Of a DNA stretch of 35,644 bases, positions 1-35,644 are shown in pieces. The DNA is from Acidobacteriota bacterium (GTDB taxonomy: Bacteria > Acidobacteriota > Aminicenantia > Aminicenantales > Saccharicenantaceae), in assembly GCA_029571905.1 (NCBI GenBank), contig JAKPXU010000001.1, positions 1 to 35,644 of the forward strand, read 5' to 3'. Under the pieces are notes generated by a model. It made no database searches. It was not told the DNA's origin and saw only the letters and a list, made by a program, of their open reading frames with translations. The translations under genes were made by a program, and so were the position numbers. Position 1 is the first letter of the stretch, and the number at the start of each line of letters is the position of its first letter.

Positions 1-2
1 TT

Positions 3-155
3 TTTGATGAAGAAGGGAAGTACCTGGCTAAAATGCCAATAGCCATTAATTTAGATCGAGACTCAGTCTGGAAAAATGGTAAGTTTTACACGGTGGAAAC
101 GAGCCAGGGAGGGGTCCTGATGGTCAAGAGATTTAAAGTAACCCTCCTTTTTTAG
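3..155 (+). CDS. C-terminal end of a 6-bladed beta-propeller protein (partial)
   Basis: The reading frame is open from the window edge (first full codon at base 3) to a TAG at 153-155, giving about 50 residues. The segment runs from FDEEGKYLAKMP through DSVWKNGKFYTVET to VKRFKV. It matches the pattern at the C-terminus of the next propeller gene (DPEGRYIG, LVWKNNKLYTIER, VIKRYD), that is, the last blade of an NHL/6-bladed propeller. It is therefore most likely the tail of a paralogue of the gene at 783-1946. The N-terminus, and so any signal peptide, lies outside the window. Function is unknown; such proteins are usually exported or lipid-anchored. Confidence 0.7.
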   Translation, partial: FDEEGKYLAKMPIAINLDRDSVWKNGKFYTVETSQGGVLMVKRFKVTLLF

Positions 156-249
156 CGTGAGGTGCTCTCCATAGTTTGGACAGAAAAGGGGCTTATAGCG
201 GAGGGCAGCTAAGCCAGATTTCCCTAATTTCCCTATGGATAATCCAGCT

Positions 250-584
250 CTATAGCCAGATCTCACCTTTGGCATACAGAGCAGCCTCACCCGATATTTT
301 TACTCGTTCTCCCTGGTAATAGCAGAATATTTCCCCTCCCCGTTTTGAAAGTTGATAGGCTCGGAGATGTTCCTTCCCGAGCTTCTCAGCCCAATATGGA
401 ATTAAAGTACAATGGGCTGAACCGGTTAACCGGGTCTTCCGGCACACCAATATCAGGAGCAAAATACCTGGAAACAAAATCATATTTTCTACCCCTGGCA
501 GGACTGAAGGAGACAGACAGCCGCGGGATTGCCGCCGAATACCCGGTTGGAAAAAGCATCTACCTGATAAAGAGGAATTCTCAC
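250..584 (-). pseudogene. Degraded PhzF/YddE-family epimerase-isomerase gene
   Basis: Three pieces of a PhzF-family protein can be read in order on the minus strand, each in a different frame. A GTG at 584, with GGAG about 8 nt upstream, starts the typical N-terminus (IPLYQVDAF, GGNPAAVCLL) and stops at 489. A second piece reads YDFVSRYFAP and GVPEDPV. A third reads TGSAHCTLIPYWAEKLGK, LSKRGGE and ISGEAALY, ending at a TAG at 252-250. The family motif EDPVTGSAHC is split by one extra base near 427-429 (GTTAACC where GTTACC is expected). About 150 or more residues between the N-terminal and middle pieces are missing, including the region of the catalytic Glu. Intact family members are roughly 260-300 residues, so this copy cannot be functional. 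The decay is fairly recent because the motifs are still clean. Confidence 0.85.
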
Positions 585-729
585 CTTTTAAACTCCTCTC
601 TTATATCCCTTAAATGCATCATAATTATAGGTAAATGGAGAAAATGAATAAACTGACGAATATCCTGGTTGGAGGTCAATACGATACATATATGAAGAGA
701 GGTCATGATCTTTGCCTGTAATATAGAAA

Positions 730-759
730 TTGGCTAAATTTAAAAAAAAGAGATATTAT
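730..759 (+). promoter_or_regulatory. Possible sigma70-type promoter for the propeller lipoprotein gene
   Basis: A TTGGCT hexamer (730-735) lies 18 nt before TATTAT (754-759) in an AT-rich stretch between the phzF pseudogene and the lipoprotein start. Transcription would begin near 766. An AAAGG at 766-770 is 12 nt from the ATG at 783, which is a long spacing for a ribosome binding site. I saw no convincing gene in 585-782. Confidence 0.4.
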
Positions 760-782
760 TTTTTTAAAGGCATTATTAATCC

Positions 783-1946
783 ATGTTGTCATCGACTGGT
801 AGAAGCAAAAAAATATTTTCCCTCATCATATTGTTACTTAGTATCTCGGCGATATTCGTCTCCTGCAAGAATGAGCGATCTGGCTGGAAGGGCAAAGTGA
901 AAGAGAAGAACGGAGTCGTTATCGTCAAAAATCCTGCTTATCCGCTTTATAAAACAAGCATATTAGAGATAGAAGAAGAACTGTCGCTGGGTGGATCAAG
1001 TGTAGGAAAGGAATATACCTTTGAACGCCTTTTTAGCCTTGATGTCGATGATTACGGAAATATCTATGCCTTAGATAATAAAGTTGCTCAAATTCAAGTC
1101 TTTGACAAAAATGGAAAATATTTCCGGTCGATAAGCTCTTTTGGGCAAGGGCCAGGAGAACTGCAGAGTCCTGACTTTATTCAAATAATGAATGATAAAG
1201 AACTCTGGGTCTGGGATCTTCAGACCCACCGCTTTCTTATTTTTTCCTTAGCTGGCGAATATCTCAGAGAAATTCTGGTCACTCATCTAATTTATCCACT
1301 GGAACCAATTGGCTGGGATAGCGGGGGAAATCTGATGGCCTACCTGCTGCCGCCCCCGCCTGTCAGCGGCCTTCAACTGGTCAGGCTAAGCAATAATCTG
1401 AAGACAATGATGACTATCTACGTTGTACCTAAAGACGAATCATATCTAAAGAAAAAGATCAGGTTATTGGAACCTGAACCGTGCTGCACTCTTTCGACAG
1501 ATGATCTGGTGATATGGGGAGAGGCGAAAAAATACGAACTTCAGATTCTTAACCCAGAAGGGAAACTGATCAAAAAAATAATACGTAGCTGTAAACGGGT
1601 CAGACTTTCGGACCAGGATAAGAAGGAACTCGAAGAAAGACATAATCGGTCGAGACTGGGTGGAGCGGGTTATAAACCGATCTTTCCGAAGTACTTTCCA
1701 TATTTTCGAGATATCTCGGTTGATGAACAGGGACGGATATTTGTCTTTACCTTTGAAGGAGAGAAAGAAAAGCCAGGTTTTTATTATATCGATATCTATG
1801 ATCCTGAAGGACGGTATATAGGACACAGTTTGTCCAATATAACGGCCAGCGATTTAGTCTGGAAAAATAATAAGCTTTACACAATTGAGAGGGACGAGGA
1901 AGGATTTTATGTTATCAAAAGATATGACCTCCGCTGGAATTACTGA
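783..1946 (+). CDS. 6-bladed beta-propeller lipoprotein
   Basis: The product has 387 residues. A basic N-region (GRSKK) and hydrophobic stretch (residues 11-27) end in a lipobox-like FVSC with Cys28, so this is probably a lipoprotein exported through Sec and anchored in a membrane. The mature part carries repeated beta-propeller signatures: LDVDDYGNIYALDNK, VFDKNGKYFRSI followed by GQGPGEL, and near the end ISVDEQGRIFVF and IYDPEGRYIG. The GQGPGE(L) motif is typical of the 6-bladed propeller proteins abundant in Bacteroidota, Acidobacteriota and Aminicenantota. No enzymatic motif is visible, so a ligand- or protein-binding role at the cell surface is an inference. It is flanked on both sides by propeller paralogues and a secreted metallo-hydrolase. 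Confidence 0.8.
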   Translation: MLSSTGRSKKIFSLIILLLSISAIFVSCKNERSGWKGKVKEKNGVVIVKNPAYPLYKTSILEIEEELSLGGSSVGKEYTFERLFSLDVDDYGNIYALDNKVAQIQVFDKNGKYFRSISSFGQGPGELQSPDFIQIMNDKELWVWDLQTHRFLIFSLAGEYLREILVTHLIYPLEPIGWDSGGNLMAYLLPPPPVSGLQLVRLSNNLKTMMTIYVVPKDESYLKKKIRLLEPEPCCTLSTDDLVIWGEAKKYELQILNPEGKLIKKIIRSCKRVRLSDQDKKELEERHNRSRLGGAGYKPIFPKYFPYFRDISVDEQGRIFVFTFEGEKEKPGFYYIDIYDPEGRYIGHSLSNITASDLVWKNNKLYTIERDEEGFYVIKRYDLRWNY

Positions 1947-2088
1947 AACCGAAGCTTTTCATTTTATATCTTGCCAGGATCACTGTGACACCATAGAAAA
2001 TATATTTTCGCCTATGATATTTTGGCCGAAGCTTTTAATGAGGCCGGCGGAAAGGGCGAAATTACTGGCCTTTTAAGTTGAGGTTATT

Positions 2089-3117
2089 TTGACCATTAAG
2101 AAACAAAAACAGTTTTTTGCTTGCCTGAAGACAACTTATTTAACTTTTTTTATTCTATTATCTTTCGTCTTTTTTTCTCCGCTTTCAGGGTTTACTAAGG
2201 CAGCTCATTCTAAGAGCTTTTGGTTAAAACAGGATCTGGTTATAGGGCAAGAAGGCGGAGATAAAAACCTGGTGCTGGCCGGGGTTGAGAATATAGCCCT
2301 TGACTCTGAGGAAAATATTTATGTATTAGATAGAAAAAATTTCAGAATTCAAAAGTTTAGTCCGGAAGGTCGGTTTTTAAGCAGTGTAATTATCGGTAGG
2401 GGCCAGGGCCCGGATGAAGTCTCTGCCATATTGTCCATAGCAGTTACCGTGAACGGTGGAATCTATGTTTTAGATAGAGAAGGGAGAAAAATACTCATAA
2501 TCGATGAAAAAGGCAATTTTAAAAAATCTTTCAATCTCGAATTTAATGCTACCAATATTGTTTCCTGTTCAAACCAGGAGCTGGCCATATTGGGCTTTTA
2601 CAAGGATTTAATTTTGCATATTTTTAGTTTAGATGGAGTTTATTTAGATTCATTTGGGGAGCCGTTTGAAGTACCGGCCTCTTATGCTAAATATAAAAAT
2701 TTTCCTCAACTGAAGTCGCCAAAGAGAGCTGATTTCTCTCGAGACAGCACCATTCTTTTAGTGAACCCTTATAAATATGAAATAGTAACCTATAAGAAGA
2801 GCAAGGTAGATGGTATCATTTCCTATAAATCAGATTTTTTCAGGCCGCTGGAAATAAAGGAGCGAGGAGAAGGGATGATCAGTATGGTCTTTCCCTGGGT
2901 CTCTGCTCTGAAATATCAAAACAAGCTCTACGTAACTATCGATGATTTAAACAGCGACACACCCAATCAATTAGATATCTTCGAAAAAGGAAAATTTGTC
3001 AGTTCGGTAAAACTTAAGGGCTTTGCTTACACCATCGATAAGAAAGGACGAATCTATTGCGCTGAAGGTGAAGATGTTCCACAGGTGGTTAGATATTTTG
3101 TTCAAGAAGGCAAATAA
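2089..3117 (+). CDS. Exported 6-bladed beta-propeller (NHL-repeat-like) protein
   Basis: The product has 342 residues. The chosen start is TTG at 2089, because GAGG lies 5 nt upstream and no ATG start precedes the signal peptide. The N-terminus has lysines (IKKQKQ), then a long hydrophobic core (about residues 16-33) and a possible signal-peptidase site near TKAAHS. The mature chain carries propeller repeats: IALDSEENIYVLDRKNFRIQ, FSPEGRF, the hallmark GRGQGPDEV, IYVLDREGRKI and DEKGNFKKSF. It lacks a lipobox Cys, unlike the upstream paralogue, so it is probably periplasmic or secreted. The 142-nt gap before it holds no convincing gene. The function is not known. Confidence 0.75.
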   Translation: MTIKKQKQFFACLKTTYLTFFILLSFVFFSPLSGFTKAAHSKSFWLKQDLVIGQEGGDKNLVLAGVENIALDSEENIYVLDRKNFRIQKFSPEGRFLSSVIIGRGQGPDEVSAILSIAVTVNGGIYVLDREGRKILIIDEKGNFKKSFNLEFNATNIVSCSNQELAILGFYKDLILHIFSLDGVYLDSFGEPFEVPASYAKYKNFPQLKSPKRADFSRDSTILLVNPYKYEIVTYKKSKVDGIISYKSDFFRPLEIKERGEGMISMVFPWVSALKYQNKLYVTIDDLNSDTPNQLDIFEKGKFVSSVKLKGFAYTIDKKGRIYCAEGEDVPQVVRYFVQEGK

Positions 3118-3205
3118 AGAGAAAGGAAATGTGGATCTTTGGATTTTCAATTATCGAGATAAGTCTGAAACAGAAAGGCTAATCGGGGCAAAGGAATAAG
3201 CTATT

Positions 3206-4057
3206 ATGCTAATTCAAGCTGGCCGGATGATTTATGCTTTAGCCCTCTTACTAGTAGCAATCTTATTGAACCTATCTGCTCAGACAACAAATATAAGCGA
3301 GCCTTTAGTGGAAAAAGATGTTAAAGAAAACAAAGCAATAATCCAGTATCTTGGCCATAGCGGTTGGGCTATTAAGACACAAAATCACATCTTAATATTC
3401 GATTATGTTGGACAAAATGAAGAGTCACTGAGCAAAGTTATCAATCCAGCTGAAGTAAACCGCAAAAAGGTGTTGGTATTTGTTTCCCATGATCATCCTG
3501 ATCACTATTCTTCAGCTATTTTTAATTGGAGCAAAAGTATTAACGATATAAATTATATTCTTGGTTGGAAATTGGAGATGGGTAGCCGTTGTCTGTGCTT
3601 AGGGCCCAGGGAGAAGAAAAGCCTGGATGGCCTGGATATATGGACGATAAAATCTACAGATGAAGGTGTGGGCTTTCTGGTCAAAGTTGATGGTTTGGTC
3701 ATATTTCACGGGGGAGATCATGCCTGTTGGGGCGGATCGATAGATAGTTTTTCCGGGGAAATAGATTATTTAGTCAGGGTAGAAGATAAGATTGACATCG
3801 TTTTTCTAGCTCTGGCCGCAGGCAATGGTCAAAGAAGTGAGAGCATTACCCGAGGAATATTCTACGCTGTTGAAAAACTCCGGCCAAAGGTTATGTTCCC
3901 CATGCACGCCGGTGGGAAAGAATATCTTTATAAAGAATTTGCTCAGGAAGCAGAAAAGAAAAACCTCAAAACAAAAGTCTGTTATTGTTTAAATAGAGGA
4001 GACGAACTTATCTATCAAAATGGCGAGATAAAAAAAGGTCGCTCAAAAATGGGATGA
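3206..4057 (+). CDS. Exported metallo-beta-lactamase-fold hydrolase (UlaG-like)
   Basis: The product has 283 residues and an N-terminal hydrophobic signal segment (residues about 8-25, LALLLVAILLNLSAQ). The metallo-beta-lactamase fold is shown by GHSGWAI (50-56), the metal-binding HxHxDH at residues 95-100 (within SHDHPDH), the bridging Asp in HGGDH (168-172) and a C-terminal metal His in MHAGG (233-237). The L-ascorbate-6-phosphate lactonase-like/Zn-dependent hydrolase branch fits best. The substrate cannot be deduced, and export argues against a cytoplasmic sugar-phosphate lactonase role. The start has AAAGGA about 10 nt upstream. A 7-A run near 4029-4035 lies just before the stop; shifting frame there would add about 30 protein-like residues (see findings). 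Confidence 0.8.
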   Translation: MLIQAGRMIYALALLLVAILLNLSAQTTNISEPLVEKDVKENKAIIQYLGHSGWAIKTQNHILIFDYVGQNEESLSKVINPAEVNRKKVLVFVSHDHPDHYSSAIFNWSKSINDINYILGWKLEMGSRCLCLGPREKKSLDGLDIWTIKSTDEGVGFLVKVDGLVIFHGGDHACWGGSIDSFSGEIDYLVRVEDKIDIVFLALAAGNGQRSESITRGIFYAVEKLRPKVMFPMHAGGKEYLYKEFAQEAEKKNLKTKVCYCLNRGDELIYQNGEIKKGRSKMG

Positions 4058-4273
4058 GTTATTTACAGACTACACGCTGATTAATTTCACCTATAAAAAT
4101 CAACCGCTATCAGGATTCTGGCTTGGTCAGCTTTAAAAGGACGGCTTTTGCATTACTCGCTATGTGACTTCTTGCCGGCTTCGAAATTTAATGAGAACTT
4201 TCTGATTCTTTATCACTTTCTGTACCACTTTGAGTCACTCTGATTGGCGCTAGCCTGACTGTTTTGCCATGCC

Positions 4274-4302
4274 TTGAAGCTGGATTAGCCCTCTGCTAAA
4301 AT
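4274..4302 (+). promoter_or_regulatory. Promoter giving an apparently leaderless guaA transcript
   Basis: TTGAAG (4274-4279) and TAAAAT (4297-4302) are separated by exactly 17 nt. The ATG of guaA follows the -10 box after only 6 nt (4303-4308), so transcription should start at or next to the A of the start codon. No Shine-Dalgarno sequence is present upstream. The rest of the 4058-4273 gap shows no gene or clear hairpin. Confidence 0.6.
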
Positions 4303-4308
4303 CCATCT

Positions 4309-5841
4309 ATGAATAAAGCCCTCATCCTTGATTTTGGGTCGCAGTATACCCAGCTTATTGCCCGAAAAGTCCGCGAACTTAGCGTTTATTCTGAAATCCA
4401 TCCCTATAACCTTCCCCTCGAGAAAATAAAAGCTCTCACCCCTGGTGCCATCATCCTGTCCGGCGGGCCAAAAAGCGTCTATGAGGCTGACTCGCCTCAT
4501 CCTGATCCGGGCCTCTTCCAGCTGGGAATTCCCATTCTTGGTATCTGCTACGGACTCCAGCTCATTGCCCACCACCTGGGAGGAAAGGTTGAAAAAGCTC
4601 CTCGCAAAGAATATGGTTTTGCCTCGCTTCGGATTCTGGATAGACACGGGCTTCTCCATGGCTTAAATGATAAAACTCAGGTCTGGATGAGCCACGGCGA
4701 TCGTCTCGAGACAATTCCAGAAGGTTTCGCTATTACCGCCAGGACCTCAAACTCAAAGGCTGCCGTCATAGAAAATCGCGACCTTAAAATCTACGGGGTT
4801 CAATTTCATCCGGAGGTGGCTCATACGGCTGAAGGTAAAAAAGTGCTGGCCAATTTTCTCTTTCGCCTCTCAGGTCTTAAAGTTGACTGGAACATGAAAT
4901 CTTTTATTGAGCAAAAAGTCAAAGAAATTCAGAAGGAGGTTGGCCAGGAAAAAGTCATCTGCGGCCTGAGCGGCGGTATTGACTCGCTCGTTGCTTCACT
5001 CCTCATTCAGAAAGCAGTTGGTCGCCAGCTTTACTGCATCTTTGTTAATAATGGCCTCCTTCGTCAGGGTGAATATGAAAATCTTCTTCAGGAATTCCGT
5101 CAGAAATTCGCTCTTCAGGTCATTGGTGTCGAAGCCCAGGACAGGTTTCTTGACAGGCTAAGGGGAGCCACCTCCCCCGAAAAGAAGCGCCAGATAATCG
5201 GCCGGGTTTTTATTGAGATTTTTGAAGAAGAAGCTAAAAAGCTGGGCGGGGTTAAATTCCTGGCCCAGGGTACAATTTACCCTGATGTCATCGAAAGCAC
5301 TTCGGTCAAAGGGCCTTCTCACCGTATAAAATCGCACCATAATGTCGGCGGCCTACCAGCTAACCTCCAATTCAGGTTAGTCGAGCCACTGCGTGAACTC
5401 TTTAAGGATGAAGTCAGGTCTCTGGCCCTCGAGCTCGGAGTAAGTCGGGAGCTTATCCATCAGCATCCTTTCCCCGGACCAGGCCTGGCAGTAAGAATCA
5501 TCGGCGAAGTCAACCAGAACAGCCTGCGGATGGTCAGAGAGGCCGAGGCTATTGTCCTCGAAGAGGTTCGCCGGGCAAGAATTTATAACAAGCTCTGGCA
5601 GGCTTTCGCTGTGCTTCTACCGGTGCGGTCAGTTGGGGTCATGGGCGATCAACGCACCTATCAGCAGGTCGTGGCGATTCGCCTGGTCGAAAGCTCTGAC
5701 GGCATGACGGCCAACTGGTATCAGGCCCCGCCCGAGCTTTTAAAGAAAATTTCAACCAGAATCGTCAATGAGGTTGACGGCGTTAACCGGGTGGTTTACG
5801 ATATAACTTCGAAGCCACCGGGAACAATTGAATGGGAATAA
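4309..5841 (+). CDS. guaA: GMP synthase (glutamine-hydrolysing)
   Basis: This enzyme converts XMP, glutamine and ATP to GMP, the last step of guanine nucleotide synthesis in the cytoplasm. The product has 510 residues, normal for the two-domain single-chain enzyme. The N-terminal class I amidotransferase starts with [20 protein letters not shown]. It has the nucleophile Cys80 in GICYGLQ and the partner residues His167 and Glu169 in QFHPEVAHT. The ATP-pyrophosphatase part has the P-loop SGGIDS (221-226). The C-terminal dimerisation/XMP domain contains [16 protein letters not shown] and ends at the canonical [11 protein letters not shown]. The start fits the family, and no ribosome binding site precedes it, consistent with a leaderless mRNA. 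It is followed after 35 nt by dnaE. Confidence 0.97.
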
Positions 5842-5876
5842 ACCCCTCTTTGCCCGCTTAAATAAGGCCAGCTAAC

Positions 5877-8800
5877 ATGGATAACTCTTTTATTCATCTT
5901 CATGTCCATACCGAATACAGCATTCTGGATGGAGCCCTGCGGATTTCCGATCTGGTAAAAACGGCCAGCCAGCTCAACATGCCGGCCGTAGCCATAACCG
6001 ATCATGGGAATGTTTTCGGCGCTATTGAGTTTTTCAAGACGGCCAGAAGCCAGGGTTTAAAACCAATCCTGGGCTGCGAAGTTTATGTTGCTCCCAAATC
6101 CAGACTGGAGAAAAAAACCGGTAATGGCGATGAGGGTGGAAATTATCATCTGATTCTTCTGGTCAAGGATGAAAAGGGTTATCGCCATCTCTGTCAGCTT
6201 ATTACCAGTGCTTATCTGGAAGGCTTTTATTACCGCCCAAGAATTGATAAGGACATTTTGCGTGAACATTCCTCCGGACTGATTGCTTTTTCCAGTTGCC
6301 TCAAGGGCGAGATCAATGATTTTCTGGTTAAAGACATGGATGATAAAGCCGAGGCAGCCGCCAGGCAGTACCTTGAGATTTTCGGCGAAGAAAATTTCTA
6401 CCTTGAAATTCAGGATCACGGCCTTCCCGAGCAGAAAAAAATCCTGCCGAAAATAGCTGACCTGGCTCGCCGGCTTAGTATCCCCCTTGTTGCCACCAAT
6501 GACGTCCATTTTCTCCAGAAAGAAGACGCTCAGATTCAGGACATTCTTCTCTGCATTCAGACCGGGAAAAAGCTATCAGACTCGGATAGGATGCATTTTT
6601 CAAGCGACCAGTTTTATCTTAAATCATCAGCCGAAATGCGGGAGTTATTCAAAGACTATCCGGAGGCAATTGATAATACCAGGCATATTGCCGCCCGTTG
6701 CAACTTTGAATTTCCATTCGGTAGCCATTTTCTGCCCCATTTTAAAGCACCCGATAATAAGAATCTCCGTGATTATTTTGAAGAAATCAGTCAAGAGGGG
6801 TTTAAGCAACGGCTGCCTCTTATTCAGGAAAAGATAAATAGCAGGCAAATCGCCCATACTCTTGAAGAGTATCGCCAGAGATTCGAGCGGGAAATAAAGC
6901 TTATCGAGCAGATGGGCTTTGAAGGCTATTTTTTAATTGTCTGGGACATGATCAAAGCGGCCCGCGACCGCGGTATTCCGGTCGGTCCAGGACGGGGCTC
7001 GGCCGCCGGCAGCCTGATCGCTTATTGTCTGGGGATTACCCAGATTGATCCGATTGAGTATGACCTTCTCTTCGAGCGCTTTTTAAACCCGGAAAGAATC
7101 AGTCTGCCCGATATTGATATCGATTTCTGCGGGCGCCGCCGCCAGGAAATAATTGATTATGTCACCGAAAAATACGGCCGCGAAAATGTCTGCCAGATAG
7201 TGACCTTCGGGACGATGGCTGCCCGCCAGGCTATACGGGATGCCGGCCGGGTGATGGAAATTCCGCTCCACGAAGTTGACCGGGTGGCCAAGCTCATCCC
7301 GGCGCAGGGTCCCGAGGCCAATATTGAAGGTGCCTTAAAATCTGTGCCGGAACTAAAAGAGATCTATCAAAAAAATGACCGGATGGCTAAATTACTCGAT
7401 GCCGCTCGTAAACTCGAAGGTCAGGTTCGTCATCCTTCCATTCACGCCGCCGGTATTGTTATCACGCCTAAACCTCTGGTTGAGTTTATCCCCCTTTATC
7501 AATCAACCCGGGGTGAAATTACAACAATGTTTCCTATGGGTGACATTGAAGCCATCGGGCTGCTCAAAATGGACCTTCTCGGTCTGCGCAACCTGACGGT
7601 CATTTCCGATGCTCTCCAGCTTATTGAGCGGGAAACCGGTAAAAAAATCGATCTGGATAAAATCCCTTTAACTGACCCAGAGACTTTTCACATTTTTCAA
7701 CAGGGAGCAACGGACGGAGTATTTCAGTTTGAAAGTTACGGCATGAAAGAGCTGCTGAGGCGTTTTAAACCAGAGCAATTCCGCGACTTAATTGCCCTCA
7801 ATGCTCTTTACCGGCCGGGGCCTCTCAAAAGCGGCATGACTGAAGAATTTATTCAAAGAAAATATCATCCGGAAAAAATCAGTTATGAGGTACCGCAGCT
7901 TGAGCCAATCTTAAAAGAAACGCTGGGTATTATCGTTTATCAGGAACAGGTCATGCGCGTCGCCACCGATCTGGCCGGCTTCACCCTGGCTGAGGCTGAT
8001 GTCCTGCGCAAAGCTATGGGGAAAAAAGTCAAAGAAATAATGAAATCCCAGAGGGACAGATTCATCCAGGGGGCCCGCAAAAAAAGTATTCCTGCTGCCA
8101 AAGCAGAAAAAATATTCGACCAGATTGCTCAATTTGCCGAATATGGCTTCAATAAATCGCACAGCGCCGCCTATGCCTACTTAGCTTACCAGACAGCCTA
8201 TCTGAAGTCTCATTATCCTGCTCATTTTATGGCAGCTCTGCTGACCTCGGAAGCTGAAAAGGGCGATACAGACCAGATTATTAAATATGTCAATGAGTGC
8301 CGCGAGCTGGGGATTAATGTCCTCCCGCCTGACATCAATTACAGTCATTATCATTTTTCAGTGGAGGGACAGAATATCCGCATGGGACTGTCAGCTATTA
8401 AAAATGTCGGGGAGAATACAATCAAAGAAATCATCACCTTAAGAGAAAAGAAAGGCGGTTTTAAGAGCCTCTTTGACCTTTTTGAAGAATATGACTCGCG
8501 GATTTTAAACCGCAAGGCTCTGGAAAGTTTGATCAAGGCCGGCGCTTTTGATTCTCTCGGCTGGAAACGCTCACAGCTTTTTGAGTCGATTGATACCCTT
8601 CTTGAATACGGCCGCCAGAAACAGAAAGCCAGAGAAGAGAGAGCGCTCTCTCTTTTTGGCGACGAATACCTTCCACCCCCGGAAATTCCCTCTGATGTGT
8701 TGACAATTAACGAATGGGAAGATGAGCTGCGCCTGACCTACGAAAAAGAGGTCCTGGGCACTTATGTTTCGAGCCATCCTCTGGCTTCTTATAAATCGAG

Positions 8801-9359
8801 GCTGCCAGCCATAACCAGCCATCTGGTTGAAGCTCTCGACCCGGAAAAGGATTTTGACCGGGAAGTCAGACTGGCCGGAATAGTTGTTTCAGTCAAGATC
8901 TTGAAGACCAAAAAGGAAGAAAGGATGGCCACATTGGTACTGGAAGACCTGACTGGCCAGGTGGATGTGACGGTTTTCCCCGATGCCTTCAATAAATTTA
9001 ATCCCTACCTTCTGGAGGGACAGATCATCTGGCTTAAAGGTAAAATGTCAGCCGATGGTTTCGAGTCAAAAAAGATCATCGCCTCTCAAATTATGCCTCT
9101 GTCTGAAGCATTTGAAAAACTGGCGAGAAAAATCACGGTTAAAATTGCGCTGGAGACGGTGTCCGAAGACACACTCGAACGGTTAAAGCAAATTCTCTCC
9201 GTATTTCCCGGCGAATGCCCGCTTTATCTGGAGCTCGAGAATTCTTCATCTACTTATCTTGTCCAGTCAGCGCAGTTCCAGACAGTCTTCCCTTCGCAGC
9301 TTTTAATTGACCAGCTGGAAGGACTGCTGGGTAAGGGGACAGTTCATCTGGAATATTGA
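5877..9359 (+). CDS. dnaE: DNA polymerase III alpha subunit
   Basis: This is the replicative DNA polymerase catalytic subunit, 1160 residues, normal for DnaE1-type proteins. The N-terminal PHP domain begins with HLHVHTEYS (7-15) and has ITDHGN. The palm region contains GPGRGSAAGSLIAYCLGIT and the catalytic aspartates in PDIDIDF (411-417). Fingers motifs follow (ALYRPGPL, GIIVYQEQVM, FNKSHSAAYA), then a helix-hairpin-helix region (ILNRKALESLIKAGAFDSLG) and an OB-fold domain from about residue 1000 (VRLAGIVVSVK, VTVFPDAF). The C-terminal domain resembles the tau-binding region. The spacing from guaA (35 nt) suggests co-transcription. The only Shine-Dalgarno-like sequence upstream is a weak AAGG about 12 nt from the ATG. 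Confidence 0.97.
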   Translation: MDNSFIHLHVHTEYSILDGALRISDLVKTASQLNMPAVAITDHGNVFGAIEFFKTARSQGLKPILGCEVYVAPKSRLEKKTGNGDEGGNYHLILLVKDEKGYRHLCQLITSAYLEGFYYRPRIDKDILREHSSGLIAFSSCLKGEINDFLVKDMDDKAEAAARQYLEIFGEENFYLEIQDHGLPEQKKILPKIADLARRLSIPLVATNDVHFLQKEDAQIQDILLCIQTGKKLSDSDRMHFSSDQFYLKSSAEMRELFKDYPEAIDNTRHIAARCNFEFPFGSHFLPHFKAPDNKNLRDYFEEISQEGFKQRLPLIQEKINSRQIAHTLEEYRQRFEREIKLIEQMGFEGYFLIVWDMIKAARDRGIPVGPGRGSAAGSLIAYCLGITQIDPIEYDLLFERFLNPERISLPDIDIDFCGRRRQEIIDYVTEKYGRENVCQIVTFGTMAARQAIRDAGRVMEIPLHEVDRVAKLIPAQGPEANIEGALKSVPELKEIYQKNDRMAKLLDAARKLEGQVRHPSIHAAGIVITPKPLVEFIPLYQSTRGEITTMFPMGDIEAIGLLKMDLLGLRNLTVISDALQLIERETGKKIDLDKIPLTDPETFHIFQQGATDGVFQFESYGMKELLRRFKPEQFRDLIALNALYRPGPLKSGMTEEFIQRKYHPEKISYEVPQLEPILKETLGIIVYQEQVMRVATDLAGFTLAEADVLRKAMGKKVKEIMKSQRDRFIQGARKKSIPAAKAEKIFDQIAQFAEYGFNKSHSAAYAYLAYQTAYLKSHYPAHFMAALLTSEAEKGDTDQIIKYVNECRELGINVLPPDINYSHYHFSVEGQNIRMGLSAIKNVGENTIKEIITLREKKGGFKSLFDLFEEYDSRILNRKALESLIKAGAFDSLGWKRSQLFESIDTLLEYGRQKQKAREERALSLFGDEYLPPPEIPSDVLTINEWEDELRLTYEKEVLGTYVSSHPLASYKSRLPAITSHLVEALDPEKDFDREVRLAGIVVSVKILKTKKEERMATLVLEDLTGQVDVTVFPDAFNKFNPYLLEGQIIWLKGKMSADGFESKKIIASQIMPLSEAFEKLARKITVKIALETVSEDTLERLKQILSVFPGECPLYLELENSSSTYLVQSAQFQTVFPSQLLIDQLEGLLGKGTVHLEY

Positions 9360-9384
9360 CCTCCCTGACCTGCTGACCACCAGA

Positions 9385-9413
9385 TTGACAGAAAAAGGCT
9401 AAAAATGTAGAGT
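9385..9413 (+). promoter_or_regulatory. Sigma70-type promoter upstream of the receiver-like gene and valS
   Basis: A perfect TTGACA (9385-9390) is followed after 17 nt by TAGAGT (9408-9413), with an AT-rich stretch downstream. It lies in the 102-nt gap between dnaE and the receiver-like gene, so it probably drives that gene together with valS. Confidence 0.6.
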
Positions 9414-9461
9414 AAATTATCAATTTTCTAATTATTTATGACTGATTTAGCGAGGAAATAA

Positions 9462-10076
9462 GTGGCTTATAACCTGATTGTGGCTTCCAATAGCCCGGTT
9501 TTACAAAAGCTCTGTCAGTCTATTTTTACAGAGGAGACTTATCATCTTCATCTAGCCAGCAATCTGGATGAAATCAATCATTTTCTTGATAGTTTTACAC
9601 CTGAGGCCATTATCCTCGAACCCTCGATTCTGGATTCAATAGAAAATGCTCTTAATTTCAACAATCGATTATTGACCGCCGGTCGGGTGCCTCTTTTCCT
9701 GGTAGCAGGAACCTTTGAGCCGCTGGCCAGGGAATTTCTACCTCTCCTCAGACCAGAACAGGTCTTCTACAAGCCTTTTTATTCAGACAGCCTGGCCGAA
9801 GCGATCAGAGAGGCCATCGAAAAAAATAGGGTTCCTGATACCTTACCAGAGGAGCTGCCCGAAATTAAGCCAGGTCAGAAAAACGCCGCGCCAGCCACTC
9901 TGCCTTCAGATTTAAGACGCGAGATTCGTTTGCTTGTCCAACAAGAAATTCAAACAGCAGAAAAGGAACTTGAAGAAAAAATCAGGCAGAGCCTGATGCC
10001 GGAGATCAAATCACTTTTCGACCAGCAGGAACCTGGCACCAGTGATCTTATCCACAATCAGGGGAGAAAAAGTTAG
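9462..10076 (+). CDS. Degenerate receiver-domain (pseudo-response-regulator) protein
   Basis: The product has 204 residues. The start is GTG at 9462 with GAGG 6 nt upstream. Residues 1-120 have the CheY-like alternation: LIVASNSPVLQKL, then AIILEPSIL, VPLFLVAG and the conserved Lys104 in YKPF followed by LAEAIREAI. The position normally held by the phospho-acceptor Asp is Glu53 (ILEPS), and the paired acidic Mg-binding residues near the N-terminus are Ser9/Asn10. Phosphorylation is therefore unlikely, and Glu may mimic the active state. A proline-rich linker (about 125-148) leads to a charged, probably coiled-coil tail (LRREIRLLVQQEI, ELEEKIRQSL). The tail has no recognisable DNA-binding domain. 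The gene ends one base before the valS ATG. Its function is unknown. Confidence 0.7.
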   Translation: MAYNLIVASNSPVLQKLCQSIFTEETYHLHLASNLDEINHFLDSFTPEAIILEPSILDSIENALNFNNRLLTAGRVPLFLVAGTFEPLAREFLPLLRPEQVFYKPFYSDSLAEAIREAIEKNRVPDTLPEELPEIKPGQKNAAPATLPSDLRREIRLLVQQEIQTAEKELEEKIRQSLMPEIKSLFDQQEPGTSDLIHNQGRKS

Positions 10077-10077
10077 C

Positions 10078-12714
10078 ATGACGACAGAAGAAAAGAAAAT
10101 CCTGGAAAAATCCTACGACCCCAAACCAGTCGAAGCTAAATGGTCAAAATTCTGGCTGGATAACAGGCTGTTTGAAGGCCAGGTAAAATCCAGTAAACCT
10201 AAGTTCTCTATGGTTTTGCCCCCACCGAATGTTACCGGCGTATTGCATATGGGACACGCCTTGTGCTTTACTTTGCCAGATATTATTGTCCGCTGGAAAA
10301 AAATGCAGGGGTACAACACCATGTGGCTGCCGGGAACCGACCATGCCTCGATCGCCGTTCATAATGTCATCGAGCAGAGTTTAAAAGAGAAAGGGCTGAG
10401 CCGGGAAAAAGTCGGCCGGGAAGAGTTCCTTCGTCTGGCCTGGGAATGGAAGAAGAAATATGGTGGAGTTATTACCGAGCAGCTCAAATGCCTGGGCTGT
10501 TCTCTGGACTGGTCGAGGGAAAGATTTACTCTCGACGAAGGTTTCTGTAAGGCTGTCAATTATGTTTTCGTTTCACTCTACAATGAAGGCCTTATTTATC
10601 GCGATTATTATCTCGTTAACCGCTGCCCACGCTGCCAGACCGTTCTTTCTGATATTGAGATTGAGCATCAGGAAGTAAAAGGCCATCTCTGGTATATAAG
10701 ATACCCATTGCCCGACTCCAGCGAGGAACTGGTGGTGGCTACCACCAGACCCGAGACAATGCTGGGTGATACAGCCGTAGCTGTTCATCCCGATGATGAG
10801 CGCTATAAAAAGTTTCATGGAAAGAAAGTTCTGCTGCCGCTTCAAAACCGCCTTATACCGGTCATCACTGATGAACAGGTCGAAAGAGATTTCGGAACCG
10901 GAGCAGTTAAAGTCACGCCTGCTCATGACCCGGTTGACTTTGAGCTGGGCAAAAAGCACGGACTGGAGCAGATTATTGTGATTGATGGCAGCGGCCATAT
11001 GACTGAAGCAGCTGGCGAGGAATTTAAAGGACTGGATCGTTTTGTCTGCCGCGAGAAAGTCGTTGAAAAGCTTAAAGGTCTCGGTTATCTGGTTAAAGTT
11101 GAGGATTACAGCCATGCCGTCGGTCACTGTTACCGCTGCAAGACGATTATTGAACCCTTTCTTTCCTGGCAATGGTTTGTCAAAATCGAACCTCTGGCCA
11201 AAGAAGCGATCAAGGCTGTAGAAGACGGGAAAATTGTCTTTATCCCTGAGAATTGGACCAAAACTTATTTTGACTGGATGTATAAAATTCATGATTGGTG
11301 TATTTCGCGGCAGTTGTGGTGGGGACATCGCATCCCTGCTTATTACTGTGAGAATTGCCACCACATCATGGTCGCCATGGACAAGCCAGCCGCCTGCGAG
11401 CATTGCGGTGGACCGGTCATTCAGGATGAGGACGTCCTTGACACCTGGTTTTCTTCTGCTCTCTGGCCCTTCGCTACTCTGGGCTGGCCTGAAGAGACTG
11501 AAGACCTTAAAGTCTTCTATCCAACCGATTTGATGTCAACCGGTTTTGACATCATTTTCTTCTGGGTGGCAAGAATGATTATGATGGGTCTTAAATTTAT
11601 GAAGGACGTCCCCTTTAAAGAAGTTTTCATCAATGGCCTGGTCCGCGACGTGAAGAAAAGGAAAATGAGCAAGTCAGAAGGCAATATTATTGATCCGCTG
11701 GAAATGATCGACAAATACGGAACAGACGCTCTACGCTTCACCTTAGCTTCACTGGCCGTTCCCGGGATGGATATTGCTCTATCCGAAGAAAGAATGGCTG
11801 GTTACCGGGCTTTTGCCAATAAAATCTGGAATGCCTCCCGCTTTGTCTTGATGAATCTCAGCGAGGAGAAAACCGAGACTGATCCTCAGGCTTTGACTCT
11901 GCCTAACCGTTGGATTCGCAGTCGTCTGACCAGAGTTATTGAGGAGCTTAATGATTCTTTGAAAAATTATAGATTCTATGAGGCAGCCGAGACTATTTAC
12001 CATTTTATCTGGCACGAATTCTGCGACTGGTATATCGAATTTATCAAACCAGAGCTCAAGCAAGGCAATAAAAATACGCAGGCCATGATGCAAGACACAC
12101 TCACTCAAATTCTAAAACTGCTCCATCCTTTTATGCCCTTTATCACCGAGGAACTCTGGCATCATCTGCCAGGAAGTGGCTTATCACTTCTCGCCGAAAC
12201 CTGGCCGGTGGCTGACCAGCGATGGCTGGATGAGGAAGCAGAAGAGACGATGAAGTTTCTGCAGGAGCTTATTTCTGAAGTCAGGAGGATTCGGGCCGAA
12301 AACGAGCTGCCGGTCAGGGAAAAGGTTAACCTCTGGATAAGTGACCGAGATAAGAGCCAGAAGCTGGCCGGGGCACATGAAGAAGCTATTAGACTTCTGG
12401 CTGGTGTGGAGCGAATCGAATACGTGACCGAAATGCCATCCGCCGGGCACCTTATTAAAGGAGTAGCAGGGACAACTGAGATTGGATTACAGCTGGCCAG
12501 GTCTATTGATAAAGAGCAGGAAATGGAACGCCTCCAGAAGGAACTGGTCCGTCTGGAAGAAGACCTGGGCAAACTTATCGTGCGCCTGGAAAACCCTGAT
12601 TTCAAACAAAAGGCACCTCAACAAGTGGTGGCAGAGCATGAGCAGCGATGCCAGGAACTTGAGCTTAAAAAAGAAAAGTTACTTAAGAGCTTGTCAGAGT
12701 TGAGAGAGCTTTAG
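10078..12714 (+). CDS. valS: Valyl-tRNA synthetase
   Basis: This class Ia synthetase charges tRNA-Val. I place the start at ATG 10078, directly after the preceding stop, giving 878 residues; an upstream ATG at 10042 would overlap the previous gene by 35 nt and add 12 atypical residues. The Rossmann fold has PPPNVTGVLHMGHAL with HMGH at 57-60, and the KMSKS loop is at 529-533. The CP1 editing domain contains TTRPETMLGDTAVAV. Cys pairs (CPRCQ, CYRCK and CENC with CEHCGG) suggest zinc knuckles. The anticodon-binding helical domain has NRWIRSRL and PFMPFITEELWH. A C-terminal coiled coil (ERLQKELVRLEEDLGKL) is the usual tRNA-contacting arm of ValS. The window also encodes a tRNA-Val. Confidence 0.97.
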   Translation: MTTEEKKILEKSYDPKPVEAKWSKFWLDNRLFEGQVKSSKPKFSMVLPPPNVTGVLHMGHALCFTLPDIIVRWKKMQGYNTMWLPGTDHASIAVHNVIEQSLKEKGLSREKVGREEFLRLAWEWKKKYGGVITEQLKCLGCSLDWSRERFTLDEGFCKAVNYVFVSLYNEGLIYRDYYLVNRCPRCQTVLSDIEIEHQEVKGHLWYIRYPLPDSSEELVVATTRPETMLGDTAVAVHPDDERYKKFHGKKVLLPLQNRLIPVITDEQVERDFGTGAVKVTPAHDPVDFELGKKHGLEQIIVIDGSGHMTEAAGEEFKGLDRFVCREKVVEKLKGLGYLVKVEDYSHAVGHCYRCKTIIEPFLSWQWFVKIEPLAKEAIKAVEDGKIVFIPENWTKTYFDWMYKIHDWCISRQLWWGHRIPAYYCENCHHIMVAMDKPAACEHCGGPVIQDEDVLDTWFSSALWPFATLGWPEETEDLKVFYPTDLMSTGFDIIFFWVARMIMMGLKFMKDVPFKEVFINGLVRDVKKRKMSKSEGNIIDPLEMIDKYGTDALRFTLASLAVPGMDIALSEERMAGYRAFANKIWNASRFVLMNLSEEKTETDPQALTLPNRWIRSRLTRVIEELNDSLKNYRFYEAAETIYHFIWHEFCDWYIEFIKPELKQGNKNTQAMMQDTLTQILKLLHPFMPFITEELWHHLPGSGLSLLAETWPVADQRWLDEEAEETMKFLQELISEVRRIRAENELPVREKVNLWISDRDKSQKLAGAHEEAIRLLAGVERIEYVTEMPSAGHLIKGVAGTTEIGLQLARSIDKEQEMERLQKELVRLEEDLGKLIVRLENPDFKQKAPQQVVAEHEQRCQELELKKEKLLKSLSELREL

Positions 12715-12743
12715 TCTCGAGCTAACCGCTAAGAACATAAACC

Positions 12744-13496
12744 ATGGGTACCATAAACTTTGGCGAGCTAACTTTTAGATTTTCCAGCCTGGACTCCACT
12801 ATGAATTTCGGTCGCACACTGGCCAGGCTTGGCTTTCCAGAGGGCACAGCCGTTCTGGCCGATGAACAGACGGCCGGTCGAGGTACTAAAGGCCGCTGGT
12901 GGCACTCATCGGCTAAAAAGGGTCTCTATGTATCTTTTCTGCTGCGGCCGCCGGCCGGGCTTTTACATCTTTTGCCGCTGGCGGCCGGGCTGGCGGCAGC
13001 CGAGGCTGTAGAGGAGTTGGCCAGAGTAGATATGAGTCTAAAATGGCCTAATGATCTTCTTTTTAGAGGCAAAAAGATCGGCGGGATTTTGTGCGAAGCA
13101 GAGACTTCAACCACCGGTCAAGCTGATGTTATTGCCGGCTTTGGCCTAAATCTTAACCATCATCGGGAAGATTTTGCTGAAGAAGTGGCAGACCTGGCTA
13201 CTTCGCTTCTTATTATCACCGGGCAGACTTACCAACCGGAACAATTATTCCAGCTTCTTGGTAGGAAATTCCAGTTCTGGTATAATAAGCTCAAAGAAGG
13301 GCAAGCAAAATTAATTGTCGGCAGATTTGAAGCCAGGCTTTCTTTTTCTCCTGGTCAGACTGTGATTATCAAAGACCGAGAAGGAAAGGTCTCAGGGCAG
13401 TTTGGTGGTCTAGCTCAGGATGGAAGCTTAATTCTTCAAATCGGCCAGGAAAACAAAAAATACTATGCTTCAGAAATAGTTAGAGTGTTAAGTTAA
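12744..13496 (+). CDS. birA: Biotin--[acetyl-CoA-carboxylase] ligase
   Basis: This enzyme activates biotin with ATP and attaches it to the lysine of biotin carboxyl carrier proteins. The product has 250 residues and consists of the catalytic and C-terminal SH3-like domains only. It lacks the N-terminal helix-turn-helix of repressor-type BirA, so it is class I and not expected to regulate biotin synthesis. Visible motifs are DSTMNF, the biotinyl-AMP loop AGRGTKGRWWHS, LKWPNDLLF and KIGGILCE with GFGLNLNH. The start at 12744 has no good Shine-Dalgarno. It is followed by coaX after 34 nt, a birA-coaX arrangement seen in many bacteria. Confidence 0.93.
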   Translation: MGTINFGELTFRFSSLDSTMNFGRTLARLGFPEGTAVLADEQTAGRGTKGRWWHSSAKKGLYVSFLLRPPAGLLHLLPLAAGLAAAEAVEELARVDMSLKWPNDLLFRGKKIGGILCEAETSTTGQADVIAGFGLNLNHHREDFAEEVADLATSLLIITGQTYQPEQLFQLLGRKFQFWYNKLKEGQAKLIVGRFEARLSFSPGQTVIIKDREGKVSGQFGGLAQDGSLILQIGQENKKYYASEIVRVLS

Positions 13497-13530
13497 AGTG
13501 ATAAATTGAAACCACGACCAGGAGAAAACG

Positions 13531-14310
13531 ATGATCATGACCTTTGACATTGGCAATACAACCATTGCTCTCGGCCTTTTTAAGGCTAAAAAATTGTTGA
13601 CCAGCTGGAAAATAAAAAGCGACAGAGAAAAAACAGCCGATGAATATGGCCTGATTCTCTCCGACCTGCTCGGATACCAAAAGCTTTCCTGCCAGGAAAT
13701 TAAGGGTGCCATTATTTCGTCCGTGGTTCCACCTATCACTCCTGTTATCGAGCAAGCGATGGAGAAATATTTCAAGGTCAAACCATTGCTGGTCGGACCG
13801 GGCCTTAAAACCGGCATACCAATTCTTTATGAGAATCCCGCCGAGGTTGGTCCAGACCGGATTGTGGCCGCTTACGCCGCCTATAAAAAGTATGGCGGGC
13901 CCTGTCTTGTCGTTGATTTTGGGACAGCCACTACTTTTGATGCTATCTCAGCCGCCGGTGAATATCTGGGGGGATCAATTGCCCCTGGAATTCAAATTTC
14001 GGCTGAGGCTCTTTATCTGCGAACAGCTCGCTTACCCCGAATCGAGATTAAAAAGCCCAAAATGGCTATCGGTCGCAATACTGTTTCGAGTATGCAGTCT
14101 GGACTTTATTTTGGCTATATAGGACTGGTCAACCAAATTATCAGTGAGATGTCAGCTGAACTCCAGGCCAAACCGATAGTGGTAGCCACCGGCGGTCAGG
14201 CCGAGCTTATTGCTACTGATATCAAGGCTATAGATCATTTTGAACCAAATCTGGTCCTGGAAGGTCTGAAGTTGCTCTATGAAAAAAACCGCCCTCGGGA
14301 GAAAAAATGA
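13531..14310 (+). CDS. coaX: Type III pantothenate kinase
   Basis: This enzyme phosphorylates pantothenate in the first step of coenzyme A synthesis; type III enzymes are insensitive to CoA feedback. The product has 259 residues, normal for the family. The ASKHA-fold motifs are TFDIGNTTIALGLF near the N-terminus, GPGLKTGIPI, PAEVGPDRIVAA, the second phosphate loop VVDFGTATTFDAIS and ATGGQAELIA near the C-terminus. The start ATG 13531 has AGGAG 6 nt upstream; an in-frame ATG two codons later is less well placed. The stop overlaps the start of the next gene (ATGA), implying translational coupling. Confidence 0.95.
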   Translation: MIMTFDIGNTTIALGLFKAKKLLTSWKIKSDREKTADEYGLILSDLLGYQKLSCQEIKGAIISSVVPPITPVIEQAMEKYFKVKPLLVGPGLKTGIPILYENPAEVGPDRIVAAYAAYKKYGGPCLVVDFGTATTFDAISAAGEYLGGSIAPGIQISAEALYLRTARLPRIEIKKPKMAIGRNTVSSMQSGLYFGYIGLVNQIISEMSAELQAKPIVVATGGQAELIATDIKAIDHFEPNLVLEGLKLLYEKNRPREKK

Positions 14311-14945
14311 CGCAGGATGAGACCGGCCGCCAGCACTACTACCAGGAGATTGCCCGCCGCTTTTTAAGGCATCAGACCAGTATGTTCTTTCTGCCACCGC
14401 GCGACCTGGCTCTCATCTCAGATTGGGAAAAACTGGGAATACCGCTTGAGCCAATTCTTGAGGGCATTGACCGGACTTTTTCCAGGCAACTTAAAAGAAA
14501 AAAAAAGAGAAATATCTATTCACTCAGTCAATGTGAAAGAGAAATATTAAAAGCTTATGCCAGTTATCAGGAGAGGCTCATCGGTCAGACCTCACCTCCG
14601 ATTGAACCCGATAAAAAAATAAATAAAGCCAGGGCTGAGATTGAGGCTTTCCTCAAGGGATTGCCGACCGAATTTGAGAAGCTAAACGAATTATATAAAG
14701 TAGCTCTGGAGATTCTAAATAAGAGTGAACCAGATGAAAATAAACTCGAAGAACTGGATGAAGAGATTGACCGATTTGTCTTCCAGCTCATACCGGAGGA
14801 AGAGAAAAAGGCTGGGTTAAAAGAGATTCGACGGGAATTTCCAGGCAAGCCGGAAGCGGTTTTGACTGAAATTCAGCAGACAAGACTGGTTAAGGAGAAG
14901 AGGCAGCTTTATCACCTTCCTTATGTCTCCCTTTTTTATTATTGA
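14307..14945 (+). CDS. Hypothetical acidic helical protein coupled to coaX
   Basis: The product has 212 residues and its ATG overlaps the coaX stop by 4 nt. No catalytic motif is visible. The N-terminal third contains FLPPRDLALISDWEKLGIPLEP followed by a helix ILEGIDRTF. This resembles a family of uncharacterised proteins in Acidobacteria and deltaproteobacteria, recalled only from its general pattern. The middle (about 85-185) is strongly charged and predicted helical (ELDEEIDRFVFQLIPEEEKK), and the end is hydrophobic and aromatic (YHLPYVSLFYY). The coupling to coaX and the following rnr do not identify a role. Confidence 0.7.
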   Translation: MTQDETGRQHYYQEIARRFLRHQTSMFFLPPRDLALISDWEKLGIPLEPILEGIDRTFSRQLKRKKKRNIYSLSQCEREILKAYASYQERLIGQTSPPIEPDKKINKARAEIEAFLKGLPTEFEKLNELYKVALEILNKSEPDENKLEELDEEIDRFVFQLIPEEEKKAGLKEIRREFPGKPEAVLTEIQQTRLVKEKRQLYHLPYVSLFYY

Positions 14946-14999
14946 AACCATAATGTCAAATTTAATCAAAATTAATAGACTATAAATGAAAGAAAAACC

Positions 15000-17063
15000 A
15001 TGGAAAAAGAAATAATTGAATTTTTAGAAAAAAATAGAAAACCAATCAGTCTGGAAAGACTGGGTCGAATTCTTAAGTTGAATAAAGGAGAAAAACGAAA
15101 ATTAAAGGGACTGGTCAGATACCTGGAGAAACAGGGACTGCTTAAGCTGAAAGGCGATCTGGTCATGCCTCTGCCCAGAAGTAAAGTCATCAGAGGAACG
15201 ATCTCTTTAAACAAGCGCGGTTTTGCTTTTGTTACCCCAGAAACAGCAGAAGATGGTGCCGAGGATATTTTTATCCCACCAGGCCAGACAGCAGGGGCTC
15301 TAACCGGTGACCTGGTTGAAGTCATAGTCAAAGAAGAAGGACAAAAAGGTAAGGCAGAAGGACGGGTAACCAGGATTTTAAAGAGGGGGCGGACCTCTAT
15401 TTTCGGTTTGTATCTTGAGATAAATTACCAGCCATTTGTTCTCCCTATGGATACTCTTCATGAAGAGCCATTCCTGGTAAAACTTAAAAACCGCCAACGG
15501 CCAAAACCAGGGCAGATTGTAGAAATTGACAGAAGTAGCCTGGAAGTCAGAAAAATCCTTGGCTATCAGGATGAACCTGGGGTGGATCTGAAGGTGGTTA
15601 TCAATCAGCATAACCTGTTTGAAAAATTTAGCCCGGAGACACTGGCAGAAGCTACCACTCTGCCAGCCGAACCACTGAGCGAAGACTTTATAGGGCGCGT
15701 CGATTACAGAAATTGGACAACGGTAACCATCGACGGGGAGAAAGCCCAGGATTTCGACGACGCCCTGAGCATCAGAAAACTGAGCAATGGGCATTATCTT
15801 CTAGGAGTCCATATAGCCGATGTCTCCCATTATGTCCGGCCGGGCTCAGCTCTCGACCGCGAGGCCTACCTGCGCGGAACCAGCGTTTATTTTCCCGATC
15901 TGACCCTGCCCATGCTGCCCGAAAAATTATCTAACGATCTGTGCAGTTTGAGGCCTCAAGTTCCGCGCCTCACCGTCTCGGCTGTGATGGAAATAGACGA
16001 AAAGGGAACTATTCTTCAGAGTGATTTTCACCCCTCGGTTATTCAAACCACGGAGAGAATGACCTATACCTCCGTTTATAAAATCTTCCAGGGAGATCCA
16101 GGAGAGCAGAACCGTTACCAGCATCTCCATGCTGATCTTTTTCTTATGAGGCATCTGGCCCGGATTCTTAAGCGAAAACGTCTCCGCCAGGGCAGCCTTG
16201 ATTTTGATTTGCTTGAACCTGAACTTATTTATCGGGAAGGATTGCTGACGGCAGTTGTTCCTTCAGAGCGAAATGAAGCTCACAGTCTGGTAGAGGAATT
16301 TATGCTGGCCGCTAATGTGGCTGTTGCTGTTTATCTCAGTGAACATAATTATGGCTGTATTTATCGTGTTCACCCTGCTCCGACTCGTTCCGACCTGGAA
16401 AAATTAAAGAGCCTCCTGGTCCACTTCGGGCTGGAATTGCCTCGGGCCAGTCAGATTAAATCGACTGATCTCCAGAAAATTATTGAGAGCTTTAAAGGCC
16501 AGCCTGAGGAAAAATTCATAACCATTCAGGTTTTGAGAGCTATGCGCCTGGCCGTTTATTCTGATAAAAACTGTGGTCATTTTGGTCTGGCACTGCCGGT
16601 TTATACGCATTTTACCTCACCTATTCGTCGCTATCCTGATCTCGTTGTTCATCGTCTCTTGAAAAGAGCCCTGGCCAGGAAAAAACCGAGGCCTCTGCCC
16701 CTGGCTGACATCGCCCTTCACTGTTCCCAGCGAGAAAGACTGGCTGATGAAGCAGAAAGAGCTCTTATACAATGGAGAATTCTGCGCCTCCTGAAAAATA
16801 AGCTGGGCGAGGAATTCGTCGGGATGATAACCGACATTAACCGGGCTGGACTGGTGGTCGAACTTGACGATTACTTCATAGATGGCCTGATACCTTATTC
16901 CGCTCTGGGCGACGATTACTTTTTAAGAAGAGACGAAAAAACACTGCGCGGACGGCAAAGTGGAGTAACCTTCTCGCTCGGGGAAAGAGTTATAGTCAGG
17001 ATGGTTAGCTGCAACCCGATCCTTAAAAAGGTCGAATTTGTCCTGGCCGGAAAAATTGATTAG
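15000..17063 (+). CDS. rnr: Ribonuclease R (RNase II/R family 3'-5' exoribonuclease)
   Basis: This enzyme degrades RNA processively from the 3' end, including structured RNA. The product has 687 residues. An N-terminal winged-helix segment (about 1-60, LERLGRILKLNKGEKRKL) is followed by cold-shock OB folds (RGTISLNKRGFAFV, EDIFIPP). The RNB domain has all four metal-binding aspartates in TIDGEKAQDFDDA (Asp245, 251, 253, 254). HIADVSHYV and HFTSPIRRYPDLVVHR follow, and a short C-terminal S1 domain (FVGMITDINRAGL) completes it. The Lys-rich C-terminal tail of E. coli RNase R is absent. There is no strong Shine-Dalgarno; a TATAAA box at 14981-14986 lies close upstream. The next gene starts 18 nt downstream. 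Confidence 0.95.
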   Translation: MEKEIIEFLEKNRKPISLERLGRILKLNKGEKRKLKGLVRYLEKQGLLKLKGDLVMPLPRSKVIRGTISLNKRGFAFVTPETAEDGAEDIFIPPGQTAGALTGDLVEVIVKEEGQKGKAEGRVTRILKRGRTSIFGLYLEINYQPFVLPMDTLHEEPFLVKLKNRQRPKPGQIVEIDRSSLEVRKILGYQDEPGVDLKVVINQHNLFEKFSPETLAEATTLPAEPLSEDFIGRVDYRNWTTVTIDGEKAQDFDDALSIRKLSNGHYLLGVHIADVSHYVRPGSALDREAYLRGTSVYFPDLTLPMLPEKLSNDLCSLRPQVPRLTVSAVMEIDEKGTILQSDFHPSVIQTTERMTYTSVYKIFQGDPGEQNRYQHLHADLFLMRHLARILKRKRLRQGSLDFDLLEPELIYREGLLTAVVPSERNEAHSLVEEFMLAANVAVAVYLSEHNYGCIYRVHPAPTRSDLEKLKSLLVHFGLELPRASQIKSTDLQKIIESFKGQPEEKFITIQVLRAMRLAVYSDKNCGHFGLALPVYTHFTSPIRRYPDLVVHRLLKRALARKKPRPLPLADIALHCSQRERLADEAERALIQWRILRLLKNKLGEEFVGMITDINRAGLVVELDDYFIDGLIPYSALGDDYFLRRDEKTLRGRQSGVTFSLGERVIVRMVSCNPILKKVEFVLAGKID

Positions 17064-17081
17064 AACAAGTGAGAGCCAAAG

Positions 17082-18179
17082 ATGAACTCTGCTGAGACAG
17101 TTTTTTATGCCCTGCCGGCTGGAGAATGGTCAGAGTTAGCCGGAGGAGGACAGCACTCAGGTCAGATTCTGGGCAACCAGGGCCAATTTCAGGCAAAAAT
17201 CGAAGCAAGCAGGCTGCCTTCAGAAAGATTTAATCTGCCCTATTTAAAGATAAAAACCAGCCAGCCTTTTGAAGTCAGGTGGGGAGACAATTTTCAAATT
17301 AAGCTTCCAGGTTTTAACCTGCCCATTCCGGCTCGAGTAATCTATCCCCAGGCCAATCAGCTAACAAAAAAAGAAGAAAAGCTCATCCAGTGCCTGGATA
17401 GATACGCTGAGGGTGAGAAGGCGATGCTGCTGGCTCTAACCGAAGAAACTGGCCTTCAAGGTTTGAGAGAAAAAGAGCTGGAAGACTTTTGCCGACTGCC
17501 TTCCTCCCAGCTCACTCAATTGGCCCTGGAGCTCGAAAAAGAGGGCCAGCTTTTTATTCTGGAATTTTCTCCGCTTTTTCTTCTGAGCAGAAAGAGCTTT
17601 GACTTTCTGCTGACCAAAATGATGAGTTACATTGAAGATTATCACCAGCGGCGGCCAGCTGAAACCGGTCCATCGATTAAAAAGATCCAGGAGAGATTCA
17701 AGTTGCCAAAGCCTGTTTTGCAACTGGCTTTAAATCGTCTCATAAAGGATGGGCAGGTGGAAATAAGCGGCGAACAGGTCTGGCGGCACGGTTTTGAAAT
17801 CAGCCTATCAAAAGAAGAAGATGAGATCATGACAGCCATTGAGAAGATGCTTCTGGAACAGAAGTTTTCTGCCTCTTCTTTGGAAGAGCTGGCCAGAAAA
17901 TTTAAAGTTCACCCTCAGCGCCTGGAAACGATGACCGAGCTCCTTCTCCAGAAAAAGAAGGTAGTCGAAAGTCCGGATGGTTTTATTCTTCATGCCAGCT
18001 GGCTGGAAGAAATTAAAAAAAAGCTGGAAGAAAGAAAGAGAAATGGCCAGAGGGAATTAACCGTAGGCGAGTTTAAAAAATTAACTGGCTTATCAAGAAA
18101 ATACGCTATCCCACTGCTCGAATTTCTGGATGAATTGGGTCTTACCCGCCGGAGCGGCTCGAAAAGGATAATTCTCTAA
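17082..18179 (+). CDS. Stand-alone SelB C-terminal-half-like protein (no GTPase domain)
   Basis: The product has 365 residues. The C-terminus (about 324-365) reads LTVGEFKKLTGLSRKYAIPL followed by LEFLDELGLTRR. This closely matches the last winged helix of the selenocysteine elongation factor SelB, which binds the SECIS hairpin. Residues about 100-320 contain further winged-helix-like segments (IQERFKLPKPVLQLALNRL, ARKFKVHPQRLETM). The first 90 residues (SGQILGNQGQFQAKIEASRL, then PIPARVIYPQ) look like the end of SelB domain II and the domain III beta-barrel. The GTPase domain and its nucleotide-binding motifs are completely absent, and full SelB is about 600 or more residues. No stop or frameshift interrupts the frame and no GTPase remnant lies upstream, where rnr ends 18 nt away. 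It may be a repurposed RNA-binding protein; its role is unknown. Confidence 0.75.
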   Translation: MNSAETVFYALPAGEWSELAGGGQHSGQILGNQGQFQAKIEASRLPSERFNLPYLKIKTSQPFEVRWGDNFQIKLPGFNLPIPARVIYPQANQLTKKEEKLIQCLDRYAEGEKAMLLALTEETGLQGLREKELEDFCRLPSSQLTQLALELEKEGQLFILEFSPLFLLSRKSFDFLLTKMMSYIEDYHQRRPAETGPSIKKIQERFKLPKPVLQLALNRLIKDGQVEISGEQVWRHGFEISLSKEEDEIMTAIEKMLLEQKFSASSLEELARKFKVHPQRLETMTELLLQKKKVVESPDGFILHASWLEEIKKKLEERKRNGQRELTVGEFKKLTGLSRKYAIPLLEFLDELGLTRRSGSKRIIL

Positions 18180-18213
18180 CTGAGTCTGGCCAGAGGTCAG
18201 GGTTATTTTTTTT
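18180..18213 (+). terminator. Probable intrinsic terminator after the SelB-like gene
   Basis: CTGA (18180-18183) pairs with TCAG (18197-18200), with inner TCT/AGA pairs around a GGCC loop. A GGTTA and a run of eight T (18206-18213) follow. It sits between convergent genes. The T run also encodes the Lys-rich C-terminus of the minus-strand gene, so part of the signal could be coding bias. Confidence 0.5.
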
Positions 18214-20323
18214 CTTCTTTTCCTTCTTCTTTTTGTTCCGGCTGTTTCTTGGTCAAAGCGGATTTCAACATTTCTGCAAAAAAACCAAATTTAGCTTCCT
18301 GCTTGGCTGCTTCCAGCTCTACCTGAATAGTTTTATCTTCTGCTTCGGCTCCTTCTTCTGTTTCTTCCTGCTGGGCCTTGACTGCTTCCAGCGCTTCTAT
18401 TTCAGATTCTTCCTCAACAATCCTTTCCTCAATCAAACGGCGATCGCTCTTTTTCGATTTAAATTTCTTATCTTCGGTTGGTTCTTTTTTCTTTTTACCA
18501 GGTTTTCCTTCTTTCTCTTTTTCTTTGGCTTTCTCTTTCTTAACCGGTTCAAGCGTAACTTTGATTTCAGCTTCCTGGGTCGGAGGCGCAACTACTTTCG
18601 CCTGGATTTCTTCCACTACCTTTTCGACACCGGCACCTTCTTGCTCTTCAGGAACAGCCCTTTCCTGGCTCACGATTGTCTCGGCTTCAGCTCGGCTACC
18701 AGCCAGTTGCTCGGCCAGCGATTCGAGAAAAGAGGACGCAGCTTTCTCTTCCTCTGCCGGAATCTCCTTTGGTTCAAGTGATTCTTGATAAATATAAATC
18801 CCTTCTTTTTTCTCCGACGCTACAAATTCAGGTGCATTATTAAGGACATATTCAACATCTTCAGCAGTCGTTGCCCGCAGCAGGTCAACCAGATGATAAG
18901 CCCGCAAAAAATGCAGCGACCGGTTATTGCCTGTCAGCTCTGGCGTCTTAAAGACCTTAACCAGCAATTGTCTCAAATCCAGACCTTGGCTTTCTTCCTG
19001 CCTGGTCAAAAGGTGGGCAACAGTTTCCCGGTCGAGATTGAGGCTTTTATTGGCCATAGCCAGAGTAAAGGCCTCTCCCTGGCTCAGACTAAAGCGTCCG
19101 GTAGCAGGATCATATTCCAATCGGTAAGTGGCAGTTTTCTTCTTAGACTTTTTGATCCAGAAGGTAAAAGTATCTTCAGATTTACGGTTAATGGTCAGGC
19201 TTGTTCCCTGAGGAATATTATTGGTCTGAAAATATTCAGCCAGTCCAAGGATAAAATTACCCTCAGGGTAATAGTAAACAGTATAGGATTTGCCATCCTC
19301 ATCATCAACGAACTGATATTCTCTTGAGGTGAATTCACGGGAGAGACTGCGTGGGAGGCGGATGGCGCCGGACAGAATTTCTCGCCAGGTCAGATAAACT
19401 TTAAATGGGAAAGAATCAACCCTGGTATATTGCAGGCCTTCCCCCTGCCCAAGATCAGGTACCGGAGCCAGGGGGCTGGAGATGGGCAGTCCTTCAGGCA
19501 GCTTATTAAGCACACTCTTCAAGTGCCACTTACCCCAATTTTTGGTTGAGAGGCAGATAAAATCTTTGCGATATTTCTTCTCAAACAGAAAATTTAAGGA
19601 CAGACAATAAAGTTCAAAGAGATCGCTGGATGGCTCAAGACCAAAATACTTTTTAACCATCTCTTCGCTCGAGACAGATGCCTTGCTGGTAGCCAGCTCC
19701 TCCGAAATTTCTTTAATTTTTTCTTCCGGGATTTCAATTCTTTTTGAACTAAGCTGCCAGAAATCATTCCAGCTGAAGAAAGTAGCTGATCCACTCAGGG
19801 CTTTCCTTAAGTTTCGCTCTAAAGCCTTAATATCCTTTTCGGTCATGGGCAGTTCGGTCTGCCTCGGATCGCGTTCCTCTTCTAGAATCTCAGGTTCTTT
19901 GCCCTGCCCCTCAGGGTTAGAAGGCAGCAGGACCTCTGTTTTGGTTTTTTTTATGTAGTCCAGATAACGACGGAAAGGTCCTCCTCCGTCGTAATCAACT
20001 TCCAGCATTTCGTAAGGGAAATTGGGCAGTCTGGTTTTATTTATTACTTTTAGTACCACTCCGCCCTGAAAATGCTCGGTAGCTTTGCTGCCGACCTGTA
20101 GATTTTCATCATATTCTTTATAGATAAAATCACCTATTTCGTAGCGGGCATTGGGATCATAAATTTTGACCGTCTGATGCCGTTCGCTGGCCGTCTTGGC
20201 AAAAGCCAGTTTTTCTGCCAGTTCAGCAGTGGTCAAAGGCCGATTGGTCCTGCTCAATTCCTGTTCAATTACGGCCAGATCTTCGGCAGTTATGGCCGTA
20301 ATTTTTAAATTTTCTTTATCCAT
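18203..20323 (-). CDS. Uncharacterised 706-residue protein with winged-helix-like and B3-like regions
   Basis: I do not recognise a named family. Residues about 10-45 (DLAVIEQELSRTNRPLTTAE) look like a winged-helix/HARE-type segment. Residues 61-136 form a beta-rich module (YEIGDFIYKEYDENLQVGSK, ending RRYLDYIKKT) like domains often paired with such helices in Chloroflexi proteins. Residues about 322-380 (LPRSLSREF, then DEDGKSYTVYY, GLAEYFQTNNIPQG) have the spacing of a B3/double-psi-barrel DNA-binding fold; this is only a pattern impression. From about 520 to the end the chain is Lys/Glu-rich low complexity (KEKAKEKEKEGKPGKKKKEP). There is no signal peptide or membrane segment. Its ATG lies 3 nt after the argF stop, so it is translated from the same mRNA. 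A nucleic-acid-binding or regulatory role is inferred. Confidence 0.7.
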   Translation of the reverse strand: MDKENLKITAITAEDLAVIEQELSRTNRPLTTAELAEKLAFAKTASERHQTVKIYDPNARYEIGDFIYKEYDENLQVGSKATEHFQGGVVLKVINKTRLPNFPYEMLEVDYDGGGPFRRYLDYIKKTKTEVLLPSNPEGQGKEPEILEEERDPRQTELPMTEKDIKALERNLRKALSGSATFFSWNDFWQLSSKRIEIPEEKIKEISEELATSKASVSSEEMVKKYFGLEPSSDLFELYCLSLNFLFEKKYRKDFICLSTKNWGKWHLKSVLNKLPEGLPISSPLAPVPDLGQGEGLQYTRVDSFPFKVYLTWREILSGAIRLPRSLSREFTSREYQFVDDEDGKSYTVYYYPEGNFILGLAEYFQTNNIPQGTSLTINRKSEDTFTFWIKKSKKKTATYRLEYDPATGRFSLSQGEAFTLAMANKSLNLDRETVAHLLTRQEESQGLDLRQLLVKVFKTPELTGNNRSLHFLRAYHLVDLLRATTAEDVEYVLNNAPEFVASEKKEGIYIYQESLEPKEIPAEEEKAASSFLESLAEQLAGSRAEAETIVSQERAVPEEQEGAGVEKVVEEIQAKVVAPPTQEAEIKVTLEPVKKEKAKEKEKEGKPGKKKKEPTEDKKFKSKKSDRRLIEERIVEEESEIEALEAVKAQQEETEEGAEAEDKTIQVELEAAKQEAKFGFFAEMLKSALTKKQPEQKEEGKEEKK

Positions 20324-20326
20324 TGG

Positions 20327-21247
20327 TTATTTTTTCCCCATTAAATTCATCATGATAACTTTTTGCACATGCAATCTATTTTCAGCCTGATCATAGACTA
20401 TCGAATTTGGCGAGTCGATAACCTCATCGGTCACCTCTTCACCCCGATGGGCTGGCAGACAGTGCATGAAATAAGCACCTGGTTTTGCCCTGGAAAACAA
20501 TTCCCGATTAACCTGATAAGGAGAAAAGATCGCCCTCCTCATTTCTTTTTCTGCTTCCTGACCCATTGAAGCCCAGACATCTGTATAAACGGCATCAGCT
20601 TCTCTAACCGCCTCAACAGGATCATTGGTAATAGTCAGCTCAAAATCCGTTCCCTGTCCGTCTTCTCTGGCCCAGTCTATAATTTCCTTCTTTGGTTCAT
20701 AACCAGGAGGGGTAGCCACAGCCATTTTCATTCCTGCCTTGGCCGCAGCCAGCATCAGGCTGTGGGCAACATTGTTTCCGTCGCCGACATAAGCCAGCTT
20801 CAGACCGGCCAGACTGCCTTTTTTTTCGAGCAGAGTGAAAACATCAGCCATAGCCTGGCAGGGATGGAGGAGATCGGTTAGAGCATTGATAACCGGAATT
20901 CTGGTGCTTTCAGCCAGTTCCAGAATAATATGGTGGCCGAAAGTTCGGATCATAATGCCGTTTACCCAGCGCTCCAGATTTTTCCCTATATCTCTCACGC
21001 TTTCCCGCGAACCCATCTGGATATCAGAAGGTGCCAGATAAATGGCCTCACCGCCTAGCTGTAGCATCCCGACTTCGAAGGTCATCCTTGTCCGGAGAGA
21101 AGGTTTCTGGAAAATCATAGCCAGAATCCTGTCCTTGAGAACTGAGCGATATTTCTCCGGGTTTTTTTTCATCCTGGTGGTTAAATCTAAGATTTCATTA
21201 AATTCATAACGGCTCAGCTCATGTATCGTAATGAAGTCTTTTTTCAT
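20327..21247 (-). CDS. argF: Ornithine carbamoyltransferase
   Basis: This enzyme transfers the carbamoyl group of carbamoyl phosphate to ornithine to give citrulline, or runs in reverse in catabolic settings. The product has 306 residues, a normal length. Motifs are the carbamoyl-phosphate loop KPSLRTRMTFE (Leu in place of the more common Thr), the central HPCQAMADVFT, the ornithine-specific SMG loop in DVWASMGQE and HCLPAHRGEEV. The SMG loop argues for ornithine rather than aspartate, putrescine or oxamate as substrate. The ATG overlaps the arcC stop by 4 nt. Pairing with carbamate kinase, with no arginine deiminase visible, suggests carbamoyl-phosphate interconversion; the direction (biosynthetic or ATP-yielding) cannot be read from sequence. 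Confidence 0.95.
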   Translation of the reverse strand: MKKDFITIHELSRYEFNEILDLTTRMKKNPEKYRSVLKDRILAMIFQKPSLRTRMTFEVGMLQLGGEAIYLAPSDIQMGSRESVRDIGKNLERWVNGIMIRTFGHHIILELAESTRIPVINALTDLLHPCQAMADVFTLLEKKGSLAGLKLAYVGDGNNVAHSLMLAAAKAGMKMAVATPPGYEPKKEIIDWAREDGQGTDFELTITNDPVEAVREADAVYTDVWASMGQEAEKEMRRAIFSPYQVNRELFSRAKPGAYFMHCLPAHRGEEVTDEVIDSPNSIVYDQAENRLHVQKVIMMNLMGKK

Positions 21248-22230
21248 TGTTCTCCTCCTATTTCTAAATTTGAACTCACTGGAATACTGGCCACAATTCT
21301 TGTCCCGGAATGATTAATCAGTGCTGCCTTTAAATGACTGGCCGAAGTAATAAGGACTTCCTTTCCTCCAGCCTCAATATATTCTATGGCTGCCCTGATC
21401 TTGGGACCCATTGAACCAGGGGGAAACTCTCCCTGCTCCAGGAATTTTTTAGCTTCTTCCACCGTAATTACAGACAGCGGTTTCTGGTCCGGACGGCCAA
21501 AATGATAATAAACCCTGGAGATACCGGTCAGGATAATAAACAGATCGGCTCCTACTTCCCTGGCCAGTAAGCTTGAGGCATAATCTTTATCAATCACGGC
21601 TTCCACGCCTTCGTACAGACCCCGGCTGTTGATTATGACTGGTATGCCCCCGCCGCCGGCAGCAATCACCACCCGGCCAGACATAACCAGGTCTCTGATT
21701 ATCCATTTGGGGACAATATCAATTGGCCGGGGAGAGGGAACCACCCGGCGAAAACCGCGCCCGGCATCTTCCACCATTGCCCATTTTTTTTGCCGGGCCA
21801 GCTGCTGGGCCCTGAATTTAGGATAAAAAGGTCCGATTGGCTTGGTCGGCTTCCCAAAAGCCGGGTCATTTTTGTCTACTACGACCTGGGTAATCAGGGT
21901 AGCGACATCCTTATCTATCGACTGACGGCGAAGTTCATTGATAATGGCTTTTTCCAGCATGAAACCCATACTGCCTTCCGTCATGGCATCACAGACTTCC
22001 AGACTGAAAGGAGGGATCTTGTTGGCAGCTTCTTCCATCTGAATCAATAAATTCCCCACCTGGGGGCCGTTGCCATGAACAACAATGAGCTCATAGCCTT
22101 TTTTGATGATCTGCACCATAAGTTCAGCTGCCTTCTGGGCCTGACGCATCTGCTCTTCCTGTAGACCTTTCTGGTTTTCAGGCAATATGGCATTACCGCC
22201 AAAAGCAATCAATGCAACTTTTGCCTTCAT
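21244..22230 (-). CDS. arcC: Carbamate kinase
   Basis: This enzyme reversibly converts carbamoyl phosphate and ADP to ATP and carbamate. The product has 328 residues, slightly longer than typical. It has the amino-acid-kinase fold motifs ALIAFGGNAILP at the N-terminus, VVHGNGPQVGNLL, CDAMTEGSMGFMLE, PRPIDIV, AAGGGGIPVI and DKDYASSLLA. The start ATG is preceded by AAGGTGG at suitable spacing. It lies 78 nt downstream of the P-loop gene and overlaps argF by 4 nt, so OTC and carbamate kinase are probably made in equal amounts and could channel the labile carbamoyl phosphate. Confidence 0.95.
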   Translation of the reverse strand: MKAKVALIAFGGNAILPENQKGLQEEQMRQAQKAAELMVQIIKKGYELIVVHGNGPQVGNLLIQMEEAANKIPPFSLEVCDAMTEGSMGFMLEKAIINELRRQSIDKDVATLITQVVVDKNDPAFGKPTKPIGPFYPKFRAQQLARQKKWAMVEDAGRGFRRVVPSPRPIDIVPKWIIRDLVMSGRVVIAAGGGGIPVIINSRGLYEGVEAVIDKDYASSLLAREVGADLFIILTGISRVYYHFGRPDQKPLSVITVEEAKKFLEQGEFPPGSMGPKIRAAIEYIEAGGKEVLITSASHLKAALINHSGTRIVASIPVSSNLEIGGEQ

Positions 22231-22308
22231 CTTCTGCCACCTTACCCTTGCCTGTTCTAAGCTCTTTAAATTTTACCTTAAGACCGACTGCCGGCTGCCC
22301 AAACAGGT

Positions 22309-23613
22309 TTAAAATTCCTTCAGGATAGACTTGAGATTGGGCTGGCCAATTTCTTCCAGTTCGTAGCGAACACGAAGCATGGGCTTGTTGACTTTGATCA
22401 CCCGGTTTAAATCGATCGGGGTGGCGCTGATGACCAGATCGCAGTCTATTTTGTTGATGGTAGCAGCCAGTTCCTTTGTCTGCTTTTCTCCATAGCCCAT
22501 GGCCGGTAGCACTTTGTCTAAATGACTATACTTTTCAAAGGTCTTTTTGATGCTGCCTACAGCATAAGGCCTGGGGTCGATGATCTCGGCCGCCTCATAT
22601 TTCTGGGCAGCTACAATGCCCGCGCCGTAACGCATGCCGCCGTGAGTCAGGGTTGGACCATCCTCAATAACCAGCACCCTCTTACCCTTGATCTGAGAAC
22701 CGTCCTCGACAAAAATTGGAGAATTAGCTTTTATGACCTTGGCCTTTGGATTAATCTTCTTGATGTTGTCCATAACCAGCTTAACCTTTTCCGGCTCAGC
22801 CGTATCCATTTTATTGACCACATAGACATCAGCCCGGCGGAAATTAGTTTCGCCTGGATGATAGCCCAATTCGTGGCCGGCCCGGTGTGGATCCACCACG
22901 ACTATTTCCAGATCTGATTTATAAAAGGAGAAATCATTGTTGCCGCCATCCCAGAGGATAACGTCGGCTTCCTTTTCAGCCTGTTTCAGAATAGCGCCAT
23001 AATCAACGCCGGCATAAACGATGATGCCATTGTCAATATGGGGTTCATATTCTTCTCTTTCTTCAATCGTACATTCGTGGCGATCAAGATCTTCATAGGT
23101 GGCAAATCTCTGAACTTTCTGCTTCTCCAGGTCACCATAGGGCATGGGGTGTCTGATGACCACTACCCGGCGTCCTTTGGCTTTCAAGGTGAGAGCCACT
23201 TTTCTGGTCGTCTGGCTCTTGCCCGAACCGGTTCTGATCGCGCAAACCGATATTACCGGTTTGCGGCTCTTGATCATGGTATCGGCCGGACCTAACAGGA
23301 CAAAACTGGCTCCAGCCGCCATCACTTCAGAAGCCTTATGCATGACATATTCATGGGGAACGTCACTGTAGGCAAAATGTACTTCGTCAACCTTATGTTC
23401 CTTAATAAGATCAGTGAGCTCCGATTCAGAATAAATCGGTATACCCCTGGGATAGAGCTTCCCGGCCAGAGCAGCCGGATATTTTCTGCCTTCAATATCA
23501 GGAATCTGAGTAGCAGTAAAAGCAACTACCCGGTAATCAGGATTGTCGCGAAAATAGACATTAAAATTGTGAAAATCGCGGCCTGCAGCTCCCATGATAA
23601 TAACTTTTCTCAT
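22309..23613 (-). CDS. Cyclic 2,3-diphosphoglycerate synthetase-like P-loop protein
   Basis: I place the start at the ATG at 23613 because AAGGAG lies 7 nt upstream; this gives 434 residues. A further 13 residues would come from an upstream ATG without a ribosome binding site. Residues 1-115 form a Rossmann-like N-terminal part (MRKVIIMGAAGRDFHNFNVY). A P-loop follows at 128-133 (TGSGKS within AIRTGSGKSQTTRK), with WDGGNNDF near 221-228 and VVNKMD near 265-270. The whole chain resembles the archaeal cPGS family annotated as cyclic 2,3-diphosphoglycerate synthetase. Bacterial members are common, but their substrate is generally not established. Here it leads an operon with carbamate kinase and ornithine carbamoyltransferase, suggesting a role in that chemistry rather than cDPG synthesis. 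Confidence 0.8.
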   Translation of the reverse strand: MRKVIIMGAAGRDFHNFNVYFRDNPDYRVVAFTATQIPDIEGRKYPAALAGKLYPRGIPIYSESELTDLIKEHKVDEVHFAYSDVPHEYVMHKASEVMAAGASFVLLGPADTMIKSRKPVISVCAIRTGSGKSQTTRKVALTLKAKGRRVVVIRHPMPYGDLEKQKVQRFATYEDLDRHECTIEEREEYEPHIDNGIIVYAGVDYGAILKQAEKEADVILWDGGNNDFSFYKSDLEIVVVDPHRAGHELGYHPGETNFRRADVYVVNKMDTAEPEKVKLVMDNIKKINPKAKVIKANSPIFVEDGSQIKGKRVLVIEDGPTLTHGGMRYGAGIVAAQKYEAAEIIDPRPYAVGSIKKTFEKYSHLDKVLPAMGYGEKQTKELAATINKIDCDLVISATPIDLNRVIKVNKPMLRVRYELEEIGQPNLKSILKEF

Positions 23614-23674
23614 TTTTAAGCTCCTTTTAATAGTTTTTAACTTGATAGCCACTAACCGGCCATTAAGAATTATA

Positions 23675-23683
23675 AGTATAGCA
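23675..23683 (-). promoter_or_regulatory. Extended -10 promoter element for the arcC/argF operon
   Basis: On the minus strand the sequence TGCTATACT (23683-23675) is an extended -10 element; an overlapping downstream TATAAT (23674-23669) is an alternative. A good -35 hexamer at 17 nt is not visible, as expected if the TG extension compensates. It lies 62 nt upstream of the P-loop gene start. The rest of 23684-23799 shows no gene. Confidence 0.4.
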
Positions 23684-23799
23684 AAAATCAGGCCTTAAAG
23701 TCTAATTGAACCTGCCAGACAGAGCTCTTCCTGGATAAAATCACAGATAGTTATATTTCTATGGAGTCTGATCAGTTTTCTAAAGCAAAGGGCGAATTC

Positions 23800-23940
23800 T
23801 TAATGTTTAACTTTTTTCCCCGGCCTGGCCGGCCCTTTTTTCTCTTGAAACTCTTTCAACAGCTTTTTCTGGTTTTTGGGCTCAACCTTTCTTACCCGTT
23901 GCCAGCCAGGCTTTTGACGATTACCAAGGCCTTTACCCAT
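23800..23940 (-). CDS. Small highly basic 46-residue protein
   Basis: A short frame runs from ATG at 23940 to TAA at 23800 and encodes 46 residues starting MGKGLGNRQKPGWQRVRKVE and ending ARPGKKVKH. It is strongly basic, with many Lys/Arg and a single Trp, and has no hydrophobic segment. A strong Shine-Dalgarno (AGGGAGAAGG) lies a few nt before the ATG, which is the main reason for calling it a gene. It follows the phosphodiesterase gene on the same strand after about 97 nt. The composition resembles small ribosome- or nucleic-acid-associated proteins, but I do not recognise a family. Confidence 0.6.
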   Translation of the reverse strand: MGKGLGNRQKPGWQRVRKVEPKNQKKLLKEFQEKKGPARPGKKVKH

Positions 23941-24037
23941 TGGTTTCCTTCTCCCTATCTATTCTGTAACTCAGACTCTCTCAGCCTGAATCTCGAGGCG
24001 GCCGAAGCTTCTTGGCTTGAGTCCTCTTATCATATTA

Positions 24038-24508
24038 TCATAAGATTATTATGTCTGCCGACATCTTCTCGGCTTCCAGCAGAACAACCGTGCTAACCCC
24101 TTTTACCCAGCCACCTGTTTCGCCAGGATTGATAACTAAAAGTTCTCCCTGCTGACTTACCTGAGAACGATGAGTATGGCCAAAAACGATGATATCTACT
24201 TCTTGCTGGACATCTTCAAGAGGATAGTGAGAGACGATAAAGCACCGATTATCCTGAATAAAGCGAAAAGGAGCAGGCTTGATTTCCCCCAGATCCTTAA
24301 ACACTTTAATCAAACCTTCTTTTTCCCCGTCGCAATTACCAAAAACGGCCTTAACCGGACATTTCAGTTTTCTTAACACCTGAGCAGCAAAAGGCGCAAT
24401 TATATCTCCGGCATGAATCACCAGTGAGCAATCAGCCTGATTAAAAATGCCAACAGCTTTATTGATGGCCGCCAGATTATCGTGTGAATCTGACATAATC
24501 CCGATCAT
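24038..24508 (-). CDS. YfcE/MJ0936-type metallophosphodiesterase
   Basis: The calcineurin-like fold is clear: MIGIMSDSHDN (metal-binding DxH) at the start, then VIHAGDI, FGNCDGE, VSHYP and FGHTH with NPGE at the C-terminus. Starting at ATG 24508 the product has 156 residues, normal for this compact family. The frame continues upstream, but that extension is a read through the complement of the tRNA-Val gene and is not protein-like. Family members hydrolyse artificial phosphodiesters in a Mn-dependent manner; the natural substrate is usually unknown. A TATAAT box ends 6 nt before the ATG and there is no Shine-Dalgarno, so the mRNA is probably leaderless. Confidence 0.9.
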   Translation of the reverse strand: MIGIMSDSHDNLAAINKAVGIFNQADCSLVIHAGDIIAPFAAQVLRKLKCPVKAVFGNCDGEKEGLIKVFKDLGEIKPAPFRFIQDNRCFIVSHYPLEDVQQEVDIIVFGHTHRSQVSQQGELLVINPGETGGWVKGVSTVVLLEAEKMSADIIIL

Positions 24509-24514
24509 GTTTTT

Positions 24515-24520
24515 ATTATA
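24515..24520 (-). promoter_or_regulatory. -10 box for a leaderless phosphodiesterase transcript
   Basis: A perfect TATAAT on the minus strand (24520-24515) is separated from the ATG (24508) by AAAAAC, 6 nt. This is the same geometry as at guaA. No good -35 box is seen at 16-18 nt. Confidence 0.5.
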
Positions 24521-24659
24521 GCTCAGCCTGGATTCAAAGGAACAAAAAAAGCAGGTTGTAGACTTTTTCCCAAAACCAAAGGGATTATCGGACTGCATTC
24601 TTTTTTGATTATTTTTAAAGGCTTCAGTCCTCGTTTTGGCTACTACCGAGCTCGACCAA

Positions 24660-24682
24660 CCCTTAACTTGACAGGTTAAGGG
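24660..24682. repeat. Perfect 8-bp inverted repeat around the tRNA-Val -35 box
   Basis: CCCTTAAC (24660-24667) and GTTAAGGG (24675-24682) are perfect inverted copies flanking a 7-base centre TTGACAG that contains the consensus -35 hexamer TTGACA. No T run follows on either strand, so it is not an intrinsic terminator. The arrangement suits an operator bound by a dimeric regulator that would block the promoter. Confidence 0.6.
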
Positions 24683-24697
24683 CGATTTCATTAATAT
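24668..24697 (+). promoter_or_regulatory. Promoter for tRNA-Val
   Basis: TTGACA (24668-24673) and TAATAT (24692-24697) are 18 nt apart, and the tRNA begins at 24722. The -35 lies in the loop of the inverted repeat. The remaining part of 24521-24659 holds no recognisable feature. Confidence 0.55.
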
Positions 24698-24721
24698 ATA
24701 GAAGCCTTGAAAATATCTGGC

Positions 24722-24796
24722 AGGCGCGTAGCTCAGTGGGAGAGCGCTTCCTTGACGCGGAAGAGGCCGTGGGTTCAATCCCCTCCGCGCCTACCA
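24722..24796 (+). tRNA. tRNA-Val (anticodon GAC)
   Basis: The 75-nt sequence folds as a cloverleaf. The acceptor arm is AGGCGCG paired with CGCGCCT. The D arm is GCTC/GAGC. The anticodon stem CTTCC/GGAAG encloses the loop TTGACGC, giving anticodon GAC for valine codons GUC and GUU. The T arm has the loop TTCAATC. The discriminator A and the CCA end are encoded. The T stem GTGGG/CCCTC contains one T-T mismatch, and the base after the anticodon is G rather than the usual A. thrS begins 81 nt downstream. Confidence 0.95.
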
Positions 24797-24877
24797 TTAT
24801 CCCTGATTTTTCCGGGTATAAAAGTCAGTTTTGTTTATGGTAGAATGTAGAATAAAGATCAAAGCTAAGTTGAGTCA

Positions 24878-26800
24878 ATGAAAGAATTAATCAAAGTTAA
24901 AATTGGGGAATCTGTCTTTTCTTTAGCCAAAGGGACACCCCTGTCGGAGCTTATCCCACAGCTTAAACTGGGGGACAAGCTTCTGTTGTTCAAAAGTGGC
25001 CAGGAGCTGCTGGACCTCAGCTTTCCAGCTGACCATGATCGCGAGCTAAAACCGGTAACGGCCAGCGATCCAGAAGCATTGGAGATTCTCTGGCATAGTG
25101 CTTCTCACCTTCTGGCTCAGGCTGTTCTTGAACTTTTTCCAGGAGTTCAAGCTGGCGTTGGGCCAGCCACCGAGACCGGTTTTTATTATGATTTTCTTCG
25201 TGATCAAGCCTTTACTCCCGAAGATCTGGTGGCTATTGAAACGAGAATGGGAGAGATAGCAGCCGAAGATCTTCCCATCCGTAGGCTGATCTTAAAAAAA
25301 GAAGAAGCTATAAGGATTTTTGAAGAGCGCGGCCAGAAGTTAAAGGTAGAGCTTATCCAGGAAAAAGGGGGAGCTGAAGTCACCTGTTATGAGCAGGGAG
25401 ATTTTATTGATTTCTGTCTCGGGCCGCATTTGCCATCGACTGGCTATATCAAGTATGTTAAATTGCTTTCGGTTTCAGGTGCTTACTGGAAGGGTGATGA
25501 ACGCGGTCCTCAGTTGCAGAGAATTTATGGAACGGCCTTCTTTAGCCAGAAAGAACTTAATGATTATCTGAATTTTCTGGAAGAAGCCAGAAAACGCGAT
25601 CACCGCCGTCTGGGCCAGGAGCTCGAGTTGTTTCATACCAGTGAGGATCTCGGAGCTGGCCTGGTCATCTGGCAGCCAAAAGGGGCAATTATTCGCTATT
25701 TGATTGAAAATTTCTGGAAGGAAGAACACCTTAAAGATGGCTATGATTTTATTTATTCTCCTCATATAGCCAAACTGGATCTCTGGAAGAAGAGCGGCCA
25801 CACAGAATTTTATGAAGCCATGTATCCACCCCTGGAACTGGAAGGCTGTCAGTATCAGCTCAAACCGATGAATTGCCCTTTCCATATCATCGCCTACAAA
25901 TCCCGACAACGATCTTATCGGGAGCTGCCCTTGCGCTGGGCAGAGCTTGGTACAGTTTACAGATATGAAAGGAGCGGTGTCCTCCACGGTTTGCTTCGGG
26001 TCAGAGGCTTTACCCAGGACGACGCTCATATCTTCTGCCGCGAGGACCAGCTCGAAGATGAAATCAAGGGAGTCATTCGCCTGGCCATCAGGCTGCTTCG
26101 AGCTTTTGGCTTTGAAAATTATCAGATTTATTTAGCCACCAGACCTGACAAATATGTGGGCAGCCTGGCAGACTGGGAAAAGGCAGAAAAGGCGCTGGAA
26201 GAAGCTTTAAAAAGCTCAAGCCTGACTTATCAGATAGATCAGGGCGAAGGTGTTTTTTATGGCCCGAAAATAGACATCAAGATCAGAGATGCCATCGGGC
26301 GATTATGGCAGTGCACGACCGTCCAGCTGGACTTTAACCTGTCAGAAAGGTTTGATCTAACCTATGTTGGGGAAGATGGCAACTTTCACCGCCCCTTTAT
26401 GGTTCATCGAGCTCTTTTAGGTTCTATGGAAAGGTTTTTCGGGGTATTGATTGAGCATTATATGGGAAATTTCCCTCTCTGGCTGGCGCCGGTTCAAATG
26501 ATCATCTTACCTATTGCCGACCGCCACGAAGCCTATGCCAGAGAAATTCTATCCGGACTGAGAGCTGAAGGACTGAGAGTCAAGGTTGATGATTCCAGAG
26601 AAAAAATCGGCAAAAAAATTCGCCAGGCCGAAATTGAGAAGATTCCACTCATGGCCATCGTCGGTGATAAAGAAATGCATGGCAATAGTCTCTCTTTAAG
26701 AATACATGGTCAGGGAGATCAGGGTGAGATGAAGATAGACACCTTGCTCCCCAGACTAAAGCAGTTAATTCAAGACAAATCTTTAGAAATAAAACTTTAG
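24878..26800 (+). CDS. thrS: Threonyl-tRNA synthetase
   Basis: This class II synthetase charges tRNA-Thr. The product has 640 residues, a normal length. The N-terminal TGS domain (about 1-60) is followed by the editing domain with HSASHLLAQAV (HxxxH) and the conserved Cys in FCLGPHLPSTG. The catalytic core has the zinc ligands Cys in MNCPFHI, His in DDAHIFC and His in PFMVHRALLGS. The C-terminal anticodon-binding domain has PVQMIILPI, DDSREKIGKKIRQAEIEKIP and VGDKE. No T-box leader is visible in the 81-nt upstream gap, which has two TAGAAT boxes (24841-24846 and 24848-24853). The Shine-Dalgarno is weak. Confidence 0.97.
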   Translation: MKELIKVKIGESVFSLAKGTPLSELIPQLKLGDKLLLFKSGQELLDLSFPADHDRELKPVTASDPEALEILWHSASHLLAQAVLELFPGVQAGVGPATETGFYYDFLRDQAFTPEDLVAIETRMGEIAAEDLPIRRLILKKEEAIRIFEERGQKLKVELIQEKGGAEVTCYEQGDFIDFCLGPHLPSTGYIKYVKLLSVSGAYWKGDERGPQLQRIYGTAFFSQKELNDYLNFLEEARKRDHRRLGQELELFHTSEDLGAGLVIWQPKGAIIRYLIENFWKEEHLKDGYDFIYSPHIAKLDLWKKSGHTEFYEAMYPPLELEGCQYQLKPMNCPFHIIAYKSRQRSYRELPLRWAELGTVYRYERSGVLHGLLRVRGFTQDDAHIFCREDQLEDEIKGVIRLAIRLLRAFGFENYQIYLATRPDKYVGSLADWEKAEKALEEALKSSSLTYQIDQGEGVFYGPKIDIKIRDAIGRLWQCTTVQLDFNLSERFDLTYVGEDGNFHRPFMVHRALLGSMERFFGVLIEHYMGNFPLWLAPVQMIILPIADRHEAYAREILSGLRAEGLRVKVDDSREKIGKKIRQAEIEKIPLMAIVGDKEMHGNSLSLRIHGQGDQGEMKIDTLLPRLKQLIQDKSLEIKL

Positions 26801-26813
26801 GAGGTCACCTATT
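26799..26813 (+). promoter_or_regulatory. Strong Shine-Dalgarno and AUU start of infC
   Basis: AGGAGG (26799-26804) overlaps the thrS stop codon and lies 6 nt before an ATT codon (26811-26813) in the infC frame. AUU is the classical rare infC start that lets IF-3 discriminate against its own mRNA, so this suggests conserved autoregulation. The first in-frame ATG (26874) has no ribosome binding site and would cut off the conserved N-terminus. Confidence 0.8.
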
Positions 26814-27449
26814 TTTCAACGAGAACCTTATCGTCCCCCAAAAGCTAAGGAGCATCCCCACAGGATAAATGAAATGATCAGGGCGCCAGAAATTAGAGTA
26901 ATTGATGAAGATAAGAATCAATTGGGTGTAATGTCTGTCCCTCAGGCCCTGGCTATCGCCCGGGAGAAAGGGCTTGATCTGGTCGAGATCGCCCCTCAAG
27001 CTACCCCCCCTGTCTGCCGGATCATGGATTATGGCAAATTTCTTTATGAACTCCACAAAAAAGAGCATGAAGCCAAGAAACACCAGAAACAGGCTCAGAT
27101 TAAGGAAATTAAATTCAGGCCGAAAATAAGCATCCATGATTACAATTTTAAGTTGAAACATATTCGCCGCTTTATTGAGGATGGAGATAAGGTTAAAATT
27201 ACTATCATGATTCGGGGCCGGGAGAGATCTCACCCTGAGATGGCCTACCAGGTTATGGATAGAATTTTGTCAGACGTCTCTGATATAGCCCGCCTGGACG
27301 GAGAAGTAAAAAATCAGGACTGGGCCAGCATCGCTCTTATTGTCCCGATAAAAACAGGAGGAAAAGATGCCAAAGCTAAAAACCAACCGAGCAGCGAAAA
27401 AGAGGTTCAAAATAACCGCAAAGAAGAAGGTGCTGCACAAAAAAGCTAA
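26811..27449 (+). CDS. infC: Translation initiation factor IF-3
   Basis: IF-3 binds the 30S subunit and enforces start-codon and initiator-tRNA fidelity. Starting at the ATT codon the product has 212 residues. The N-terminal domain includes HRINEMIRAPEIRVIDEDKN and LVEIAPQATPPVCRIMDYGK, then a Lys-rich linker (HKKEHEAKKHQKQAQIKEIK). The C-terminal domain has FRPKISIHDYNFKLKHI and IMIRGRERSHPEMA. The normal family end is near IVPIKTGG. After it the frame continues for about 28 hydrophilic residues (KAKNQPSSEKEVQNNRKEEG), overlapping the start of rpmI by 83 nt in another frame. This tail is probably dispensable. Confidence 0.93.
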   Translation: MFQREPYRPPKAKEHPHRINEMIRAPEIRVIDEDKNQLGVMSVPQALAIAREKGLDLVEIAPQATPPVCRIMDYGKFLYELHKKEHEAKKHQKQAQIKEIKFRPKISIHDYNFKLKHIRRFIEDGDKVKITIMIRGRERSHPEMAYQVMDRILSDVSDIARLDGEVKNQDWASIALIVPIKTGGKDAKAKNQPSSEKEVQNNRKEEGAAQKS

Positions 27450-27567
27450 TAAAAGCCATATTTTGACCAAAAAATCTTCTAAAAGAATCAGACAACTGGG
27501 CAAGAAAGCGGAGTTGAGTCCAGCTGATCTAAAGAAGGTCAAAAAGATGCTGCCTTATGACTTTTAA
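27367..27567 (+). CDS. rpmI: 50S ribosomal protein L35
   Basis: The product has 66 residues, the normal length, starting MPKLKTNRAAKKRFKITAKK and rich in Lys/Arg throughout (KANKSHILTKKSSKRIRQLG). Its ATG has AGGAGG 5 nt upstream. The first 83 nt overlap the infC reading frame, so ribosomes translating the infC tail pass through the rpmI ribosome binding site and start. The order infC-rpmI-rplT is the widely conserved IF3-L35-L20 operon. I saw no clear L20-binding leader hairpin, which would be expected upstream of rpmI in some bacteria. Confidence 0.97.
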   Translation: MPKLKTNRAAKKRFKITAKKKVLHKKANKSHILTKKSSKRIRQLGKKAELSPADLKKVKKMLPYDF

Positions 27568-27618
27568 TAGCCAGGCCGAACAGATGGCGGAAGGCACCAG
27601 CAGGAAAGGAGAAACATT

Positions 27619-27987
27619 ATGCCAAGAGTAAAAAGAAGCTCTAAGAAAAGAGAGCGCCGGAAAAAAATATTAGCCTCAGCTAAAGGTTACTGGGGAACCA
27701 AAAAAAGCAATTACCGGGCGGCCAAAGAAGCCGTAGAGAAGTCGTTGCAGTATGCCTATCGTGATCGCCGGAATAAAAAGAGAGATTTCCGGCAATTATG
27801 GATAATCAGGATTAAAGCTGGCGCTCAGGCCAACGGGATTTCTTATAATCAGTTTATCAGAGGACTTAAAAATCTGAAGATTGAACTCGATCGGAAAATT
27901 CTGGCCGAACTGGCGGTTAAAGCACCAGCTACTTTTGCTTATCTGGCTGAACAGGCCAAGCAGGCTCAGGCTTCTTCAAGGACATGA
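27619..27987 (+). CDS. rplT: 50S ribosomal protein L20
   Basis: The product has 122 residues. The conserved N-terminus [18 protein letters not shown] and [20 protein letters not shown] are followed by [38 protein letters not shown] and a globular C-terminus. L20 is needed early in 50S assembly and, in several bacteria, represses its own operon. The ATG has AAAGGAG 7 nt upstream. The stop overlaps the pheS start (ATGA). The C-terminal QASSRT extends slightly beyond the typical end. Confidence 0.97.
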
Positions 27988-29018
27988 GCAGCCTTCAAGA
28001 AAAAATAGAGCAGTATCGCCAGCTTTTTAATGATCTGGCCGCTAAAACCAAAAATAGCAGAGATTTAGAGGAACTAAAGCAGGCTTTTCTGGGCAGAAAG
28101 AAGGGTTATTTAACTCTGCTTTTTGACGAATTAAAACAGTTGCCACCTGAGGAAAAAAGAGGTGCTGGAGAAGCTCTGAACAAATTTAAAACAGAAATCC
28201 AGCAAGCCCTGTCTGAAATAGAAGAGCGATGCCAGAGACCAGAAGTTGAGAACCCGCTGACCGATCTGACTCTCCCCGGGAAAAAAATCTACTGGGGAGC
28301 TCCTCATCCGCTAACTCTTTTTCAGAGAAAAATAGAAAAAATATTCGTCTCAATGGGTTTTTCAGTGGAAGAGGGGCCTGAAATCGAAACCGATTATTAT
28401 AATTTTGAGGCACTTAATTTCCCTCCTTATCATCCAGCGCGAGACAGCTGGGATACTCTATACATAAATGACAAGCTGTTGCTGCGAACTCATACTTCGC
28501 CGGTTCAAATTCGTGTCATGGAGAAAAAGAAACCGCCTATCCGGATTATTATTCCCGGCAAGGTCTACCGGCGAGAAACATCCGACCCGACTCATTTACC
28601 TATGTTCCATCAAGTTGAGGGTCTGGTCGTTGATCGGGGAATAACCTTTGCTCATCTTAAGGGAACGCTCGACTATTTCATCAAGGCCCTTTTTGGGGAA
28701 AAGATAAAGATCCGCTTTCGCCCCAGCTTTTTCCCTTTTACTGAACCATCAGCAGAAGTGGACATTGAATGTATTGCCTGTCATGGGCAGGATACTCAAT
28801 GTCGGGTATGTGGTGGAACCGGCTGGAAGGAAATTCTGGGGGCCGGTCTGGTTGATCCCCAGGTTTTCAAAAATGTCAATATCGATCCAGAAAAATACAG
28901 CGGCTGGGCTTTTGGCCTGGGCATTGACCGGACAGCTATGCTGGCTTATGAAATCCCCGAGATGCGGTATTTCTATGAAAATGACCTGAGATTTTTGAGG
29001 CAGTTTAACCGAAAATGA
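27984..29018 (+). CDS. pheS: Phenylalanyl-tRNA synthetase alpha subunit
   Basis: This is the catalytic subunit of the alpha2-beta2 enzyme, 344 residues. An N-terminal coiled coil (about 1-85) is followed by the class II core: [20 protein letters not shown], the motif 2 region [26 protein letters not shown] and the C-terminal motif 3 [10 protein letters not shown]. Between them, [19 protein letters not shown] has four Cys in CxxC pairs, probably a small zinc knuckle of the kind present in many bacterial PheS proteins. The ATG overlaps the rplT stop and the stop overlaps the pheT start, so rplT-pheS-pheT are translationally coupled. Confidence 0.97.
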
Positions 29019-31057
29019 ACATTTCATACGACTGGCTAAACGAATATCTAGACCTTAATGTTCCCTCCAGGGAACTGGCTCAATATTTCAACCAGATCGG
29101 ATTAATGGTTGAATCACTTAGAGAGATCGATGGCGACACTGTTTATGAGATTGAGACTTACGCCAACCGGCCTGATACCCTCGGCCACCTGGGTGTGGCC
29201 AGAGAACTGGCAGCTCTGCTTGGTCTGCCTTTAAAATCGCCTTCCTGGCCGCTGGTGGAACTTGACCAGTCGACTTCTGATCTGGTTGATATTCAGGTGC
29301 TGGACAGTCAGCTCTGCCCTCGCTATTGCGGCCTGGTGGTGAAAGGGGTACAGGTTGGCCCTTCTCCTGATTGGCTAAAAAGAAGAATTGAAGCTGTTGG
29401 TCTCCGCCCCATAAATAATGTGGTTGATATCAGCAACTATGTCTGTTTTTCACTTGGTCAACCGCTCCATACTTTTGATTTTTGCCAGTTAAAGGAAGCC
29501 AGAATCATTGTCAGAAGAGCCAGAAAAGGTGAAACTCTCCGTACTCTGGATGGGCAGCTAGTGGAATTAACGTCTGACATGCTGGTCATAGCTGATGAAG
29601 GCAAACCCGTAGCTCTGGCCGGTATTATCGGTGGCGAAGAGTCGGGTATCAATGAAAAAACAACAGATGTTTTTATTGAGAGCGCCAATTTTGACCCGGT
29701 TTCAATCAGGCTGACAGCAAAAAAACTTGGCCTGACGACGGATGCTTCCTATCGGTTCGAACGAGGGGTTGATATTAACGCTGCCCCGTTAGGGGCTAAA
29801 ATGGCAGCTTCTCTTTTGAGCCAGTTTGGGGGAAAAGCCTCCAGAGGCCTGCTTGACGTTTATCCAAATCCCAGAAGAACGAGGTCTGTCCCATTACGCC
29901 TGAAGAGAGTTAGTGAGCTCCTCGGAATCGAAATCCCGAAGGAATTTGTGGTTCGAACGCTAACTGCTCTTGGCCTGAAACTAAATGAGCAGAAACCCGG
30001 GGTGTGGGTAACAGAAATTCCCAGTTTCCGGGTTGACCTGGAGCGAGAGGCTGATCTCATTGAAGAAATTGCCAGGTTTTTTGGCTATGACCGCATTCCG
30101 ACTGAGGTAACACCGGCCAGGTCTTTTGAACTGCCAGCCAGTGAGCGGCAGGACTGCCTCTGGCTTTTAAAAGAGATTCTATTTCATTATGGTTTTGACG
30201 AAGTTATTAATTTCAGTTTCGGAGACCGAGAAAAAGAAAAAATCTGGCAGACTGGCTTAGAACCAATCAAGCTTCAGAATCCGATTTCTTCCCGGGCTTC
30301 GATTCTCAGGACTTCACTCCTTCCCGGACTGGTTGAGAATACTGTCTGGAACTATAATCGAGAGGCGAATGGGGTGCACATCTTCGAAACAGGTAAGATC
30401 TATTTCTGGGAAGAAGATGGGAAACAACGAGAAGAATGGCATCTGGCGCTCTTAACCAGCGGTCAGCGAGAAGCAAAAACCTGGAATCAGCCGGCTCGGG
30501 AAACTGATTATTTCTTTCTAAAAGGGGCTATCGAAGACCTGTTTTCCTATCTCGGCTACGAAACTCCTTCTTTTGAGCCTGAAGATCATAGTTTTTTTCA
30601 GACAGGGCAGGCTGTGAGGATTTCGATCAAAAAAGAACCAGTTGGCTATCTGGGACTGTTGAAGCCTGAAATAAGGCTGGCCTACGGACTGGACAAACTG
30701 GCTTACGGTGGCGAGCTCAATCTTGAAGTTCTATTTGATCGTCAACCCCGAGCTTTCAGCTTTACCCCTGTTCCCAGATTTCCGGGAGTAGTGCGAGATT
30801 TATCATTCCTGGTCGACTCCAGGATAAATTTTCAGGATATTTACAGTCAGTTAAAGAAGCTAAATGTTCCTTACCTGGAAAGATTTGAGATTTATGACCG
30901 GTTTGAAGGTGACAGCCTGTCAGCTGGCCAGGTCAGTTATTCAGTCAGGTTCTTTTTCCGGCATGAATCCAGAACTCTTCAGGCAGAAGAGGTAGATCGG
31001 GCGATGCTGGATATTATTTCTCAATTGAAATCCGGTTTGAAGATTCAACTGAGATAA
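29015..31057 (+). CDS. pheT: Phenylalanyl-tRNA synthetase beta subunit, short form
   Basis: The product has 680 residues against about 790-800 in E. coli. The chain passes directly from the first about 40 residues ([22 protein letters not shown]) to TYANRPDTLGHLGVARELAA. The EMAP-II-like OB-fold tRNA-binding domain normally inserted there is therefore missing. The B3/B4 editing region (LRPINNVVDISNYV, GQPLHTFDF, IIGGEESGI), the B5 domain, the catalytic-like core (ARFFGYDRIP, FSFGDREKE) and the C-terminal anticodon-binding FDX-ACB domain (PRFPGVVRDLSFLVD) are all present. The same short form is known in several bacterial groups. It overlaps pheS by 4 nt. Confidence 0.96.
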   Translation: MNISYDWLNEYLDLNVPSRELAQYFNQIGLMVESLREIDGDTVYEIETYANRPDTLGHLGVARELAALLGLPLKSPSWPLVELDQSTSDLVDIQVLDSQLCPRYCGLVVKGVQVGPSPDWLKRRIEAVGLRPINNVVDISNYVCFSLGQPLHTFDFCQLKEARIIVRRARKGETLRTLDGQLVELTSDMLVIADEGKPVALAGIIGGEESGINEKTTDVFIESANFDPVSIRLTAKKLGLTTDASYRFERGVDINAAPLGAKMAASLLSQFGGKASRGLLDVYPNPRRTRSVPLRLKRVSELLGIEIPKEFVVRTLTALGLKLNEQKPGVWVTEIPSFRVDLEREADLIEEIARFFGYDRIPTEVTPARSFELPASERQDCLWLLKEILFHYGFDEVINFSFGDREKEKIWQTGLEPIKLQNPISSRASILRTSLLPGLVENTVWNYNREANGVHIFETGKIYFWEEDGKQREEWHLALLTSGQREAKTWNQPARETDYFFLKGAIEDLFSYLGYETPSFEPEDHSFFQTGQAVRISIKKEPVGYLGLLKPEIRLAYGLDKLAYGGELNLEVLFDRQPRAFSFTPVPRFPGVVRDLSFLVDSRINFQDIYSQLKKLNVPYLERFEIYDRFEGDSLSAGQVSYSVRFFFRHESRTLQAEEVDRAMLDIISQLKSGLKIQLR

Positions 31058-31067
31058 GGAGGGCAAA

Positions 31068-31328
31068 TTGACAAGCGAGATCGAGCGGATTAAAATACTG
31101 GAGGGCAAGATTTCTCAAATTATAGAACATGTTAGCCGCCTGTCTTCTGATAATGCCCGCTTGAAGGAAGACTTGAAACAGGCTAAAAGCGAAAAAAAAG
31201 AGCTGGAAGAGAAGCTTAAGGCTTTTAGCCAGATGGAAGAAGAACTTAAGCTGCTGCGTGAGGAAAAGGAAGAGGTTAAAGAAAAACTGGAAGCTCTCAT
31301 TGCCCAGATAGAAAAATTGGGAATATGA
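31068..31328 (+). CDS. ZapB-like coiled-coil protein
   Basis: The product has 86 residues. The start is TTG at 31068, with AAGGAGG overlapping the pheT stop and 5 nt of spacing. Almost the whole chain is a coiled coil with heptad-like Leu/Ile (IKILEGKISQIIEHVSRL, KSEKKELEEKLKAFSQMEEE). It sits directly before zapA with a 4-nt overlap. That position and the length and composition match the cell-division protein ZapB, which bridges ZapA to other division factors. Coiled coils are low in specific signal, so the assignment rests mainly on context. Confidence 0.7.
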   Translation: MTSEIERIKILEGKISQIIEHVSRLSSDNARLKEDLKQAKSEKKELEEKLKAFSQMEEELKLLREEKEEVKEKLEALIAQIEKLGI

Positions 31329-31654
31329 GCGAAAAAATCATTGAAATTGAAATTTTTGGAAATAAATACAGGATCTGCGTCAAAGGAGAAGAAGACGAAG
31401 AATATATCGGCCAGCTAACCTCCTATGTTGATCAGAAAATGCGGGAAGTAGCAGCCAAATCTCGGTCGTCAGATTTATCCAAGATTGCAGTTTTGACTGC
31501 TTTGAATCTGGCTGACGAGCTGTCTCTGGCAGAAAGAGAGGTAGCCGGTTTAAAAGAAGCTTTTGACCGGCTGGAAAAAAAGCTGGCTCAACTCGAGGCT
31601 CAGGTAAATAACGATGAATTTGATTTTAATCCTCTGGAAAAGCTCACCCCTTAA
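31325..31654 (+). CDS. zapA: Cell division protein ZapA
   Basis: ZapA cross-links FtsZ filaments at the division site. The product has 109 residues, a normal length. The N-terminal globular part has IEIEIFGNKYRICVKGEEDE followed by LTSYVDQKMREVA. The region SSDLSKIAVLTALNLADEL is the family signature, and a C-terminal coiled coil follows (AEREVAGLKEAFDRLEKKLA). It is translationally coupled to the upstream coiled-coil gene (ATGA). In many bacteria zapA is followed by the 6S RNA gene, as may be the case here. Confidence 0.9.
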   Translation: MSEKIIEIEIFGNKYRICVKGEEDEEYIGQLTSYVDQKMREVAAKSRSSDLSKIAVLTALNLADELSLAEREVAGLKEAFDRLEKKLAQLEAQVNNDEFDFNPLEKLTP

Positions 31655-31659
31655 TTGGA

Positions 31660-31820
31660 GAGAATTGTCTGTAAATTCTTTTGATAAATTAGATTTAAGG
31701 TCTATATCCGACAGCCAGGAAGAAGGCAATAGCCTTAATCATATCCGCCAGCTTAAGGGGTGTCCGTCCAGCGGCCATCTAACACAATAACCATTACCTG
31801 ACCTCCTTGTTAACTCTTTT
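31660..31820 (+). ncRNA. Candidate 6S-type regulatory RNA
   Basis: The 195-nt gap between zapA and rny has no protein gene but is unusually structured. AGGTC near 31697-31701 can pair with GACCT near 31800-31804. GACAGCC (31710-31716) pairs with GGGTGTC (31758-31764) with one mismatch. AAGGCAATAGCCTT is a perfect 5-bp hairpin, and CCTTAA/TTAAGG offers an alternative hairpin, as 6S central bubbles often do. A GTCCGTCC motif (31762-31769) recalls one in E. coli 6S. The position after zapA is the usual one for ssrS. Exact ends are uncertain: a TTGTCT at 31665 with a weak -10 (TTAGAT) would start the RNA near 31700. Confidence 0.4.
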
Positions 31821-31849
31821 GATCAGCAGTCCGGCGAGGAGGTTTGAAG

Positions 31850-33412
31850 ATGAAGACACTACTAACGGTGGGAATCCCACTTTTAGCGATTTTACTGATC
31901 GTCCTGATCATCGTTTTTCTCAAGAGAAGCCAGGGCTTAAAGGGTATCTTGAAGGCTGAGGAAAAAGCCAGAGAGATTATTGCCAGAGCCGAGCAAGAAG
32001 CTGAAAAAATCAAAAGACAGGCCGAGCTTGAGACTCGAGAAAGGGATGCTGCCCGACAGGCTGAGTTTGAAGCCCAGACCAAGGAAAAAAGATATAAACT
32101 AACCGAACAGGAACGCCGGCTACTCCATAAAGAAGAAGCTCTGGAAAGGCGCTATCAGAATTTAGAAAGAAAAGAAAAAGAATTTTCAGCTAAAGAGCGT
32201 CGCCTCTATGCCAAGGAAAAAGAGCTGGAGCAACTTGAACAAAAGATAAATGAGACTCTGGAAAAACAGACCAGGGAACTGGAAAGAATATCCGGCTTGA
32301 CTCAGGAAGAAGCCAAAAACATGCTGATTCGCAAAATTGAGGATGAAGCTAAACTGCAGGCTATTCAGACCGTCCGTAGAATTGAAGAAGAAACCAAAGA
32401 AAAAAGCAAGACTCTGGCCAGAGAAATCATTTCCAATGCTATCCAGCGCTCGGCGGCTGAACATGTCGTCGAGACGACGGTTTCTGTCGTCGATTTACCT
32501 TCGGATGACATGAAGGGCAGGATTATAGGTCGAGAGGGCCGCAATATTCGGGCTCTGGAGATGGCTACCGGAGTGGATATCATCATTGATGATACGCCTG
32601 AGGCTGTCATCCTGTCGAGTTTTGACCCCTTGCGGCGCGAGCTGGCCAGAATGGCCATCGAAAAACTGGTGGCTGATGGCCGGATCCATCCGGCCAGGAT
32701 TGAAGATATCGTAGAGCAGGTCAAAGTTGAGTTGGAAGAAAAAATAAAGCAGGAAGGCGAAAATACTTTACTCGAACTGGGCATTCAGAACATGCACCCG
32801 GAGCTGGTTAAGTACCTGGGAAAACTGAAATACCGGACAAGCTACGGGCAAAATGTTCTCCAGCATTCCAAAGAAGTTGCTCTGCTGGCCGCCTTGATGG
32901 CCCGGGAATTGGGTCTGGACGTGACGGTCGCCCTGCGGGCTGGATTACTTCATGATATCGGGAAAGCAGTCGATAAAGACTATGAAGGGACTCATACCGA
33001 ACTGTCGGTTGAGCTGACGAAAAAATATGGAGAGAGTGAAGCCGTGATTCAGGCCATTGCTTCTCATCATCGTGATATAGATTTTCCATCGGTGGAAGCG
33101 GTGCTGGTGCAGGCGGCTGACACTCTGTCCGCGGCCAGACCTGGTGCCCGTCGGGAGCTCCTGGAAACTTATGTTCAGAGACTTGAGAAACTGGAAGAAA
33201 TCGCTACCTCCTTTGAGGGTGTGGCCAAAGCTTTTGCCCTGCAGGCCGGGCGCGAGATAAGGATCATCGTCGATGCCCAGAAAATCTCTGATGACAGAGC
33301 CGCCATCATCGCCAGAGATATCGCTCAAAAAATCAAAGATGAGCTTGATTATCCCGGCCAGATTAAGGTCATGGTCATCCGCGAAATGAGGGCGGTGGAA
33401 TATGCCAGATAA
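31850..33412 (+). CDS. rny: Ribonuclease Y
   Basis: RNase Y is a membrane-anchored endoribonuclease that initiates mRNA decay. I choose ATG 31850, which has GAGGAGG 7 nt upstream, over a TTG at 31844 that is too close; this gives 520 residues, normal for the family. An N-terminal transmembrane helix ([20 protein letters not shown]) is followed by a long charged coiled coil (about 30-200). Then come a KH domain ([16 protein letters not shown]) and an HD domain with [25 protein letters not shown] and IASHHRDI. The C-terminus is [14 protein letters not shown]. It overlaps ymdB by 11 nt. Confidence 0.96.
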
Positions 33413-34205
33413 TCTCAGAGTTCTTTTTATTGGAGATATTGTCGGCCGCCCGGGGAGACGGGCGTTGAGCCGGTTTTTGCCGGACCTTAGAAAGAAATAC
33501 CGCCCCTCTCTGGTCATTGCTAATAGTGAAAATGCAGCTGGTGGGATTGGTCTGACAGAGGAAATAGCTCGCGAACTTTTATTACAGGTTGATGTTTTAA
33601 CGTCAGGAAATCACATCTGGGATAAAAAAGAGGTTTTCAATTATCTGGAAAAAGAGCCCCGACTTGTTCGTCCAGCCAATTATCCGGAAGGAAATCCTGG
33701 CCATGGCTATCATATATTTGAGAATGAAGATGGAATAAAGGCAGCTATCCTTAATCTTCAGGGACGGGTTTTCATGGAGCCGGTAGATTGTCCCTTCCGT
33801 CGAGCAGAGAAAGAACTGGAAGTCATCCTGCCTCAAACATCCACCATCATTATCGATTTCCATGCTGAAGCTACCTCCGAAAAACAGGCTCTAGGCTGGT
33901 TCCTGAAGGGAAAGGTCTCTGCCATCCTCGGTACGCATACCCATATCCAGACGGCTGACGAGAGGATTCTACCAGGCGGAACCGCCTATATTTCCGATGT
34001 GGGCATGGCTGGCGGACTAAATTCTGTCATTGGCATGAAGCCTGAGCAAGCTCTGAACCGATTTCTAACCGCCCGCCCGCAAAAGTTTGAGCCGGCCAGT
34101 GAGGGTTTGATGCTGGGGGCGGTCCTCATCGAGGTTGACCCGCAAAGCGGAAAAGCTTTAACTATAAAGAGAGAAATGATGATTGAGGATGGCTTTGAAG
34201 ACTGA
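33402..34205 (+). CDS. ymdB: YmdB-family (TIGR00282) metallophosphoesterase
   Basis: The product has 267 residues, a normal length. The dinuclear-metal motifs are [54 protein letters not shown] and [13 protein letters not shown], with the C-terminal signature [17 protein letters not shown]. Bacillus YmdB is a phosphodiesterase acting on cyclic nucleotides or RNA and affects RNase Y-related biofilm and motility decisions. The rny-ymdB order found here is the conserved one. The ATG overlaps the end of rny and the 3' end overlaps xseA, so translation is coupled. Confidence 0.93.
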
Positions 34206-35580
34206 GGACCTGATTGTTGGCAACAGAATCTATAAAGTTAGCGAACTGACCAAACTGATTCGCCTGGAACTGGAAAGCTCGTTTCCCTTTGTCTGGGTAG
34301 AGGGTGAAATTTCCAATTTAAGGCAGCCATCATCCGGGCATTTTTATTTTACCCTGAAAGACGATGAAGCCGGAGAAGATGCCCAGATAAAGGCAGTTCT
34401 CTTCAGGTCCGATGCTTTCCGGATTCAGACTGAGAATAAGAGAAACTCCCTTTTGCCCAAATTTGAGCTGAAGAATGGAATTAAAGTTATCTGTGGCGGG
34501 AGAATTACTGTTTATGAACCACGCGGAGAGTATCAGCTGGTTATCGAAAAGCTCGAGCTAAGGGGCAAAGGTGCCCTGCAGCTGGCTTTCGAACAACTCA
34601 AGGAAAAGCTCAAGGCAGAGGGACTCTTTGATGAAAAATACAAGAAGAAACTTCCTCTCTTGCCCAAAACAATTGGGATTGTTACCTCTCCAACGGGAGC
34701 AGCTATCAGAGATATTCTTCGTATTCTGGAGCGCCGCTTTTGCCGTCTTCACCTGGTCATCTACCCGGCCCAAGTGCAGGGAGAAGGGGCAGCCCAGCAG
34801 ATCGCCAGCGGGCTTGATTATTTCAGTCAGCGCGATGATATTGATGTAGTTATTGTTGGCCGCGGGGGCGGTTCAATGGAAGACCTGTGGGCTTTCAATG
34901 AGGAAGTAGTAGCCCGGGCTATTTTTAATTGTATGAAAACCAAGCCGGTTATATCGGCGGTTGGGCATGAAATAGATTTTACCATTGCTGACTTTGTAGC
35001 TGATATCAGAGCCTCTACCCCTTCTGCTGCTGCCGAAATGGTGGTAGCCAAAGAAGAAGAGTTCAGAAGTAAAATCGACCAGCTGGTCGCCAGGCTGATC
35101 CAGGCTGAAAAATATCTGCTGGAGGTCAAGCGAAACCGCGTTAATCTCCTGGCTGAGGAATACATCTATCGGCACCTGCAGCTGAGATTGATGACCTTAG
35201 CCCAGCGGGTTGATGACCTGAAAGCCAGATCGGCGAGGGCCATACTGGAGGAAAAAAGGCGCATCGGCGAAAGTCACTCACAGGTCGAAGCCCAGGCGGA
35301 AAAGCTCAAACATCTGGTTGAGCTAAAAATGAAAGATTATGAAGCTAGCTGGGAAAGACTGGCCTCTTCTCTTTCCAATCTTTCGCCTTTGAACATCCTG
35401 AAAAAAGGTTATACAATTTGCTGGAAGGAAGGCGGTCTGATGCCAGTGATGAAAGCAACTGAAGTTGAAGCTGGGGATGATCTTATTGTTTCTTTTTACC
35501 GTGGACAGATTAACTGCCAGGTAAAAGACATCGATCCCAGGATCAAAATAGAATCGAGATTTATCAAGGAGTCAAAATGA
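34189..35580 (+). CDS. xseA: Exodeoxyribonuclease VII large subunit
   Basis: This is the catalytic subunit of the nuclease that degrades single-stranded DNA in both directions. With ATG 34189 the product has 463 residues; TTG codons at 34183 and 34195 are alternatives, the latter with GAGG at better spacing. The N-terminal OB fold has YKVSELTKLIRL, FVWVEGEISNLRQPSSGHFY and FTLKDD. The catalytic domain shows IGIVTSPTGAAIRDILRIL, VIVGRGGGSMEDLWAFNEE, PVISAVGHEIDFTIADFVAD and RASTPSAAAE. A long coiled coil and the C-terminal domain (LNILKKGYTI) follow. It overlaps ymdB by 17 nt and xseB by 4 nt. Confidence 0.96.
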   Translation: MALKTEDLIVGNRIYKVSELTKLIRLELESSFPFVWVEGEISNLRQPSSGHFYFTLKDDEAGEDAQIKAVLFRSDAFRIQTENKRNSLLPKFELKNGIKVICGGRITVYEPRGEYQLVIEKLELRGKGALQLAFEQLKEKLKAEGLFDEKYKKKLPLLPKTIGIVTSPTGAAIRDILRILERRFCRLHLVIYPAQVQGEGAAQQIASGLDYFSQRDDIDVVIVGRGGGSMEDLWAFNEEVVARAIFNCMKTKPVISAVGHEIDFTIADFVADIRASTPSAAAEMVVAKEEEFRSKIDQLVARLIQAEKYLLEVKRNRVNLLAEEYIYRHLQLRLMTLAQRVDDLKARSARAILEEKRRIGESHSQVEAQAEKLKHLVELKMKDYEASWERLASSLSNLSPLNILKKGYTICWKEGGLMPVMKATEVEAGDDLIVSFYRGQINCQVKDIDPRIKIESRFIKESK

Positions 35581-35644
35581 ATAGCAAAGGGCGAGAAATG
35601 AATTTTGAAAAGGCGCTGACCGAACTGGAACAGATCGTCAACAA
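35577..35644 (+). CDS. xseB: Exodeoxyribonuclease VII small subunit (partial, 5' end)
   Basis: The ATG overlaps the xseA stop (ATGA), and the frame stays open to the window edge. The readable part contains MNFEKALTELEQIVNK, the characteristic XseB N-terminus (FE-ALxELExIV), preceded by seven extra residues; an internal ATG at the seventh codon after the start is an alternative start. The remaining about 50-60 residues lie beyond the window. Confidence 0.9.
   Translation, partial: MNSKGREMNFEKALTELEQIVN

Follow-up and report, generated by a model that had tools for sequence, protein, structure and literature searches.

A stand-alone SelB C-terminal protein encoded after RNase R is conserved in the class Aminicenantia

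SelB normally inserts selenocysteine (Sec), and in E. coli it is also a translational repressor, acting via a SECIS-like element in selAB. In bacteria, SelB and SelC were described as markers of Sec decoding, with close bacterial paralogues absent, and the co-occurrence of selA, selC and selD as its signature (Romero et al., PMC1273633). In archaea, the SelB paralogue aSelBL is distributed beyond Sec users; its GTPase function is impaired, a disrupted G domain is kept, and the SECIS-binding extension is absent (PMC3037878). The open-access literature on truncated or SelB-like proteins and on RNase R adaptors yielded nothing on a stand-alone SelB family, although one may be mentioned elsewhere. 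The family described here is an exception to the statement of Romero et al. (PMC1273633).

The DNA analyzed (the window) was a 35,644-nt contig stretch from a genome of the Ca. Saccharicenans type (Aminicenantia, Acidobacteriota), and its features are collected in Table 1. The gene for the stand-alone SelB C-terminal protein (selBC) has an ATG start and no internal stops, and begins 18 nt after the stop codon of rnr (ending at 17063), as the initial annotation had described. The terminator-like hairpin behind it is possibly the end of an rnr-selBC transcript, judged from its pattern. A 706-aa protein of unassigned function, with weak Pfam matches only, is encoded convergently with selBC (18203-20323, minus strand), and its gene was kept beside selBC through much of the order. 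Between coaX and rnr lies a gene for an uncharacterised 212-aa protein (14307-14945, plus strand), conserved in the order and assigned to no Pfam family. One tRNA was the only Rfam match in the window.

Table 1. Positions of the rnr-selBC features within the window
Feature	Position	Strand	Evidence and remarks
rnr, RNase R, 687 aa	15000..17063	+	First of the conserved pair; TIGR02063 8.4e-208, over cut-off; Pfam RNB, CSD, S1
Stand-alone SelB C-terminal protein (selBC), 365 aa	17082..18179	+	Pfam, phmmer, AlphaFold/Foldseek
Residues 1-95, six-stranded beta barrel, probable SelB/EF-Tu domain III remnant	17082..17366	+	AF2 and Foldseek; fastest-evolving part
Residues 97-169, winged helix 1	17370..17588	+	Model, phmmer; acidic, pI 4.5
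Residues 170-238, winged helix 2	17589..17795	+	PF09106 at 183-233; model; basic
Residues 244-304, winged helix 3	17811..17993	+	phmmer, model
Residues 305-365, winged helix 4, SECIS-binding domain of SelB	17994..18176	+	PF09107 at 323-363, 1.2e-17; conservation; dN/dS; pI 10.1
Terminator-like hairpin	18185..18201	+	Pattern match only; between two convergent genes

Significant homology to the C-terminal half of SelB was found in sequence and structure comparisons. Pfam returned SelB-wing_3 (1.2e-17) and SelB-wing_2 (2.4e-7), both above cut-off, and phmmer aligned residues 124-364 with the C-terminal fragment of Moorella SelB (1lva, 3.6e-21). The AlphaFold model (pLDDT 88.8) showed one six-stranded barrel followed by four winged helices, and the structural comparison proposed in the initial annotation placed SelB structures at Foldseek ranks 1-12 (5lzb 8.6e-16, 1lva 9.1e-16), the best match spanning all 365 columns. 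All four winged helices, with the SECIS-binding signature in helix 4, are present by Pfam, phmmer, Foldseek and conservation. The full-length NCBIfam selB model scored 38.8 bits against a cut-off of 242.25 and was matched only at positions 415-578 of 581. Neither Pfam nor NCBIfam detected GTPase domain I in the frame or in the sequence upstream; as the gene in front is a full-length rnr (TIGR02063, 692 bits), it conceals no GTPase domain, and the earlier observation on this point was borne out.

The SelB-like pattern had been read as starting at the end of domain II. Its winged-helix part was confirmed, but the alignment begins within a part resembling domain III; domain II is absent, and the 365-aa form has a single barrel. 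Folded alone, residues 1-95 gave an AF2 pLDDT of 83.5, and Foldseek ranked SelB 5lzb first, followed mostly by EF-Tu chains, with high probability but E values of only 0.1-0.9. Sequence profile comparison alone did not significantly identify the N-terminal parts as domain II or III, and residues 1-95 are probably a domain III remnant on the structural model. The barrel is missing from the proteins of family f2 and of some further lineages, which begin after it and have about 256 aa (e.g. L162). Elsewhere in the class, family f8 has a longer form of 468 aa, whose alignment is co-linear from domain II on. It may be read as D2-D3-D4, which would fit stepwise N-terminal loss; this reading is tentative because it rests on a co-linear extension of the winged-helix alignment.

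Selection was assessed by dN/dS, which for the whole gene was 0.11-0.15, a sign of purifying selection. Winged helix 4 gave 0.03-0.09 in six of seven pairs, and 0.21 in the closest pair, where changes were few; the barrel was the least constrained part (0.27-0.69 in 6/7 pairs). R339, K340, E347 and T355 of helix 4 were invariant, D350 and R357 nearly so, and all six are the same in canonical SelB; R339 is presumably the counterpart of Moorella R606, a residue of the SECIS interface. The SECIS-recognition helix is thus the best-conserved portion of the stand-alone protein. A decaying pseudogene of a former selB would account for the missing GTPase domain and the faster barrel, but was rejected on conservation and dN/dS: frames are intact throughout the class, the overall ratio is low, and the proteins form a single ancient clade. 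We regard the chance of decay as negligible, in keeping with the first reading of the gene as retained, which was also upheld by its unbroken pairing with rnr across the order (below).

RNA is the presumed ligand, and a specificity for hairpins is likewise suggested, because of the homology and the constraint on helix 4. Winged helices can bind DNA or protein too. They are common DNA-binding folds, and weak Pfam matches to the MarR and FeoC models were obtained, so that a transcription regulator that switched from RNA to DNA was considered. The most constrained and most SelB-like part is nevertheless the RNA-binding helix 4, and the order of the four helices is that of SelB rather than of a transcription factor, which makes a DNA-binding role distinctly improbable.

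Within the order, the stand-alone form was found in 59 of 60 sampled genomes and a match of some kind in all 60; the exception (G034) matched through a canonical SelB only, and its rnr was cut by a contig end. Across the class, matches were obtained in 134/142 genomes and in 64/64 good genomes, counts that include a few matches to canonical SelB only (e.g. G034). The genome scan covered Acidobacteriota, and sampled members outside the class had canonical SelB in open frames of roughly 580-1200 residues. One apparently short candidate outside the class (G124) was discarded as an independent stand-alone form, since it proved to be a 638-aa canonical SelB frame. In a winged-helix tree, a branch with 99/97 support separated 32 stand-alone proteins from 17 canonical SelBs. 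Compared with the stand-alone form, canonical SelBs of Aminicenantia scored 41-77 bits versus 129-144 for those of other Acidobacteriota; by score, those of Aminicenantia are not its closest relatives.

The Sec pathway was searched in 19 genomes of the window's genus, as the initial annotation had proposed. Neither selA, selD nor SelB exceeded its cut-off in any of them (0/19 each), and no convincing tRNA-Sec was found, no score rising above 52 bits; these are incomplete MAGs, in which a single absence is weak evidence and agreement over 19 is stronger. The best tRNA-Sec matches in the order scored 63-81 bits, mainly within selA-positive genomes. Three strong tRNA-Sec matches (64-71 bits) were seen in one Aminicenantia genome (G049, contigs C38, C203 and C26). 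Elsewhere in the order selA was patchy (21/60 order genomes), unlike the stand-alone protein, which therefore appears to be kept independently of selenocysteine. An action in trans with a GTPase encoded elsewhere had been offered as one function, and it was considered here as a split SelB serving Sec insertion or another kind of recoding. Canonical SelB does occur together with the stand-alone protein in some genomes of the order, but it already has winged helices of its own. In the window's genus no SelB-type GTPase was found, the best matches having the lengths of EF-Tu or other housekeeping translation factors. Agreement over 19 genomes without selA, selB, selD or a convincing tRNA-Sec makes both Sec insertion and a GTPase in trans unlikely; for the genus a split SelB is largely refuted, and we consider it very improbable altogether.

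Adjacency to rnr was examined in the 60 order genomes and in named loci. Directly upstream of selBC, on the same strand, rnr was present in 57/57 informative genomes of the order, the remaining three of the 60 being interrupted by contig ends; among the named loci (the best 80 of 320), it was upstream in 76, and the other four were at contig ends. In genus g4 the two genes share 4-nt stop-start overlaps (ATGA or GTGA), as would fit translational coupling. In other parts of the class the arrangement is rnr-pgi-selBC in families f8, f10 and f12, pgi alone was seen adjoining selBC in f11, and selBC was apart from rnr in the one f9 genome examined. The phosphoglucose-isomerase-like gene, named from its sequence appearance, was directly upstream of selBC at seven loci (L178, L179, L180, L181, L182, L183, L184), between rnr and selBC where the contig includes rnr.

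A partnership with RNase R had also been suggested, and of this the conserved pairing stood, absolute within the order. RNase R degrades structured RNA, which would suit an adaptor that joins it physically and delivers it to RNAs that carry hairpins or sit on ribosomes. Against such an adaptor, a metabolic gene intervenes in other orders, the pair is broken in the f9 genome examined, and unrelated housekeeping genes share the operon. The mirror-tree analysis found no co-evolution of selBC with rnr above that of neighbouring genes; the partial correlation given coaX was 0.23, below the 0.33 and 0.34 of neighbouring control genes. In the same analysis, distances of the convergent 706-aa protein tracked RNase R more closely than those of selBC (partial r 0.62). 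A direct partnership is possible, synteny being its support, and the physical adaptor as such is unlikely.

A target RNA was sought at operon junctions and around gene starts, where no conserved hairpin emerged from a standard consensus fold (no pairs). A z of -3.6 in 1/16 windows of a shuffle test was treated as chance, the standard consensus fold having given no pairs. At several loci of the genus (L072, L073, L074), a palindromic element of the type CCTACTAAATTAGTAGG follows the selBC stop codon.

We think it fairly likely that the protein is a selenium-independent, stand-alone RNA-hairpin-binding protein, made with RNase R and acting in mRNA regulation or decay. It would be an ancient, vertically inherited derivative of SelB from which both the GTPase domain and domain II have been lost. 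Its grip on a SECIS-like RNA hairpin would come from winged helix 4, probably aided by helix 2; spacing and contacts would be supplied by helices 1-3 together with the barrel. Co-expressed with RNase R, the protein would most likely control how an mRNA with such a hairpin is translated or degraded; alternatively, it could act on mRNA bound to the ribosome, in the manner of SelB domain IV. The earlier proposal of hairpin binding for another purpose gains indirect support from the conservation of the SECIS helix and from the lack of detected Sec machinery in the 19 genus genomes. As the class keeps this tail even in species that have none of the other Sec genes, mostly next to rnr, it was seemingly recruited for a new RNA job.

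A SelB-derived protein was thus matched in every good genome of a bacterial class, one genus of which has no detected Sec pathway, and the RNA-binding half of SelB can lead an independent, selected life. Winged-helix matches alone should accordingly not be used to call the Sec trait, and the protein offers a defined subject for asking which RNA besides SECIS this domain recognises. A wider reading, in which a class-wide, selenium-free hairpin receptor derived from SelB guides RNase R, or else ribosomes, towards particular structured mRNAs, is a speculation that is rather unlikely to be right; if it were true, a regulatory system would have been built from recoding machinery once recoding was lost.

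In comparison with bacterial SelB (TIGR00475; domain IV in PDB 1lva, 1wsu, 2uwm and 5lzb), the stand-alone protein has the same order of four winged helices, the helix-4 signature R-K...E..D....T.R and a domain-III-like barrel in front, but neither the GTPase domain nor domain II is present. The protein was found without selA, selC and selD, is linked to rnr rather than to sel genes, and forms its own clade; with two domains missing and the pathway genes absent, it does not qualify as SelB itself. Repression at E. coli selAB would be a precedent for a non-recoding action of SelB winged helices on mRNA, although full SelB is used there and no SECIS-like element was found at selBC operon junctions. 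The nearest conceptual parallel is aSelBL, likewise a SelB relative spread beyond selenocysteine users. It is archaeal, however, and the bacterial protein described here is its mirror image, with no G domain at all and with the SECIS-type winged helices kept.
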